A DNA stretch of 64,000 nt from Sphingopyxis sp. YF1 (lineage in GTDB: Bacteria; Pseudomonadota; Alphaproteobacteria; Sphingomonadales; Sphingomonadaceae). Location: assembly GCF_022701295.1 (NCBI RefSeq), contig NZ_CP033204.1, positions 3,996,501 through 4,060,500 on the forward strand, read 5' to 3'. The translations under genes and the position numbers were made by a program. Under the pieces are notes generated by a model. It did not search any database, had not been told where the DNA came from, and worked only from the letters and a program-made list of their open reading frames with translations. This document shows positions 1 to 64,000 of this stretch, piece by piece; positions within the stretch are counted from its first letter, which is position 1, and every line of letters begins with the position of its first letter.

Positions 1-441
1 ATAGCCCGCGCCGAGCGCCGCGACGCTTGCGGTGTTGACGATGCTCGCGCCTTTCCGTCCCTTCATGTGCGGGCTCGCGTAGCGGATGCCCATCGCGACC
101 GATTTCAGGACCAGGTTCATCGTCTGGTCCCAGCCTTCGGGGGTGATCTCGTCGATCGGGGCGCGATCGCCTCCCGCCGCGGCGTTGTTGAAGACGATGT
201 CGATGCCGCCCCCCTTCGCCGCCGCGGTGTTCATCAGCGCTTCGATGTCGGCGGGGCGCGTGACGTCGCAGGGGACGAAATCGATCTTCCCGTTCGACGC
301 CGCGGCGAGCGCCTGTCCACCCGCGAGATCGATGTCGGCGGCGAAGACGTGCGCGCCCTCCGCCGCCAGTTTCAGCACCGCGGCCTTGCCGATGCCCGAT
401 GCTGCGCCGGTGACTACGGCGACCTTGCCTGCGAATCGCAT
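1..441 (-). CDS. Short-chain dehydrogenase/reductase, partial (left edge)
   Basis: The frame runs 147 codons from the ATG at 441 to the window edge, so only the N-terminal half is present. It shows the SDR Rossmann signature: TGAASGIG at residues 11-18, an acidic residue after beta2 (ADID), CDVT near 58-61, NNAA at 85-88 and the catalytic-serine region NTAS near 136-139. The YxxxK box lies off the edge. SDRs of this type are NAD(P)-dependent alcohol or 3-oxoacyl reductases; the substrate cannot be told. It is divergent from the acyl-CoA dehydrogenase starting at 615, so a role in acyl-CoA metabolism is plausible but inferred. Confidence 0.9.
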   Translation of the reverse strand, partial: MRFAGKVAVVTGAASGIGKAAVLKLAAEGAHVFAADIDLAGGQALAAASNGKIDFVPCDVTRPADIEALMNTAAAKGGGIDIVFNNAAAGGDRAPIDEITPEGWDQTMNLVLKSVAMGIRYASPHMKGRKGASIVNTASVAALGAGY

Positions 442-614
442 ATTGGACCTCTCCCGTTTTCTTTTGCCACCTAGCTTAGGCGCGCAACGGGCCGCGTCAA
501 CGGCGGCCGATCCGACGCTACGGCGCCGTAACGGCAGGCCGCACGGCTCAAGTTGACGCTTGCGTAAAGTAGCGAAGCGGACGTAGATTTGACGCCAGAA
601 GAGGAGCCAAAAGG

Positions 615-1796
615 ATGAGCGAACTGGACGCTTTCCGCACCGAGGTGCGGGAATGGCTGGCGGCGAACTGCCCCGCCGAAATGCGCGAACCGATCCGGGA
701 AGAGGGTGATGTCTGCTGGGGCGGACGCAATTGGGTGTTCAAGAACGACGCCCAGAAGGCGTGGCTCGAGGCCTGCGTCGCCAAGGGCTATACCGTTCCC
801 GACTGGCCCAAGGCCTATGGCGGCGCCGGGCTGACCCCCGAGCAGACCAAGATCCTCAAGCAGGAAATGAAGCGCATCAACGCGCGCTCGCCGCTCGACA
901 GCTTCGGCATCTGGATGCTCGGCCCCGCGCTGCTGCAATTCGGCACCGAGGAGCAGAAGGTCCATTATCTGAACCCGATCGCGCGCGGCGAAATCCGCTG
1001 GTGCCAGGGCTATTCCGAACCCGGCTCGGGCAGCGACCTCGTGTCGCTCCAGACCTTCGGCGAGGACAAGGGCGATCATTGGGTCGTCAACGGATCGAAG
1101 ATCTGGACCAGCTATGCCGACAAGGCCGACTGGATCTTCTGCCTCGTCCGCACCGACAAGGCGAACAAATATCAGGGCATCACCTTCATGCTCTTCGATA
1201 TGGAGAGCAAGGGCGTCACCACCAAACCGATCCTCCTGATCAGCGGCAACTCGCCCTTCTGCGAAACCTTCTTCGACGATGTCGAAGTGCCGAAGACGCA
1301 ATATGTCGGCGAGATCAACCGCGGCTGGGACGTCGCCAAATATCTGCTCGGCCATGAACGCGAGATGATCTCGGGCGGCGGCGCGGGCGGCGACATGGTC
1401 AGCATCGGCGCGCTCTTCGCGAAATCGCTCGGCAAGAACGAGAATGGCGAACTCGACGACCCGATCCTGCGCGCCGAAATGGCGGCGTTCGACGTCGACG
1501 TCTTTGCGTATCGCGCGATGGGCGAACGCTTCATGGACATGTGGAAGACCGGCCGCGCGCATCCCGCCTCGTCGAACATGATGAAATATGTCGGCACCGA
1601 ACTCAACAAGCGCCGCCACGAACTCGTCATGTCGGGCGGCGGCAGCGAAGCGCTCGAATGGGACAGCGAAGAGACCAAGGGCGGCGCGCGTCCGCGTGCC
1701 TGGCTGCGCACCAAGGCCAATTCGATCGAAGGCGGGACGAGCGAAGTCATGCTCAACGTCATCGCCAAGCGGATTCTGGATTTGCCGGGGGCGTGA
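615..1796 (+). CDS. Acyl-CoA dehydrogenase (subunit 1 of a tandem pair)
   Basis: A 393-aa flavoprotein of the acyl-CoA dehydrogenase family. The N-terminal helical domain is followed by the FAD-binding middle-domain motif (YSEPGSGSDL, then WVVNGSKIWTS) and a C-terminal helical domain ending in the usual ANSIEGGTSEV segment. The start is the ATG at 615, preceded by the Shine-Dalgarno GAGGAG. The C-terminal catalytic box found in single-subunit family members (GG-x-G-x4-EY) is not recognisable; the corresponding region reads GGGSEALEWDSEE. A second acyl-CoA dehydrogenase follows 103 bp downstream and does carry that box, so the two may form a heteromeric enzyme (inference). Probable role: alpha,beta-dehydrogenation of an unidentified acyl-CoA. 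Confidence 0.93.
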   Translation: MSELDAFRTEVREWLAANCPAEMREPIREEGDVCWGGRNWVFKNDAQKAWLEACVAKGYTVPDWPKAYGGAGLTPEQTKILKQEMKRINARSPLDSFGIWMLGPALLQFGTEEQKVHYLNPIARGEIRWCQGYSEPGSGSDLVSLQTFGEDKGDHWVVNGSKIWTSYADKADWIFCLVRTDKANKYQGITFMLFDMESKGVTTKPILLISGNSPFCETFFDDVEVPKTQYVGEINRGWDVAKYLLGHEREMISGGGAGGDMVSIGALFAKSLGKNENGELDDPILRAEMAAFDVDVFAYRAMGERFMDMWKTGRAHPASSNMMKYVGTELNKRRHELVMSGGGSEALEWDSEETKGGARPRAWLRTKANSIEGGTSEVMLNVIAKRILDLPGA

Positions 1797-1797
1797 A

Positions 1798-1884
1798 TCG
1801 TCGCCCCAGCGAAAGCTGGGGCCGCTATCGGGACAGGGCGGCTCGGACCGCCAACGATCCCAGCTTTCGCTGGGATGACGAAAA
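1798..1884. repeat. Palindromic intergenic repeat (REP-like pair)
   Basis: Two short palindromes lie between the acyl-CoA dehydrogenase genes: CCCCAGCGAAAGCTGGGG at 1804-1821 and TCCCAGCTTTCGCTGGGA at 1858-1875. Each can fold on itself, and the two are inverse complements, so the whole unit can also form one long hairpin. The arrangement is typical of REP/BIME-like chromosomal repeats. It sits between cotranscribed genes, so it may also affect transcript stability. Confidence 0.75.
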
Positions 1885-1899
1885 GAGATTGGGACAGAT

Positions 1900-3018
1900 A
1901 TGCCGCTCTATCACAATGACGACCAGGCGATGCTCAAGGACAGCGTCGCGCCCTTCGTGGCCGAACAGGCGCCCGTCGCGCACCTCCGCAGCCTGCGCGA
2001 CAGCGCCGACGCCACCGGCTTTTCGCAGGGCCTCTGGGCGCAGTTCACCGAAATGGGCCTGCCCGGCATGCTCGTTCCCGAAGCGCATGGCGGGCTCGGC
2101 ATGGGGCATATGGAGGCGGGCATCGTGCTCGAGGAAGTCGGCCGCAACCTGACCCCGTCGCCCTTCCTTGCGACCAGCGTCGGCGCGGTCGCCGCGCTCG
2201 CCAAGGCGGGCGGCACGCAGGCGAGCCGCTGGCTTCCCGCGATCGCATCGGGCGAAGCGATCATCGCGCTCGCGATCGACGAGGGCGCGAAGCACCGCCC
2301 TGATCGCATAGCCACCACCGCGACGCGCGCCGGCAACGGCTTCCGTATCGACGGCAGGAAGAGCTTCGTCCTCCACGGCCATGTCGCCGACATGAGCATC
2401 GTCGCGGCGAAGACCGACGGCGGAATCACCCTGTTTGCGGTGCCGAAGGATGCCAAGGGCGTCACCGCCGATCCGCGCCGCCTCGTCGACTCCAGCCTCG
2501 CGAGCCATGTCACGCTCGACGGGGTCGAGGTCGATGCCGACGCGGTGATCGGCGAGGTCGATGCCGGTGGCGATATCCTCGACGCGCTGCTTGCCGCGAC
2601 GCGCACCGGTGCGGCCGCCGAAATGGTCGGCGTCGGGCAGGGCGCAATGGACATGACGATCACCTACCTCAAGGAACGCAAGCAGTTCGGCAAACTGATC
2701 GGCGAATTCCAGGGCCTCCAGCACCGCGCCGCACATCTCTATGGCGAGATGGAAGTCGCGCGCGCTACGGTGATGAAGGCGCAGCAACTGCTCGACGAGG
2801 GCGGCGCGGGCGCGAAGCTGATGGTTTCGGTTGCCAAGGCCAAGGCCGGCCGCGCCGCCAACCTCGCGGTGCGCGAAGGCGTCCAGATGCACGGCGGCAT
2901 CGGCATGACCGACGAATATGACATCGGCCTCTACATGAAACGCGACCGCGCGCTCGCCGAGTTTATGGGCGACGTGCATTACCACATCGACCAGGTCGCC
3001 CGGATGAACGGCTATTGA
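1900..3018 (+). CDS. Acyl-CoA dehydrogenase (subunit 2 of a tandem pair)
   Basis: A 372-aa acyl-CoA dehydrogenase. It has an N-terminal helical domain, a central beta domain (the motif that normally reads TEP/GS is diverged here) and a conserved C-terminal domain with KERKQFGKLIGEFQGLQH and QMHGGIGMTDEYDIGLYMKR. The Glu of DEY aligns with the catalytic base of short- and medium-chain acyl-CoA dehydrogenases. The start ATG is 17 bp past the upstream repeat, with a GGGACAG-like ribosome site. It is downstream of a paralogue in which this box is not recognisable, an arrangement known from heterotetrameric acyl-CoA dehydrogenases. Substrate unknown. Confidence 0.93.
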   Translation: MPLYHNDDQAMLKDSVAPFVAEQAPVAHLRSLRDSADATGFSQGLWAQFTEMGLPGMLVPEAHGGLGMGHMEAGIVLEEVGRNLTPSPFLATSVGAVAALAKAGGTQASRWLPAIASGEAIIALAIDEGAKHRPDRIATTATRAGNGFRIDGRKSFVLHGHVADMSIVAAKTDGGITLFAVPKDAKGVTADPRRLVDSSLASHVTLDGVEVDADAVIGEVDAGGDILDALLAATRTGAAAEMVGVGQGAMDMTITYLKERKQFGKLIGEFQGLQHRAAHLYGEMEVARATVMKAQQLLDEGGAGAKLMVSVAKAKAGRAANLAVREGVQMHGGIGMTDEYDIGLYMKRDRALAEFMGDVHYHIDQVARMNGY

Positions 3019-3041
3019 GGCCGACCGAGAATCCCAAATCC

Positions 3042-3127
3042 CGTTTGCCCTGAGCTTGTCGAAGGGCCGTCCTTTCTTTCGGACGCCGCGGGGAAGAACG
3101 GTCCTTCGACAAGCTCAGGACGAACGG
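3042..3127. repeat. Long inverted intergenic repeat, family A copy 1
   Basis: Inverted arms CTGAGCTTGTCGAAGG and CCTTCGACAAGCTCAG flank a variable centre containing CGTCCTTTCTTTCGGACG. The same arms recur at 14056, 30020 and 39985. This is a dispersed palindromic repeat family; each copy lies in an intergenic gap and would form a strong RNA hairpin. Confidence 0.8.
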
Positions 3128-3143
3128 AAAAAGGAACAGGGTT

Positions 3144-3947
3144 ATGAACCTTCAGAACATGTTCGGCCTCGACGGCCGCATCGCGCTCGTCACCGGCGGC
3201 TCGCGCGGCATCGGCAAGATGATCGTCGAGGGCTATCTCGCCGCGGGCGCGTCGCGCGTCTACATCTCGGCGCGCAAGACCGCGCAGATCGAGGAAGCCG
3301 TCGCCGACTTCGAAACGCGCTATCCGGGCAAGGTCATCGGGCTCCCCGTCGACCTTTCGACCGTCGAGGGCTGCCGCGCGCTCGCCAAGGAACTCGAGGC
3401 GCGCGAGGAACGCCTCGACATCCTCGTCAACAACGCCGGCGCCGCATGGGGCGAGCCGTTCGAGGGCTTCCCCGAGGCGGGCTGGGACAAGGTGATGGAC
3501 ATCAACGTCAAATCGCCCTTCTTCCTGACGCAGGCGCTCCACGGCCTGCTCAAGGCCGGGGGCAGCGCCGACCGCCCCGCGAAGGTGATCAACATCGGCT
3601 CGATCGACGGCATGCGCCTCAACCCGTGGGAAACCTACAGCTATCACGCGTCGAAGGCGGCGATCCTCTATCTTACCAAGCGCATGGCGGCACGACTGGT
3701 CACCGACCATATCCTCGTCACCGCGATCGCCCCCGGCGCCTTCCAGTCGGACATGAACAAGGCCGCGCGCGACCATGGCGACGCGGTCGCGAAGAGCATC
3801 CCGGTGAAGCGCATCGGCGTCCCCGAGGACATGGCGGGCGCCGCGATCTTCCTCGCGTCGAAGGCGGGCGACTATGTCGTCGGCGATACGATCACCGTCG
3901 ACGGCGGGCTGGTGCACGGCGACCTCAAGACCAGCATCGACGCTTAA
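3144..3947 (+). CDS. Short-chain dehydrogenase/reductase (3-oxoacyl reductase-like)
   Basis: A 267-aa classical SDR. The cofactor motif is TGGSRGIG near residues 14-21, then NNAG near 97-100, the catalytic Ser in NIGSIDG, and the catalytic pair in YSYHASK. The C-terminus has the usual DTITVDGG. An SAR in the beta2 region suggests NADP(H) preference. AAAGGAAC precedes the ATG at 3144. It resembles RhlG/FabG-type 3-oxoacyl reductases. Position behind two acyl-CoA dehydrogenases suggests it works on the 3-hydroxy/3-oxo step of the same acyl substrate, but this is inference from neighbourhood. Confidence 0.9.
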   Translation: MNLQNMFGLDGRIALVTGGSRGIGKMIVEGYLAAGASRVYISARKTAQIEEAVADFETRYPGKVIGLPVDLSTVEGCRALAKELEAREERLDILVNNAGAAWGEPFEGFPEAGWDKVMDINVKSPFFLTQALHGLLKAGGSADRPAKVINIGSIDGMRLNPWETYSYHASKAAILYLTKRMAARLVTDHILVTAIAPGAFQSDMNKAARDHGDAVAKSIPVKRIGVPEDMAGAAIFLASKAGDYVVGDTITVDGGLVHGDLKTSIDA

Positions 3948-3963
3948 AGCGCCGTTTCTTTCA

Positions 3964-4038
3964 TCGTCACCCCGGACCTGATCGGGGGTCCATGACGGCA
4001 TCGCCGCTATGGATGCCGGATCAGGTCCGGCATGACGG
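3964..4038. repeat. Inverted intergenic repeat, family C
   Basis: GTCACCCCGGACCTGATCGG at the left is matched by CCGGATCAGGTCCGGCATGA at the right, with TCCATGACGGCATCGCCG between them. It is a palindromic element of a different family from the ones at 1798 and 3042. It lies just after the SDR stop and may act as transcript-end structure. Confidence 0.7.
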
Positions 4039-4106
4039 TGCGAGGGGAAATTGACTCACCAATCTCCGCAGTGTATTATCTTAATAACTCACCAAGGAGA
4101 TGTGCC

Positions 4107-4622
4107 ATGCGTTTCGCCTTCCTCATTCCGCCGATGATGCTCCTTGCCGCCTGCGGGCAGGGCGAGGAAAAGAAGGCGGGCCCCGAGGTCAGCATCAACG
4201 CCGACGGCGACGGGGGCGGGGTCCGCATCACCTCGGGCAAGGACGGCGGCAAGCTCAAGATCGACGGCGACGGGGTCAATATCGACCTCGACATTCCCGA
4301 TATCGCCGATCTCGACATCACCAGCGATTTCGACATCGACGGGGTGAAGCTGTTTCCGGGCAGCACGATCACCACGATGGACATCAATGCGAACGACAAG
4401 GATGGCGCGAAGGACGCGGTGGTGAAATTCGGCTTCACCTCGCCGACGACGCCGGCAAAGGCGGCCGACTGGATGGCGGGCGAGTTCGCGAAAAAATCGG
4501 TCAAGGTGAGCCGCACCGGCGACACGCTGGCGGGCACCGACAAGGATGGCGATGCTTTCACCATCGGCTTCACCCCCGACGGGGCGAATGCCAGGGGTGA
4601 GGTGCGGATCGTTTCGAAATAG
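4107..4622 (+). CDS. Predicted lipoprotein of unknown function
   Basis: A 171-aa exported protein. The in-frame ATG at 4107 follows the Shine-Dalgarno AAGGAG with 7-nt spacing; an upstream in-frame ATG at 4032 lies in repeat DNA and is unlikely. The short signal peptide ends in the lipobox LLAAC, so the mature protein probably starts at that Cys and is membrane anchored. The mature part is rich in Asp-Gly-Asp runs (residues about 30-85), followed by a region ending KDGDAFTIGFTPDG. I do not recognise a named family. It converges with ppc across a perfect 14-bp hairpin. Confidence 0.85.
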   Translation: MRFAFLIPPMMLLAACGQGEEKKAGPEVSINADGDGGGVRITSGKDGGKLKIDGDGVNIDLDIPDIADLDITSDFDIDGVKLFPGSTITTMDINANDKDGAKDAVVKFGFTSPTTPAKAADWMAGEFAKKSVKVSRTGDTLAGTDKDGDAFTIGFTPDGANARGEVRIVSK

Positions 4623-4630
4623 GCGCCGGA

Positions 4631-4669
4631 ACCCGGCCCCGCCCCCGGTTGCATCGGGCGGGGCCGGGT
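4631..4669. terminator. Perfect 14-bp hairpin between convergent genes
   Basis: Left arm ACCCGGCCCCGCCC (4631-4644) and right arm GGGCGGGGCCGGGT (4656-4669) are exact complements around an 11-nt loop. It sits between the convergent lipoprotein gene and ppc. No U-run follows on either strand, so it may work as a bidirectional hairpin or RNA 3' stabiliser rather than a classic intrinsic terminator. Confidence 0.7.
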
Positions 4670-4679
4670 GGAGTCGCGC

Positions 4680-7349
4680 CTATCCGCTGTTCCGCAGCGC
4701 GGTCGCGATCGCGTTGATCGTCAGCTGGATACCCTCGGCGATGCGCGGATCGGTCTCGCCCGCGCGGTGGCGCTTCATCAGCTCGATCTGGAGCAGGTTG
4801 AGCGGCTCGATATAGGGCAGGCGCAGCCGGATCGACGCCTCGAGGGCGGGGTTGTTTTCGAGCAATCGCGTCTGGCCGGTGATCGTCAGCAATCCGTCGT
4901 GGGCGCGGTGCCAGCCGTCCCTGATCTGCCCGAAGATCGCGTCATGCCCGTCGACACCGCCCGCGAGCTCGGCGTAGCGCGCCGCGATCCCCATGTCGGA
5001 TTTGGCAAGCACCATCTCCATATTGCCGAGCAGCGCGCCGAAGAAGGGCCAGCTTTGCGCCATATCCGCGAGGAGCGGCTTGTCTTCAAAGGCCGCGAAC
5101 GCCTCGCCCGTCCCGTACCAGCCGGGCAGCATCGTGCGCGCCTGCGCCCAGCTGAACACCCACGGGATCGCGCGCAGGTCCTCGATCGCGGTCGATCTGG
5201 TGCGGCTCGACGGTCGCGACCCGATCTTGAGCGTCGCGATCTCGGCGATCGGGGTCATCGCGCGAAAGAAATCGCGGAACGCCGGGGTGTCGTAGACCAG
5301 CCCGCGATAGGCGGCGAAGGCGGTATCCGACAGCGCGTCCATCGCCGCGGTGAAGCGCATGCAGTCCTGCGCGCACAGCCCCTCGGGCTCGAGGCTCGCA
5401 AGCAGGCTCGCCGAGACCATCGCCTCGAGGTTGGAGACCGCGCTGTCGGCGGTGCCGAATTTCGCGGCGATTACCTCGCCCTGCTCGGTGATGCGGATGC
5501 GCCCCTGCACCGTACCCGCGGGCTGGGCGCGGATCGCGGCAAAGGCGCTGCCGCCGCCGCGCCCGACCGCGCCACCGCGGCCGTGGAACAATTGCATCGA
5601 CGTCCCCGCCGCCGCGAACACCGGGGTCAGCGCGTCCGACGCCTGGTGCAGCCCCCAGGTCGAGGTCAGATAGCCGCCGTCCTTGTTCGAATCCGAATAG
5701 CCGATCATCACTTCCTGATGCCCGCGCGCGGCGACCTGCGGCGCGATTTCGGGCAGCGCGAAATAGCGCGCCATGATCGCGGGGGCATCGTCGAGGTCGG
5801 CGATCGTCTCGAACAGCGGCACGACCATCAGGCTGTCGGTGCCGCCCGCGGTCCACAGCCCCGCCTCGCGTGCGAGCACATGCACCTCGAGCAGGTCGGA
5901 CAGGCTTTCGGCCTTGCTGATGATCCACTGGCAGATCGCGTCGTCGCCCAGCCGCGCGCGTACATCGGCGGCGGCGTGGACGATCGCGAGCTCGCCCGCC
6001 GTCTCCTCGCTCCACCGGTGCCACGGCGCGGCGAGCGGGCGGTTGCTGGCGAGTTCGCGGCGCAGCAGCGCGATGCGGGCTTCCTCGTCGAGCGCCAGAT
6101 AATCGGCCTCGACCCCCGAGACCCTCAGCAGTTCGGCGAGCACGCGCTCGTGCACCGCGCTGTTCTGGCGCATGTCGAGCGTTGCGAGGTGAAAGCCGAA
6201 CACCTCGACCGCGCGGATCAGCCGCCCGAGCGCGCCGATCCCGCCGAGCTGGCCCTCGCCGCTCGCTTCGAGTCCGTCGGCGAGCGTGACGAGGTCGCGG
6301 CGGAAATGCTCCGGCGTCGCATAGGGTTCGCCCGGCAGCGCCGAAGGGCGCGGCGCCGGACGCCCCGCGATCGCGGCGTAGGTCGCGGTCAGCCGGGCAT
6401 AGATTCCCGACAGCGCGCGGCGATAGGGTTCGTCGCTGCGGCTGGGCGCACTGTCGCCGCTCGCCGCGGCCAGCGCCTCGACCGTGTCGGGCACCGGCGC
6501 GAGCGCCGACGACACCGACAGCTCGGCGCCGAGCGCGTGCACCGCATCGATATAATGGCCGAGCACCGCGGCGGCGTTGGATCCCGTCGCGAGCCGCAGC
6601 GTCTCGGCGGTGACGAAGGGATTGCCGTCGCGGTCGCCGCCGATCCAGCTGCCGACACGCAGGAAGCTCGCGGGGCGCTGCCCCAGCTCGCCTTCCCAGC
6701 GCGCATAGAGCTTCGGCAGCACGGGCAGGAAGACGCCCTGCAAATAGGTCAGCGCATTGTCGATCTCGTCGGCGACGAACAGCTTTTCGGTGCGCAGCGG
6801 ACGCGTCTGCCACAGCAGCACGACCTGCCGGCGGATCGCATCCTCGACCACGTCGCCCTCGGGGGTCTCGTCGACCCCGGCGTCGCGCAGCAGCATCAGT
6901 TCGGCGATGCGGTTCTTGTGGTCGAGTACCGACTTGCGGCGTACCTCGGTCGGGTGCGCGGTGAGCACGGGGGCGACCAGCGCCGCCTCCATCAGCGCGG
7001 CGACGGCGCGCGCGTCGATCCCGTCGCCTGCCAGCCGCGCGAGCGCGGCGGCCACCGTCGCCTCGGGCTCGGCGGCAACCCCCTGCCGGTCCTCGGCAAG
7101 GTTGGCGAGCATCGAGAAGAGCATGAAGCCGCGCACGAAGGCGATCGTGTCGTCGAGGCTCAGCGCGTCGAGCCCCGGGTCGATCGCCTCGGCGCCCGCG
7201 ATGCCACGATGCCGGTCGACGCTCGCCGAGCGGATATATTCGGTCTGCCGGTACAGCTTGTCGCCACCATAGGCGCGGATGACGTCGCCGAGGATCCGCC
7301 CGAGATAGCGGATGTCGGGATTTTGCGAGATCTGTATCGGCGGGCCCAT
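4680..7349 (-). CDS. ppc: Phosphoenolpyruvate carboxylase
   Basis: An 889-aa cytosolic enzyme that carboxylates phosphoenolpyruvate with bicarbonate to oxaloacetate, replenishing the TCA cycle. The catalytic motifs are intact: VLTAHPTEVRRKS at residues 128-140 (active-site His about 132), GYSDSNKDGGY near 549 and FHGRGGAVGRGGG near 586. Length fits the bacterial family (about 880-930 aa). The protein ends in RNSG, matching the conserved xNxG carboxy-terminus that enters the active site. The start ATG at 7349 begins directly with a conserved-looking segment. A dyad lies about 40 bp upstream. Confidence 0.97.
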   Translation of the reverse strand: MGPPIQISQNPDIRYLGRILGDVIRAYGGDKLYRQTEYIRSASVDRHRGIAGAEAIDPGLDALSLDDTIAFVRGFMLFSMLANLAEDRQGVAAEPEATVAAALARLAGDGIDARAVAALMEAALVAPVLTAHPTEVRRKSVLDHKNRIAELMLLRDAGVDETPEGDVVEDAIRRQVVLLWQTRPLRTEKLFVADEIDNALTYLQGVFLPVLPKLYARWEGELGQRPASFLRVGSWIGGDRDGNPFVTAETLRLATGSNAAAVLGHYIDAVHALGAELSVSSALAPVPDTVEALAAASGDSAPSRSDEPYRRALSGIYARLTATYAAIAGRPAPRPSALPGEPYATPEHFRRDLVTLADGLEASGEGQLGGIGALGRLIRAVEVFGFHLATLDMRQNSAVHERVLAELLRVSGVEADYLALDEEARIALLRRELASNRPLAAPWHRWSEETAGELAIVHAAADVRARLGDDAICQWIISKAESLSDLLEVHVLAREAGLWTAGGTDSLMVVPLFETIADLDDAPAIMARYFALPEIAPQVAARGHQEVMIGYSDSNKDGGYLTSTWGLHQASDALTPVFAAAGTSMQLFHGRGGAVGRGGGSAFAAIRAQPAGTVQGRIRITEQGEVIAAKFGTADSAVSNLEAMVSASLLASLEPEGLCAQDCMRFTAAMDALSDTAFAAYRGLVYDTPAFRDFFRAMTPIAEIATLKIGSRPSSRTRSTAIEDLRAIPWVFSWAQARTMLPGWYGTGEAFAAFEDKPLLADMAQSWPFFGALLGNMEMVLAKSDMGIAARYAELAGGVDGHDAIFGQIRDGWHRAHDGLLTITGQTRLLENNPALEASIRLRLPYIEPLNLLQIELMKRHRAGETDPRIAEGIQLTINAIATALRNSG

Positions 7350-7386
7350 GGCCGCCTTTGCTGCACCTGCGAAGGTGCGGGGTCAA

Positions 7387-7407
7387 GCTATGCGCTTGGC
7401 GCATAGC
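7387..7407. promoter_or_regulatory. Inverted repeat upstream of ppc (possible operator)
   Basis: GCTATGCGC (7387-7395), TTG, GCGCATAGC (7399-7407) is a perfect 9-bp dyad with a 3-nt spacer, and AGCTATGCGC is repeated once more directly to its right (7405-7414). It lies in the 222-bp gap between divergent ppc and the next gene, where an operator would be placed. A role as a transcription-factor site is inference. Confidence 0.4.
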
Positions 7408-7571
7408 TATGCGCCCGCTCTACCCGAAATTTTGTGCATGCTGTCTGCTTGGGCCTTCCAGCCGGAGGTTCCGGTTGGGTGTTTGTCGCAAATGGCTGGT
7501 GAACTGTCGGCGATGATGCGCGGTTGCAAATCGGACAGGGCCGCGCAATTCTCGTTGATAGGGGGACGAAT

Positions 7572-8123
7572 ATGAAAAGCCGGAATGCCGTCTTCGCCAT
7601 GTGGGTGGCGCTTTTCGTGGCCATAGGAGTGGTGCTCGGGGCAACGATGGGAGCGCCAAATTCCACCCATGGAGGCCTTGGGGCATTAAAGCCCGGCGAG
7701 CGGCGGTTGATGGTCCCGCCGCGCGAGGCGGTCGAAGTTCGACTTTTTGTGAAAGGCGATACAGAACCCAAGCTGCCGCGCGTGGTGGAGCTCATGAATG
7801 ACGGGGATGGTATTCTGCTTACGCCCGCGCAGCGTGCACGCCTCGACCGGTCCGTCTTTCGATATCGCATGACGCGCGAAGAGTTCGAGAACGACGCCGA
7901 GGCGGCCTGTTTCATCCCGCACCATTTCTTTCGGTATTTCGATGCTGACGGGGCGCAGGTTGCGGAACTGCGTGTCTGCTATTGTTGCCGCGGCGTAGCG
8001 ATGTCGCCGGGCGATCGCTCGCTCGGCGACGATGAAGAATGGCAATTCGATTATGCCGGGATCGAACAGATGCTCAGGGAGATGAACATTCCCGTCGACA
8101 TCGACTGTCCGGGGAACAGCTAG
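7572..8123 (+). CDS. Membrane-anchored hypothetical protein with Cys cluster
   Basis: A 183-aa protein. The start ATG at 7572 follows GGGGGACG. An N-terminal hydrophobic segment (about residues 8-28, AVFAMWVALFVAIGVVLGA) is a signal anchor or uncleaved signal peptide. The soluble part has a pattern AACFIPHHFF followed about 20 residues later by ELRVCYCC. This Cys/His arrangement resembles small proteins of unknown function that carry CFxPRH...CFxC motifs. Metal or disulfide binding is possible but not shown. Transcribed divergently from ppc and convergently with the YbaY-type gene, whose stop overlaps its own by 4 nt. Confidence 0.75.
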   Translation: MKSRNAVFAMWVALFVAIGVVLGATMGAPNSTHGGLGALKPGERRLMVPPREAVEVRLFVKGDTEPKLPRVVELMNDGDGILLTPAQRARLDRSVFRYRMTREEFENDAEAACFIPHHFFRYFDADGAQVAELRVCYCCRGVAMSPGDRSLGDDEEWQFDYAGIEQMLREMNIPVDIDCPGNS

Positions 8124-8542
8124 CGCGTCCTGATCAGGACGAGCGTCCCCATGTCGATCCGCGGGCGTCCGTCAAAGGTCACGCCATTGTGCGTGTCGGT
8201 GATGAACATCAACTTCCCCGACCCGTCGCTGATCCGCGCCGAGACCGAATAGCGGCCGCGCGGATCGAGCTTGCGCTGGTCGACGGTGAGCGAGAAGGCG
8301 AAGGGCACCTGCCGCCCGTCGGCGGTGAAGCTCTGCTGCGCGATCGTGCGCGACGGCGCATCCATCCGGCTGACGTCGGCGAGCTGGATCTCGACCTGCG
8401 CCGTCGGGGGCAGCGCCATGCGCTCGCGGTAGGTGATGCTGCCGGTGACCGACACCGGCTCTTCGGACGGCATCAGCGTCGCGCAGGCGGCGAGCGGCAG
8501 GGTGGCGAGGCCGAGCGCGAGGGTGCGGGCGAAACGAACCAT
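8120..8542 (-). CDS. YbaY-family lipoprotein
   Basis: A 140-aa exported protein. The signal peptide MVRFARTLALGLATLPLAAC carries a lipobox (LAAC), so it is likely a lipoprotein. The mature region begins with VTGSITYRERMALPPTAQVE, the conserved start of the YbaY/type III secretion lipoprotein-chaperone-like domain, and continues with a beta-sandwich pattern (PFAFSLTVDQRKLDPRGRYS, then ISDGSGKLMFITDT). AAGGAGAA precedes the ATG. Role in E. coli YbaY homologues is unclear; envelope-associated. Its last codons overlap the 3' end of the convergent upstream gene by 4 nt. Confidence 0.85.
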   Translation of the reverse strand: MVRFARTLALGLATLPLAACATLMPSEEPVSVTGSITYRERMALPPTAQVEIQLADVSRMDAPSRTIAQQSFTADGRQVPFAFSLTVDQRKLDPRGRYSVSARISDGSGKLMFITDTHNGVTFDGRPRIDMGTLVLIRTR

Positions 8543-8619
8543 GACTGTTCTCCTTTTTTGTCGGCGGTCCCCTAAAACCGCCCCGGTGAACCTACGCTGT
8601 CGCGTTCGTTATGTTCCCG

Positions 8620-9186
8620 TCAGCCTTCGAGCTCGACGTCCCAATAGAGCCAGTCGATCCAGCTCGTGTGCAGATAGTTGGGCGGGAAGCAGCGGCCGTT
8701 GTCCTGGAGCTGCCAGCTCGTCGGGCGCCACGGCTGGCGGTGGAGCGGCATGTGCGCCTGCGCCGGGGTGCGCCCGCCCTTCTTGAGGTTGCACGGTGCG
8801 CACGCCGTTGCGACATTCTCCCACGTGGTGCGTCCACCCAGCCGGCGCGGCACGACATGGTCGAAGGTCAGGTCCTTGGCCGATCCGCAATATTGGCACG
8901 CAAAACGGTCGCGCAGAAACAGGTTGAAGCGCGTGAAGGCCGGATATTGCGACGGTTTGACATATTGGCGGAGCGCGATGACGCTCGGGATCGGCATCGT
9001 CCGCGTCGGCGAGTGAATCTCGCGCTCGTAATTCTCGACGATGGTGACGCGGTCGAGGAATACCGCCTTGACCGCGGTCTGCCACGGCCACAGGCTCAGC
9101 GGATAATAGCTCAGCGGCGTATAGTCGGCGTTGAGGACGAGCGCGGGACAACTGTCGGGATGTCGGGCAAGATCGGGATGGAACAT
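8620..9186 (-). CDS. HNH endonuclease family protein
   Basis: A 188-aa protein of the chromosomally conserved alphaproteobacterial HNH family. It starts MFHPDL at 9186 (an ATG 45 nt further upstream adds a non-conserved tail). The N-terminal half includes LNADYTPLSYYPLSLWPWQ. The HNH core contains a zinc pair CQYC, then FDHVVPRRLGGRTTWEN and CAPCN, giving two CxxC zinc knuckles and the His-Asn-(His) metal-finger layout. Such proteins are found in nearly all sphingomonads outside phages; their cellular role is not established. Divergent from gluQ. Confidence 0.88.
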   Translation of the reverse strand: MFHPDLARHPDSCPALVLNADYTPLSYYPLSLWPWQTAVKAVFLDRVTIVENYEREIHSPTRTMPIPSVIALRQYVKPSQYPAFTRFNLFLRDRFACQYCGSAKDLTFDHVVPRRLGGRTTWENVATACAPCNLKKGGRTPAQAHMPLHRQPWRPTSWQLQDNGRCFPPNYLHTSWIDWLYWDVELEG

Positions 9187-9356
9187 GGCTTTTGGACGCT
9201 GCCCCCTGTGCTGCGCGGGTTGGCGCGCCACTGCCTTCCCGAAGTGACAGCATCATTACATGCCGCATCAGAATCTGGCGTCAAGGGGGCATGTTCCGCA
9301 AGATATGGAATGAATCATACGGATCGCCCACAGCATCTGGTTTGCCTTTCGCCGCC

Positions 9357-10220
9357 ATGCTGACGCGTTTCGCTCCGAGCCCGACCGGCGAACTCCATCT
9401 CGGCCACGCCTATAGCGCGCTGCTCGCCCATGCCGCGGCGCGCGGCGCGGGCGGGCGGTTCCGCATCCGCATCGACGACATCGACGGCAGCCGTTCGCGC
9501 GAGATCTATGTCGCGGCCGCGCTCGCCGACCTCGAATGGCTCGGGATCGACTGGGACGGCGATCCGGTGCGCCAGTCGGCGCGGCTCGATCGCTATGCGG
9601 CGGCATTGGACGCTCTCCGGTCGCGCGCGCTGGTCTATCCCTGCTTCTGTACCCGCGCCGACATCGCCGCGAGCCTCGCCGCGCCGCACGGCCCGCCCGA
9701 CGGTCCGGCGGGGGCGGCCTATCCGGGCACCTGCCGCCATCTGGCGGAGAGCGAGCGCCGCCGGCGGCTGGAAAGCGAGCCGCACTGCTGGCGCCTCGAC
9801 ATGGCGAAGGCGGTCGCCACGACCGGCGAACTTGCATGGGAAGAGGAGGGGCAGGGCGCGCGCCGCGCCGCGCCTCTGGCGCATGGCGACGTCGTCCTCG
9901 CGCGCAAGGATGCGCCCGCCTCCTACCACCTCGCGAGCAGCCTCGACGACGCCGCCATGGGGGTCAGCCATGTGATCCGCGGCGCCGACCTGATCGCCTC
10001 GACCGACGTCCACCGCCTGCTCCAGGCCCTGCTCGACCTGCCGGTCCCGCTCTACCGCCACCACGGCCTCGTCTGCGGCCCCAACGGCAAGCGGCTCGCA
10101 AAGCGCGACGCGGCCGCCTCGCTCGCCTCGCTGCGCGCCGCGGGTCTCGACGGGCGGCGGCTCGCCGACGATCTCTTGCACGGCCGGCTTCCCACTGGAT
10201 TTTTCCTGCAAAATCCCTAA
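9357..10220 (+). CDS. gluQ: Glutamyl-Q tRNA(Asp) synthetase
   Basis: A 287-aa truncated class I glutamyl-tRNA synthetase paralogue that attaches glutamate to queuosine at position 34 of tRNA-Asp. It has the HIGH-type motif HLGH at residues 14-17 after FAPSPTGEL, a zinc-binding region CFCTRAD and YPGTCRH, VIRGADL, and the KMSKS equivalent KRLAKRD near 245. It lacks the anticodon-binding domain of GltX, as expected. The ATG at 9357 was chosen because the conserved LTRFAPSPTG follows directly; the frame is open further upstream without conservation. Confidence 0.94.
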   Translation: MLTRFAPSPTGELHLGHAYSALLAHAAARGAGGRFRIRIDDIDGSRSREIYVAAALADLEWLGIDWDGDPVRQSARLDRYAAALDALRSRALVYPCFCTRADIAASLAAPHGPPDGPAGAAYPGTCRHLAESERRRRLESEPHCWRLDMAKAVATTGELAWEEEGQGARRAAPLAHGDVVLARKDAPASYHLASSLDDAAMGVSHVIRGADLIASTDVHRLLQALLDLPVPLYRHHGLVCGPNGKRLAKRDAAASLASLRAAGLDGRRLADDLLHGRLPTGFFLQNP

Positions 10221-10454
10221 ATGAAGGGCATGGAAATCCTGCTTGTCCTTGGCGTCGTGGTCGCCGCCGGCTTCGTCCTCTTCTCGCTCGCGCGGGGGCT
10301 CCTCTATTTCGCGCAGGGACACCGCGCCGCGATCGACGGCAAGGTCGAGGAAAACCAGCGGCTCCAGAACCGGATGATGATGGCGCGCGTCAAATGGCAG
10401 GCGATCACCATCATCCTGCTCGTCCTGATCGGCTTCGTCGCCGCCGGCAAATAA
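10221..10454 (+). CDS. HIG1-domain / twin transmembrane protein
   Basis: A 77-aa inner-membrane protein with two hydrophobic helices (about residues 4-26 and 57-75). They flank a polar segment QRLQNRMMMARVKWQ, which matches the HIG1/hypoxia-induced family signature (QNxMMRxRV). Bacterial members are associated with respiratory oxidase function by analogy to mitochondrial Rcf1/HIGD; that role is not proven here. The ATG abuts the gluQ stop with no gap, so it is cotranscribed and translationally coupled; an in-frame ATG at 10230 is an alternative start. Confidence 0.85.
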   Translation: MKGMEILLVLGVVVAAGFVLFSLARGLLYFAQGHRAAIDGKVEENQRLQNRMMMARVKWQAITIILLVLIGFVAAGK

Positions 10455-10473
10455 GCGCCGCGCACCCGGTATC

Positions 10474-11055
10474 ATGGTCAAGCTCAACAAGATCTATACG
10501 CGCACCGGCGACGACGGCACCACCGGGCTCGTCGACGGGTCGCGCGTCGCCAAGTCCGATGCGCTGATGGCGGCGATCGGCGACGTCGATGAAGCGAACA
10601 GCGCGATCGGCATTGCCGCCGCCGTGCTCGACCCGGCGAGCGACGAAGCTGCGATGCTGTCGCGCATCCAGAACGAACTGTTCGACCTCGGGGCCGACCT
10701 TGCGACCCCGCCCGACATCCAGTTCGGTTTCGGACCGCACGAAATGGCGCTGCGCATCGTGCCCGGCCAGATCGCGCGGCTGGAGGACGAGATCGACGCG
10801 ATGAACGCCGAACTCGGCGCGCTGCGCAGCTTCATCCTGCCCGGCGGCACCGAAGCCGCGGCGCGGCTGCACCTCGCGCGCGCCATCGCGCGCCGCGCCG
10901 AACGCGCGGCGGTGACCGCGGCGCAGGGGCGCGACCTCAACCCGATCGCGCTGTCCTATCTCAATCGCCTTTCGGACCATCTGTTCGTGCTCACCCGGCA
11001 CATCAACGCAGCGGCGGGCGGTGACATCCTCTGGAAACCCGGCGCGACGCGCTGA
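10474..11055 (+). CDS. Corrinoid adenosyltransferase (PduO type)
   Basis: A 193-aa ATP:cob(I)alamin adenosyltransferase that makes adenosylcobalamin from cobalamin and ATP. It starts with the conserved KIYTRTGDDGTTGL ATP-binding loop, then FILPGG near residue 121, RAIARRAERA and the C-terminal LNRLSDHLFVL. Length matches the trimeric PduO/ATR family. It is 19 bp downstream of the HIG1 gene in the gluQ operon. No cobalamin riboswitch is visible upstream. Confidence 0.94.
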   Translation: MVKLNKIYTRTGDDGTTGLVDGSRVAKSDALMAAIGDVDEANSAIGIAAAVLDPASDEAAMLSRIQNELFDLGADLATPPDIQFGFGPHEMALRIVPGQIARLEDEIDAMNAELGALRSFILPGGTEAAARLHLARAIARRAERAAVTAAQGRDLNPIALSYLNRLSDHLFVLTRHINAAAGGDILWKPGATR

Positions 11056-11070
11056 CGCAGGCATGGCGGC

Positions 11071-11094
11071 CGCCTGTCGGATCGCCTGTCGGAT
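11071..11094. repeat. 12-bp perfect tandem duplication
   Basis: CGCCTGTCGGAT occurs twice in tandem just after the adenosyltransferase stop. It is a small slippage-type duplication with no evident function. Confidence 0.7.
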
Positions 11095-11167
11095 GGCCGT
11101 TATCGACCGATTGCGGACATAAGCCCGTCATGGCAGTCTATGCTCTCTGAGATTATTGGGAGGGGTT

Positions 11168-11536
11168 ATGGGCTGGCCATGGTCGAAAAAGGAAGCAGCG
11201 CCGCCGCCCCTCGAAACTGTTACCAACACCGACCCCGAGCGCTACGTCGGCAAGCCGATGCTTCGATTATTGGAGCTTTATGTTCTCTGGTCAGTCGACC
11301 ACCTCTCCGAGAACGACGCTTCACGCCTACAGGCAATGGCTCCAAAGCTTACCGGCACTTTCGGCGGCGACGGGACTTGGCAGAATGCAATCGCCACTGC
11401 GATGGAACTGCCCGAAAAAATGCCAGAACTAATCCGAGAAATGTGGACCAAGAATCAGCGGATCGCGGCCGCAAATGGCGTAAAACTACCTGCCCAGCAA
11501 TTCGCCGAAATGTTCGTTGATACCAATCTCACTTGA
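11168..11536 (+). CDS. Hypothetical protein
   Basis: A 122-aa soluble protein starting MGWPWSKKEA; GGAGGGG lies 5 nt before the ATG at 11168. No signal peptide or membrane segment. The predicted helical body contains RLLELYVLWSVDHLSENDA and ends QQFAEMFVDTNLT. I do not recognise a family. Base composition is lower in GC than neighbouring genes, which may point to recent acquisition. Stands alone between the gluQ operon and egtB. Confidence 0.7.
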   Translation: MGWPWSKKEAAPPPLETVTNTDPERYVGKPMLRLLELYVLWSVDHLSENDASRLQAMAPKLTGTFGGDGTWQNAIATAMELPEKMPELIREMWTKNQRIAAANGVKLPAQQFAEMFVDTNLT

Positions 11537-11702
11537 TAATCTGGAACGTCCGCTTCCCACCCCAAAGCCGACACCCCGTCGCAAGCGGTCAATCGCCTCG
11601 TGGGCGGCGTTGTTCCCTTAATGTTCTAGACAATCCATCGGTGTGCACCCATAATCGGGGCCAGCCGCGAAACCGAATCGCACCCCGGGGGATTATCTGC
11701 CC

Positions 11703-13010
11703 ATGGCCAGCCGAACCGATGCTCCGTCCGCGACCGAGGCCGATCCGATCGAGGCGCTGACCCGGCGTTTCGCCGCGACGCGGCACCTGTCGCTCGATCT
11801 CGTCGCGACGTTGTCCGATGCCGACGCCAGCGTCCAGTCGATGCCCGACGCCTCGCCCGCCAAATGGCACCTCGCGCATACGACCTGGTTCTTCGAAACC
11901 TTCGTGCTGCGCGATCATCTTCCCGGATACCGGCTGTTCGACGAACGCTATCCCTTTCTTTTCAACAGCTATTACGAGGCCGAAGGCGCGCGCCACGCGC
12001 GCGCGCAACGCGGGCTGCTGACGCGCCCGTCGCTCGATGAAATCCGCGTCTGGCGCGCGCATGTCGATGCCGCGGTCCAGCGCGCGCTGCCCGATCTGCC
12101 GCGCGCAGCGCAGGCGCTCGTCACCCTCGGCATCCATCACGAACAACAGCATCAGGAATTGCTGCTTACCGACATCAAGCATCTCTTCGCGCAGAATCCG
12201 CTCGGCCCCGCGGTGTGGGAGCAGGGTGCGATTCAGTGTAAAGTTGCGCAGTTTTCGGCGCCTTTGACGCGCAGCGGGGACGCCGCGCCGATGCGCTGGG
12301 TGCGCGGCGCCGAGGGGGTGGTCGGCATCGGCCATGCCGGCGACGGCTTCGCCTTCGACTGCGAAGGCCCGCGCTTTTCGGCGCTCCTCACGCCGCACGC
12401 GCTTGCCAGCCGTCCCGTGACCAACGGCGAGTGGCAACAATTTATCGCCGACGGCGGCTATCGCACCGCGTCGCTCTGGCTCAGCGACGGCTGGGCTTGG
12501 GTGCAGGACAAGGATGTGGCGGCGCCCGCCTACTGGCAGGACGGGCGATATTTCACTCTCGCGGGCTGGCAGGACATCGATCCCGCGGCGCCGGTCACCC
12601 ATATCAGCGTCTTCGAGGCCGACGCCTTCGCGAGCTGGGCCGGCGCGCGCCTGCCGACCGAAATCGAATGGGAGGCGGCGGCCGCCGTGCTCGACCCCGC
12701 CTCGGGCGCACAGCTCGATGCGGCCGGCCCCGTCCAGCCCGTCGCAGCGCCCGCCGCCGACACGGGCCTGCAACAGATGTTCGGCAGCGTGTGGGAATGG
12801 ACCGGCAGCGCCTATCGTCCCTATCCTGGCTTCCGCGCCGCGCCCGGCGCGGTCGGCGAATATAATGGCAAGTTCATGAGCGGCCAGTTCGTGCTGCGCG
12901 GCGGCAGCGTCGCGACCCCGCGCGGCCATATGCGGCCGACCTGTCGCAACTTTTTCTACCCGCACCAGCGCTGGCAGTTCACCGGCGTGCGGCTCGCGAA
13001 GGATCTTTGA
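11703..13010 (+). CDS. egtB: Ergothioneine biosynthesis sulfoxide synthase EgtB
   Basis: A 435-aa non-haem iron enzyme that couples hercynine with a cysteine-derived thiol and oxygen in ergothioneine synthesis. The N-terminal DinB-like domain has WHLAHTTWFFE (His 56/59) and HHEQQHQE (His 146 and His 150 in the H-x3-H iron-ligand pattern). The C-terminal formylglycine-generating-enzyme-like domain ends with GSVWEWTGS, YNGKFMSGQFVLRGGS and FYPHQRWQFTGVRLA. The start is the ATG at 11703 after a weak ribosome site. egtD starts 2 bp after its stop, forming a two-gene operon. Confidence 0.95.
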   Translation: MASRTDAPSATEADPIEALTRRFAATRHLSLDLVATLSDADASVQSMPDASPAKWHLAHTTWFFETFVLRDHLPGYRLFDERYPFLFNSYYEAEGARHARAQRGLLTRPSLDEIRVWRAHVDAAVQRALPDLPRAAQALVTLGIHHEQQHQELLLTDIKHLFAQNPLGPAVWEQGAIQCKVAQFSAPLTRSGDAAPMRWVRGAEGVVGIGHAGDGFAFDCEGPRFSALLTPHALASRPVTNGEWQQFIADGGYRTASLWLSDGWAWVQDKDVAAPAYWQDGRYFTLAGWQDIDPAAPVTHISVFEADAFASWAGARLPTEIEWEAAAAVLDPASGAQLDAAGPVQPVAAPAADTGLQQMFGSVWEWTGSAYRPYPGFRAAPGAVGEYNGKFMSGQFVLRGGSVATPRGHMRPTCRNFFYPHQRWQFTGVRLAKDL

Positions 13011-13012
13011 CC

Positions 13013-13999
13013 ATGGGCGTTGTGCGCAATCTTCGTCAGGTTTCGGCCGACGACGCCGGCGTCGACATGGCCTTTCGCGCCGACGTCCACGCCGGGCTGT
13101 CGCAGGCGCAAAAGGCGGTCCCCGCGCGCTGGTTCTACGATGCGACCGGATCGGCGTTGTTCGAGGATATCACCGCGCTCCCCGAATATTATCCGACACG
13201 CAGCGAAACCGGCCTGCTCACCCGCCACGCCGCCGATATCGCCGTGGCGGTCGGTCCCGGCCGCGCGGTGGTCGAACTGGGATCGGGCAGTTCGACCAAG
13301 ACGCCGCTGCTGCTCGATGCGATTGCGCCCGCGGCCTATGTTCCGGTCGATATCTCGGGCGATTTTCTTCGCGACAGCGCGCTCGCGCTGGCGGCGCGCT
13401 TCCCGGGTCTCGCCATCTATCCGGTCGAGGCCGATTTCACCCAGCGCGTATCCTTGCCGCGCGAAATCGCCGCCTTGCCCAAACTCGGCTTCTTTCCCGG
13501 CTCGACGATCGGCAACATGGTCGCACGCACCGCCGTCGATCTTCTGCGGGATTGGCGCGAGGCGCTCGGCGACGGCGCTCTGCTGCTGATCGGTATCGAC
13601 CGGATCAAGGATGTCGCGATTCTCGAACGGGCCTATGACGACCCCGCCGGGGTCACCGCGGCGTTCAATCTCAATCTGCTCGAACGCATCAACCGCGAAC
13701 TCGGCGGGACGATCCCGGTCGAAAATTTCACCCATCGTGCGGTCTGGGACGACGTCCATGCGCGCATCGAAATGCACCTCGTCGCGGCCTGCGCCATGGA
13801 CTTCACGGTCGACGGGCGCCGCTATCATATGGCGAAGGGCGAGACGATCCACAGCGAGAACAGCCATAAATATGGCCCGCGCGACGCGAACCTGCTGCTC
13901 CGCGCCGGCCGCTGGACACCCGTGGCGACCTGGGACGATGCCGACCCGGCCTTCGCGCTGATCCTCGCCCGGGCGACCGAGTTCCGCTCGGCTCCCTGA
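13013..13999 (+). CDS. egtD: L-histidine N(alpha)-methyltransferase EgtD
   Basis: A 328-aa SAM-dependent enzyme that trimethylates histidine to hercynine, the first step of ergothioneine synthesis. Characteristic segments: RWFYDATGSALFEDIT, LPEYYPTRSETGLL, the SAM-binding ELGSGSSTKTPLLLDA near residues 84-99, YVPVDIS, and FFPGSTIGN. The C-terminus has MEFT-like ACAMDFTV and GETIHSENSHKY for histidine binding. The start at 13013 is two bases past the egtB stop, indicating coupling. Confidence 0.96.
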   Translation: MGVVRNLRQVSADDAGVDMAFRADVHAGLSQAQKAVPARWFYDATGSALFEDITALPEYYPTRSETGLLTRHAADIAVAVGPGRAVVELGSGSSTKTPLLLDAIAPAAYVPVDISGDFLRDSALALAARFPGLAIYPVEADFTQRVSLPREIAALPKLGFFPGSTIGNMVARTAVDLLRDWREALGDGALLLIGIDRIKDVAILERAYDDPAGVTAAFNLNLLERINRELGGTIPVENFTHRAVWDDVHARIEMHLVAACAMDFTVDGRRYHMAKGETIHSENSHKYGPRDANLLLRAGRWTPVATWDDADPAFALILARATEFRSAP

Positions 14000-14055
14000 T
14001 CCTCCACTCTTGACGAGACCGCGCCAGAATCTAGAGCAGCGGCCACGTCCTGACT

Positions 14056-14144
14056 CGTTCGTCCTGAGCTTGTCGAAGGACCGTCCTTCTCTTTCTTCAA
14101 CGTTGAAAGAAAGAACAGCCCTTCGACAAGCTCAGGGCAAACGG
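14056..14144. repeat. Long inverted intergenic repeat, family A copy 2
   Basis: Arms CCTGAGCTTGTCGAAGG and CCCTTCGACAAGCTCAGG flank a centre with its own dyad CTTTCTTCAACGTTGAAAG. Same family as 3042 and 39985. It fills much of the gap between egtD and the hydroxyacyl-CoA dehydrogenase gene. Confidence 0.8.
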
Positions 14145-14206
14145 AATATGGGATGATTGGATTGGCTGCCCGCAACGGGCGCGCGTGTGGATAAAAGGAC
14201 AGGCAT

Positions 14207-15073
14207 ATGATCGTCGGCGTCATCGGGGCAGGGCAAATGGGCGCGGGTATCGCGCAGGTGTCGGCGGGAGCCGGCCACGATGTGCTGCTGTCCGACATCG
14301 ACATCGCACGCGCCGAAGCGGGCAAGGTGGGGATCGCCAAGGGGCTTGCGCGCCTCGTGACCAAAGAGAAGATGACGCAGGCCGACGCCGACGCGCTGCT
14401 TGCGCGCATCACTCCCGTCGCCGATCATGCCGCTTTCGCACCCGCCGATCTCGTGATCGAGGCGGCGACCGAGCGCGAGGAAATCAAGCGCGCGATCTTC
14501 TCGAGCGTCGGCCCGCATCTCTCGGCCACCGCGATCCTCGCGTCGAACACCAGCTCGATCCCGATCACCCGCCTCGCGCAGGCGGCGCCCGATCCGGCGC
14601 GCTTCATCGGCGTCCATTTCTTCAACCCGGTACCGGTGATGGGCCTCATCGAACTGATCCGCGGCCTCGCGACCAGCGACGCCACGCTTCAGGCGGTCGA
14701 GGCCTATGGCCGCGGACTCGGCAAGGAGATCGTCCACGCCAACGACGCGCCGGGGTTCATCGTCAACCGCGTGCTGATGCCGCTGATCAACGAGGCGATC
14801 TTCGCGCTGGGCGAGGGCGTCGCGACGATGCAGGACATCGATGCCGGCTGCCGTTTGGGTCTCAACCATCCGATGGGGCCGATCACGCTCGCCGACTTCA
14901 TCGGTCTCGACACCTGCCTCGAGATCATCCGCGTGCTCCAGAGCGGAACCGGCGACCCCAAATTCCGCCCCGCGCCGCTGCTCGTCCAATATGTCGAGGC
15001 GGGCTGGGTCGGCAAGAAAGCCGGGCGCGGCTTCTACGACTGGACCGGCGAGGCGCCCGTTCCGACGCGCTGA
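14207..15073 (+). CDS. 3-hydroxybutyryl/3-hydroxyacyl-CoA dehydrogenase
   Basis: A 288-aa NAD-dependent enzyme that oxidises 3-hydroxyacyl-CoA or reduces acetoacetyl-CoA. The N-terminal Rossmann motif is VIGAGQMGAGIAQ at residues 5-17. The catalytic His lies in IGVHFFNPVPVM near 143, followed by the dehydrogenase signature NDAPGFIVNRVLMPLINEA and the C-terminal GLNHPMGPITLADFIGLD. AAAAGGACAG precedes the ATG. Length matches the short single-domain Hbd/PaaH family. Confidence 0.95.
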   Translation: MIVGVIGAGQMGAGIAQVSAGAGHDVLLSDIDIARAEAGKVGIAKGLARLVTKEKMTQADADALLARITPVADHAAFAPADLVIEAATEREEIKRAIFSSVGPHLSATAILASNTSSIPITRLAQAAPDPARFIGVHFFNPVPVMGLIELIRGLATSDATLQAVEAYGRGLGKEIVHANDAPGFIVNRVLMPLINEAIFALGEGVATMQDIDAGCRLGLNHPMGPITLADFIGLDTCLEIIRVLQSGTGDPKFRPAPLLVQYVEAGWVGKKAGRGFYDWTGEAPVPTR

Positions 15074-15173
15074 TCGCCGTCGTCCCGCGCGCAGCCGGCT
15101 GGTCGGTGCGGGAGCCGAATCGGTTGCCGTGCGTTAGAGGTCGACAACCGAAGATCGCAACGGGAGCCTGACC

Positions 15174-15662
15174 ATGTTTCGAAAAAGCCTCGCCTTTCTG
15201 CCGGTGCTCGGACTGATGGCGACGGTCCCGGTTTGCGCCCAGCAGGGCGCGCCCGAGCAGTCGACGATCAAGGAAACCGCCAATTCGGTGACCGAACCCT
15301 TCGACGGCAAGGAGGTCCCGCCGAAGCTGCTCGCGATCCAGGGCGATCCCTATTCGCTCGCCGGCTTCGGCAAATGCGCCGCGATCATCCGCGAGGTCGA
15401 GGAACTCAACGCCGTGCTCGGGCCCGACATCAACGAACGGGTCGACGAGAGCCTCGCCAAGAAGCGCGAGAAGACCGCGGGGCGCGTCGCGGGCAATGTG
15501 GCGGGCAGCTTCATTCCCTTCGGCGGGCTGATCGGCGAGGTCACCGGCGCCAACGCCGAACGGCGGCGCTATGCGATCGCGGTTTATGCCGGTACGGTAC
15601 GGCGGGGCTTTTTGAAGGGGGTCGGGATCGAACGCGGCTGCAAGGCGCCGGCCCGGCCCTGA
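15174..15662 (+). CDS. Exported hypothetical protein with glycine-zipper segment
   Basis: A 162-aa protein with a cleavable signal peptide (MFRKSLAFLPVLGLMATVPVCAQ). The mature region has two Cys (CAAII and RGCKAP) that could form a disulfide, and a glycine-rich hydrophobic stretch GNVAGSFIPFGGLIGEVTGA that may associate with membrane. GGGAGCC precedes the ATG. No named family recognised. Confidence 0.78.
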   Translation: MFRKSLAFLPVLGLMATVPVCAQQGAPEQSTIKETANSVTEPFDGKEVPPKLLAIQGDPYSLAGFGKCAAIIREVEELNAVLGPDINERVDESLAKKREKTAGRVAGNVAGSFIPFGGLIGEVTGANAERRRYAIAVYAGTVRRGFLKGVGIERGCKAPARP

Positions 15663-15685
15663 ACCGGGGAAGGGGGAGGACGGAT

Positions 15686-16333
15686 ATCGCCAGCGATACG
15701 CCCGGATTCGATGTCGCCCGCGCGACCTTCGATCCTGCGACGCTGGCTTTCTATGCGGCCGAAGCGCCCGTCTACACTGCCAGCGGTGCAGGAGGTGTCA
15801 GCCGTCACCTCGCCGGCTTCGCCGACCGCCTGCCGCGCGGCGCGCGCGTCCTCGAACTGGGATGCGGCGGCGGGATCGATGCCGAATATCTGATCGGACG
15901 CGGCTTCGACGTCGATGTGACCGATGGTGTCGCCGAAATCGCGGCGCGGGCGGCTACGCGGCTCGGCCGGCGCGTTGCTGTTCTGCGCTTCGACGAACTC
16001 GACGTCGAGCGCGGCTATGATGCCGTGCTCGCGTCGGCGAGCCTGCTGCACGTGCCCCGTCCCGGATTGCCCGATATCCTGCATCGCATCTGGCGCGCGC
16101 TGCGCCCGGGGGGATGGCATCTTGCGAGTTACAAGGGCGGCGGGAGCGAGGGACGGGACCGCTTCGGGCGCTATTTCAACTATCTGTCGGCGGCCGACGC
16201 CGAAGCGGTGTATCGTCGGGCCGGCCCGTGGGGTTCGCTGGACATCGCCGAAGGGCTTGGCGGCGGTTATGACGGCGTCCAGGGACCGTGGGTTCGCGTT
16301 CTGACCCGTAAAGCAATGGAGGATGGCCAATGA
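15686..16333 (+). CDS. Class I SAM-dependent methyltransferase (non-canonical start)
   Basis: About 215 aa. The SAM-binding motif VLELGCGGGIDAEYL is followed by acidic VDVTDG, then SASLLHV and WRALRPGGWHLASYKGG, the methyltransferase-11 pattern. The substrate is unknown. No ATG, GTG or TTG exists in frame between the preceding gene's stop and the conserved region. The best candidate start is ATC at 15686, 6 nt after GGGGGAGG; this is a guess. The 3' end overlaps the epoxide hydrolase start (ATGA), so the two are translationally coupled. Confidence 0.8.
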   Translation: MASDTPGFDVARATFDPATLAFYAAEAPVYTASGAGGVSRHLAGFADRLPRGARVLELGCGGGIDAEYLIGRGFDVDVTDGVAEIAARAATRLGRRVAVLRFDELDVERGYDAVLASASLLHVPRPGLPDILHRIWRALRPGGWHLASYKGGGSEGRDRFGRYFNYLSAADAEAVYRRAGPWGSLDIAEGLGGGYDGVQGPWVRVLTRKAMEDGQ

Positions 16334-17472
16334 ACGTCGAGGATCTGCGCCCTTTCACCGTCGAGGTATCGCAGGCGGCGCTCGACGATCTCAAGGCGCG
16401 GCTCGCAAACACGCGCTGGCCCGAAAAGGAGACGGTCGACGACTGGGATCAGGGATTGCCGCTGGCTTATGCGCAGGACCTCGCCACCTATTGGCGCGGC
16501 GGTTACGACTGGCGCCGGATCGAGGCGCGGCTCAACGCGTGGCCCAACTATCTCGCGACGATCGACGACCTCGACATTCATTTTCTCCATATCCGCTCGG
16601 CGAGTCCCGCCGCGCGGCCGCTGGTGCTGACGCACGGTTGGCCGGGATCAATCCTCGAATTCCTCGACGTTATCGAACCGCTGTCGCGAGACTATCATCT
16701 CGTCATTCCCTCGCTTCCCGGTTACGGATTTTCGGGCAAGCCGGCCGAGGCGAAGTGGAGCGTCGAGCATATTGCCGCCGCGTGGGACGCGCTGATGCGG
16801 GGGCTCGGCTACGATCGCTATTTCGCGCAAGGCGGCGACTGGGGCAGTGCGGTGACCTGCGCGCTCGGCATGCACCACGCCGATCATTGCGCGGGTATCC
16901 ACGTCAACATGGTTGTCGGCGCGCCGCCGTCCGACCTGATGACGGATCTCAGCGAGGCCGAGAAACTCTATCTCGCGCGCTTCGGCTGGTACCAGGCCAA
17001 GGACAGCGGCTATTCGACCCAGCAGGCGACGCGGCCGCAGACGCTCGGCTATGCCCTCACCGATTCGCCCGTCGGCCAGATGGCGTGGATCGTCGAGAAA
17101 TGCCACGGCTGGACCGATTGCGGCCATGCACTGGGCGGCCAGTCGATCGGCGGCCACCCCGAAAAAGCGCTGTCGCGCGACGCGATGCTCGATACCGTCA
17201 GCCTCTATTGGCTGACCGCGAGCGCAGCCTCGTCGGCGCGGCTCTACTGGCACAGCTTCCGCGCGTTCGGCGCCGGCGAAATCCATGTGCCGACCGGTTG
17301 CAGCCTGTTCCCGAACGAAATCATGCGCCTGTCGCGGCGCTGGGCCGAGCGTCGCTACACCAACATCGTCTACTGGAACGAACCCTGCCGCGGCGGGCAT
17401 TTCGCCGCGTGGGAACAGCCGGACCTGTTCGTGGACGAGGTGCGCGCGGCGCTCGCCTGCATGCGGCTCTGA
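16330..17472 (+). CDS. Epoxide hydrolase (alpha/beta hydrolase)
   Basis: A 380-aa enzyme. It begins with the N-terminal epoxide-hydrolase region (RPFTVEVSQAALDDLKARL, then WRGGYDWR). The oxyanion motif is HGWPGSILEF, the nucleophile elbow QGGDWGSAV (catalytic Asp), and the C-terminal catalytic His lies in GGHFAAWEQP. This is the microsomal-type (EHN) epoxide hydrolase family, which opens epoxides to diols. Length is typical. ATGA overlap with the upstream methyltransferase. Confidence 0.92.
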   Translation: MNVEDLRPFTVEVSQAALDDLKARLANTRWPEKETVDDWDQGLPLAYAQDLATYWRGGYDWRRIEARLNAWPNYLATIDDLDIHFLHIRSASPAARPLVLTHGWPGSILEFLDVIEPLSRDYHLVIPSLPGYGFSGKPAEAKWSVEHIAAAWDALMRGLGYDRYFAQGGDWGSAVTCALGMHHADHCAGIHVNMVVGAPPSDLMTDLSEAEKLYLARFGWYQAKDSGYSTQQATRPQTLGYALTDSPVGQMAWIVEKCHGWTDCGHALGGQSIGGHPEKALSRDAMLDTVSLYWLTASAASSARLYWHSFRAFGAGEIHVPTGCSLFPNEIMRLSRRWAERRYTNIVYWNEPCRGGHFAAWEQPDLFVDEVRAALACMRL

Positions 17473-17619
17473 CCCGGGTCCGTTCGCGTCAATAGGCCGA
17501 TCGCACGCAGAGCACGCCGGCCAGATATTCGCGGTTGCCGATGGTCTCCATCTGCTCGCGCGCCGACCCGTTCCAGCGATCGGGCGGCACCAGCTGCCTC
17601 CGCCCGATGGTGAAGAGCG

Positions 17620-18954
17620 CTATGGTGCGGGCGTCGTACCGGCGACCGGCGGCGCGACAGAATCGGCGGCGACCGGCGTGGCGGCCGGCGCCGGTTCGGG
17701 CGTCGTGAGCGGCGGGGTGACCGCCAGGATCAGTCCCGCGAGCGCTGCCGACATCAGGTTCGACAGGCTGCCCGCGAGCAGGGCCTTGAGCCCCAGTCGG
17801 GCGATCATCGGCCGCTGGTTCGGCGCGAGCCCGCCGGTCACCGCCATCTGGATCGCGATCGAGCTGAAATTGGCGAAACCGCACAACGCAAAGGTCGCGA
17901 TCGCGACAGCCGCCAGCGACATGTCGCCCTGGACTTTGCCGAGGTCGATGAAGGCGACGAATTCGTTGAGCACCACCTTGGTCCCGAACAGACCGCCGAC
18001 GACGGCGCTTTCATCCCACGGCACTCCCATCAGCCACATCACCGGGCGAAAGATCGCGCCGATGATCGCCTGGAACGACAGGCTCTCGTAACCGAACCAG
18101 CCACCGACGCCAGCGAGGATGCCGTTGGCGAGTGCGACGAGCGCGACGAAGGCAAGCACCATCGCACCGACCGCGACCGCCAGCTTGACCCCGGTCTGCG
18201 CGCCCTGTGCGGCTGCCATGATGATGTTCGCGGGCTTTTCCTCGTCGTGGCTAGCCTCGGGCATGATCACCGGTTCGATGCCCAGATCCTTGGGGTCGTC
18301 GGGCATCATGATCTTGGCCATCAGGATGCCGCCGGGCGCCGACATGAAGCTCGCGGCGAGCAGATAAGGCAGCAATTGCTCCCCGATCATGCTCGCATAG
18401 GCGCCGAGAATCGTGCCCGCGACGCCCGCCATGCCGACGGTCATGATCGTGAACAGCTGCGACGGGGTGAGGCTCGCGAGATAGGGGCGAATGACGAGCG
18501 GGCTTTCGCTCTGCCCGACGAAGATGTTTGCGGCGGCGCCGAGGCTCTCGACCTTGGTGATCCCGGTGACCTTCTGGATCGCGCCGCCGACCCATTTGAT
18601 CACCAGTTGCATGATGCCCAGATAGTAGAGGATCGAGATCAGCGAGGCGAAGAAGATGATTACGGGCAGCGCGGCGATCGCGAAGCTGTGGCCGCCCATT
18701 TCGGGCGAAGCGAGCGGGCCGAAGATGAAATCCGTACCCGCCTTGGCATAGCCGAGCAGGTTGGAGACGCCGTTTGACATCGCCTGGATCGCGCTGCGGC
18801 CCCACGGCGTACCGATCACCAGCAGCGCGAAACCGGCCTGTAGCAGAAAGGCGGGGACGACGACGCGCAGCCGGATCCAGCGGCGATTCGACGAAAACAG
18901 CACGGCGATCGCGAGCAAGGCGACGATCCCGAGCAGACCGATAAGGCGTTCCAT
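17620..18954 (-). CDS. NupC-family nucleoside:cation symporter
   Basis: A 444-aa inner-membrane transporter of the concentrative nucleoside transporter family. Many transmembrane helices; conserved segments include GHSFAIAALPVIIFFASLIS, the GQSESPLVIRPYL motif and GFANFSSIAIQMAVTGGLAPNQR. A Pro/Ala-rich tail follows the last helix. The start MERLIGLLG at 18954 places the first helix at the N-terminus; the frame remains open upstream to about 19269 without conserved sequence. It imports nucleosides by H+ or Na+ symport. Confidence 0.93.
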   Translation of the reverse strand: MERLIGLLGIVALLAIAVLFSSNRRWIRLRVVVPAFLLQAGFALLVIGTPWGRSAIQAMSNGVSNLLGYAKAGTDFIFGPLASPEMGGHSFAIAALPVIIFFASLISILYYLGIMQLVIKWVGGAIQKVTGITKVESLGAAANIFVGQSESPLVIRPYLASLTPSQLFTIMTVGMAGVAGTILGAYASMIGEQLLPYLLAASFMSAPGGILMAKIMMPDDPKDLGIEPVIMPEASHDEEKPANIIMAAAQGAQTGVKLAVAVGAMVLAFVALVALANGILAGVGGWFGYESLSFQAIIGAIFRPVMWLMGVPWDESAVVGGLFGTKVVLNEFVAFIDLGKVQGDMSLAAVAIATFALCGFANFSSIAIQMAVTGGLAPNQRPMIARLGLKALLAGSLSNLMSAALAGLILAVTPPLTTPEPAPAATPVAADSVAPPVAGTTPAP

Positions 18955-19253
18955 AACTTCTGTGCGTCCCCCGCAATTTACTTGCGCCTGTCTAGCGGGC
19001 TGAACGCACGGGGCAAGGGGCGGTGATCGCCGTTCGCCGCAGCGAGGGTGTCCGGTGCGACGGGCCGGCGTTTTCCCGCTCTGCACTGGTTCGGCTCGGG
19101 CCGGTTCGGGTTCTGGTTGTCGTTGCCGGCCGCGCGGGGCGGGGCAGGCGTCGCCAAGGCTGCCGAACGCGATCCGTGCCTTGCTCGCCGGGCACAGTCC
19201 GCCCGACTGACCGGCATCTTTCCAGCGCCCGAAAAAGCGACTATCGCGCGCCG

Positions 19254-19931
19254 ATGACCGAACCCGCATCCACGGCGCTCCCGCGCACGCTATCGCCCTC
19301 GCTCTTTCTGTTCACGATCATCTACGGCGGCATGGTCGTGCTTGCCGGGGTGCTCGGAAACAAGCAGGTCGCGCTCGGCGACTGGCTCGCGGTCGAGGCA
19401 GGGATCTTTGCCTTCCTGCTGCTTGTTGCGCTGTCGAGCAGCGTCGCCGAACTGCACGGACAATCGGTCGCGAACCGGCTCGTGCTTTGGGGTTTCGTGC
19501 CGCTGGTCCTCTCGATCATGCTCACCGCGCTGGTGCTGGCGCTTCCGGCCTCGCCCGAAATGCAGCCCGAACGGCTTGCCTCGTTCGACATGATCCTGGG
19601 TCAGAGCCCGCGCCTGATGGCGGCAGGGATCGTCGCCTATGGCACGTCGCAATTCCTCAACGTCACCATCTTTTCCAAGCTGCGCGGGCGCGAAGGCGCG
19701 AGCGGATCGACCTGGCTTGCGATCCGCGGCGCGATCGCCAGCGCGCTCAGCCAGATCGTCGACACCTTGCTGTTCGTCACCATCGCCTTTTACGGCGTAT
19801 TCCCGATCGCCAACCTGATGGGCGGACAGATGCTGGCGAAGGTCGCGCTGTCGATCCTCGTCATTCCGTTCGTCATCACGGGGCTCGTCGCGCTCGGCCG
19901 CAATCTCGACGCCAAGGGAGGCGTCGCATGA
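19254..19931 (+). CDS. yhhQ: Queuosine precursor transporter (YhhQ family)
   Basis: A 225-aa multi-spanning inner-membrane protein. Conserved features of the YhhQ/QPTR family: GNKQVALGD after the first helix, [18 protein letters not shown] near residue 130, then [21 protein letters not shown] and IAFYG. The family takes up queuine or preQ bases for tRNA queuosine. The start ATG at 19254 gives a short polar N-terminus before the first helix. Its 3' end overlaps argB by 4 nt (ATGA). gluQ, which modifies queuosine-bearing tRNA-Asp, is also in this window. Confidence 0.88.
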
Positions 19932-20836
19932 GCCAGCTTCCCGATCCCGCCAGCCGTCCCGAGCTGCTCGCCAAGGCCGAAACGCTCGTCGAGGCGCTGC
20001 CCTATCTTCAGCGCTACGCCGGCGAGACCTTCGTGATCAAATATGGCGGCCATGCCATGGGCGATCCCGAGGCGCAGCGCGACTTCGCCGAAGATGTCGT
20101 GCTTTTGAAGGCGGTAGGCATCAACCCGGTGGTCGTCCACGGCGGCGGACCGCAGATCGGGCGGATGCTGAAGCAGCTCGGCATCGAATCGCAGTTCATC
20201 GGCGGACTGCGCGTCACCGACGCCGCCACCGCCGAAGTCGCGGAGATGGTCCTCGCGGGGAAGATCAACAAGGAAATCGTCAGCTGGATCGCCGGGCTCG
20301 GCGGGCGGGCGGTCGGCCTGTCGGGGAAGGACGCCAATCTGGTGCTTGCCGAAAAGGTCACGCGCAGCGAGCCCGATCCCAATTCGGGGATCGAGCGCCA
20401 CGTCGATCTGGGTTTTGTCGGCGAGCCGGTCGCGGTCGATCCGACGATCCTCAACAATCTGGCCAAGGACAATTTCATTCCCGTCGTCGCACCCGTCGCG
20501 CTCGGTGCCGACGGGGCGACATATAATATCAACGCCGACACCATGGCGGGCGCGATCGCAGGCGCGCTCGGTGCCAAGCGCTTCTTCCTATTGACCGACG
20601 TCGCCGGGGTGCTCGACAAGGGCGGCACCCTGCTCACCGATCTCGACCGCTCGGGCATCGACGGGCTGAAAGACGACGGGACGATCACGGGGGGGATGAT
20701 TCCCAAGGTCGACACCTGCCTCGCCGCGGTCGACAGCGGCGTCGAAGCCGCGGTCATCCTCGACGGCCGCGTGCCGCATGCGATGCTGCTGGAAATTTTC
20801 ACCGCCAGGGGTGCAGGGACGCTCATTCACCGCTAG
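19928..20836 (+). CDS. argB: Acetylglutamate kinase
   Basis: A 302-aa amino-acid kinase that phosphorylates N-acetylglutamate in arginine biosynthesis. Signature segments: [60 protein letters not shown] and [14 protein letters not shown]. The N-terminal extension before YLQRY is typical of arginine-sensitive hexameric enzymes. Starts inside the yhhQ stop region (ATGA), suggesting one transcript. Confidence 0.96.
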
Positions 20837-20870
20837 TGTGCCGTTCTCGACCATCCGGCCGGAGCCCCCA

Positions 20871-21179
20871 ATGTATTTGATGTTTCTCCAGATCCTGTCG
20901 ATCCTCCTCAATATCCTGTGGTGGATCATCATCGTGCAGGCGGTGATGTCGTGGCTGCTCGCCTTCAACGTCATCAATACCCACAATGAATTCGTCCGCC
21001 AGCTGTGGCTGGTGCTCGAGCGTATCACCGAGCCGCTCTATCGCCCGATCCGCAAGATCATGCCCGATTTCGGCGGGATCGACCTGACGCCGATGGTGGT
21101 GCTGATCCTGCTGATCATCGTCCGGGGGCCGGTGATGAACTATCTCTACACGATCGGTATCAACGCAGGATTGATGTAA
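20871..21179 (+). CDS. YggT family membrane protein
   Basis: A 102-aa inner-membrane protein with two hydrophobic regions (about residues 3-30 and 72-95). Between them lies the family core [29 protein letters not shown] precedes the ATG at 20871. YggT proteins are widespread; some affect membrane or osmotic phenotypes, function not settled. In the argB-folD operon. Confidence 0.9.
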
Positions 21180-21183
21180 TCCG

Positions 21184-22095
21184 ATGACGACAAGCAACGA
21201 CAGCCAGGCGCATGTGATCGACGGCAAGGCTTTTGCCGCGGGGCTGCGCGCGCGCATCGCGGACGCGGTTCCGGCGTTCGAAGCGGCGACCGGGCGCGCT
21301 CCCGGGCTCGCGGTGGTGCTGGTCGGCGACGATCCGGCGAGCGCGGTCTATGTCGGGTCGAAGGGCAAGGCGACGATCGCCGCCGGCATGATGAGCTTCG
21401 AGCATCGGTTGCCTGCGACCGCGACGCAGGACGAGGTCGAGGCATTGCTCGCGGCGCTCAACGCCGACGAGGCGGTCGACGGTATCCTGCTGCAACTGCC
21501 GCTGCCGGCCCATCTCGACGAACAGCGTGCGGTCGCGACGATCGACCCCGACAAGGATGTCGACGGCCTCACCCCGGTCAGCGCCGGACGGCTCGCGCTC
21601 GGTATCCCCGGCATGGTGCCCTGTACCCCCTATGGCTGCCTGCTGCTGCTTCAGGACCGGCTCGGCGACCTGTCGGGCAAGGACGCGATCGTCGTCGGTC
21701 GCTCGATCCTCGTCGGCAAGCCGATGGCGGCGCTGCTGCTCGGCGCCAACGCCACTGTCACCATGGCGCACAGCCGCACGCGGGACCTGCCTGATCTGGT
21801 GCGGCGCGCCGACATCGTCGTCGCCGCCGTCGGGCGCGCCGAGATGGTCAAGGGCGACTGGATCAAGCCGGGCGCGGTCGTGATCGACGTCGGCATCAAC
21901 CGCCTGCCGGCCGCTGACGGCGCTTCGAAAGGACGGCTCGTGGGCGACGTCGATTATGCGTCGGTGCTGCCGCTTGCCTCGGCGGTTACCCCGGTTCCGG
22001 GCGGCGTCGGTCCGATGACGATCGCCTGCCTGCTCCGCAATACGCTCGTCGCGGCGCACCGCCGCGCGGGCCTCGACGATCCGGAGGGTTTCTGA
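21184..22095 (+). CDS. folD: Bifunctional methylenetetrahydrofolate dehydrogenase/cyclohydrolase
   Basis: A 303-aa enzyme of one-carbon metabolism interconverting 5,10-methylene- and 10-formyl-tetrahydrofolate with NADP. Motifs: [17 protein letters not shown] (catalytic Lys region), [20 protein letters not shown], the Rossmann segment [17 protein letters not shown] and [11 protein letters not shown]. Starts 4 nt after the yggT stop and its own TGA overlaps the next ATG by one base. Confidence 0.96.
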
Positions 22096-22772
22096 TGCGT
22101 CGCCTGTTCGCCGCCGCACTCGTGGGAGCGCTGCTCGCCGGCTGCGCGGGGCAGCCCGGGGACGCCCGCAATCGGCCGCTCGGCCCCAACCCCAGCGGTT
22201 TTGTCGCCGCCGAGATCGCCTTTGCGCGGCTGGCGCAGGAAAAGGGGCAGTGGACGGCCTTTCGCGAAACGTCGGCGCCCGATGCGGTGATGTTCGTGCC
22301 GCAGCGGGTGAAGGCGCGCGACTGGCTCAAGACGCAGAAGGACCCGGCGCAGGCGGTGGTGTGGCAACCGCACGCGGTCTATGTCAGCTGCGACGGCAAT
22401 GTCGGCGCGACGACCGGCGCATGGCAGAAGGGCTCCGCGAACGGTTATTTCAGCACCGTCTGGCTGCGCGATCCCAAGAGCGGCGAGACGCGCTGGATCC
22501 TCGACCATGGCGACACGCTTGCGGCGCCGCGCGAAGCGCCCGATTTCATCGAATCGAAACAGGCGAGCTGCGGCTCGCGGCCGGGTACCGCGGTCGATGG
22601 TGGCGGTGAGGGCGAAGACCGCGCCGTCGGCCTGTCGCCCGACCAGACGCTGAGCTGGACCTCGGTCGTCGCCCCCGACGGCGCGCGGCGCGTCACCGTC
22701 CGCCTGTGGGACGGCACCGCGATGCAGCCCGTGATCGACGACCGTGTCGCGGCGCCCGCGCCCCGGCCCTGA
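22095..22772 (+). CDS. Predicted lipoprotein, SnoaL/DUF4440-like
   Basis: A 225-aa exported protein. The signal peptide ends with lipobox LLAGC. The mature region (FVAAEIAFARLAQEKGQWTAFRETSAPDAVMF, later DGNVGATTGAW) looks like an NTF2-like fold of the SnoaL/DUF4440 type, a family without uniform function. The C-terminal third is less conserved in appearance. One-base overlap with folD and 2 bp to marC indicate cotranscription. Confidence 0.8.
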   Translation: MRRLFAAALVGALLAGCAGQPGDARNRPLGPNPSGFVAAEIAFARLAQEKGQWTAFRETSAPDAVMFVPQRVKARDWLKTQKDPAQAVVWQPHAVYVSCDGNVGATTGAWQKGSANGYFSTVWLRDPKSGETRWILDHGDTLAAPREAPDFIESKQASCGSRPGTAVDGGGEGEDRAVGLSPDQTLSWTSVVAPDGARRVTVRLWDGTAMQPVIDDRVAAPAPRP

Positions 22773-22774
22773 CG

Positions 22775-23404
22775 ATGCTCGACCTTTTCATTTCGGCGTT
22801 TGTCACGCTCTTCGTGGTGATCGACCCCCCGGGGTGCGCGCCGATCTATGCCAGCCTGACCACCGGGGCGAGCGCGGCGCAGCGCCGCGCGATGGCGCTG
22901 CGCGCGACGTTCATCGCCGGCTGCATCCTCGTCTTTTTCGCGATGTTCGGCGAGGCGCTGCTCAGCTTCCTGCACATCGACCTCGACAGTTTCCGCATCG
23001 CGGGCGGGATCATGCTGTTCATGATCGCGATCGACATGGTGTTCGAAAAGCGCACCGAACGCCGCGAGCAGCGCGCCGAGAAGATCAAGGCGACCCCCGA
23101 GGTCGAGGATGTCTCGGTCTTTCCGATGGCGATGCCGATGCTCGCCGGGCCGGGATCGATCGCCTCGGTGATGCTGCTCGTGTCGCAGAACAACGGGCTC
23201 GACCGCGCCGTGGTGATCTTCGGGGCGCTGCTGCTCGTGCTGCTGCTGACGCTGGCCGCGCTGCTGACGGCGGGGCCGCTGATGCGGCTGATCGGGCACA
23301 AGGGCGAGGCGGTGATCACCCGCCTGCTCGGGGTGCTGCTCGCCGCGCTCGCGGCGCAGTTCGTCATCGACGGGCTCAAGGCGAGCTTCCCCTCGCTGGG
23401 CTAG
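22775..23404 (+). CDS. MarC family integral membrane protein
   Basis: A 209-aa protein with about six transmembrane helices. The N-terminal FVTLFVVIDPPGCAPIYASL and the central AMPMLAGPGSIASVML are the conserved repeats of the MarC/UPF0056 family. Function unknown despite the historical multiple-antibiotic-resistance name. Last gene of the yhhQ-argB-yggT-folD unit; a hairpin follows. Confidence 0.93.
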   Translation: MLDLFISAFVTLFVVIDPPGCAPIYASLTTGASAAQRRAMALRATFIAGCILVFFAMFGEALLSFLHIDLDSFRIAGGIMLFMIAIDMVFEKRTERREQRAEKIKATPEVEDVSVFPMAMPMLAGPGSIASVMLLVSQNNGLDRAVVIFGALLLVLLLTLAALLTAGPLMRLIGHKGEAVITRLLGVLLAALAAQFVIDGLKASFPSLG

Positions 23405-23408
23405 ACGC

Positions 23409-23442
23409 AAAAAGGGCGCCGCCCGCAGGCGACGCCCCTTTC
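23409..23442. terminator. Bidirectional terminator between marC and OmpA-type gene
   Basis: AAAAAGGGCGCCGCC, loop CGCA, then GGCGACGCCCCTTT. The stem has a run of A on one side and T on the other, so it can end transcription from both convergent genes. Confidence 0.75.
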
Positions 23443-23459
23443 ATCCACGAGAGTGGAAA

Positions 23460-24149
23460 TCAGCGCGCCGCGTTGACGTCGTTCTGCGTCACCGGGGCGA
23501 TGCGGATCTCGACGCGGCGGTTGCACTGATAGTCGGCCTCGCTGCGTTCGGGGCTGCACTTCAGCTGCGATTCGCCGTAGCCGAGCGTCGCCATGCGCGC
23601 GCGCTGGATGCCGCGGCCCGCCAGATAGTCGGCGACCGACGCGGCGCGGCGTTCGGACAGCCCCTGATTATAGCTGTCGCTGCCCGTCGAATCGGTGTGG
23701 CCATAGACGTCGATATAGGTGCTCGGATATTCGGCGAGCGTCGAGGCGACATTGTCGAGCGCGCTGCGGAACTGCGACTTCACCATCGCGCTGTTGAGGT
23801 CGAAGGTGACGTCGCCGGGCATGTTGAGCACGAGCTGGTCGCCCTGCCGTTCGACGTCGATGCCGGTGCCCGCGGTGCGTTCGCGCAGCTTCTTTTCCTG
23901 CTGGTCCATATAATAGCCGACCCCCGCGCCGGCGACCGCGCCGATGCCGGCGCCGACGATTTCCTCGGTGCGGCTGTTGCGACCGCCGATCAGGTCGCCG
24001 AGCAGATAGCCGCCCAGCGCGCCGCCGACGCCGCCGATCGCGGCCTTCGAGATGCGCTTTTCGCCCGTTTCGGGATCGGTGACGCAGCCGGTCAGCGCGA
24101 CGGCGGCGATGCTGGCGAGGGCGGTGAGTTTGATGGTCCTGATATTCAT
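23460..24149 (-). CDS. OmpA family lipoprotein with glycine-zipper domain
   Basis: A 229-aa outer-membrane lipoprotein. The signal peptide ends in lipobox ALTGC. A glycine-zipper region (AAIGGVGGALGGYLLGDLIGG and AGIGAVAGAGVGYYMDQQ) is followed by an OmpA C-terminal peptidoglycan-binding domain with DVYGHTDSTGSDSYNQ LSERRA and the terminal NRRVEIRI. AAGGGAGC precedes the ATG at 24149. Likely tethers outer membrane to peptidoglycan. Confidence 0.93.
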   Translation of the reverse strand: MNIRTIKLTALASIAAVALTGCVTDPETGEKRISKAAIGGVGGALGGYLLGDLIGGRNSRTEEIVGAGIGAVAGAGVGYYMDQQEKKLRERTAGTGIDVERQGDQLVLNMPGDVTFDLNSAMVKSQFRSALDNVASTLAEYPSTYIDVYGHTDSTGSDSYNQGLSERRAASVADYLAGRGIQRARMATLGYGESQLKCSPERSEADYQCNRRVEIRIAPVTQNDVNAAR

Positions 24150-24311
24150 TGGGTGCGCTCCCTTTTTGGCGCGCCGGCTGGTCCCGGTCGCGCTGTTACG
24201 TGCCGATAACATCCGGCTGCCGATCTGGTTCCATCGTTCGCCTGAACGCGCGCTGAGCGCAAGCGTGGCGATCCCATTGTGCAATGCGGCGGCTTTCGCT
24301 TATAGGGGGCC

Positions 24312-24365
24312 ATGACCGAAGCTGACAGGGGCATGGCGCGACCGCGCCGCACGACCGCCCGATGA
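24312..24365 (+). CDS. Possible 17-codon leader peptide
   Basis: ATG at 24312 (after AGGGGG) opens a 17-codon frame, MTEADRGMARPRRTTAR, whose TGA overlaps the ATG of the CBS-domain gene (ATGA). It is very short and basic. It could be a translational coupler rather than a functional peptide; no homology is claimed. Confidence 0.3.
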   Translation: MTEADRGMARPRRTTAR

Positions 24366-25684
24366 GCCCTTTTCCCTGGTCGGACGTCGCGATCATCGCG
24401 ATCCTCGTCCTCCTCAACGGCCTGTTCGCCATGTCCGAACTCGCGATCGTCTCGGCGCGCGACCCGCGCCTCCAGGCCGCCGAGAAGCGTGGCAGCCGGG
24501 GCGCGAAGGTCGCGCGCCAGCTCGCCGCCGACCCCGGGCGCTTCCTGTCGACGGTGCAGGTCGGAATCACGCTGATCGGCATCCTCGCGGGCGCCTATTC
24601 GGGCGCCAGTCTCGGCCAGCCGGTCGGCGAGCGGTTGCAGGCGCTGTTCGGCCTTGACGACGAGACCGCGCTGACCGCGGGCTTTGCGGTGGTGATCGCG
24701 CTGACGACCTACGCATCGCTGATCGCGGGCGAACTGGTGCCCAAGCAGTTCGCGCTGCGTGCCCCCGAACGCATCGCGATCTTCGTCGCGCCGATCATGT
24801 ACTGGCTGTCGCGAATCGCCGCGCCGCTCGTCTGGCTGCTCGACAATAGTTCGGGCCTCGTCTTCCGCCTGCTCGGCCTGAGCCGCGAATCGGAAGACCG
24901 GGTGACCGCCGAGGAACTGCACCTGATCGTCGCCGAGGCGTCGAAGTCGGGGGTGATCGAGGAAAGCGAGCGCGCGATCATCTCGGGCGTCGTGCGGCTC
25001 GCCGACCGGCCGGTGCGCGAAGTGATGACGCCGCGCAAGGACGTCGACTGGATCGACATCGCCGCCGACGCCGACACGGTGCGCGCCAAGCTGCTCGAAA
25101 GCCCGCACACGCGCCTGCCGGTCGCGCGCGGCTCGGTCGACGACATCATCGGCATCGTCCAGGCGCGCGACATCGCCGCCGCGCTGTTCCGCGGGCAGAT
25201 ACTCGACCTCGAGCAGCTCACCCGCTCGGCGAAGGTCATCCACGACCAGATCGACGCGATGGACGCGCTCGAGAATCTGCGCCTCGCCGAAGTGCCGATG
25301 CTGCTCGTCCACGACGAATATGGTCATTTCGAAGGGCTGGTGACCCCCGCCGACCTGATGTCGGCGATCGCCGGCGAATTCGCGTCGGATCAGGACATCG
25401 GCAGCGAACCCTTCGTCACCGAGCGCGAGGACGGCAGCCTGCTGATCGCGGGGTCGATGCCCGCCGACCAGATGGCCGAACGGCTGGGCATCGAGCTCGC
25501 CGACGACCGCGACTATGCAACCGCCGCGGGGCATGCGCTCGCGATCCTCAAGCATCTGCCGGTCGAGGGCGAGCATTTCACCAACAGCGGCTGGCGCTTC
25601 GAGATCGTCGACATGGACGGGCGCAAGATCGACAAATTGCTGGTCAGCGAAGTGCGGCGGCCGAAAGGCGAAGAGGGCGAGTGA
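24362..25684 (+). CDS. Hemolysin C/CorC family protein (CNNM + CBS domains)
   Basis: A 440-aa membrane protein. The N-terminal CNNM/DUF21 domain (residues about 1-190, several helices, with AIVSARDPRLQ and GITLIGILAGAYSGASLG) is followed by a CBS pair (VREVMTPRKDVDWI and HDEYGHFEGLVTPADL) and a C-terminal CorC/HlyC FAD-like domain (IAGSMPADQMAERLGI). The family is linked to magnesium/cobalt efflux or resistance; the old hemolysin label is not functionally reliable. Preceded by a possible coupled leader. Confidence 0.93.
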   Translation: MSPFPWSDVAIIAILVLLNGLFAMSELAIVSARDPRLQAAEKRGSRGAKVARQLAADPGRFLSTVQVGITLIGILAGAYSGASLGQPVGERLQALFGLDDETALTAGFAVVIALTTYASLIAGELVPKQFALRAPERIAIFVAPIMYWLSRIAAPLVWLLDNSSGLVFRLLGLSRESEDRVTAEELHLIVAEASKSGVIEESERAIISGVVRLADRPVREVMTPRKDVDWIDIAADADTVRAKLLESPHTRLPVARGSVDDIIGIVQARDIAAALFRGQILDLEQLTRSAKVIHDQIDAMDALENLRLAEVPMLLVHDEYGHFEGLVTPADLMSAIAGEFASDQDIGSEPFVTEREDGSLLIAGSMPADQMAERLGIELADDRDYATAAGHALAILKHLPVEGEHFTNSGWRFEIVDMDGRKIDKLLVSEVRRPKGEEGE

Positions 25685-25728
25685 CGCCGCGCGGCCGCTA
25701 AAGCGACAAAATATACGGACGTACGCCG

Positions 25729-26175
25729 TCATTCTGTCTCCTTTGTCGCGTCAGGCGGGCGGGGCGGCCTCGCCTCGTCGCGGAGCGCGGCGTGGATGAC
25801 GGCCATGTCCGGACCCCCGCTGACATCGACCGCGCCGCCTTTGAGGATGCGAACGGTCGTCACGCCATTGAGCGCGCGGTCCATTGCGATGCTATATTGG
25901 TGCGTCCGCCCCATCGAGATGGCGCGGTCCCATGCGGCGGCGAAGCTCGACGCCCCCGGCCGGTCGCGCAGGCGATAGGCCGAGGCGCGGCCGATGCCGA
26001 CCGCGCGCGCCGCCCTTCCCACCGACCCCATCGCCCCGAGCGCGCGGATGAAGCGCGCCTGCGCCTCGGGCGTCCAGCCGTCGGCGCGGCGGCGCTGTTG
26101 CGGCACGGGGATGAAGGCAAGGGCGCTGCCGGCGAGCAGCGGAGCGCCTGGGTTCTGCGGGGCGATCGGTTTCAT
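25729..26175 (-). CDS. Small helix-turn-helix protein
   Basis: A 148-aa protein. The ATG at 26175 is preferred over an upstream TTG. The central segment GWTPEAQARFIRALGAMGSVGRAARAVGIGRASAYRLRDR is a homeodomain-like HTH, as in transposase-associated or terminase-small-subunit-like proteins, followed by a helical FAAAWDRAISMG. The C-terminus is basic/acidic and low in complexity. DNA binding is likely, target unknown. This HTH layout is frequent in sphingomonads outside prophages. Confidence 0.7.
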   Translation of the reverse strand: MKPIAPQNPGAPLLAGSALAFIPVPQQRRRADGWTPEAQARFIRALGAMGSVGRAARAVGIGRASAYRLRDRPGASSFAAAWDRAISMGRTHQYSIAMDRALNGVTTVRILKGGAVDVSGGPDMAVIHAALRDEARPPRPPDATKETE

Positions 26176-26352
26176 TGACCAGCTTGGATCATGGCGCGAC
26201 AATTTAGGAAAGCGCTTTCTTGCGCCGTCGGGGGCGGATCGATGGAGGCTTAGGGGGTCGGAAGCGGCCTTTGCCTGAACTGTCCCCCTGCGGTCACAAG
26301 GAGGATTATCCGATGGCCGCTATCGTGCGCCGACCGGCGTCGGCGTTGCGCC

Positions 26353-26757
26353 TCAGTCGTTGACGAGCAGTGCGAGCTTGACCCGCGCGGTGCCGCTGCG
26401 GTGCATGCCGATCTCGCGCGCCGCGGCGTGGCTGACGTCGATCACGCGGCCGTGCGAAAAGGGGCCGCGGTCGTTGATGCGGACGATCACGCTGTCGCCG
26501 TTCGAGACGTTGGTGACGCGCACCTTGCTGCCGAAGGGCAGGGTGCGGTGCGCGGCGGTGAGTTCGTCGGGGTCGAAGCGCTCGCCGCTCGCGGTGCGAT
26601 TGCCTTCGAGTTCGCGGCCGTAATAGCTCGCCATGCCGCCGTCGATCACGGTCTCGACTTCGGCCGAAGCGGCCGGCTGTTCGTCGATTTCCGCGTCCTG
26701 CGCGGCGGCCGATGCCACGAGCAGAAGCGGCATCACCATGGTAAAAAGAGCCCGCAT
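26353..26757 (-). CDS. Septal ring lytic transglycosylase RlpA family protein
   Basis: A 134-aa exported protein with signal peptide (MRALFTMVMPLLLVASAAAQ) and an RlpA-like double-psi beta-barrel. Conserved segments: GMASYYGRELEGNRTASGERFD, TAAHRTLPFGSKVRVTN, IVRINDRGPFSHGRVIDVS. There is no SPOR domain, unlike full-length RlpA, so septal targeting is uncertain. Predicted to act on peptidoglycan in the periplasm. AGGGGAGG lies upstream of the ATG. Confidence 0.9.
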   Translation of the reverse strand: MRALFTMVMPLLLVASAAAQDAEIDEQPAASAEVETVIDGGMASYYGRELEGNRTASGERFDPDELTAAHRTLPFGSKVRVTNVSNGDSVIVRINDRGPFSHGRVIDVSHAAAREIGMHRSGTARVKLALLVND

Positions 26758-26860
26758 GGCATCCTCCCCTTTTGGTGGAGGCGCCCAAAGCAGCGGCGGC
26801 GCGCCGAGGCAAGCCGCCGCGCGTCAAGTTGAAGCGATTTTGCGCCCACCTGCGGGAAAA

Positions 26861-26884
26861 CGGGCCCGAGCCGCCCTCGGCCCG
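26861..26884 (-). terminator. Hairpin downstream of gyrB
   Basis: On the minus strand CGGGCCGAG, GGCGG, CTCGGGCCCG forms a 9-bp stem with one bulge 18 nt after the gyrB stop. There is no clear U-tract, so confidence is limited. Confidence 0.4.
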
Positions 26885-26901
26885 GCCCCGGCAAGCCGCG
26901 G

Positions 26902-29538
<2,637 letters not shown>

Positions 29539-29551
29539 CTAGTTTCGCGGC

Positions 29552-29986
29552 ATGACCCATCGTCTCCCCGTTTCGCTCGCCGGCCTCGCCCTCCTTGCGC
29601 TCGCCGCCTGTTCGCAGCCCGCGCCCCCCGCCGACAACGCCCCCGCGGTCGCGGGCGAGCCGCTCGCGACGCGCGCGGTGATGATCGGCACCGAAGGCCC
29701 CAGCCTGCCCGCCTGTTCGAGCGTCAGCCGCGTCAAGGACGGCGGCACCGACGTCTATTGGGCGCCGGGCGAGACGCGCGCGGTCAAGGCGAAACTCGCG
29801 GGCGGCGCGCGCGTGTCGCTGTGCGAGGCGACCGACGACGACGCCTGGTTCGGCGTCGTGTTTCCGCCGCCGGGGCAGGACGATACGCTGTGCGGCATCG
29901 GCAAGAGCGTGCGCAACGCGCGCGAATATCAGGGGCCGTGCCGCTGGGGCTGGATCAAGGGCGGCACGGTGCGGCTCGGCGCCTAA
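29552..29986 (+). CDS. Predicted small lipoprotein
   Basis: A 144-aa exported protein. Signal peptide with lipobox LALAAC. The mature part has a second signature of paired Cys (LPACSSV, VSLCEATDDDAWFGVVFPP, TLCGIG, GPCRWGWIKGG), compatible with disulfides, and the ending WGWIKGGTVRL looks like an SH3b-like domain end. Starts 106 bp from divergent gyrB. Function unknown. Confidence 0.8.
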   Translation: MTHRLPVSLAGLALLALAACSQPAPPADNAPAVAGEPLATRAVMIGTEGPSLPACSSVSRVKDGGTDVYWAPGETRAVKAKLAGGARVSLCEATDDDAWFGVVFPPPGQDDTLCGIGKSVRNAREYQGPCRWGWIKGGTVRLGA

Positions 29987-30019
29987 AGCATCGTGCGTTA
30001 AACTCGCATCATCCCTAAG

Positions 30020-30191
30020 CCCGTTTGTGCTGAGCTTGTCGGGCCGTAGGCGGCCGTAGGCCTACCACCGTTCTTCTTCCTTCACCGTTGAAAGAAAGGA
30101 CGGCCCCCTTCGACTGCCTGCAAAGGCAGGCGCTCAGGGTTGAACGAGGCACGTGACTCGTTCAACGCTTCGACAAGCTCAGGGCGAACGG
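30020..30191. repeat. Composite family A repeat with nested palindromes
   Basis: The outer arms GTGCTGAGCTTGTC and CGACAAGCTCAGGGCGAACGG are those of family A, but the interior is enlarged. It contains tandem GGCCGTAGG units near 30041-30061, a short dyad GCCTGCAAAGGC, and a perfect 10-bp inverted repeat GTTGAACGAG (30139-30148) / CTCGTTCAAC (30157-30166). It appears to be a family A element into which other short palindromes have inserted. It fills most of the gap 29987-30248. Confidence 0.75.
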
Positions 30192-30248
30192 TTCATATTG
30201 AACGCACGCCGCTCTAGAATTTCCCCCGCCTTCGCCGGGGCGATGGCA

Positions 30249-30776
30249 TCAGCCCCGGCAATCCTCGATCAGCCGCCCGATTTCCGACTGCACCGGCAGC
30301 GTCAGCGTGCGGCCGTTCGCCGCTTCGAGCGCGAAACGCCCGCGGCTGAAGGCGATGCGATCGAGGCGCCCGTCGCGCGCGGGCAACTGGGCACGGTTGC
30401 CGCTGAGCTGCAGCCGGTCGGTTCCCGCGCTGGTCTTGAGGTCGACGCCCAGCGCTTCGCCCGCGGCGCCGAGCCCGGCGGTCAGGTCGATCGCGCCGCC
30501 GCTGCACGCCATCGTCACCAGCGGCGCGGCACCGCCCGCCTGGGCGAAGGTCGCGGTGCGCGATCCGGCATCATAGCGCCACTCGCCGGCGTCGAGCCGG
30601 CGCTCGTCCCATGGCCGGACGGCGGCGGGCGGCGGAGCGGGGGCTGGCTGCGGCGCGGCCGCGACCGGGGTCGGCGCGGGCGCCGGCGCCGGGGTCGGCA
30701 CGGCGGTACAGCCGGCCATGGCCAGCAGCATCGCCGTCGCGGTGAAGGGCCGCCGGGCGGCGCGCAAACTGGTCAT
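30249..30776 (-). CDS. Predicted lipoprotein with Pro/Ala linker
   Basis: A 175-aa protein. Signal peptide with lipobox LAMAGC, then a Pro-Ala-rich linker (residues about 27-55) typical of envelope-tethered proteins, then a globular domain starting RPWDERRLDAGEWRYDAGS and ending LPVQSEIGRLIEDCRG. Two Cys in the domain may pair. No named family recognised. Last gene of the eight-gene overlapping operon; its ATG overlaps the nitroreductase stop by 4 nt. Confidence 0.8.
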   Translation of the reverse strand: MTSLRAARRPFTATAMLLAMAGCTAVPTPAPAPAPTPVAAAPQPAPAPPPAAVRPWDERRLDAGEWRYDAGSRTATFAQAGGAAPLVTMACSGGAIDLTAGLGAAGEALGVDLKTSAGTDRLQLSGNRAQLPARDGRLDRIAFSRGRFALEAANGRTLTLPVQSEIGRLIEDCRG

Positions 30777-31474
30777 CGGGAAAACCCCCGCAAATCGATC
30801 GCTTCGTCGATGCCAACGCGCGGCACCGGCCATTGGTTCACCGCTGCATCCTCGTCGGCGTAGCCGATCGCCAGCCCGGTGAAGAGAATCTGGTCGTCGC
30901 CGAGCGCCAGCGTCTCGCGGATCGTGCGTCCGTACATCGCCCAGCATTCCTGCGGACAGCTCGCGAGCCCATGCTCGACGAGCAGCAGCATCACCGATTG
31001 CAGCCACATGCCCATGTCGGCCCATTGCGGCGGACCCATGATGCGCGAGCAGTGGAGGAACAGCATGACCGGTGCGCCGAAGCCGGTGTAATTGTGCATG
31101 AACTGCGCGAGGCGGCCCTTCTTGTCCTCGCGGGCGATGCCGAGCGAGGCATAGAGCCCCTCGCCGACGCCGAAGCGGCGGCTTTTCCACGGATCGACCA
31201 GCCCCTTGGGGTAGATGTCATATTCGGGTTCGTGCCCCTCGCGTCCCAGCGCGATACGCGCCGCGACCGCGGCCTTGACGTCGGCCCAGGGTTCGCCCGC
31301 GAGCACGACCGCCTGCCACGGCTGGAGGTTGCCGCCCGACGGCGCGCGCTGCGCGGCGGCGAAGATTTCCGCGAGCAGGGCCGGGTCGACCGGCCGGTCG
31401 GTGAAGGCGCGGACCGAGCGGCGCTTGTGGAGCGCGGCGGTGACCGGGAGGGAAAGCGTGTCAGTCGCTGGCAT
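30773..31474 (-). CDS. Nitroreductase family protein
   Basis: A 233-aa flavin-dependent oxidoreductase. FMN-binding RRSVRAFTDRPVD near residues 18-30, AQRAPSGGNLQPW near 41-53, and the C-terminal GLASCPQECWAMYGRTIRETLAL and LFTGLAIGYAD. This is the NAD(P)H-dependent nitro/quinone reductase fold; physiological substrate unknown. Its start lies 14 nt inside the 3' end of the RDD gene. Confidence 0.92.
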   Translation of the reverse strand: MPATDTLSLPVTAALHKRRSVRAFTDRPVDPALLAEIFAAAQRAPSGGNLQPWQAVVLAGEPWADVKAAVAARIALGREGHEPEYDIYPKGLVDPWKSRRFGVGEGLYASLGIAREDKKGRLAQFMHNYTGFGAPVMLFLHCSRIMGPPQWADMGMWLQSVMLLLVEHGLASCPQECWAMYGRTIRETLALGDDQILFTGLAIGYADEDAAVNQWPVPRVGIDEAIDLRGFSR

Positions 31475-32330
31475 ATTTGTCCTCGCGGCGCTTGCCGAAC
31501 AGCAGTTTGCGTTCGAGCCGCGCCTTCAGCTGGCGGTAATAGGAAAGAAGGAAGACGTCATCCTCCTCCGCGACGGGCCGCCCGATCTTCGCGCGGATCG
31601 TATCGGCGACCTCGCGCATGGCGCGCGGATCGCCCGCGCGCAAGATGCGCTCGAGTTCCTGCAGCTCGAAGATGCCGTAGACCGCGAGCTCGGCCTCGGT
31701 GAAGGCAATCGGCCCGGCGCTTTCGGCTTCGGCGGCGATATCGCGGTCGAGCCGGGCGCGCTGCGCCATCACCACCCAGGTGCCGGCGATGAGGTCGCCC
31801 ATGCGCATCCGGTCGCGGTTGAACAACGGAAACAGGCTGAGCGTTAGCGACCAGGCAAAGCCCGCGAGCACGGTCCACGCCGACGCCATGTCCTCGGCCG
31901 CGGCATTGCCCAGCATCATCAGCGGCAGGAAGAGTTCGAGCTCGCGGATCAGGTTGCGCGCGACCACCGCGTCGGCGGTCAGTCGTCCGCCGTCGCGCGC
32001 GACGACGCGGATGCCGACCAGCCGCTTGCCCGGCGTCGCCGCGCGCTGTCCGAGCTCGAAGCCAATGAACCAGAAGGTCCGCAGCAGGAAGAAGCCGAGC
32101 AGCCAGATGCTGGCGAACAGGTTCGATTCGGTGGCGAAGCCGGCCCACGCAACCGCGAGGGTGAAGAGGATCAGCAGCAACAGCATGATCGCGAGATCGA
32201 CGATCAGTGCGCCCAGCCGCAGCCCCGAACTGGCGATCTTCAATTCCAGATCGACGCCTTCGGGGGTGATGAACTGGCGGATCTTGCTTTTCTGCGCTTG
32301 GCGCAGCCGGGTGTTGGCGGCGGCGCTCAT
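31461..32330 (-). CDS. RDD family membrane protein
   Basis: A 289-aa protein. The RDD domain (residues about 25-165) has three predicted helices with the eponymous polar residues: GLRLGALIVDLAIMLLL, then ATPGKRLVGIRVVARDGGRL and FSLTLSLFPLFNRDRMRMGDLIAGTWVV. A C-terminal soluble extension of about 110 residues follows. RDD proteins are membrane proteins of uncertain, possibly ion-transport, function. It overlaps both neighbours in the SpoIIM-nitroreductase operon. Confidence 0.88.
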   Translation of the reverse strand: MSAAANTRLRQAQKSKIRQFITPEGVDLELKIASSGLRLGALIVDLAIMLLLLILFTLAVAWAGFATESNLFASIWLLGFFLLRTFWFIGFELGQRAATPGKRLVGIRVVARDGGRLTADAVVARNLIRELELFLPLMMLGNAAAEDMASAWTVLAGFAWSLTLSLFPLFNRDRMRMGDLIAGTWVVMAQRARLDRDIAAEAESAGPIAFTEAELAVYGIFELQELERILRAGDPRAMREVADTIRAKIGRPVAEEDDVFLLSYYRQLKARLERKLLFGKRREDKYASD

Positions 32331-33364
32331 GCCGCCTCCCCGCGCCGCGGCAGGTAATAATAAGCGAGCCAGAAGAGGAGCATCAGCGTTCCGATCGCAT
32401 AGCGCGTGATCGTATCGGTGATCAGCTGGCGCCCGAAACCTTCGAGCAGCCCCGCGGCGAGCAGCATGATGATCACCCCGACCATCACCTTGCCCGCGGT
32501 GCGCCCAGCATCGGACGCTGCCTGCAATCGGCTGCGCGCGCCGGGAAAGACGACCGCAGCACCGATCCGCAGCCCCGCCGCGCCCGACAACGCCGCGGCG
32601 AACAATTCGGTGGTGCCGTGGATGAACAGCCAGCCGCCGAAGTCGAAGCCCAGCCCCTTGCCCGCGAACACCGCGACCATCGCGCCCAGGCTGATCCCCT
32701 GGTAGAATTCGAGGATCATCGTCGGAATGCCGAAAGCGAAGCCCAGCGCGAAGGACATGATCGACACCCGGCTGTTGTGGGTGAACAGGAAGGTCGCAAA
32801 GACGTGCAGCCCGTCCTTTTCCTCTTCGCTCACCGCCTTGCCGTGGCCCAGCGTCGATTGCAGATAGTCGGCGGTGGCGCGCGGGTCGCGGCCCCCCGAC
32901 AGTTCCTCGGGCACGAAATTATAATACCATTCGGGTTCGCTCGCGACGAGCGACCAGCTCGTCGCCATGCCGAGCAGGATGATCAGCGCGATGATGACCG
33001 TTTCCTTCCACACCGCCTTGACCGCAAGCGGCCAGTCGCGCGTGAAGAAGCGGATGGTGCGGTGCAGGCGCGATTCGCGAACGCCGTAGATCAGGAAATA
33101 GCCGCGCATCGACAGCGCCTCGAGATGGTCGAGCAGCGCCTTGTCGAGGCTGGTCGCGCGCGCGATCGACAGCGACGACAGCGTCGCGCGATAGAGGCTG
33201 GGCAGTTGCAGCAGCTCCTCGCTCGACAGGCCCTTGGCACCCTTTTTCTCCAGCCGCGTCAACAGCGCGTCGAAGGCGATCCAGTCGGCCTCGCGCTCGG
33301 CGCGAAAGCGGCTCGTCGAAAAGGCGGGGGCGGCGGGGACCGCGGCCTGGGCGGGAGGAATCAC
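32327..33364 (-). CDS. Stage II sporulation protein M-like membrane protein
   Basis: A 345-aa membrane protein. The N-terminal soluble helical part (DWIAFDALLTRLEKKG, LPSLYRATLSSLSIAR) is followed by five or more helices, with conserved FTHNSRVSIMSFALGFAFGIPT and FIHGTTELFAAALSGAAGLRIG. This is the SpoIIM-like family found with MoxR/DUF58 operons in non-sporulating bacteria; there it is thought to be part of a membrane complex, not sporulation. 4-nt overlaps at both ends. Confidence 0.9.
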   Translation of the reverse strand: MIPPAQAAVPAAPAFSTSRFRAEREADWIAFDALLTRLEKKGAKGLSSEELLQLPSLYRATLSSLSIARATSLDKALLDHLEALSMRGYFLIYGVRESRLHRTIRFFTRDWPLAVKAVWKETVIIALIILLGMATSWSLVASEPEWYYNFVPEELSGGRDPRATADYLQSTLGHGKAVSEEEKDGLHVFATFLFTHNSRVSIMSFALGFAFGIPTMILEFYQGISLGAMVAVFAGKGLGFDFGGWLFIHGTTELFAAALSGAAGLRIGAAVVFPGARSRLQAASDAGRTAGKVMVGVIIMLLAAGLLEGFGRQLITDTITRYAIGTLMLLFWLAYYYLPRRGEAA

Positions 33365-34695
33365 AATGTGCCTCCGCGCTTGATGCCAAGATAGGCTTCG
33401 ACCGCGCCCGCCGCCATCGCGTCGGCGGGGACCTCGATCACGTCGGCGCCGAGCCGCTGGAGCCGCGCGATCACCAGCTGGCGGTCGCGCAGCATCGATG
33501 CCGCGACGTTCGACCGCGTGATGTCGGCGGCGCTTTCGGGGCGGCGGCGTTCCTCACTCTCCAGTTCCTCGTCCTTGAGCACGACGAACAGCAGCCGGTG
33601 CTTCTTCACGAGCCGCCCGGCGGCGCGGATCATCAGGTCGGCGCTCGTCGCGTCGGTGAATTCGGTGAACAGGATGATCAGCGAGCGGCGGTTGAGCGTC
33701 GCGCCGAGGGTCGACAGCGCGAGGGTGAAATTGCTTTCGACATGCGCATAGTCGATCAGGCTCGCGGCGCGCTGCAACGCGGGGAAATCCTGCGTGTGCA
33801 TATAGGCGGGGGTCATCGCCTGCGGCTTGGCGGCGAAGGAGAAGAGGCTGATCCGGTCGTTGAGCTTGAGCCCGACATAGGCGAGCAGCAGCGCCGCCGA
33901 CACCGCGCGGTCGACGCGCGGCATGGCGCCGACGGGTTCGGCCATCGTCCGCCCCGCATCGATCGCGAGCACGACGCGATTGTCGCGTTCGACGCGATAT
34001 TCCTTGGCGAGCAGCTTGACGTGCCGCGCCGACGCATTCCAGTCGATCGCGCGCCGGTCCATCCCGGGCTGATATTCGGCGAGCGCCTCATATTCGGTCC
34101 CCTCGCCGCGCAGCCTTTGCTGCCGCAGGCCGAACCAGCTGTTGCGCTGGAACAGGCGGCTACCTTCCTCGGTCACCGCGCGCAGGCTGGGGACGACGCC
34201 GACGCGCCCGTCGATCGCGAAGCGGCGCTGTTTCCAGACCAGCCCGAGGGGGCCGGTCCAGCGGATCGTCAGCGCCTCGATCAGCGCCGACCCGCGGCGT
34301 GCCGCGGCGAGCGTCAGCGTGCGCGCCAGCGTGCGGGCACGCCCGCCGCCGCCGTCGTCGACCGCCCGCATGCTGGCCGCGAGCCGCCCGCCGGTGGCCA
34401 GCCGTTCGTCGAGTGCGAGCGCGATCTCGGCGCGCGCGGGCACGGGGGTCGGGCTCGTCGCGGTCAGTTGCAGGTCGAACGCATCGCCGACGCCGACCTG
34501 ACCCGGAAAGCGTGCATCGAGCGCCAGCTTGCGCGGATTGGCGCCGACCGCGGCGTCGATCGCCAGACAGGCGAGCAGAAAGGCGATCCACGCCGGCGCG
34601 GCGATCCACAGTTCGGGCCGCATCAGCCCGAGCAGCAGCGCCGCGGGCGCACCCGCGAGCAGCAGCCATATGGTCCGCCGCGTCGGGTAGATCAC
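33361..34695 (-). CDS. DUF58 domain-containing protein
   Basis: A 444-aa protein. Two N-terminal hydrophobic helices (residues about 8-45) are followed by an extracytoplasmic beta-like region and the DUF58 domain, with [30 protein letters not shown] signature and a VWA-like MIDAS region ([11 protein letters not shown]). The start is GTG at 34695, within the moxR stop (GTGA overlap). DUF58 proteins pair with MoxR ATPases. The family name indicates unknown function. Confidence 0.9.
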
Positions 34696-35681
34696 CGCGG
34701 CACTTCCTCGTGATCGAGCAGCGCGGCGACGACCTGTTCGACGCTGCGGCCCTCGATCTCGGCCGCCGCCGACAGGATGACGCGGTGCCGCAGCACGCCG
34801 CCCGCCAGCCGCTGGACGTCGTCGGGGATGACATAGTCGCGCCCGTCGAGCGCCGCGGCGGCGCAGGCGGCGCGCGCGAGCAGGGTCGCGGCGCGCGGGC
34901 TCGCGCCGCATTCGAGGTCGGCACTTTCGCGCGTCGCGCGGATCAGGCGGACGATATAGTCGACGATCTCGTCGGCGAGGCGGACCGTCGCGATCGTGTC
35001 GATCGCTTCGCCGATCGCGGCGGCATCGGCAACCCGCGCCACGCCGAAATCGGCAACTGCGGGGCTCTTGAAGCGCCCGCCATGGTCGGCGACGATGCGC
35101 CGCTCCTCGGCGGCGTCGGGATAGTCGACGACGAGCTTGAACAGGAAGCGGTCGAGTTGCGCCTCGGGCAGCGGGTAGACGCCCTGCTGCTCGATCGGGT
35201 TCTGCGTCGCGAGCACGGTGAAGCGCGGGCTCATCGCATGCGGCTCGCCGTTGATCGTCACCCGCCGCTCCTGCATCGCCTCGAGCAGTGCGGCTTGCGT
35301 CTTGGGCGGGGTGCGGTTGATTTCGTCGGCGAGCAGCAGTTCGGTGAAGATCGGCCCCTTGGTGAGGGTGAAGCTCGACGTCTGGAAGTTGAACAGGTTC
35401 GACCCCAATATGTCGCCGGGCATCAGGTCGGGGGTGAACTGGATGCGCCCGAAATCGAGCCCCGTCGCGCGGGCGAAGGCCTGTGCGAGCAGGGTCTTGG
35501 CGGTTCCCGGCGGCCCTTCGAGCAGCACATGGCCGCCCGCGAGCAGGGCGATCGTCACCATCCGCGTCAGCGGCTGCTGTCCGAACACCGCCTTGCCGAC
35601 TTCGGCCTCGATCGCTTCGCCGAGCGCCTTGACGCGCGCGACGCCCTTGGCTCCGTCTCCCTCGCCGAGATTAGCTGTCAC
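34692..35681 (-). CDS. MoxR family AAA+ ATPase
   Basis: A 329-aa ATPase. Walker [19 protein letters not shown] near residues 54-71, Walker [23 protein letters not shown] near 115-136, sensor [25 protein letters not shown] start at 35681. MoxR proteins act as chaperones for VWA/DUF58 partners; the partner gene follows with a 4-nt overlap. Its 5' end overlaps the DUF4350 gene by 11 nt. Confidence 0.95.
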
Positions 35682-36903
35682 GGATTAAGTCCTTCCTGAT
35701 GTCGTGCAGCGCCTGCGCGTCTGCGAGCAGTTCATGGGTGTTGCGCGCGCGGACCAGCCGCGCCGCGAGGGTCGAAAAACGGTCGCGGTCCGCGGGCAGA
35801 TGCTTGTCGATCCACGCATCGGTCGCAGCGTCGTCGAGCCCGCGCGGCGCGTGCAGCCGCCGCGCGATCGCGGCGCGCAGGCTGGCGACATAGGCGGCCG
35901 CGCCCTCGAGTTCGCGCCCCGCCTGCTTGATCAGGTCGGCGCTGTTCGCGATCAGCGCCGCCTTCGACACCGGGATCGCGCGCTGCGGTCGCAGCGGCGG
36001 GCCGAAACGCGCCCACGCCTGCCACAGCGCGAACAGGAAAGCCGCGATCAGGCACAGGGTTACCCCGATAAAGGGCGGCACGAAGGCGAAGCGCAGCAGC
36101 GAACGCCCGCCGCCGATGCCGTTGAGCGTGACGTCGAAGGCGAAGCCGTCGGCATCGGCATCCTCGGCCAGCGCGTCGAGCAGCGCCGCGGCGGCGGCGG
36201 CGCGCTCGCGCGAGGCAAAGGCGAGATTGTTGAGAAGGTCGGGGTCGGACAGGATGTAGATGTCCTTCGACGCGGCGCGCGCGAGGATCGCGGCGCCGTC
36301 GGGTCCCTCGGCCAATATGTCGAGACCGTCGCCGGCGATCGTCTGGACGGTGGCGGGGAGCGCGAGCGGCACCGCGCGGCCCGCGAGCCACGCCGACGCG
36401 CGCGCCGGCGCTTCCTTGTGCAGGATTTTCACCTTGCCGAACTCGCCCTCGGGCACCAGCCGCGCGGGCGCCGGAACCGGGACGCCGACCCCGGCCCAGC
36501 CGGGCTTCACCTCCTGCCCGGGGACGGTCATCGTCTGCCATTTGGGCAGGATGATCAGCACCGGCGACCCGCCCGCCTTGGCCAGCAGGTTGGCGACCTC
36601 TTCGGGGCGCGTGCGCTGCGTCGGGGTCAGGACGATCAGCTGGGTGAAATCGTCGTAGCTGTAGGGCTCCTCGCGCCGCAGCACCTCGACGCTCGCGCCC
36701 GCGCGCTCGGCGAGGTCGACGATTCCGGCATAGCCCGGCGCCGCTTTCGACAGCGCATGGCCGCCGCCATTGTTGCCCGCGCTCATCTGCGGGCCGAGCG
36801 CCATCAGCGCCCACAGCGCGATGAAGGCGACGATGCCGATCGCGATCACCCCCGCGATCAGCCGCGGGTTGAAGGGATTGCTGCCGTCCGCCTCGCCGCT
36901 CAT
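35671..36903 (-). CDS. DUF4350 domain-containing membrane protein
   Basis: A 410-aa protein with an N-terminal transmembrane helix (residues about 15-38, [20 protein letters not shown]), a large extracytoplasmic region with the DUF4350 domain ([35 protein letters not shown]) and a second helix near residue 285. Commonly encoded between DUF4129 and MoxR. The start overlaps the DUF4129 stop by 4 nt. Confidence 0.85.
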
Positions 36904-37604
36904 GCGCGCGCCCAATTCTGCGGGACGGTCATTTCGGCATAGGCGGAGCGGCATTGCTGCCAGGCGCCGGCGTCGATCGCGCGACCGCCGAAGAGGCTGA
37001 TCTCGACCGCGCGCGCGATGCGGCTGAACGCGTCGCGCGCGACCGCGGGCAGGTCGCGCGCTTCGGCGAGTTCGCGCGAGGTCATCGCGGGGCGGACCAG
37101 CCCGGGCCGCCGGCTCTCGATATCCTCGACGCTGCGATAGAGCAGCAGGTGCGCGGCCTCGGCGAAGCGGCCCTCGGCGGCGAGCGCATCGGCCTCGGCG
37201 AGCAGCGCGCGCGCGATGCCCGCTTCGGCGTGGCCGGCGACGGCATCGGCCTCGTCGGCGGGTTTGCGCCACCACATCCGGTCGTCGATCCACTGCGCGA
37301 AGGCGGGGACGAACAGATAGAGCAGGAGCAGGACGAGCAGCCCGAGCGCGGTCCACAGCAGCGGCTGGGCCAGCGGCGCGGTCCATTCGAAAAAGCTTGC
37401 GATCGCGCGGCCGAGCGCGCGCAGCCATTCGGGGGTGTCGGGCGGCGGCGGGGGCGGCGGAAAGCCGGTCTGGATCGTGTCGCCCGCCATCGTCTGGGTA
37501 TAGCCCGGATCGACGAGTTCGGGATCGAGGAGCCAGGTCTGGCTCCCGGCGGCATTCGGCGACGCGGCGGCCGTCGATGCCTGGGCGATCCACAACGATA
37601 TCAT
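36900..37604 (-). CDS. DUF4129 domain-containing protein
   Basis: A 234-aa protein, first gene of the overlapping operon. It has an N-terminal hydrophobic segment, a run of prolines (about residues 49-56), one transmembrane helix (about 80-102) and a C-terminal DUF4129 region, EGRFAEAAHLLLYRSVEDIESRR then LTSRELAEAR-like MTSRELAEARDLP. In MoxR operons this protein is thought to be a membrane part of the same complex. Confidence 0.85.
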   Translation of the reverse strand: MISLWIAQASTAAASPNAAGSQTWLLDPELVDPGYTQTMAGDTIQTGFPPPPPPPDTPEWLRALGRAIASFFEWTAPLAQPLLWTALGLLVLLLLYLFVPAFAQWIDDRMWWRKPADEADAVAGHAEAGIARALLAEADALAAEGRFAEAAHLLLYRSVEDIESRRPGLVRPAMTSRELAEARDLPAVARDAFSRIARAVEISLFGGRAIDAGAWQQCRSAYAEMTVPQNWARA

Positions 37605-37768
37605 AGTGAAAGGATAGCCCGGCCCCGCTTGCTCATCGCAGCAAGTGGTAGCGCGATGCGGCGCGACAAGGCAAGAGATGCTTGCGTGCGGAACGGCCCC
37701 GTTCTAGCGCGCGCCGGCATGCCGATGGTTGCCGGTGCAACCAAGGGGCGATTTTGGGAGAATCGAGC

Positions 37769-39976
37769 GTGGATGCGGCGCAGGCGGTGCATGAAAAATT
37801 CCTCGCGGCGCTGGCGGGGGGCACGCTGCCCGACCGCGGCGACGCGCCCGATCCGGCGTCGGCCGGCCTGTCGCGCGCGCAAGCGACCGACATCTTCCTG
37901 TCGCAGCTCACCAGCCGCCAGATGGACCGGCTGTCGCGCCACCTGCAGGCGCGCGGCGAGGGCTTCTACACGATCGGATCGTCGGGGCACGAAGGCAATG
38001 CCGCGGTCGCGGCGGCGCTGCGCGTCACCGACATGGCGTTCCTCCACTATCGCTCGAACGCCTTCCAGCTGCACCGCGCGCGCCAGCTGCCCGGCGAAAC
38101 CGCGACATGGGACATGCTGCTGAGCTTTGCGGCATCGAGCGAGGACCCGATCTCGGGCGGACGGCACAAGGTGATCGGCTCGAAGCCGCTCAATATTCCG
38201 CCGCAGACCTCGACGATCGCCTCGCACCTGCCGAAAGCGGTCGGCGCGGCCTTTTCGGTCGGCATCGCGCGCCGGCTCGGCATGACCGGGCTGCCGCTTC
38301 CCGAGGATGCGGTGGTGCTCGCGAGCTTCGGCGATGCGTCGGCGAACCATTCGACCGCGCAGGGGGCGTTCAACACCGCGGGCTGGTCGGCGTTCCAGGG
38401 GTCGCCGATGCCGCTGATCTTCCTGTGCGAGGACAATGGCATCGGCATTTCGACGCGAACGCCGACGGGCTGGATCGAGGCGCAGTTCCGTCATCGCGCC
38501 GGGCTCCACTATATCCAGTGCGACGGCACCGACCTTGCCGCGGCCTATGCCGGGGCGTGCGAGGCCGCCGACTATGCGCGCCGCTATCGCAAGCCCGTCT
38601 TCCTCCACATGGCCACGGTTCGCCTCTACGGCCATGCCGGGTCGGACGTGCAGGGCGCCTATCTGCCCAAGGCGCTGATCGAGGCCGACGAGGCGCGCGA
38701 TCCGCTGCTCAGGGGCGCGGCGTTGATGGCGCAGCAGGGCTGGATGACCCCGGCCGAGATCGCCGAGACCTATGAAGAGATCGGCGCGACGCTCGCAAGG
38801 CAGGCCGAGGCGGCGATCCTGCGGCCCAAGATCACCACGCCCGCGGGCGTGATGGAAAGCCTGATCCCGCCCAAGCGCGACGTCGCGCGCGCCAACACGC
38901 CCTCGGCCGAGGAGCGCAAGGCGATGTTCGGCAGCGACGCGCAGGCGATGGACAAGCCGATGCACATGGCACGGCTGCTCTCGTGGGCGCTCGCCGACCT
39001 GATGCTCGCGCACAAGGAGATCGCCGTGATGGGCGAGGACGTCGGGCCCAAGGGCGGCGTCTACAATGTCACCGCCAAGCTTCACCAGCGCTTCGGCTCG
39101 GCCCGCGTCATCAACACCTTGCTCGACGAACAGGCGATCCTCGGGCTCGCGATCGGTATGGCGCACAACGGCTTCGTCCCGATGCCCGAGATCCAGTTCC
39201 TCGCCTATGTCCACAATGCCGAGGACCAGATTCGCGGCGAGGCGGCGACGCTCAGTTTCTTCTCGAACGGGCAATACACCAACCCGATGGTGATCCGCAT
39301 CGCGGGGCTCGGTTACCAGAAGGGTTTCGGCGGCCATTTCCACAACGACAACAGCCTCGCGGTGTTCCGCGACATCCCCGGCGTCATCCTCGCGGTGCCG
39401 TCGAACGGGCGCGACGCCGTCCAGATGCTGCGCGAATGCGTGCGGCTGGCGCGCGAAGAACAGCGCGTTGTCGTCTTCGTCGAACCGATCGCGCTCTACA
39501 TGACGCGCGACCTGCACGAGGAAGGCGACGGCCTGTGGACCAGCACCTACGAAGCCCCCGGCGAAGGTGCGCCGATCCGCTTCGGCGATGTCGGGGTGCA
39601 TGGCGACGGCACCGACCTTGCGATCGTGACCTATGGCAACGGTTATTATCTCTCGCGGCAGGCCGAGAAATTGCTCGCCGCGGACGGCGTCAAGGCGCGC
39701 GTGATCGACCTGCGCTGGCTCGGGCCGGTCGACGCGGACAAGCTCGTCGCCGCGGTGGGCGATACGCAGCGCGTCCTGATCGTCGACGAATGCCGCATCA
39801 CGGGATCGCAGAGCGAGGCGCTGATGGCGACTTTCGTCGAGCGCACGCCCGAAAAGAAGCTCGCGCGCATAGCCGCCGACGACAGCTTCATTCCGCTCGG
39901 CAAGGCCGCGACACTGACGCTGCCGAGCCGCGACAGCATCGTTGCGGCGGCGCGTGACCTTCTCGCGCAACGCTGA
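37769..39976 (+). CDS. Fused 2-oxoacid dehydrogenase E1 (alpha+beta)
   Basis: About 735 aa. The GTG at 37769 lies 8 nt after GGGAG; upstream in-frame codons are not conserved in character. The N-terminal half is an E1 alpha domain: FYTIGSSGHEG, the ThDP-binding GDASANHSTAQGAFNTA and EDNGIGISTRTPTGW. The C-terminal half is an E1 beta (transketolase pyrimidine) domain with MGEDVGPKGGVYNVT, NTLLDEQAILGLAIG and LRWLGPVDAD. Separate subunits in most bacteria are fused here. Likely oxidatively decarboxylates a branched-chain or related 2-oxoacid; no E2/E3 gene is adjacent. Confidence 0.9.
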   Translation: MDAAQAVHEKFLAALAGGTLPDRGDAPDPASAGLSRAQATDIFLSQLTSRQMDRLSRHLQARGEGFYTIGSSGHEGNAAVAAALRVTDMAFLHYRSNAFQLHRARQLPGETATWDMLLSFAASSEDPISGGRHKVIGSKPLNIPPQTSTIASHLPKAVGAAFSVGIARRLGMTGLPLPEDAVVLASFGDASANHSTAQGAFNTAGWSAFQGSPMPLIFLCEDNGIGISTRTPTGWIEAQFRHRAGLHYIQCDGTDLAAAYAGACEAADYARRYRKPVFLHMATVRLYGHAGSDVQGAYLPKALIEADEARDPLLRGAALMAQQGWMTPAEIAETYEEIGATLARQAEAAILRPKITTPAGVMESLIPPKRDVARANTPSAEERKAMFGSDAQAMDKPMHMARLLSWALADLMLAHKEIAVMGEDVGPKGGVYNVTAKLHQRFGSARVINTLLDEQAILGLAIGMAHNGFVPMPEIQFLAYVHNAEDQIRGEAATLSFFSNGQYTNPMVIRIAGLGYQKGFGGHFHNDNSLAVFRDIPGVILAVPSNGRDAVQMLRECVRLAREEQRVVVFVEPIALYMTRDLHEEGDGLWTSTYEAPGEGAPIRFGDVGVHGDGTDLAIVTYGNGYYLSRQAEKLLAADGVKARVIDLRWLGPVDADKLVAAVGDTQRVLIVDECRITGSQSEALMATFVERTPEKKLARIAADDSFIPLGKAATLTLPSRDSIVAAARDLLAQR

Positions 39977-39984
39977 AAAACAAA

Positions 39985-40066
39985 CCGTTCGCCCTGAGCT
40001 TGTCGAAGGGCCGTCCTTTTGACCGAAGAGAGAAGAACAGTGCTTCGACAAGCTCAGCACGAACGG
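39985..40066. repeat. Long inverted intergenic repeat, family A copy 4
   Basis: CCGTTCGCCCTGAGCTTGTC and GACAAGCTCAGCACGAACGG flank a short variable centre. This is the most compact copy of the family. It occupies the entire gap between the E1 gene and the acyltransferase gene, so the two may still be one transcript. Confidence 0.8.
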
Positions 40067-40080
40067 GTTAGGGGTTTGGG

Positions 40081-41130
40081 ATGACTGCAACCAGGAAAAC
40101 CGCGCTCGTTATCGCCCCCGGCCGCGGCACCTATGGCAAGGGCGAACTCGGCAGCATCGCGCGGCTGCACGGCGCACGCTTTGCCGACCGCATCGCGAAT
40201 TTCGACGCCCAGCGCCGCGACCGCGGCCAGGCGACGGTCAGCGAACTCGACGGCGCCGATCGCTTCAGCGTCGGGGTGCATATGCGCGGCGACGTCGCCG
40301 CGCCGCTGATCTACACCGCGACCGCGCTCGACTGGCTCAGCATCGATCGCGACCGATATGACGTCGTCGCCGTCGCGGGCAATTCGATGGGCTGGTACAG
40401 CGCGCTCGCGCTGGGCGGCGCGGTGTCGGTCGAGGACGGTTTCCGCATTTCGAACGCGATGGGACTCAACAGCCAGACCCACGGCCCCGGCGGGCAGATC
40501 CTGCTCCAGGTCGTCGACGAGGACTGGCGCCCGGTTCCCGGCCTGCGCGCAACCCTGTTCGACCTCGTCGCGTCCATCGCCGCGCGCCCCGGCCACGCGC
40601 TCGCGCTGTCGATCGATCTCGCCGGCATGCTCGTCCTCGCCGGAAATGAGGAAGGCCTTGCCGCCCTCCTCGCCGAAGCCCCGCCGACGCCCGGTCGTGA
40701 CCCGCTTCGCCTCGCGGGGCACGGTCCCTTCCACACCCCGCTGATGTTCGGCAGCTCGGACAAGGCCCGGGCCGAGCTGCCTGCTTCGCTCTTCGGCACG
40801 CCGGCGATCCCGCTGGTCGACGGGCGCGGCCATATCTGGCGGCGCTTCGCATCCGATCCCGCCGCGATGTGGGATTACACCTTCGGTCACCAGATCCTCG
40901 CGCCCTATGACTTCGCGCTGTCGGTGCAGGTCGCGGTCAAGGAATTCGCCCCCGACGTCGTCATCCTGCCGGGTCCCGGCGACACGCTCGGCGGTGCGAT
41001 CGCGCAATCGCTGATCGGCATCGAATGGCAGGGGATTGCCGGCAAGGCCGATTTCATGGCGCGGCAGGCGGCCGATCCGATCCTGCTGTCGATGGGCCGC
41101 GCCGAACAGCGTGCGCTGGTGATCGCCTGA
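40081..41130 (+). CDS. Acyltransferase-domain protein (malonyl-CoA:ACP transacylase-like)
   Basis: A 349-aa protein. The nucleophile elbow is GNSMGWYSALALGGAVSVED near residue 100 (a GxSxG variant of the FabD GHSLG), followed by a later acidic/His region (HGPFHTPLMF) matching the catalytic His segment of acyltransferases. The opening LVIAPGRGTYGKGELG replaces the usual FPGQG. Substrate unknown. Located next to the E1 fusion, separated by a repeat, suggesting a shared branched-chain acyl pathway; this link is inference. Confidence 0.8.
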   Translation: MTATRKTALVIAPGRGTYGKGELGSIARLHGARFADRIANFDAQRRDRGQATVSELDGADRFSVGVHMRGDVAAPLIYTATALDWLSIDRDRYDVVAVAGNSMGWYSALALGGAVSVEDGFRISNAMGLNSQTHGPGGQILLQVVDEDWRPVPGLRATLFDLVASIAARPGHALALSIDLAGMLVLAGNEEGLAALLAEAPPTPGRDPLRLAGHGPFHTPLMFGSSDKARAELPASLFGTPAIPLVDGRGHIWRRFASDPAAMWDYTFGHQILAPYDFALSVQVAVKEFAPDVVILPGPGDTLGGAIAQSLIGIEWQGIAGKADFMARQAADPILLSMGRAEQRALVIA

Positions 41131-41133
41131 CCG

Positions 41134-41148
41134 GGGCGCGTTGCGCCC
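41134..41148. terminator. Short GC hairpin after the acyltransferase
   Basis: GGGCGC, GTT, GCGCCC forms a 6-bp stem with a 3-nt loop 4 nt past the stop. No U-run follows. Weak terminator candidate. Confidence 0.35.
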
Positions 41149-41206
41149 GCATCCGCGCGACCATGCGCGCCACGGGCATGGCGCTGCGTAACGAAGGCGG
41201 GTGATG

Positions 41207-41258
41207 AAAGCTGGTGACCCCTACGGGAATCGAACCCGTGTTTCAGCCGTGAGAGGGC
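41207..41258 (-). repeat. attL: 52-bp duplicate of the tRNA-Glu 3' part
   Basis: Identical over 52 bp to 49542-49593. It includes the CCA end, T-arm and variable region and stops at the anticodon stem-loop (GTGAGAGGGC). Identity breaks at 41259 (GCTAAC here, CGCGTC in the tRNA). This fragment cannot form a tRNA. Confidence 0.93.
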
Positions 41259-41376
41259 GCTAACATACGCAATCCCGCCGGTTGCTGATGCGACCGGAAA
41301 TGATCAGAAACAAAGGATATCAAGGGGATTCCGCCTAGCGATGTGTCGCATTGCGCCACGGTGTTTCTCTATGTAT

Positions 41377-41396
41377 ATTGGGGAAATATTAGGGAA
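41377..41396 (+). promoter_or_regulatory. Putative integrase arm-type sites, left end
   Basis: ATTGGGGAAAT (41377-41387) is directly followed by ATTAGGGAA (41388-41396), just before the integrase gene. The same two words recur inside the right end at 49492-49513. Paired short direct repeats inside both ends are the usual layout of tyrosine-integrase arm sites; binding is inferred. Confidence 0.5.
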
Positions 41397-41414
41397 GTGG
41401 CGAAGGGGTAAGCG

Positions 41415-42695
41415 ATGGCGCGCGTGGTTCAGGACACGAAGCTTGCGAAGCGCGAGCATCGTTTGCGGCTTGAGGCTCGTAAGAAACCCTATTGGATGAC
41501 ACTCAACGAAGGCGAGCATCTGGGCTATTATCGGGGGGCACGCGTCGGCAAATGGGTTGCGCGGTATCGCCGGGCCGGCGCGGGCGCGAATTATCAGGAA
41601 ACCACTATCGCCGAGGCGGACGATAGTGCTGATGCCGATGGCACAGTGATTCTGAATTTCAAACAGGCACAGGAAGCCGCGCGCGGTTGGTTTCTATCAT
41701 TGGAGAAAAATGCCGGACGTAGGCGCGGTGCCTATACAGTTTCCGATGCCTTGGACGATTACCTGCACGGCTTTCAGGGCAAAGATGTCGCCAACACGCG
41801 CCGCCGGATCGAAGCCATCGTGCGCCCCCAGATGGGGCATCACGAGGTCGCGGCACTCACGACACAGATTGTTCATGACTGGCTCATAGGTCTTGCCAGC
41901 GCGCCTGCCCGACTGCGAACTGCCAAAGGCGCATCGCAAAACGTTCGCATGACAGCGGACACCGACGAAGCCCGTCGCAGCCGCCGGTCGAGTGCCAATC
42001 GCATTCTCACTATTCTGAAAGCCGCGTTGAACCGCGCCTATCGTGACGGGACAGTCGGTGCTGACGATGCTTGGCGCAGGGTGAAGCCCTTTGCGAAGGC
42101 CGATGCGCCCCGCTTGCGATACCTGACCGACGATGAAGCCCGGCGTCTGACCAATGCCACCGACCGCGCGTTTCGACCGATTGTTCAGGCCGCGCTGCTT
42201 ACTGGCGCGCGCTATTCCGAACTCGCGAGATTGGAGGTTCGCGATTTCGACCGGCAATCACAGACTGTCTGGCTTCGCGAAACGAAGGCCGGGACGCCTC
42301 GCGCGGTCTATCTTGAAGGCGAAGGGGTCGAATTATTCGAACAGGCGACGGTCGGCAAAGAAGCTGACGCTTTGGTTTTTCCGCGTCCTGACGGAAAGAA
42401 ATGGGGGCCATCGCATCAGGCCCGTCCCTTGGCGGCTGCATGCGTCGCCGCCAAGCTTGCGCCAACAGGCTTTCACGATCTGCGCCGAACTTACGGGGCA
42501 CGGCTGGCGTTGCGCGGCGTGCCGATAGCCGTGATCGCCGAGGCATTGGGTCATGCGGACGAACGCATCACGCGGCGCCACTATGCGCACCTTTCCAAAT
42601 CCTATGTTGCGGATACGGTTCGAACGGCCGTTGCGGGGCTGGGGATTGTTGAAGCGAGCAATGTCGCTAGATTGGAACCGGCTCGGCAGCCGTGA
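41415..42695 (+). CDS. int: Tyrosine-type site-specific integrase
   Basis: A 426-aa phage/island integrase. Catalytic residues are all visible: Arg266 in TGARYSEL, His354-x-x-Arg357 in FHDLRR, His380 in LGHAD and the nucleophile Tyr390 in RRHYAHL. The N-terminal SAM-like core-binding region has an arm-type DNA-binding domain before it (EGEHLGYYRG, KWVARYRR). GAAGGGG precedes the ATG. It sits next to attL and is expected to recombine the 3' end of tRNA-Glu(CUC). Base composition is less GC-biased than the backbone. Confidence 0.95.
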   Translation: MARVVQDTKLAKREHRLRLEARKKPYWMTLNEGEHLGYYRGARVGKWVARYRRAGAGANYQETTIAEADDSADADGTVILNFKQAQEAARGWFLSLEKNAGRRRGAYTVSDALDDYLHGFQGKDVANTRRRIEAIVRPQMGHHEVAALTTQIVHDWLIGLASAPARLRTAKGASQNVRMTADTDEARRSRRSSANRILTILKAALNRAYRDGTVGADDAWRRVKPFAKADAPRLRYLTDDEARRLTNATDRAFRPIVQAALLTGARYSELARLEVRDFDRQSQTVWLRETKAGTPRAVYLEGEGVELFEQATVGKEADALVFPRPDGKKWGPSHQARPLAAACVAAKLAPTGFHDLRRTYGARLALRGVPIAVIAEALGHADERITRRHYAHLSKSYVADTVRTAVAGLGIVEASNVARLEPARQP

Positions 42696-43057
42696 TTGTT
42701 GCCGTGATCGGGACAGATTGTTCCGCATAGGGAAGGTTTTCGGTCGATCCGGCCGAGTCGAACAAAAAGTGATCAGACGACCGACCTCGATAAGCAGGTT
42801 TTCGACCATTTCTTGGAAAGGTAGAAAAATTTAAGGGGTGCGAGGCGCCCCGAATGCCAATGCCAAAATTGGCGGCTAACCGCCCGTTGAGCGCGATATG
42901 CCTTTTGCAACAAGCCGCCAAACGAATCGGAATAGCGACGAGTTGAGTCCTTATTCCGTCAGAAAGTGCATCACGGTGCTTCCCGGTGCTGCTATAAGAG
43001 GGCCATGGCCGAACTCCCCCTCCGAGGGGGCACCCCAGCCTTGGAAAGGAGGATAGA
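42696..43057. other. Non-coding gap between integrase and AlpA-type gene
   Basis: 362 bp without a supported gene. It holds GGGGTGC-GAG-GCGCCCC at 42836-42852 with an A/T-rich flank (AAAAATTTAA) on its left, which on the minus strand is a terminator-like hairpin. There is also a 6-bp hairpin CCCCCT-CCG-AGGGGG at 43016-43030 just upstream of the next ribosome site. Lower GC than the backbone; probably promoter and excision-control region. Confidence 0.5.
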
Positions 43058-43237
43058 ATGACAGCACGGCAATTTTTGACTGTTCAGGAGTTTTGCGACC
43101 GCTTCGCGGTTTCGCGTTCGACCTATTACCGGCTCGTCGCCAATGGCGATTTGGCACCGGTGCATATCGGGCGTGCGGTTCGCGTTCGCGCGACCGATGC
43201 TAGCAACTGGGCGGACTCGCTCGCTAACGATAACTGA
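43058..43237 (+). CDS. AlpA/excisionase-type helix-turn-helix protein
   Basis: A 59-aa protein, too short for many gene callers. A strong Shine-Dalgarno AAAGGAGG precedes the ATG. It begins MTARQFLTVQEFCDRFAVSR followed by STYYRLVANGDLAPVHIGRAVR and ends WADSLANDN. This is the AlpA/MerR-like winged-helix excisionase pattern (xxREVAxxxGVSRSTVYRLVKxGxFPxPVRIGxRxVR). Such proteins act as recombination directionality factors or activate integrase on P4-like islands. Fits its place between integrase and replication gene. Confidence 0.85.
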   Translation: MTARQFLTVQEFCDRFAVSRSTYYRLVANGDLAPVHIGRAVRVRATDASNWADSLANDN

Positions 43238-43596
43238 GCCGGGGCTGAAAGCAAAAGCGCCGACGAAAGCCTAGACCTTCGCCGACGCGCTATCCAAATC
43301 TTGGCGGACTGGATAATCGCTTTCTACCCCGATTCACGGATTGTGATCAAATGGAATCGCACGACGCGACAGCCATTTGAGATCAGTCGAACGGCGGGGC
43401 CGGGGCCATTGGTCCCGGCTCCATTTCCCTTGATCGGTGTTGGAGTGTCCCCTGTTGGCGCTGGACGTGCCTTTGAAACTTGCGCGATATTGTGCCCCGG
43501 TGTTCCGGAACAGCGGCGCGGTATGCGTGCATTGTCTAGCAGGATCAACGGCTTGCCGAGCTGACTCCCCCGCTGCCCTATTATTAGGCGGATCGA
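43238..43596. other. Gap before the replication gene
   Basis: 359 bp. It contains an unsupported 87-codon plus-strand frame (43301-43564) and an overlapping minus-strand frame; neither shows recognisable conservation and both have atypical composition. The imperfect dyad GCGCCGACGAAAG / CTTCGCCGACGCGC near 43258-43291 follows the AlpA stop and may be a terminator or origin-proximal structure. Confidence 0.4.
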
Positions 43597-44271
43597 ATGA
43601 CCCCGCGAGCGGTTGACGCGACAGCACGCCCGCGCCTGTTGAAGCGCGGCGGACGGCGCGACAGGGGCAGGGAGCGCGACCGGCTTACCGAACGCGAGTG
43701 CCGCGACCTGATCGCAGCGGCGCACAAGGCATGGGGAGCCGGTCGCCCCTTCAATCGCTTTGTGACGCTGGCATGGGTCAACGCCGGGATCGGACAGGAT
43801 GCGGTCGCGGTTCGACGCGTGACGGCGGCTTGGTTGAAGCTGGCGCGCGACTGGCTGGGCGCGCGGGGGCATCGCCCCTTGGTCTGGGCTTGGGTGATGG
43901 AGGATGGCGCGAACCGGGGCGGGTTGCATATCCACCTGTTGATGCACGTCCCGAACAATCTGGCGCCCCTGTTTTCGTCGATGCCGAGACGTTGGGTAAA
44001 GCAACTAACGCCGGGCGGGCGGTATGTGCGGGGCACGCTCGATACAAAGAAGTTTCGAACGGCCGATCCCAGCGGTGGCGATGCCGCGAGCATGGCCTAT
44101 GCGGGCGAATTGAACGCGAGGCTCCATTACATGCTGAAAGCCGCTCCAAGGGTGCTAGAGGGCAATCTGGGGGTCGAAGGGTGGCGATGGCCCGATGCGC
44201 CACCTTGGGGGCAACATTGCCGTATCAGCGGCGCGCGTCTGCGGATTTGGCAGGGATGGCGGCATTTCTAA
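43597..44271 (+). CDS. HUH-type replication initiator-like protein
   Basis: A 224-aa protein. The segment WAWVMEDGANRGGLHIHLLMHVP (shown in parts: VMEDGANRGG then LHIHLLMHV) places His111 and His113 in an HUH motif, as in rolling-circle Rep and relaxase-like endonucleases. A candidate catalytic Tyr178 lies in the downstream helix NARLHYMLKA, the usual place for Rep_1/phage gpA-like enzymes. The N-terminus is strongly basic. It probably nicks an origin in the excised island or initiates its replication; the assignment is from motif only. Stands between excisionase and the restriction operon. Confidence 0.72.
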   Translation: MTPRAVDATARPRLLKRGGRRDRGRERDRLTERECRDLIAAAHKAWGAGRPFNRFVTLAWVNAGIGQDAVAVRRVTAAWLKLARDWLGARGHRPLVWAWVMEDGANRGGLHIHLLMHVPNNLAPLFSSMPRRWVKQLTPGGRYVRGTLDTKKFRTADPSGGDAASMAYAGELNARLHYMLKAAPRVLEGNLGVEGWRWPDAPPWGQHCRISGARLRIWQGWRHF

Positions 44272-44471
44272 AATAGGCGAAAATAGGGGAGGGGGCGGGC
44301 GCATCCTTCGCGACAAAGGATCGGACAGCGCCGCTAATCCGCCACGCGAACGCTAACACAGTTTCCCGCCCGCGCGCGCGAGGCGGGGTTTCGGATTGTT
44401 TCCCAGCGTCCCGTTTCCAATTGATTTAGGAAAATCTTGGCGGCAGCGGCCGGGGCGGATAGACCCGCGCG

Positions 44472-47400
44472 ATGCATGACCCCAGCCTGTTCACGTCCGG
44501 TGCGCTCTTTACCCAGGATTATCTTGCCGAAGGAATCACTGCGACGGCGAATTACCGTGCGGTCGATGTTGCGGCCGTCCGGGCCGAGCTGGGGAATATC
44601 CTTGCGGGTTTTCCGCACGCCGATACCCCCAATGAAGCAACGACCGAAGGCGATCTGGTTTGGCCGGTCCTTCGCTTGCTGGGCTGGACCGATATTCTAA
44701 CCCAACAAAACCTGTCGGCGACCGGCCGCGTCGATGTTCCCGACGGGCTGCTCTTCATCGATGCGGAGGCCAAAGAGGCGGCGAACCAGCATCCCGAAGA
44801 GTGGCGGCGCTATGAATTCGGGGCGGCGGTGCTGGAAAGCAAGCGCTGGGGCCGCGCGCTCGACCGGGCCGAGGGGCGCAAGGGCGCCGACCGCGACACG
44901 CCTTCCACCCAATTGCTGCGCTACCTTCGCCGCATCGACGATTTGACTAACGGGCGGCTGCGCTGGGGCATATTGACCAACGGCGCCAAATGGCGGCTCT
45001 ATTTTTCGGGCGCGCGCTCGACCATCGACGATTATCTGGAGCTGGACCTGTCGCGCATTCTGTCGCTCGATCCCGACTTGCTCGATACCGGCCTGACCGA
45101 TGCCGACCGCGACCATTGGCTGGCGGTGTTCGTCGCCATGTTCTCACGCACCGCGTTCGAACGGGCGAGTGACACGGCGCCCAGCTTCCACGACAGCGCG
45201 CGCCGCGATGCCGCCTTTTACGAAGAGCGGGTGGCAAAGAGCCTGTCCGAAAAGGTGTTCGGCACGCTCTACCCGTCGCTGGGCAAAGCCGTTGCGGCGG
45301 CGGCGCCAGCCGATACCCCGCTCGACGACGTGCGGCAGGCGACGCTGATCCTGCTCTATCGCCTGCTGTTCGTCCTCTATGCCGAGGACCGGGGGCTATT
45401 ACCGGTGAAGGATCGACGGTTCGACGACTATGCCTTGCGCATCGCGCGCATCGACGTCGGGCAGCGCAAGGACGCGGGCGATGCCTTTTCTGCGGTCGCG
45501 CGCAATTACTGGAACCGCTTCGCCGACCTTGCCACCATGATCGACAAGGGCGATCCGTCGGTGGGATTGCCGCCCTATAATGGCGGGCTGTTCAATGCCG
45601 ACGCCACCCCCTTGCTGGCGTCGATTGCGCTGCCCGATGCGGTGATGGCGGAGGCGATCGACATATTGTCATTCGAACAAGCGGGCGGGCGGCGGCGCTA
45701 TATCAATTACCGCGACCTGTCGGTGCAACAGCTTGGTTCGATCTATGAGCGGTTGCTGGAATTCGAACTGACGCGCGATGCCGACGGCGCGGTCGATGTC
45801 CGGCCAAACATCTTCGCGCGCAAGAATTCGGGCAGCTATTACACGCCCGACGAGCTGGTCCTGTTGATCCTCGACGAAACGCTCGCGCCGCTGATCGAAG
45901 ATGCGCTGGACGGTTTCAAGGCGGGGCTGGCGGCGCTGAAACCCAAGGACAGCGAAGATTACCGCATCGCGCAGTTGCAGAAGGCCGATCCCGCGCGGGC
46001 GATCACGCGGTTGAAGGTTTGCGACCCGGCCATGGGGTCGGGCCATTTCCTTGTCTCGCTGGTTGATCGCCTGACCAATCACGCGCTCGACGCCATCGAA
46101 GAGGCGCGGGCGCTGGCACGCGATGTTGCGGAACTCGATTATGAAAGCCCGGTGTCCGAAGAGATTCGCCGGGTGCGCGCGACCATCCGGCACAATGCCG
46201 ACGACGCGGGCTGGAGCGTCAGCGAAGAGCAATTGGACGATCCCCAGCTTGTGAAGCGCATGGTGCTGAAACGCTGTGTCTATGGCGCCGACAAGAATCC
46301 GATGGCGGTCGAACTGGCGAAGGTCGCGCTGTGGCTGCATACCTTTACCGTCGGCGCGCCGCTGAGCTTTATCGACCATCATCTGGCGGCGGGCGACAGT
46401 CTGTTCGGGTTGTGGGTGCGCGACGCGCTCGACAAGGCGGGGAAGGGCGGCGGGCTGTTCCTGCACGAGCCGCTGACCAATGCGCAGCGCCAAGCTGTCG
46501 TCATGCGCACCATCGAATCGCTGACCGATGCCGAGGTGGCCGAGGCGCATCGCAGCGCCGAAATGTGGCACGACGTCGAAGCGCAGACGGGGCCGCTGGA
46601 CGGCTTTGTCAGCTTTATGCACGCGCTCGAATGGCTCGACCTGAAAAGGGAGGACAAGGCGCTGGTCGCGCTGTGGCTCGACGGGCGGTTCGGGGAACCG
46701 ATCCCGATTGCGCGCGGCCGGGTCGCGCCCGAAGGCGGCAAGGCGCGTCCCGAAGAGGTGGAGCGCTTTACGGCGGTCTGGCGCGAGGCGCGGGCGCTGA
46801 TCGACGAAGAGCGGTTCCTGAACTGGCAAATCCATTTTCCCGGTGTCTGGGACAATTGGGGCAGTACCGAACGCGAAGGCGGCTTCGACGCCATCGTGGG
46901 CAATCCGCCTTGGGACAGGATCAAGCTGCAACAGGTCGAATGGTTCGCGGCGCGGCGGCCCGACATTGCCAAGGCGCAGCGCGCATCCGATCGGGCGCGC
47001 ATGATCAAGGCGTTGAAAGGTGCTGGCGACCCGCTGTTCGACGATTACCAGAAGGCCGACAAGCGCGCCGCAGACACGCTGCGGATTGCCCGCAAGGGTG
47101 GGCATTACCCGCTGTTGAGCCGGGGCGACATCAACCTTTACAGCCTGTTCGTCGAGCGGGCGCATAGTCTGGTCAAACCGGGCGGGATGGTCGGGCTGTT
47201 GACCCCCAGCGGCATCGCGTCGGACCTGTCGGCATCGGAGTTTTTCCGCAAGATCGCGACCGGTTCCCATTTGCGCGCGCTCTATGATTTTGAGAATCGC
47301 CGCACGCGATACGGGCTGGAGCCATTCTTTCCCGACGTCGATAGCCGGTTCAAATTCGCAGCTATGATTGCCAGCCCCGCCCGGACGTTTGAAGCGTCGC

Positions 47401-48569
47401 ATTGCGGTTTCTTTCTGCAATCGGTCGATGAGCGCAAAAATCCCGATCAGGCGTTCCCGATCACGGCGGCGGACTTTGCGCGGGTCAATCCCAACACCGG
47501 CACCGCACCGATTTTCCGCACCCGCCGCGACATGGCGTTGACGACGGCAATCTATGGCCGCGTGCCGGTGCTGGTCGATAAATCTGGCGACGAGCCGAAG
47601 GCAGCGTGGCCCGTCAAATACGTGCGAATGTTCGATATGACGAACGACAGCCACTTGTTCCGCACGCGGGCCGAACTGGAGGGGCAAGAAGGCGCGTGGC
47701 CGATTGGCGGCAACCGCTGGCAGTCCGCAGCGGGGCAATGGGTGCCGCTCTACGGTGGGCGCATGATCCATCAATTTGATCATCGCGCAGCGTCGGTGAC
47801 GGTAAACGAAGAGAATTTGCACAATGCGGCTCTAAGCGGAGAGATTACGGCGGCAATGAAAGCCGACCCAGCGTTCGTGCCCGATCCGCAGTTTTTTGTT
47901 CTAGCGACCGCCGACGTTTCCAAGGGCGCAGCAATAGCGTTTCGGGATATTGCACGGGCAACCGATGCCCGCACCGCGATTGCGGCCTTTGTACCCAACC
48001 GGGCGGCGGGCAACACTGCGCCCCTTATTGTGTCCGACGCGCCACTGATCGAACAATGCCTTTTGCTGGCAAATCTGTCGGCCGTCGCCCTCGATTATGT
48101 CGTGCGCCAGAAGGCGCAAAGCACGCATCTTAATTGGTACATTGTCGAGCAATTGCCCCTGTTGCCGCCCGCCGCTTATGCACGCCCGTTCGGCCTTAAG
48201 TCTGCGAACGACATTGTTCGCGCCGCCGCATTGGAGCTGACCTACACCGCGCACGACATGGCGCCCTTCGCGCGCGACCTGGGGCATGTCGATGACGCGG
48301 GCGAAGTGCTGCCGCCCTTTATCTGGGACGAAGAGCGGCGGCTGCATTTGCGCGCCAAGCTCGATGCGCTCTATTTCATCCTCTACGGCATCTTCGATCC
48401 GGCCGACGTGGCGCAAAGCCGCGACGATATTCGCTACATCTATTCGACCTTCCCGATTGTGGAACGGCAGGACGCCGCCACCTATGGCAGCTATCGCAGC
48501 CGCGATCTTGCGCTGGCCTACATCAACGCGCTGATCGCCGGACAGCCCGACGCGGTGGTCGCGGGGTAA
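44472..48569 (+). CDS. Single-chain restriction-modification enzyme (type IIG/Eco57I-like)
   Basis: A 1365-aa protein. The N-terminal domain has a PD-(D/E)xK-like pattern: Asp91 in VPDGLLF and Glu122-x-Lys124 in AVLESKRW. Then come GSYYTPDELV, SAM motif I DPAMGSGHFLVS near residue 518, YGADKNPMAVELAKVALWLHTF, and the N6-adenine catalytic NPPW at 811-814. The C-terminal region (GLLTPSGIASDLSASEFF, later LNWYIVEQLPLLPP) is the target-recognition part. It should methylate and cut a specific DNA site. First of a three-gene operon on the island; the next start overlaps its stop. Confidence 0.88.
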   Translation: MHDPSLFTSGALFTQDYLAEGITATANYRAVDVAAVRAELGNILAGFPHADTPNEATTEGDLVWPVLRLLGWTDILTQQNLSATGRVDVPDGLLFIDAEAKEAANQHPEEWRRYEFGAAVLESKRWGRALDRAEGRKGADRDTPSTQLLRYLRRIDDLTNGRLRWGILTNGAKWRLYFSGARSTIDDYLELDLSRILSLDPDLLDTGLTDADRDHWLAVFVAMFSRTAFERASDTAPSFHDSARRDAAFYEERVAKSLSEKVFGTLYPSLGKAVAAAAPADTPLDDVRQATLILLYRLLFVLYAEDRGLLPVKDRRFDDYALRIARIDVGQRKDAGDAFSAVARNYWNRFADLATMIDKGDPSVGLPPYNGGLFNADATPLLASIALPDAVMAEAIDILSFEQAGGRRRYINYRDLSVQQLGSIYERLLEFELTRDADGAVDVRPNIFARKNSGSYYTPDELVLLILDETLAPLIEDALDGFKAGLAALKPKDSEDYRIAQLQKADPARAITRLKVCDPAMGSGHFLVSLVDRLTNHALDAIEEARALARDVAELDYESPVSEEIRRVRATIRHNADDAGWSVSEEQLDDPQLVKRMVLKRCVYGADKNPMAVELAKVALWLHTFTVGAPLSFIDHHLAAGDSLFGLWVRDALDKAGKGGGLFLHEPLTNAQRQAVVMRTIESLTDAEVAEAHRSAEMWHDVEAQTGPLDGFVSFMHALEWLDLKREDKALVALWLDGRFGEPIPIARGRVAPEGGKARPEEVERFTAVWREARALIDEERFLNWQIHFPGVWDNWGSTEREGGFDAIVGNPPWDRIKLQQVEWFAARRPDIAKAQRASDRARMIKALKGAGDPLFDDYQKADKRAADTLRIARKGGHYPLLSRGDINLYSLFVERAHSLVKPGGMVGLLTPSGIASDLSASEFFRKIATGSHLRALYDFENRRTRYGLEPFFPDVDSRFKFAAMIASPARTFEASHCGFFLQSVDERKNPDQAFPITAADFARVNPNTGTAPIFRTRRDMALTTAIYGRVPVLVDKSGDEPKAAWPVKYVRMFDMTNDSHLFRTRAELEGQEGAWPIGGNRWQSAAGQWVPLYGGRMIHQFDHRAASVTVNEENLHNAALSGEITAAMKADPAFVPDPQFFVLATADVSKGAAIAFRDIARATDARTAIAAFVPNRAAGNTAPLIVSDAPLIEQCLLLANLSAVALDYVVRQKAQSTHLNWYIVEQLPLLPPAAYARPFGLKSANDIVRAAALELTYTAHDMAPFARDLGHVDDAGEVLPPFIWDEERRLHLRAKLDALYFILYGIFDPADVAQSRDDIRYIYSTFPIVERQDAATYGSYRSRDLALAYINALIAGQPDAVVAG

Positions 48570-48778
48570 TGGCAAAACGCAAGCCCGACGTGCGAAAGGA
48601 TGGCGCCCTTTACTGGTTTTCGCTGCCCAAGGCCGCCGGGCTTGCCGGGTTGACCAAAAAGGAAATGATGCGCCGCGCCGATGCGGGGGAACTGCGCACC
48701 GATGCGATCGTGCAGCCGGACGACCGACTGGCGCGCATCGACATTTGGGGATTCGGTGCGCGTCGATTGCTGCTATGA
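48569..48778 (+). CDS. Small HTH-like protein in the restriction operon
   Basis: A 69-aa basic protein whose ATG shares one base with the upstream TAA. The middle region LPKAAGLAGLTKKEMMRRADAGELRTD resembles a MerR/excisionase-like helix-turn-helix followed by a strand. It may be a regulator or partner of the restriction enzyme, or an excision factor. Not in a family I can name. The following gene begins 7 bp later. Confidence 0.7.
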   Translation: MAKRKPDVRKDGALYWFSLPKAAGLAGLTKKEMMRRADAGELRTDAIVQPDDRLARIDIWGFGARRLLL

Positions 48779-48785
48779 TGGCAAC

Positions 48786-49421
48786 ATGGGTGGTTACGGA
48801 TCAGGACGGCAAGGCGGGCGACCGATTGCGGACAATGCGCTGTTCGTCGAACTGTCATGGATGCTGCGCACCGGGCGTGCGGTCGATGGCGAGATACGAA
48901 GTGGGCAATTGAGCTGGCAGCGGCGGGGCGAGACGTTCGCGTGGATCGGCTATCAGTGCGACATGACCGATCCCGACGCGGCGATGCTGACGCTGGATTA
49001 TCGTCGCACGCCCAGCGGCGGCGAACCGGAGAGTGTGACGCAGCGGATCAGGCTGGTTTCGACGCAGCCTCATTTCGGCGGACGGCGATGGTGGATGCTT
49101 TGCCCCTATCGCGGGGTGCGCGCCGACAAGCTGTATATGCCGAGCGGCGGCGACCGCTTCGCATCGCGGCAGGCATGGCGGCTGGGCTATCAGTCGCAAC
49201 GCGAGACGGCGCGCGACCGGCCATTCTCGCAACTGTTCGCGCTGCAAAAGCGGTTGGGGTGCGAAAGGGGCTGGGAACAGCCGATCCGCCGACCGAAGGG
49301 AATGTGGCACCGCACCTATGCGCGGCTCGAAGAGCGATATTGGGAACTGGACCAACGCTGCGCCGTCGAAATGATCGGGTCGCTGGCGCGATTGCGTGCA
49401 TTGGGGATAGCGAAGCCCTGA
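48786..49421 (+). CDS. Conserved mobile-element protein (GYGSGR type)
   Basis: A 211-aa protein starting MGGYGSGRQGGRP. It contains TQPHFGGRRWWMLCP and KLYMPSGGDRFASRQAWRLGYQSQRE. These segments match a protein family repeatedly seen on proteobacterial islands and plasmids, in which the middle normally carries a zinc ribbon (CPxC...CRxC). Here only one of those Cys is left, so the zinc site looks degenerate. Function unknown. Third gene of the restriction operon, adjacent to attR. Confidence 0.78.
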   Translation: MGGYGSGRQGGRPIADNALFVELSWMLRTGRAVDGEIRSGQLSWQRRGETFAWIGYQCDMTDPDAAMLTLDYRRTPSGGEPESVTQRIRLVSTQPHFGGRRWWMLCPYRGVRADKLYMPSGGDRFASRQAWRLGYQSQRETARDRPFSQLFALQKRLGCERGWEQPIRRPKGMWHRTYARLEERYWELDQRCAVEMIGSLARLRALGIAKP

Positions 49422-49491
49422 CTGCCGATCCGGCGGGCTGGCTATTTTAGTGAAAAATAGTGGGGCCAGCCTAGGCGTCGCAAGGGCGCTT

Positions 49492-49513
49492 ATTAGGGAT
49501 TCATTGGGGAAAT
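49492..49513 (+). promoter_or_regulatory. Putative integrase arm-type sites, right end
   Basis: ATTAGGGA (49492-49499) and ATTGGGGAAAT (49503-49513) repeat the words found before the integrase at 41377-41396, about 30 bp inside the right attachment site. The order of the two words is swapped relative to the left end. Confidence 0.5.
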
Positions 49514-49541
49514 GGCCCGGCCTTGTTCCAAAAATCCCGGA

Positions 49542-49593
49542 AAAGCTGGTGACCCCTACGGGAATCGAACCCGTGTTTCAGCCGTGAGAGGGC
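49542..49593 (-). repeat. attR: 3' part of tRNA-Glu
   Basis: Exact 52-bp match to 41207-41258. It forms the 3' half of the functional tRNA gene, so insertion left the tRNA intact. Confidence 0.93.
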
Positions 49594-49621
49594 CGCGTCC
49601 TGACCGCTAGACGAAGGGGCC
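49547..49621 (-). tRNA. tRNA-Glu (anticodon CUC)
   Basis: On the minus strand it reads GGCCCCTTCGTCTAGCGGTC and so on to AGGGGTCACCA. The acceptor stem GGCCCCT pairs with AGGGGTC (one G-U pair). The anticodon stem CGGCC/GGCTG encloses the loop CTCTCAC, giving anticodon CTC. T-arm ACGGGTTCGATTCCCGT is standard and the CCA end is encoded (49547-49549). Total 75 nt. It serves as the island attachment site. Confidence 0.97.
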
Positions 49622-49652
49622 GCAAATGCCGGTCCGGCATGAAGACCGAAGA

Positions 49653-49669
49653 TGGTGACCCCTACGGGA
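49653..49669 (-). repeat. Third partial copy of the tRNA-Glu 3' end
   Basis: 17 bp (TGGTGACCCCTACGGGA) identical to 49547-49563, in the same orientation, 31 bp beyond the tRNA 5' end. Just after it lies a nested hairpin (GTCGGA 49673-49678 with TCCGAC 49700-49705; TGGGCT 49679-49684 with AGCCCA 49688-49693). It may be a relic of a second tRNA-Glu copy or of another attachment site. Confidence 0.6.
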
Positions 49670-49731
49670 GGGGTCGGATGGGCTGGAAGCCCACGGTTTT
49701 CCGACATTTTACGCGACGTGAAACGACGCAT

Positions 49732-49753
49732 GTGTACTCAGTAGGTGTACTCA
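49732..49753. repeat. 9-bp direct-repeat pair
   Basis: GTGTACTCA occurs at 49732-49740 and 49745-49753, with 13-bp spacing. Spacing and location next to a tRNA remnant resemble integrase arm sites of a second, now lost, element. Confidence 0.5.
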
Positions 49754-49811
49754 CGATTGCGAGCACGCTGCCGCGATAGCCGTTGGTGAGGTGATCTGTA
49801 AAGGCTGCTTT

Positions 49812-49990
49812 GCGCCTGATCCCGGTCATAGCCGGCCACGAGACCGATGCCTGAGAGCTGCCGTTCGGGTGCTTCAGAACTTACCGGCAGGAACGCGCCT
49901 GATCTAAGCCGTAGCCGGCCGCGAGGCGGCAGCCTGAAACCTGCCGTTCGCGAATGTCAGAGCAGGAAATCAGCAATGCGCCCGATTTCG
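49812..49990. repeat. Imperfect 83-bp tandem repeat, two units plus start of a third
   Basis: GCGCCTGATC begins units at 49812 and 49895, and the variant GCGCCCGATT begins a third at 49978; period is 83 in each case. Within units, TAGCCGGCC (49829, 49912) and CTGCCGTTCG (49858, 49941) are conserved, with the rest about two-thirds identical. No frame runs through it. It occupies the gap 49622-50097, which otherwise holds no gene. Confidence 0.75.
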
Positions 49991-50097
49991 TTCGTTCGAC
50001 ATGCTGACTACTCAACGCGAAACCAGCTCCTCATTCGTTGCAGCTTGCGCAAGAGGAGAAGGGCGTGAGTGCCAAAAAGCGCGCGACCTGAGTGTGC

Positions 50098-50650
50098 TTA
50101 CAACAGCCCGAAGCGCCCCTCAGCCGGGTTGCGCGTAAACACTGTAAGGTTGAGGCCCTCGAGTTCGCTATCTGGCGGATGCTGATTTTCAATGATGATA
50201 ACTTGGCTTTCAACGCCATGATGTGCCTTGAGGTAGCCATAGAAGCGCTCTTTCAGATCAGTACCTTGCAGCGCGGTATCCTCGTCCCCTTCGGGCTTGA
50301 AATAGGCAAGGAGCGGGGAGTCCAGAAGCAGAAAGCCCGGGTGCGGTAGTTCATGCTCCTGGCAATATTCGAGTAATGTGATCGAAACGGCGGCATGCGT
50401 AATTGCGCGCAGTCCCTTGCCGCGACTGCCTCTCGGTTTACCGTCGATGACGAAATCGCTCGCATCCTTGTCGTAATAGACGCGGCATTCGCCAGGAAAA
50501 TTCCACGCTTTGAGGATTTGTTCGACCTTCAACGAGAACTGGTGTGCGACCACCTCCGAGAAACCAATCGCAACCTTAGCATTTGCGGCAGGCTCTGGCG
50601 CCACGTCATCGAGACTTGCGCGGCGCGCCTCGAGATGTCGATGGACGAAG
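50098..50650 (-). pseudogene. C-terminal fragment of an SMC/Rad50-like ATPase
   Basis: The minus-strand frame is open from 50889 to 50098 (263 codons), but only about the last 180 codons look genuine. They end with the ABC-ATPase tail: GSRGKGLRAITHAAVSITLL (signature-like), the Walker B GFLLLDSPLLAYFKP, DEDTALQGTDLKERFY and VIIIENQHPP. The N-terminal P-loop and coiled-coil that such proteins need are missing. Upstream sequence switches to a gene on the other strand at roughly 50650. GC is clearly lower than the backbone. Full-length relatives occur in islands and defence loci; this one is probably dead. Confidence 0.7.
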
Positions 50651-50659
50651 TTATTATGT

Positions 50660-51000
50660 GCCACTGCCGTAGGAAGGTAAGTGATGCGGCAAATCTGAAA
50701 TTCGTCGAAAAGCAGGTCGTCAAAAGGACCTACGGTTTCGATCACGAGGCTCATTTTCGATCGATGCTTATTCGCCTCGTTGGCATAGTGACGATTGAAG
50801 AAATTGGAAAAACGATAAACGTCGCGGTACATACCAAGTTTGTTGCGGAATTGAGCAACCTTAAGACCGTCCGCGACAGTCTTGCCCATACATATGTGAA
50901 GCAGGTTTCAGCGATTGATGCGCCTTCAACGACGAGAGCGCGATTCAATTCATTGTGGGACGGTCTGAAAGCGTATGACGACGCGTTGCGGCGGCTTTAG
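50660..51000 (+). pseudogene. C-terminal fragment of a HEPN-domain protein
   Basis: The plus-strand frame is open from 50395 to 51000, but the first part is antisense to the ATPase fragment. The genuine part starts around 50660-50690 and includes TYGFDHEAHFRSMLIRLVGI, then LSNLKTVRDSLAHTYVKQ (HEPN RNase-like R-x4-6-H motif, RDSLAH) and IDAPSTTRARFNSLWDGLK. It resembles MAE_28990-type HEPN proteins that act with defence ATPases. The N-terminal half is absent, so it is interpreted as truncated. The junction position is approximate. Confidence 0.65.
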
Positions 51001-51127
51001 TTTCGTATAGTGGGGCCTCTCGGCCCCCATCCCAAAGGCCAGCGCCAGCAAAGCGCAAAACCGATGCCCCAGCCTCGATCATAGCGGGCGTTATATAAAT
51101 CTCATTGGAGAAACCCGCCTGTGTCAC
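50945..51127 (-). CDS. Small hypothetical protein
   Basis: A 60-aa frame starting GTG at 51127: TQAGFSNEIYITPAMIEAGA then SVLRFAGAGLWDGG. The ITPAMIEAG segment is common at the N-terminus of short phage/island proteins of unknown function. It overlaps the end of the HEPN remnant on the opposite strand, and its C-terminal half looks random, so the 3' end may be truncated. Confidence 0.45.
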   Translation of the reverse strand: MTQAGFSNEIYITPAMIEAGASVLRFAGAGLWDGGREAPLYETKAAATRRHTLSDRPTMN

Positions 51128-51154
51128 TTCCGCTCTGCTTTCTCATGTATATAA

Positions 51155-51574
51155 ATGCCCGACTTCGCCTATACCGCAGGCGCCGAGATATCGCCGCGCA
51201 AGGGCAGGCGGTTTTGGATCGCGAGCGACGACATTCCGGCGCGGGTCGGCAGGCGCAGCGTCACGCCGGAAACCTATAACGGCCTCGGCCTGGCAACCAG
51301 AATCGGGCCACTCGTTTTCGTGCTGACCCCCAGCGGCCGCGCGTTGCTTGTCGTGCAGGGTGCGAGCCTCAGCGCCGCGGGGAAGTCCCGGTCGGCGAAG
51401 TCGCTGCGCAAGAATGGCGGACTGCGGAAGGGGCAAGTTGCCGCCGAGACGATCGTCGCTTTTGTCGGCATCCGTCGCACCTCGCGCGCCGCCCGGGTCG
51501 ACGTGCCTTCGATCATGCGCGAGGCGCAGGCTTCGTTGCCGGGGCTGATCGATCAGCAGCTGGGGAAGGGATGA
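51155..51574 (+). pseudogene. Remnant of a phage minor tail protein (DUF6441-like)
   Basis: A 139-codon frame. RRFWIASDDIPAR, VTPETYNGLGLATRIGPLVFVLTPSGRALLVV and [22 protein letters not shown] resemble the C-terminal two-thirds of prophage DUF6441 proteins. The N-terminal region of that family is missing and there is no ribosome site before the ATG. No other phage structural gene is near, so it is a relic. Confidence 0.5.
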
Positions 51575-51614
51575 CGGTTGCGCGGCCGCGCGCGTTGCTG
51601 AGGCGGCGCGCTCC

Positions 51615-51785
51615 CTAGGGTTGGCGGTTTTGGCGCCCACGCCATATCCATTTGGCTGTGGCGACGGCTGCCCACGTGATCAGGTAAACGACAGCGCACA
51701 ATAAAAAGCCGGCACCCACCCCGATCCACCATGCCTCCCAGCCCTGATAGGCGCTGTCATTTCCTTCGAGCCATATATTGGCCAC
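51615..51785 (-). CDS. Small single-span membrane protein
   Basis: A 56-aa frame with GTG start at 51785: ANIWLEGNDSAYQGWEAWW followed by a hydrophobic helix IGVGAGFLLCAVVYLITWAA and a basic tail KWIWRGRQNRQP. The in-frame stop 8 codons upstream fixes the 5' limit. Composition and topology (N-out aromatic segment, positive C-terminus) look like a real protein. No ribosome site is obvious. Confidence 0.5.
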   Translation of the reverse strand: MANIWLEGNDSAYQGWEAWWIGVGAGFLLCAVVYLITWAAVATAKWIWRGRQNRQP

Positions 51786-51952
51786 TCGTTGACGTTTAAT
51801 GTGCCGTCAGACCGGGGCGAATAGCCGATACCTATGTCCAGGTGGGGAAATTTCGGTCGAATTCTCTCACCGCATCGGGGATTTACCGAAATTAGTCCTG
51901 CTTTTCGAACGCAAACCATGGCGGCGTAGCGAAACCGCACGACATCTATCGC

Positions 51953-53917
51953 TTACCGCCCTGAACTCCTGAACAGCGCGGCCATGAAGGTGGCTTGGGC
52001 AGCGATACGGAGCGTCTGATTCGCTTCTTTGCGAAAACCATGGCCCTCGTCACCGAAAAGGATATATGGCGCATGAATTCCTCGCGCCCGCAATGCCGAG
52101 ACGATTTGATCTGATTCCGATCGCGGGACCCGCGGATCATTGGCCCCTTGCATCACAAGCAATGGCTTCTGCATGCGCTCCACATTCGTGAGCGGAGAAA
52201 TCGCCTTTAGAAATTTCCGCATTTCTACATCGCGCTCGTCGCCATATTCAGGCCGCCGGAGGGCCCGTCGATACTCCGCCGTACTCTCGAGAAATGTAAT
52301 GAAATTGGATACGCCATAGGCATCGGCCCCTCCGGCAAGGCGATCCGGATAATGGATCAGGCTGGCAAGAGTGAGATAACCACCATAGGAACCGCCCGAG
52401 ACGATGACGCGCTTCGGGTCCAAGTCGCGTTGGCTAGCGACCCACTCAAGCAATGCGCCGACATCGCGAACCGCGTCCTCGCGTTTCATTCCGTTGTCCA
52501 AGCTCATAAAGTGCTTGCCATAACCTGCGCTTCCCCGAACATTGGGCTGAATGACAGCCGCGCCGAGCGACCGAGCATAATATTGTAGGTCGCTCCTATA
52601 AACGGGCCTTGCCTGATCCTCCGGACCACCGTGGAAATCGATGATGACCGGTATTCGTACGTTCGCCTTGGCGGTCTCGGGACGATATAGAAACGCTGGA
52701 ATTTGGAGACCGTCGAATGACCGGAAACGGATCAGCTTTGGTTCGATAAACCCATCCGTCAACGCGATTTCCGAGTCCGGTATTGTCCAGCGCTCGAGCT
52801 TTTGCCCTGCGAGCCTCAAGACCCACACATCGCCGGGCGACGTCGCCGTCGCAAGCCCGAAGGCGATCCGACTGCCGTCGGGAGAATAACGCAAGGTAGA
52901 GATAACGCCGCGGGGCAACTTCGGGCCAGGATGCACGCGACCGCTTGCAATATCGATCAGATAAAGCTCGGAATAGCCGTCGGCGTTGACAGTATAGGCT
53001 GCCGATCTCCCATCAGGCGCCAAGTCGAATAGCTCGACATTCCATCCGCTGCGCCGCGTAAGGTCGCGCTGCTTGCCGCTCCGCAGGTCAAGGCTGACCA
53101 GCCGCATCGCATCCGATCCCGCATCGCTGACATAGATTATCGATTGATCATCGGGAAAGAATTGGGGGTCGCGGAGCATCGCGCCTTGCTCGCCGGCGAC
53201 CGGCGTTGTCGTTCCCGTGACCAGATCGACCAGTACCATCGAACGTTCGGTTGGCGCGATTTGGCGCGAAATTATGAGGCGATTGCCATCGTTCGAGAAA
53301 GCCACCGGAAAGGCCGAGCCCGCGTCCTTGTAGACGCGCTTTGGCAGGTCGGGCTTGGACGCATCGACAACAACCACCTCATGTTCGGCGGAACCGCGCG
53401 CGACGCTCGCCCAAGCTACGTGTCGTCGGTCGGGACTGACCGCCGTCAGAAGATTTCGCGTATCGGGCTCGCTGAGCCGCCGCGGGGCCGTACCAATTCC
53501 AGCGAGCAGGACTTCGTACCATTCGTCTCCCGCCGCATCGCGGATGTAGGCGAAACCACCGCCCGCCAGGGGAAAGCCGATAATAGGGGGATCAGCCGCG
53601 GTGGTAAGCTGCTGCCGCATTCCTTTGGGCGCGGCCAGGCGAAAAAGCTGGTTCGCCGCGCCGTCTCGCGCCTGGATGAGCAAGGAGCCATCCTCAAACC
53701 AATCGAGCAGACTGACGCCGCGAAGCGATTCATATGCGCGAGCGGCTTCGAGATCTGCCTCCTTAATCAGAGGCAGATGTTCCAGGCGCGCCGCGCCTAC
53801 CTCTTGAATATCGCGCCCCGGCGACCTGGACTGCTGCGAACTGCCGAGTGCAGCAGCGGAGACTCCAAGCGCAAGCAGCATAGCGCCCAAACTGCGCAGG
53901 AATGGTGCCGCAATCAT
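51953..53917 (-). CDS. S9 family prolyl oligopeptidase-like peptidase (exported)
   Basis: A 654-aa periplasmic serine peptidase. Signal peptide at residues 1-25. The N-terminal beta-propeller has repeated strands (DRRHVAWASVARGSAEHEV, FPDDQSIIYVSDAGSDAMRL). The C-terminal alpha/beta hydrolase has VSGGSYGGYLTLASL with Ser510, Asp in GANDPRVP and His in GDEGHGF. This is the S9C acylaminoacyl-peptidase-like branch. Last gene of the TonB-receptor operon; its ATG overlaps the FKBP stop by 4 nt. Expected to trim imported or periplasmic peptides. Confidence 0.92.
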   Translation of the reverse strand: MIAAPFLRSLGAMLLALGVSAAALGSSQQSRSPGRDIQEVGAARLEHLPLIKEADLEAARAYESLRGVSLLDWFEDGSLLIQARDGAANQLFRLAAPKGMRQQLTTAADPPIIGFPLAGGGFAYIRDAAGDEWYEVLLAGIGTAPRRLSEPDTRNLLTAVSPDRRHVAWASVARGSAEHEVVVVDASKPDLPKRVYKDAGSAFPVAFSNDGNRLIISRQIAPTERSMVLVDLVTGTTTPVAGEQGAMLRDPQFFPDDQSIIYVSDAGSDAMRLVSLDLRSGKQRDLTRRSGWNVELFDLAPDGRSAAYTVNADGYSELYLIDIASGRVHPGPKLPRGVISTLRYSPDGSRIAFGLATATSPGDVWVLRLAGQKLERWTIPDSEIALTDGFIEPKLIRFRSFDGLQIPAFLYRPETAKANVRIPVIIDFHGGPEDQARPVYRSDLQYYARSLGAAVIQPNVRGSAGYGKHFMSLDNGMKREDAVRDVGALLEWVASQRDLDPKRVIVSGGSYGGYLTLASLIHYPDRLAGGADAYGVSNFITFLESTAEYRRALRRPEYGDERDVEMRKFLKAISPLTNVERMQKPLLVMQGANDPRVPRSESDQIVSALRARGIHAPYILFGDEGHGFRKEANQTLRIAAQATFMAALFRSSGR

Positions 53918-54411
53918 TGCTCCGCCGCCGCAGATATCAGATGAATGCGAAATATGAGCGCACTGTCAGGGGGAATCGGCCCCGCACCTTTTGCCCCATA
54001 GGCAAGCTCCGCCGGGATATAGACCATCCATTCATCGCCGGGGCGCATCAACCTCAGAGCGACTTGCCATCCCGGAATTACTTCACGCCCCTTAAATGTA
54101 TCCGGGTCACCCCGCGCGAAAGAGGAGTCGAAAATTTCGCCGGAGGGCAAGCTGCCCTCATAATGAACGGTCAGATTGCCGGACAGTTTGGGATGGTCGC
54201 CATCCTGTGATCCCGATGCCAGAATCCTATATTGAATGCCTGGGAGCACGACGACGCCTTGCTCGCGGGCGTTACGATTAAGAAATGCGGTAGAGTTCGA
54301 CTCTTTTGCAAACGCGAATGGCTGAGAAGTGCTCGCACAACCGATGGCGGCCAGCATCACGGCTGCCTTGGCCGAGCCGCTGAGGCGGCGGACCTTCTCG
54401 GCTCCGATCAT
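53914..54411 (-). CDS. FKBP-type peptidyl-prolyl isomerase (exported)
   Basis: A 165-aa protein with an N-terminal export signal (AKAAVMLAAIGCAS, possible lipobox AAIGC) and one FKBP domain. It has LTVHYEGSLPSGEIFDSSF, PGWQVALRLMRPGDEWMVYIPAELAYG and IPPDSALIFRIHLI. It catalyses cis-trans isomerisation of prolyl bonds. Placed between the unknown exported protein and the S9 peptidase with 4-nt overlaps on both sides, suggesting it handles the same proline-containing substrate. Confidence 0.92.
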   Translation of the reverse strand: MIGAEKVRRLSGSAKAAVMLAAIGCASTSQPFAFAKESNSTAFLNRNAREQGVVVLPGIQYRILASGSQDGDHPKLSGNLTVHYEGSLPSGEIFDSSFARGDPDTFKGREVIPGWQVALRLMRPGDEWMVYIPAELAYGAKGAGPIPPDSALIFRIHLISAAAEQ

Positions 54412-54911
54412 GGGGCGTGACCCTTCTCGCTACGCCGAAGCTCGAGGCGCTGCAGCGACCTGCCATTTAATTGCACGACGGCATCGCCGGCGGGTACGTC
54501 CTTAGCAGTGACGATATCCTCAGTCATGATGCCGCCCGCCGTTTGCGTCGATACGAGAAGCAACAGGTCGCGATATTTGAAGATGCTGACGAGCGTGTCG
54601 CCGAAAAGGCGCGCAGGGAGGCGAACATCCGGACCTTCGGGCACCGCACCTTCGTCGATGTAAAGATCGTCGGCGCCCGTTCCGCGACAAAGCTTGTAGT
54701 CCTTGACCCCCTTTACTACGCCAGCCTCACGATAAGTCGTCACAAAAGGCGTGCAGGTCGCGTCCTGCGTCGGCCAAGGCCCGATGTCCCGACTGATCGT
54801 TATGGGCGGAGCGCCCCCCCGTTCGGGGAAGTTGATGAGCGTCCCCTCCCAATGCCCCGACCAGTCGGGCACGGCCGGCGAAGCTGCCGCCAACAATAGC
54901 GCGGTGATCAC
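54408..54911 (-). CDS. Exported hypothetical protein in the TonB-receptor operon
   Basis: A 167-aa protein. The short signal peptide MITALLLAAASPAVP precedes DWSGHWEGTLINFPERGG, which resembles lipocalin-like strands. Two Cys (ATCTPF, YKLCRG) may form a disulfide. Ends with LNGRSLQRLELRRSEKG. I cannot name a family. Translationally coupled (ATGA) to the receptor upstream and FKBP downstream, so probably part of the same transport or processing pathway. Confidence 0.75.
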   Translation of the reverse strand: MITALLLAAASPAVPDWSGHWEGTLINFPERGGAPPITISRDIGPWPTQDATCTPFVTTYREAGVVKGVKDYKLCRGTGADDLYIDEGAVPEGPDVRLPARLFGDTLVSIFKYRDLLLLVSTQTAGGIMTEDIVTAKDVPAGDAVVQLNGRSLQRLELRRSEKGHAP

Positions 54912-57900
54912 ATCGCCACCCTGAAACCGGCATAGAACAGCCGACCCACGCTATCGAACTGGGCACCGCCGAAGCCAGCACCGTATATGCTGAAGGGTGG
55001 TTTTTTGTCGGCAAGATTGTCGACGCCGAGATAGAAGCTGCGTCCCTCGCCAAAATCAAAGCCAAGCCGAAGGTCGTGATAGTTGTAGGAGCCGGTCTTC
55101 ACCCAACCCGGTGCACGGCGATTGACATTTAAGGGTGCCGCGCCGTTCACACTTTCAAAGAAGGCAACGTCATCATTCTTGTAATATACGCTCGAGAAAT
55201 ACCGGGCTCGATGGGTTAATTCCACCGGCCCCAGCGTTAGCGTCGTTGCCAAAGTTGCTTGAAACCGGGGCGAACTCGGGGTTTCGACGATTTGCGTGCG
55301 GAAGTCGGGAAGAGCCGGTGAGCGATAGTCGTCACGCTTGATCACATAACTTGCGAGGCCACGAAACGAAATACCTGCATCGCTCGATAATGGCATCCGA
55401 TAGCTCAAGTCAGCATCGATGCCCGAGGCCGTCAACCGCGTCAGATTGATCGGATATTGCGTGACGCGCGTAATGTTGAACCCCGCGTCGCGCTCGACGA
55501 GCGGGCAAAAGGGATTGTCGAGGGTCGGCGCGTCCACGCATTGCGACGGCACGCGGAATGGGCTGATCGTCGTGCTATTCACGCCCGCAATCGCTCCCTT
55601 GAGTTCAATGTTGTAATAATCGACCGACAGGCTGAAACGCGGGATGAAGCTTGGCTGCAGGACCGCACCAAAGCTGTAGGTGGTACCCCGCTCGACATCG
55701 AGATCGGGGTTCCCGCTCGTGACGGTAGCGATTGTGATCGGAATGGTCGGCGTCTGAAAATTCGTGGGGATGCCGAGGGCCGCACAATTGGCGCGCCGAG
55801 TAGATGTACCCTGCGCAATGAAACGCGCATCACAAGGATCGGTGATCTGCGTCGTCCCGGTCAGCGTGGGTTGAAACAGCTCCGTGACATTGGGCGCGCG
55901 CACGGCTCGCTGATAGGATCCGCGAAGCGTCACATCGCGCACCGGCTGATATAAGGCGCTCACACCCCAGGATGTCGTGGTTCCGACCCTCGACAAATTA
56001 TAATCGCTGAGGCGCCCCGAAACACCTAATTCGAGCCGCCTGGCAAAAGGAAGGTCAGCCAAAACGGGAATTTTGAGCTCGCCGTAAGCCTCGACCACTT
56101 CGACCGAACCTGCGACACCGGCCCCGCCCGACTGTGTCCGACCGAGCGTGTCACGGGGATCAGGTGTATAGCGGGTCGATTCCCGGCGAAACTCGGCGCC
56201 AACGACAAACCCAATCGCGCCGCCCGGCAAAGTTAGAAATCCCCCCGTGTCACCAGCGAGAAAGCCCCCGGCAAGATGTTGCTGCAATCTGCCCCGAGAC
56301 GTGGTTGTAATCGCCAGATAATCGCGCGCTGCCGGGGTGACGGCGCCATTTCCAAAGAAATTGGCGGGCGCACAGCCGGCAATATCAGGGTTTGTGCTCG
56401 TGGGCGCATTCAGGCGGGACCGGCAAACAATCGCACCGACGGTGCCAAGCACGCCAGCCGTGTCGATGACCGCATCCGCGGCCAAGGTCGTGCGCGGGAT
56501 GATGACATTGTTGAAGAAATTGGTCTCGACGTTCGTCCGACCGTAGCTGTAGGAAAGTTCGTAGCGCAAATGGTCGCTAAGCTCACCCTTCGCCCCAATG
56601 ACGCCGCGATAGGTCTCGCGCGTATCGCGCTCACCAAAGGTTCCGACGTCGGTAAGAGCTCGGACGGCGACAAAATCCGGTCCAGCCGCCGTCGGGCCAT
56701 AAGCGTTGAGCACGCCCAACGCCTGCGATGAAAGATAGGGATTGGTTTTCGAAAAGACGAACTGCTGGATGAGCGGTCCGCTAAATGCGGATGAGCGCTG
56801 CCAGATAACATCAGCTTGCCCGAACAGGGTGATCGCGTCCGTGACGCCGAAATGCGCAAGCAAAGTCCCCGAGAAGCGCTCATTGTCCGGGAGCAAGGAG
56901 CCGGCTTCAATCGGACCATAGCCATCGCCGCCGTCGCTGATGCCGAGATTGGGATAGCTTGCGGTCCCGGTGTTTGCTGGCGCGAGGGTACCGTTTGGCT
57001 GAAAGCGATAGAAGGGTGGACCATAAGGTAGCGTTCCACCGTTGGAATAGGACAAAAAGCGGATATCATTGATCGGGATGGTCAAAGGTTGACCAGCCTG
57101 GGCGGCCAGCGGATTCTGGATAAAGTCCGACTGACCATTGGAAAATTCGCGATCCGTGTATCGCAATCCGTCGCGCTGCGCATATTCGAGCGCGATTGCC
57201 ACATTCGCTCTGTCGCTTGCGAAGTTATGCCCGGCGACGAGGCCAATCGTCCGAGCGCCTGCGTCGCCTCGATCGCTGATCCCCGCTTGCCCATGGAGCG
57301 ACAGCCCCTCATAATCTTGCTTCAGAACGAAATTAACGACCCCTGCGATTGCATCGGCGCCATAGACGCTCGACGCGCCGCCGGTCAGAATATCGACGCG
57401 GTCGATCAACTCCGCGGGGATCGTGTTGGTGTCAGGCTGCGAGATTTGCTGCGTGCTCGAGACCAGCCGACGACCATTTTGGAGAACCAGCGTTCGCGTT
57501 GGCCCGAGGCCGCGCAAGTCGAGAAGGTTGATCCCGACTTGTCCTGGCGCTTGCGTGCCTAGCGCTGTCGATGCCGCCTGAGTGCCCGAAGTCCGGAACT
57601 GAGGCAGAAGGCTCAGCTGGTCCCCGATCGAAATGCTACCGCTACGCGTGACAACCGAATCGCCTCGAAGCTGCGCCACCGGCGCGGCGGTTACCGATCC
57701 TGCTCCCTGTATCCGCGATCCCGTCACGATAATTTCCGCTTCGGGCTCGGCGGCGGAGAATTCCGCCGCCGAGCCTTGTGGGACACGGCGCAACACGATG
57801 ACCCGGCCATTATCCGAAACAATCTCAAGACCGCTGCCCCGCAGCAGTTCGGCTAACGCAACCCTTATGTCGCGCGAGCCGCGGATGCTCGGGGTCACCA

Positions 57901-58084
57901 CCCCCACCAGCGTATCCGCCGGGGCGACGATCTGGATGCGGGCCTGGCGCGCGAACTCGGGGATGGCGGTTGTCGCAGACTGCGAGCGAATGTTGAAATC
58001 CCGCTCCTGCGCGGCGGCGGGCGCCGCGACCGCGAGTGCTGAAATTGCTGCGCCTGCCAGAAAAGCTGTTTGATATTTCGCCAT
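54908..58084 (-). CDS. TonB-dependent receptor with STN signalling domain
   Basis: A 1058-aa outer-membrane transporter. Signal peptide 1-26 (AAPAAAQ). Then an STN (secretin/TonB short N-terminal) domain at about residues 30-105, a TonB box-like EIIVTGSRI near 118, a plug domain (DLRGLGPTRTLVLQNGRR, DILTGGASSVYGADAIAGVVNF) and a 22-strand barrel ending FYAGFRVAM with terminal aromatic/Met. The STN domain indicates FecA-type signalling to the FecR anti-sigma encoded upstream. The large receptor size and plug class resemble oligopeptide or carbohydrate receptors rather than siderophore ones; ligand unknown. Confidence 0.93.
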   Translation of the reverse strand: MAKYQTAFLAGAAISALAVAAPAAAQERDFNIRSQSATTAIPEFARQARIQIVAPADTLVGVVTPSIRGSRDIRVALAELLRGSGLEIVSDNGRVIVLRRVPQGSAAEFSAAEPEAEIIVTGSRIQGAGSVTAAPVAQLRGDSVVTRSGSISIGDQLSLLPQFRTSGTQAASTALGTQAPGQVGINLLDLRGLGPTRTLVLQNGRRLVSSTQQISQPDTNTIPAELIDRVDILTGGASSVYGADAIAGVVNFVLKQDYEGLSLHGQAGISDRGDAGARTIGLVAGHNFASDRANVAIALEYAQRDGLRYTDREFSNGQSDFIQNPLAAQAGQPLTIPINDIRFLSYSNGGTLPYGPPFYRFQPNGTLAPANTGTASYPNLGISDGGDGYGPIEAGSLLPDNERFSGTLLAHFGVTDAITLFGQADVIWQRSSAFSGPLIQQFVFSKTNPYLSSQALGVLNAYGPTAAGPDFVAVRALTDVGTFGERDTRETYRGVIGAKGELSDHLRYELSYSYGRTNVETNFFNNVIIPRTTLAADAVIDTAGVLGTVGAIVCRSRLNAPTSTNPDIAGCAPANFFGNGAVTPAARDYLAITTTSRGRLQQHLAGGFLAGDTGGFLTLPGGAIGFVVGAEFRRESTRYTPDPRDTLGRTQSGGAGVAGSVEVVEAYGELKIPVLADLPFARRLELGVSGRLSDYNLSRVGTTTSWGVSALYQPVRDVTLRGSYQRAVRAPNVTELFQPTLTGTTQITDPCDARFIAQGTSTRRANCAALGIPTNFQTPTIPITIATVTSGNPDLDVERGTTYSFGAVLQPSFIPRFSLSVDYYNIELKGAIAGVNSTTISPFRVPSQCVDAPTLDNPFCPLVERDAGFNITRVTQYPINLTRLTASGIDADLSYRMPLSSDAGISFRGLASYVIKRDDYRSPALPDFRTQIVETPSSPRFQATLATTLTLGPVELTHRARYFSSVYYKNDDVAFFESVNGAAPLNVNRRAPGWVKTGSYNYHDLRLGFDFGEGRSFYLGVDNLADKKPPFSIYGAGFGGAQFDSVGRLFYAGFRVAM

Positions 58085-58162
58085 ATGCCCCCCCCCAATT
58101 TGCGGGCCAAGTCACGACCCATTCATCTCTCGATGCATGGCGCAGAAGCTTCCGCCATATCT

Positions 58163-59128
58163 TCACTCGATGATGATCGAATTTTCCTTCTCGCGAGCGC
58201 GTACGCCAAGCGACAATGCGGCCGCGCGAGCGAAGCCGCGCGGATCGTCGGCTGCGAACCAGCCGGAAAGCGTCCGCGAACCGACTGCTTTATCGGCGAT
58301 CACAATAGGCGGACCGCCATAGCGGGCAAATTTTTCAGCCGCCTCGGTCAAGGTGTCGCCATCGAGCGCAATCATGTGCGAACGCCAGGCGAGTTCGCGA
58401 TTCACGTCCTCTGTCGTCAATTTCGCTACGCTCGTCGCCGCCTCGTCATCTGCCTTCGCTGTCATATTGGCTGTCAGTATATGGGTTATCCGCCCTTTCC
58501 GGTCGCGGATGGCAACACGCCCTTCGCGGACCGTTACAACAGCCTCCCCGCTCCTGTCGCGCGTCACGCTAAAGCTTGTTCCGACCGCAATCGCATCGAT
58601 CGGCCCGGCGTGAACGACGAACGGACGCTCGCGATCCTTCGCCACGTCAAAAAGTGCCGTGCCTTCAAGCAGCTCAACATCACGGCGCGAACGCTGAAAC
58701 CGCACTACAAGATTACTCTTGGTATCAAGCGTTGCACGTGAACCGTCAGACAAGACGGCCATGCGGATTTCGCCGCGCTGCGTCGCAATCGTTTCAGCGC
58801 CGGGCAATGCTGCCCAGCCAATCAGCAGCGCGATGCATGCTACAACAGCTACTCTCGGCCACCGTTCTGCACGGATCGACGGCCATCGCCAAAAATACTT
58901 CCTCGCGTCCCACCCCAAGGAGTCAGGTTGCCGCAATGCCCGAGACCGATCGGCAAGCGCCATCACGGCTTGCGCACGCGCGAATGCCCCGCGCCGGCGA
59001 GAATCACTGGTCAGCCAGGCGTCGAGCGCCGCACTCTCGTTTTCCGACAGCGGCCCACGATCGAGCTTGGCAACCCAGCCGATTGCGGCGGCCTCAATCG
59101 CCGAACTGGTCTCGCGGGGTTCCATCAT
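58163..59128 (-). CDS. FecR family anti-sigma factor
   Basis: A 321-aa inner-membrane regulator. N-terminal DUF4880 (IEAAAIGWVAKLDRGPLSEN), one transmembrane helix near residues 93-110 (VAVVACIALLIGWAAL), the FecR domain (TQRGEIRMAVLSDGSRATLDTKS, LLEGTALFDVAKDRERPFVV) and a C-terminal STN-like tail (LTEAAEKFARYGG). It relays ligand binding at the TonB receptor to the sigma factor. The start overlaps the sigma gene by 35 nt. Confidence 0.93.
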   Translation of the reverse strand: MMEPRETSSAIEAAAIGWVAKLDRGPLSENESAALDAWLTSDSRRRGAFARAQAVMALADRSRALRQPDSLGWDARKYFWRWPSIRAERWPRVAVVACIALLIGWAALPGAETIATQRGEIRMAVLSDGSRATLDTKSNLVVRFQRSRRDVELLEGTALFDVAKDRERPFVVHAGPIDAIAVGTSFSVTRDRSGEAVVTVREGRVAIRDRKGRITHILTANMTAKADDEAATSVAKLTTEDVNRELAWRSHMIALDGDTLTEAAEKFARYGGPPIVIADKAVGSRTLSGWFAADDPRGFARAAALSLGVRAREKENSIIIE

Positions 59129-59699
59129 TATCTTTCCTGTTTACTTTTCGCGCCTTAGATGCATCGGGCCTTTGTTTTCCGCCACGTCCGAGTATGTCGG
59201 ACAGAACGCGGATGGCTTTCCCTATCTGCTTTTCGACGGTATTCTCCGAGATACCGAGCGCGCTTGCAGTGTCACGCTGGGACAGACCATCGATCTTTCG
59301 CAGCCGAAAAACCTCCGCGCAGCGTGGCGGGAGCTGTGCGACGGCGTCCGCCAGCTGATGCAACTCTTGTCGGCCCGCCACAATGTCTTCCGGGCTGGGC
59401 TGATCGTCAGGCCGGTCGAGAAGTGCGACGTCAGCCACGCTATGGATAGGGACAATTCGTGCCCGCCGGAGTTGCTGCAAAATGATTGAGCGTGCGATTT
59501 CGAACAAATAGGCTTGCGGCCGACGAATATGATCAACGGTCGCAAGATCGAAGATTGCCGCGTAACTTTCTTGCACAATGTCGTCGATATTTATGGCGCT
59601 GGCCGAATATTTGGCCAGCCAACCGCGCAAGGCTCGCTCATGTGGGAGCACATGCCGCGATATCCATATAGCCCGGTCGGTGGGGACCAAGTCGGTCAT
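59094..59699 (-). CDS. ECF-type RNA polymerase sigma factor
   Basis: A 201-aa sigma-70 family factor. Region 2: IVQESYAAIFDLATVDHIRR and YLFEIARSIILQQLRR. Region 4: LPPRCAEVFRLRKIDGLSQR and DTASALGISENTVEKQIGKAI. Region 3 is absent, as in ECF factors. FecI-like. It presumably drives transcription of the receptor operon. Its ATG overlaps the carboxylesterase stop by 4 nt. Confidence 0.94.
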   Translation of the reverse strand: MTDLVPTDRAIWISRHVLPHERALRGWLAKYSASAINIDDIVQESYAAIFDLATVDHIRRPQAYLFEIARSIILQQLRRARIVPIHSVADVALLDRPDDQPSPEDIVAGRQELHQLADAVAQLPPRCAEVFRLRKIDGLSQRDTASALGISENTVEKQIGKAIRVLSDILGRGGKQRPDASKARKVNRKDNDGTPRDQFGD

Positions 59700-61360
59700 G
59701 GCCGAAACAATCGCCGCTGCGCCGGCTCGAGGTTGGCGCGCACGCGGCGATCATCATCGAAAATCATCGTCGACGGAGCCAATCCGGCAAACGGCGGCCA
59801 ATGCGGGAGGCCTGGACCATTGGGATTTCCTGTCCGAGCAAACCGGGCCCAGCAGCTGGCCATCACGCGCGACAAACGGCGTGCGCGATCGCCGCCGCCA
59901 GTCGCCTGGTCGCACAGGTCAGTGTTGGCAAAGACAAACGGCACGTCGGCGCCGTGATAGGCCCTCGGTCGACCGTCGAACAACTCGGTTTTCCAATCAA
60001 AACGATACATCCAGGTCGGCGCTTGGCCGGCCGCCTCGCGAAGCCTTGCCATGCGTTCGCTGCCCATCTGGAAATGTCGTCCAGACAAGATCGCTGCGAT
60101 TTCGACCGGCGGGGCTGCCGGGTTGTCCGCGCGGGCAGCGGCGATGGCGCCGTCCGTACGGCGGCCAAGCTCAGCAGACAGATTCTTTGCGAGCTGCTCC
60201 CAGTCCATCGCTTCATTTTCGGGCGCGTCGACGCTTCGCGGAAATTCATGATGTGTGCGGCCAATCATCAACGGTACACTCCTCGATGAGACAGGCGCCT
60301 TCTCGCCAAAGGGGTGGTCCGGCAGGCTCGGCACACCCGCCAACGGCTGCCAATACCAAGCGGGGGGATGAAAATCCGCCGGTCGACCGGCGCTGCGCTG
60401 GACGCCCGCTGAGGCCTTGCCAGCGGCCTCAAGCAAGCGAGATACTGGCATAGCGCGCAACTCGGAAACATTCGCTTCAGGCGCCCCCAGAGCGTCAAGC
60501 CAGGCTTTCGTAAGCGCGGCGGCGCTGACCCGGTCATGGACAAAGGGCCGCGCGCCGCTTTGAATGATCGCTTTGTGAAACAAGCCGTTTGCCGCAGGCA
60601 TTGCAAGCAGGACACTGGTCTTGAAACCGCCGCCCGAGTGGCCGAAGATCGTCACATTATCGGAGTCCCCGCCGAAACTTGCAATATGATCCCGTACCCA
60701 GCGGAGCGCGGCAATGATGTCCAACATGCCGACGTTCCCCGAATCCTCGTCTCCGCCAGCAACCTGCGACAAATCGGCATAGCCGAGTACGCCCACCCGA
60801 TGATTCAGACTGATGACAACGACGTCTTGCTCGCGCGCGAGATTTTCCCCGTTCGTCGCAAGGAAATGCTGGCTCGATCCGCCGCCGAATCCTTGGGCAT
60901 GCAGCCAAACCATCACGGGCTTTGGTCGATCACCCGAAGCGGGCGCCCAAATGTTGAGCCGCAGGCAATCGTCGCCCGCCAGCGTTACAGGTCCGCGCTG
61001 AAGGAGGAATGGCCATTCACTCGCGCTCTCATCGCCTTGACGGTCTTCACTTGGGCAGATCGGCCCATAATTATACGCATTCCGTATTCCAGCCCAAGGC
61101 GCGAGAAGGGGCGCAGGAGAAAACCTGTGTGCCGAGGTAAGGGGTCCAGCATAGGGGAGGCCGAGGAAGATCCGGACACCACCCTTGCGGACACCGCGCA
61201 CTCTACCGCTAGGTGTGTCGCATATAATCCCCGTCTCCACGCGATCCTTGGCCGATTTCTGGTCGGTTCCGGTTGTCGCAACTGCAATCGAACTATCGAG
61301 CAAGGGAAAGGCAGAACCAAATATACCGGCCCGCAGGACATTTCGTCGCGCGATCATCAA
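59696..61360 (-). CDS. Type B carboxylesterase (exported)
   Basis: A 554-aa alpha/beta hydrolase. The N-terminus ARRNVLRAGIFGSAF looks like a twin-arginine signal. Family motifs: PSGRVRGVRKGGVRIFLGLPYA, EDCLRLNIWAP-like DDCLRLNIWAPAS, and the nucleophile elbow GHSGGG with Ser242 (usually GESAGG). The catalytic Glu/His regions are in the C-terminal half. Hydrolyses carboxyl esters. First gene of the ECF-FecR-receptor operon; 171 bp separate it from the divergent second S9 peptidase. Confidence 0.9.
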   Translation of the reverse strand: MMIARRNVLRAGIFGSAFPLLDSSIAVATTGTDQKSAKDRVETGIICDTPSGRVRGVRKGGVRIFLGLPYAGPLTSAHRFSPAPLLAPWAGIRNAYNYGPICPSEDRQGDESASEWPFLLQRGPVTLAGDDCLRLNIWAPASGDRPKPVMVWLHAQGFGGGSSQHFLATNGENLAREQDVVVISLNHRVGVLGYADLSQVAGGDEDSGNVGMLDIIAALRWVRDHIASFGGDSDNVTIFGHSGGGFKTSVLLAMPAANGLFHKAIIQSGARPFVHDRVSAAALTKAWLDALGAPEANVSELRAMPVSRLLEAAGKASAGVQRSAGRPADFHPPAWYWQPLAGVPSLPDHPFGEKAPVSSRSVPLMIGRTHHEFPRSVDAPENEAMDWEQLAKNLSAELGRRTDGAIAAARADNPAAPPVEIAAILSGRHFQMGSERMARLREAAGQAPTWMYRFDWKTELFDGRPRAYHGADVPFVFANTDLCDQATGGGDRARRLSRVMASCWARFARTGNPNGPGLPHWPPFAGLAPSTMIFDDDRRVRANLEPAQRRLFRP

Positions 61361-61531
61361 GGATGTCCCCTCAGCTAAAGCTACATCTTGTATCGATGCA
61401 TGAGGAGACGGCTTCCGTAATGCCTATCCGGGATTTCAATCGAGCGCGCGCTTCTATGTAGCGCCAATTTCGATCTCTGGCCCTACAACAGACTTAATGG
61501 CGGAAAACCTCTCCGCAGTCATCATGAGGGT
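61361..61531. promoter_or_regulatory. Divergent promoter region of the uptake locus
   Basis: 171 bp between the carboxylesterase operon and the second S9 peptidase gene, the only non-coding gap able to hold promoters for both. I cannot identify -35/-10 boxes with confidence. A shared ECF-type promoter on each strand would be expected. Confidence 0.4.
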
Positions 61532-63499
61532 ATGCACAGCCTATTTCCTCGCCGATGGCCCATCACCCTTTCGCTCATCCTCCTTTTCATCCCCGGAAAC
61601 GCCTCCGGCGAGGAAGGGCAACCTCCACGGCCGTTGACCGACCCCTTGCTGGTCAAAAGTCAGTCGCTCTCCCGGCCGCTGGTTCCATCCGTCGAGGAAC
61701 TCTTCGCGGCCAAGGATGCGTTTGGAGCGATTTGGATAGATGACGGCGAGACGATCCTCGCGACAGCTAATCTTGATGGGCCATTTAACCTTTGGACGCT
61801 TGACCGCGCTGGCGACAGACCCCGATCGGCCTCTCGCTCGCCTGATCGACAATTGAACCCCATAGCGCTGCCGGATCGGAAGCGGATCGTGTATGAGACT
61901 GACAGCGGCGGCCGCGAAATGTATGACCTGATCCTGCTCGATCTCGAGACCGGGGCAGAGCGCAACGTGACTGCAAGCCCCGACACATCTGAAATCGGCG
62001 CGGTCGGTTCTTATGACGGTCGCCTTCTGGCGTTCAGCAGCCGCGAGGCGAATGCCTCGAACTTTGACCTTGCGGTCTTGGACATCGCGACAGGTAAGCG
62101 CCGGACACTCATTGCAGAAGATGCACCCGGCTATCGTTGGGCGCCGGTAGAGTTCACGCCCGATGGTAAGGCGCTGCTCGCCAATCGTCTCAATGTGCAG
62201 CAGACTGACGGCGCGATGATCCTCGTCCCGCTCGACGGGTCGGCGCCCCACCCCCTCGGACCAAGCGGCGAGGGCGTCTATGCGATTGCCTCGGATCTTT
62301 CCGACGAAGGCGACCGCATCGCCTTCTTTGCCAGCAGTCCCGGCGAGAACAGACGCAGCGGCCTGCTTTCGCTAGACACCGGCGCGATCCGTTGGCTGCG
62401 CTCCAGCCCGTGGCCGCAGAGCGGCGGCTGGTTCGTCCCCGGGCGGCCGGATATCGCGTTTGAGGAAAATGCATCGGGACGCAGCGGCATCTTTCTCTAT
62501 GACGCCAGGCGTGGCGAGAGCGAATCGCTGCTGCTGCCCGAAGGAATGAACCGCTTCGCGTCCTCCGGCCAGTCCCCCTTCACCGCCGATGGCGCAACCC
62601 TGCTTTTCCGGCATCAAGCTGGTCATCAGCCGAATGATTTCTGGACATACTCCATGGCTTCGAAAACCGCGGCCAAGATCACCGAACTCAGCCCGGCGGC
62701 GCTGGACGGCGACCGGCTGCCGCGTACCGAATTGGTGCATTATCCCAGCAAGGACGGACTGGTCATCAGCGCCTTTGTATGGATTCCGCCCAATCTCGCG
62801 CGCGATGGTACAGCCCCGGCGGTTGTTATGGCCCATGGCGGCCCGACGGCGCAGATCTCGGATTTTTTCAACCGCGACGCAGTCGCTCTGGCGAGCCGCG
62901 GCTTCGTCGTCATCGCACCAAATTTTCGGGGCTCGACCGGTTATGGCATGGATTTTCAGCTCGCCAATGTAGGTGATCTGGGCGGCAGCGATCTCGACGA
63001 TTTGGTTGCCGGCGTCAATTTTCTTTTGGCGACCGGTTATGTCGACCGTCGCCGCGTTGGCATCATGGGAGGATCCTATGGCGGTTATCTGACCGTCATG
63101 GGGCTGGCGCGCCATCCCGAAGTCTTTGCTTCTGGAGTTGATCTCTTCGGCATCCTCAACTGGCAGACCCTGCTGGCCAGCACCGAGCCGGTATTGCAGG
63201 CCTATGTCCGCAATCTGCTCGGCGATCCGGTAGTAAACGCTGAACAATATGAGCGTTCCAGCCCATCCACCTATATCGATCGGATCGAGGCGCCGCTGCT
63301 GATCCTGCAGGGCGAAAATGACATTCGAACCCCGAAGAGCGAAGCGACGGCACTGCAAGCCCGACTGCTAGAACGAGGGCGGACGGTCGAGGCAGTTTAT
63401 TATCCCGAAGAAGGCCACGGCTTTTCGCGCCGCGAAAACCAAATGGATTCTCTCACGCGCGTGGTCGCCTGGTTCGAGCGGACGCTGAGAGAGCGATAA
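61532..63499 (+). CDS. S9 family peptidase 2 (exported)
   Basis: A 655-aa serine peptidase with signal peptide (residues 1-26). The beta-propeller part has TolB-like strands (LPDRKRIVYETDSGGREMYD, FTPDGKALLANRL). The catalytic domain has GIMGGSYGGYLTVMGL with Ser515, Asp in GENDIRTPKSEA and His in PEEGHGFSRREN. Paralogue of the peptidase at 51953-53917 and divergent from its operon. An ATG at 61532 after GAGGGT. The gene ends 2 bp before an IS5 fragment but the C-terminus looks complete. Confidence 0.93.
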   Translation: MHSLFPRRWPITLSLILLFIPGNASGEEGQPPRPLTDPLLVKSQSLSRPLVPSVEELFAAKDAFGAIWIDDGETILATANLDGPFNLWTLDRAGDRPRSASRSPDRQLNPIALPDRKRIVYETDSGGREMYDLILLDLETGAERNVTASPDTSEIGAVGSYDGRLLAFSSREANASNFDLAVLDIATGKRRTLIAEDAPGYRWAPVEFTPDGKALLANRLNVQQTDGAMILVPLDGSAPHPLGPSGEGVYAIASDLSDEGDRIAFFASSPGENRRSGLLSLDTGAIRWLRSSPWPQSGGWFVPGRPDIAFEENASGRSGIFLYDARRGESESLLLPEGMNRFASSGQSPFTADGATLLFRHQAGHQPNDFWTYSMASKTAAKITELSPAALDGDRLPRTELVHYPSKDGLVISAFVWIPPNLARDGTAPAVVMAHGGPTAQISDFFNRDAVALASRGFVVIAPNFRGSTGYGMDFQLANVGDLGGSDLDDLVAGVNFLLATGYVDRRRVGIMGGSYGGYLTVMGLARHPEVFASGVDLFGILNWQTLLASTEPVLQAYVRNLLGDPVVNAEQYERSSPSTYIDRIEAPLLILQGENDIRTPKSEATALQARLLERGRTVEAVYYPEEGHGFSRRENQMDSLTRVVAWFERTLRER

Positions 63500-63500
63500 C

Positions 63501-63680
63501 CGGCGCTTCCTCAATGGAATGCTTCACGTGCTGCGGGTCGGCTGCCCCTGGCGCGACATCCACGAGCGTTACGGCAAGTGGAACTCGGTCTATGTCCGCT
63601 TCCGTCGCTGGGCCGAACAGGGTGTCTGGGATGCCCTGCTGCAAACCCATCGAACGACTGCGCTTCGCGATCCTGCATGA
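63501..63680 (+). pseudogene. IS5-family transposase N-terminal fragment
   Basis: From 63501 the frame reads RRFLNGMLHVLRVGCPWRDI then HERYGKWNSVYVRFRRWAEQ and GVWDALLQT. This is the N-terminal DUF4096 part of IS5/IS427-type transposases. It is cut off after about 49 codons (near 63647), where the sequence passes into a PilZ-like gene on the opposite strand. No ATG, no terminal inverted repeats and no catalytic DDE part are present. Confidence 0.85.
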
Positions 63681-63871
63681 GGAACCGTGACATCTACACG
63701 TCCTCCCAGCTCAATTGAGACGTCGGATTCGACCAGTATTGAATGCGCGTTGATCGCGTGGACTATCCCTCGCACGCCATTTTCATTTCTAGCATGGCCA
63801 AAACGAATACGAACAGAGCCTTCGCCGGTTTCCGGATCGTTGATAAACTTTAAAATCGCATCGATCGCCAC
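63645..63871 (-). pseudogene. PilZ-like domain protein, 3' end truncated by IS fragment
   Basis: The minus-strand frame starts GTG at 63871 (an upstream TTG at 63895 is also open). It reads AIDAILKFINDPETGEG then SVRIRFGHARNENG, VRGIVHAINAHSILVES and VDVTVPHAGSRSAVVRWV. The strand pattern (RxRF...V..I...G....S......G..V.V..P) is that of a PilZ domain, some of which bind cyclic di-GMP. The last part of the domain after VVRWV is replaced by sequence of the IS5 fragment, so it is a broken gene. Confidence 0.6.
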
Positions 63872-64000
63872 GTGACAGCCCTGCCCAACCACCAAAAATT
63901 GGAATGTTATTATCGATTTTCAGCTGCACTAACGCTTTATAAGCTCTGATCGATATACCAGAATTTTCCGTAGGACGAGTCTCATTTGCTGTTGTTCAGC

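Follow-up and report, generated by a model that had tools for sequence, protein, structure and literature searches.

As shown in Table 1, the tRNA-Glu(CTC) gene of Sphingopyxis sp. YF1 carries an 8.3-kb island, bounded by an exact 52-bp direct repeat which holds the 3′ part of the tRNA. The window, that is the whole stretch of DNA that was analysed, is 64,000 nucleotides long. The two copies of the repeat are offset by 8335 bp, and 47 of the 52 repeat bases fall inside the complete tRNA gene, a duplication far beyond what could be attributed to chance. The original prediction had described a compact element at this duplication, with an integrase, an AlpA-type protein, a HUH Rep-like protein, a type IIG-like restriction-modification (RM) protein and two small genes. 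The repeat was confirmed and the profile scans returned the same gene list. Empty sites, on which the prediction depended, also exist: island-free relatives have an uninterrupted tRNA-Glu(CTC). The left flank in relatives measures ∼1 kb or more versus 77 bp in the window, and the left half of the empty site was therefore not recovered exactly. The same genes were not seen at this place without the repeat: Rep matches were found in 5 of 80 genomes of the genus, and in the other four Rep-positive genomes no Rep shares a contig with the left-flank gene at close distance.

Table 1. Features of the island in the window.
Feature	Position	Strand	Remarks
att copy distal to tRNA, adjoining int	41207..41258	.	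exact 52-bp repeat
Tyrosine integrase (int), 426 aa	41415..42695	+	PF00589, E 2.4e-23; phrog_1 integrase
AlpA/excisionase-type HTH protein (alpA), 59 aa	43058..43237	+	PF12728 (HTH_17), TIGR01764 excise
Candidate replication origin	43447..43506	+	core TTGAAACTTGCG at 43473-43484; GTnnC-type repeats
HUH Rep (rep), 224 aa	43597..44271	+	PF23343, under its curated cut-off
Type IIG-like RM protein, 1365 aa, cargo slot	44472..48569	+	Eco57I, PADLOC
Small ORF, 69 aa	48569..48778	+	no family match
GGY protein, 211 aa, conserved far-end gene	48786..49421	+	relatives downstream of cargo
att copy at tRNA	49542..49593	.	exact 52-bp repeat
tRNA-Glu(CTC), complete	49547..49621	-	

Relatives of the integrase at 77-80% were found in two genomes, G080 (at tRNA-Glu) and G280. 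The AlpA-type protein scored 37.1 bits with PF12728 (cut-off 27) and 38.2 with TIGR01764 (cut-off 28.8). The RM protein contains an Eco57I-type methylase domain as in type IIG enzymes (PF07669, 74.6 bits) and matched the PADLOC models DrmMI (1.1e-71) and REase_MTase_IIG (4.6e-57). As to the N-terminal nuclease domain of such enzymes, the IIG profiles match in parts, and no nuclease family was matched in the family profile scan. No DISARM partner (drmA, drmB etc.) lies by the DrmMI-like gene, and the other five island proteins matched no DISARM model. The 69-aa ORF has a 52% relative over 46 aa, adjoining the RM gene of element L124. GGY gave no family profile match and no Foldseek match at E ≤ 0.001; its relatives (48-63%) lie downstream of the cargo in other elements. 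It is a core gene of these elements, present in 17 of the 20 with a close Rep, the window included. None of the six island proteins matched a structural-phage, T4SS, coupling or relaxase family, in agreement with the prediction that structural and conjugation genes are missing.

H111, H113, E102, Y178 and K181 of Rep are invariant among relatives; the HxH motif and catalytic Tyr (H111, H113, Y178) are invariant in A1 and A2. VIA-align gave a Rep-like fold, with SIRV1 ORF119 and AAV Rep sharing the fold and HUH architecture at 9-12% alignment identity, while no Foldseek match reached E 0.001. With the motif, the catalytic Tyr and the Rep-like fold all present, the protein is predicted to be a HUH Rep. 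All 14 Reps examined matched PF23343 (ORF2/G2P), and PF11726 (YagK_YfjJ_C) weakly matched three of the 14 (best E 0.011), the window's Rep not among them. Sphingopyxis sp. YF1 has a single copy of rep, and there is one close relative in the genus. Within the limited sensitivity of the searches, no relative was found in the phage, plasmid (72,556 records, E 1e-5) and IMG/VR collections, so no particle or free circle is seen.

The core TTGAAACTT lies 124 bp upstream of the rep start, a position on which the original prediction was silent. TTGAAAC is found upstream of rep in all 19 elements with intact rep (L123, with truncated rep and no motif, is left out of this count), accompanied by GTnnC repeats in a 10-bp phase, and the motif together with the phased repeats stands far above the control. 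In the window the repeats start at 43447, 43467, 43492 and 43502, occupying four of the five family positions (the −16 repeat is missing), and the 4.37-Mb genome contains a single copy of the 13-mer TTTGAAACTTGCG. Elements whose Reps are 38-48% identical still pair rep with the origin. Among more distant Reps, 31 rows were reduced to 24 distinct loci by removing six repeated genome loci and L145, which has no upstream DNA; TTGAAACTT is upstream in 15 of the 24, in seven of them within a hairpin, and missing in nine; one locus carries it solely on the opposite strand. No origin motif was found between int and GGY in the 10 GGY loci without HUH rep. We regard the conserved upstream motif as a likely candidate for the origin used by Rep. 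TTGAAA resembles a −35 hexamer, and in the window TTGAAAC sits between alpA and rep; it might instead serve as the −35 box of a promoter or as an operator for AlpA. For this one motif such a reading seems improbable, since the conservation exceeds six bases, phased repeats flank TTGAAAC on both sides, the distant clade has a hairpin at the motif, and L161, which has int and alpA without HUH rep, lacks the motif between int and GGY. A concrete candidate origin sequence is available which can be tested with one oligonucleotide.

The island belongs to a scattered family of small, seemingly mobile elements in several sphingomonad genera, which the original prediction had not included. Of 397 genomes of the family, at least 47 have a Rep relative, and GGY was found in at least 29 of 298; both counts are lower bounds because few candidates per genome were scored. 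Genes of relatives were called with a simple ORF picker and checked by tblastn, and six loci (L134, L135, L137, L140, L143 and L144) were dropped as duplicate genomes. The order int - alpA - rep - GGY is kept in 14 of the 20 close-Rep elements, most of them at other tRNAs; six are incomplete, decayed or cut. At the tRNA, seven of the 19 other elements have direct repeats of 14-48 bp, and no tRNA was found in the examined DNA around two members (L123 and L136). The predicted economy of integration, replication and defence only holds for the island and recurs in other genera.

In 16 of the 19 elements that could be read (L118, at a contig end, is left out), the slot before GGY is occupied by RM or methylase genes, which are of type I, II, IIG, ISP or III. 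The window and L124 share RM proteins at 76% and Reps at 43%, with no int match at E 0.01; the window and L115 have int at 78% and rep at 46%, and their RM classes differ. Four elements adjoin tRNA-Thr, with int at 77-85% and rep at 68-85% among them, and their cargo is type II (L119), IIG (L120 and L141) or type I (L142). At the level of sequence, these comparisons show that RM systems are swapped at the position flanked by rep and GGY. Restriction systems of five kinds trade places in one chassis, which makes their travel a directly testable question.

The plan of the island resembles that of PICMI satellites and I55-class islands, with the primase replaced by a HUH Rep and a different site. 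As far as their description goes (PMC10803314), phage-inducible chromosomal minimalist islands (PICMI) of Vibrionaceae are, like the island, small, with an integrase, AlpA and one replication gene past which lies a defence slot, and neither has capsid-remodelling genes. The PICMI-defining integrase domain (PF00589) is present in the island, as is the AlpA domain (PF05930 or PF12728), here PF12728 above its cut-off. The DUF3987/DUF5906 primase matched none of the six island proteins. PICMI lie downstream of fis whereas the island is at tRNA-Glu, and the far-end GGY gene belongs to the island and not to PICMI as described there. PICMI are switched on and packaged by a helper phage, and concatemers consistent with rolling circle have been reported for them (PMC10803314). 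In the account of the I23/I44/I55 class of Pseudomonas (PMC12595487), tyrosine integrase, AlpA, RM and the absence of autonomous transfer genes are shared with the island. That class carries an inovirus Gp2-like protein, for which PF11726 gave the weak matches to three of the 14 Reps and none to the window's, together with RM and other defence. For I55, transfer by a jumbo phage and protection through type II RM have been reported. According to the same source the class differs in lying downstream of tmRNA, in size (<20 kb to >70 kb), in commonly having RadC and YqaJ, and in having alpA at the end opposite int rather than directly after it. GIsul2, as described (PMC9376610), also has an integrase followed by alpA and rep, a likeness of gene layout, but it differs in its guaA site and its resistance and transfer-related genes; AlpA overexpression raised its circle formation. 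No description of such sphingomonad elements was found in the open PMC literature. The predicted novelty for sphingomonads agrees with that literature, although elements with analogous functions have been published for Vibrio and Pseudomonas. In sphingomonads the minimal satellite-like layout of those groups is now found as well, with another replication engine driving it.

We think it probable that the island is an integrative element which is excised by Int and AlpA, replicates by rolling circle from the TTGAAACTT origin, moves with a helper and carries RM as cargo. Int would recombine the two att copies, as the anatomy suggests, and AlpA, by analogy with published systems, may act as a switch or excision factor. 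Rep would then nick the excised circle at the TTGAAACTT core, where comparison places the origin, and start rolling-circle replication. Since no capsid, relaxase or T4SS gene was recognised in it, the island would depend on a helper for its movement, most probably a phage packaging the multimeric product; we infer that it is satellite-like, with helper-dependent transfer. The RM protein may shield both the host and the island against other phages while making loss of the island costly. A bolder version is put forward tentatively, as somewhat doubtful: a hitherto undescribed family of rolling-circle phage satellites specialised in ferrying RM, with a HUH Rep and phased-repeat origin, GGY as packaging or transfer factor, and an exchangeable RM slot directed against the helper's rivals, which would have spread across many sphingomonad genera through changes of integrase from one tRNA gene to another.

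HUH enzymes include relaxases, and Rep might double as one at TTGAAACTT, making the island a mobilizable element (IME) with its channel supplied by a conjugative element. VirB4-family matches elsewhere in the genome (1814469 and 3890416) and the hairpin of the distant clade, which could act as a nic site, suit this reading. We consider it unlikely, as the relaxase family expected of an ICE or IME, the coupling family and the T4SS (ICE) matched none of the six proteins, the ∼116-kb neighbouring element has no VirB4 match, and the plasmid records hold no Rep relative at E 1e-5. A once-mobile defence island, now fixed and conserved through host selection on RM only, is less probable still. The single rep copy, the one close relative in the genus and the decayed relatives (L123, with truncated rep, RM in two frames and broken GGY; L126, with an int fragment; L169, a lone GGY adjoining a tRNA) speak for it, but int, alpA, rep and the candidate origin are open and complete in the window and the pairing of rep with origin is kept across divergent Reps. 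Least probable is a satellite or remnant of a filamentous phage, whose G2P-type Rep would make single-stranded circles for extrusion by an inovirus helper: the PF23343 and YagK_YfjJ_C matches point that way, against which the genome has no Zot match, no phage record in the collections searched carries the Rep and no structural gene was matched in the island.

The ∼116-kb neighbour splits an adjacent twin tRNA-Glu(TTC). A short remnant of this twin, which the original prediction did not mention, lies within 49649-49669 and marks the start of the second element.

The original prediction had placed the island between exact 52-bp copies derived from tRNA-Glu, and this duplication was confirmed: the right copy spans the 3′ 47 bases of tRNA-Glu(CTC) and five bases downstream. 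The six genes between the copies also agree with the prediction and all lie on the + strand: int, alpA, rep, the RM gene (1365 aa), and ORFs of 69 aa and 211 aa (GGY). The host genome is one contig of 4,367,405 bases, in which the window occupies 3996501-4060500.

Features at the tRNA-Glu integration site (window positions unless marked genome)
Feature	Position	Strand	Remark
Left-flank gene	40081-41130
Left 52-bp copy	41207-41258
rep	43597-44271	+	224-aa HUH Rep
GGY gene	48786-49421	+	far-end gene
Right 52-bp copy	49542-49593
tRNA-Glu(CTC)	49547-49621	-	complete
Second element, about 116 kb	49649 to beyond 64000; genome about 4046150-4162235		interrupts the twin tRNA-Glu(TTC); island and element stand in tandem

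The left-flank gene was present in 71 of 80 genus genomes, and its 19-kb neighbourhood was fetched for 39 of these. A complete tRNA-Glu(CTC) lay about 0.95 to 16 kb from this gene in 21 neighbourhoods, directly followed by the twin tRNA-Glu(TTC) in 17 of the 21, and was not found within the fetched 19 kb in the other 18. Comparison with strains without the island, as had been proposed, was made for 11 of the 21 relatives bearing a complete tRNA-Glu(CTC), and none matched the island (blastn, E 1e-10). The right flank of nine aligns just past the tRNA-Glu(TTC) of this genome (genome 4162236); that of L069 (genome G002) aligns to the start of the second element, and that of L037 had no match in this genome (blastn, E 1e-10). 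The tRNA-Glu place is therefore a hotspot, and some relatives lack this island there. Since the left side of the site measures about 1 kb or more in the compared relatives, versus 77 bp in the window, none of them reveals the precise left junction of an unoccupied site.

Where the second element begins, the tRNA-Glu(TTC) gene is reduced to its last bases, within 49649-49669. No VirB4 match was found in this element. Over the first 222 bp (from 49680) it shows 95% identity to G002 (L069), and a pair of 67-bp copies, 75% identical and separated by 83 bp, lies near its start (49812-49961).

Rep matches were found in at least 47 of 397 family genomes, representing 34 of 96 genera (E 1e-6), and in 5 of 80 genus genomes including that of the window, one of them close (G010). 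When genome contigs were scanned with the 14 Reps of the alignment, 14 named loci emerged; 12 are sphingomonads by title, Pontixanthobacter, Qipengyuania, Aquisediminimonas and Polymorphobacter among them. No Rep relatives were found in IMG/VR, 72,556 plasmid records or 50,697 phage records.

Twenty elements with close Reps, including the window's and with duplicates counted once, were compared by tblastn. The order int, alpA, rep, GGY is kept in 14. Among the rest, int is reduced to a fragment in L126, alpA could not be called with confidence in L117, GGY is missing from L056, and L138 lacks both int and GGY; L123 is decayed, lacking alpA and retaining the other genes in parts, and the contig of L118 ends before any GGY. 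A tRNA (Glu, Leu, Ser, Thr or Arg) adjoins 18 of the 20; none was found beside L123 and L136. In one layout the tRNA lies at the same end as int, and L114, L116, L124, L125 and L139 show repeats of 14-17 bp; in the other it lies at the far end, as in the window, and the repeat measures 48 bp in L115 and 19 bp in L056. In the other twelve elements no bounding repeat of at least 14 bp shared with the tRNA was seen. An 80% relative of the island integrase (L178, G280:C1:1362500-1382400) has no rep, alpA or GGY match in roughly 16 kb downstream.

The far end of the elements is marked by GGY, which is present in 17 of the 20, window included, and in at least 29 of 298 family genomes. It also occurs in loci without HUH rep, namely L168 (int, IIG, GGY), L161 (int, alpA, GGY), L163 and L164, and alone beside a tRNA in L162 and L169.

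The slot between rep and GGY holds RM or methylase genes in 16 of the 19 readable elements. A window-like type IIG gene occupies it in the window, L116, L122, L123 (in two frames) and L124, at 65-76% to the window, and another IIG type in L120 and L141. Type ISP was found in L115, L117, L136 and L139, type III in L125, type I HsdM-S-R in L142, a C5 methylase with Vsr and an MvaI/BcnI-type nuclease in L119, an N4/N6 methylase with an AAA_5 protein in L056, and a C5 methylase set in L138; classes in L136, L139 and L141 were assigned by 65-82% similarity to HMM-assigned members. L119, L120, L141 and L142 share 77-85% identity in int and 68-85% in rep, yet their cargo differs. The slots of L114, L121 and L126 lack RM and methylase genes, and that of L126 encodes a 662-aa protein without a match. 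In L120 (5774-9532) and L141 (10799-14569) the IIG gene lies on the strand opposite rep and GGY; the window's does not. A polysaccharide flippase replaces RM genes in L121 (12519-13838), and perhaps changes a phage receptor. In L138 (10811-16279) a mad6/PD-T4-6-like and a CARF-like protein accompany the C5 methylase, and the three may make up a defence set not described before.

Residues invariant among the aligned Reps include E102, H111, H113, Y178 and K181. The structure model (mean pLDDT 82) has SIRV1 ORF119 and AAV Rep as best structural neighbours (VIA-align). PF23343 was matched, with E values no higher than 0.1, by each of the 14 aligned Reps, of which the window's scored below the curated cut-off and three matched YagK_YfjJ_C weakly.

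In all 19 elements whose rep is intact, TTGAAAC lies upstream of rep in the same orientation; its distance to the called start is 69-128 bp in 18, and in L124 it coincides with that start. A total of 9,500 bases sampled further upstream contained it once. The longer TTGAAACTT is exact in 14 of the 19. GT stands at -26, -16, -6, +19 and +29 in 9, 15, 14, 16 and 18 of 19 elements, with C two or three bases past it in 8, 15, 14, 15 and 18. In 300 draws with randomly moved anchors the GT columns reached 6 of 19 at most, and after removal of Reps more than 70% alike the GT+C counts were 7, 12, 11, 12 and 15 of 16. Four of these five repeats are present in the window, whose genome contains the 13-mer TTTGAAACTTGCG a single time. 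In 15 of 24 distinct loci with more distant Reps, TTGAAACTT precedes rep, in one of them (L147) on the other strand. In seven of these 15 (L003, L101, L108, L109, L112, L113 and L146) it forms part of a hairpin of the TTGAAACTTCACCG...CGGTGAAGTTTCAA type whose arms measure 12-14 bp; it was not encountered at other places in the fetched distant-Rep loci. Ten GGY loci lack an HUH rep by tblastn; the fetched DNA of nine contains no TTGAAACTT, and the tenth, L161, has one copy about 0.9 kb beyond the GGY gene. From this conservation we read the region before rep as a candidate Rep origin, in which TTGAAACTT is the likely nick site.

The island shares a common plan with PICMI, the minimalist phage-inducible islands of Vibrionaceae, and the I55 class of Pseudomonas islands. 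PICMI call for a primase and the fis site, and the I55 class for the tmRNA site; on these points the island falls outside both. By analogy with experiments on both, the island may act as a satellite. This genome has no Zot match, and a tailed-phage portal gene lies at genome 330861.
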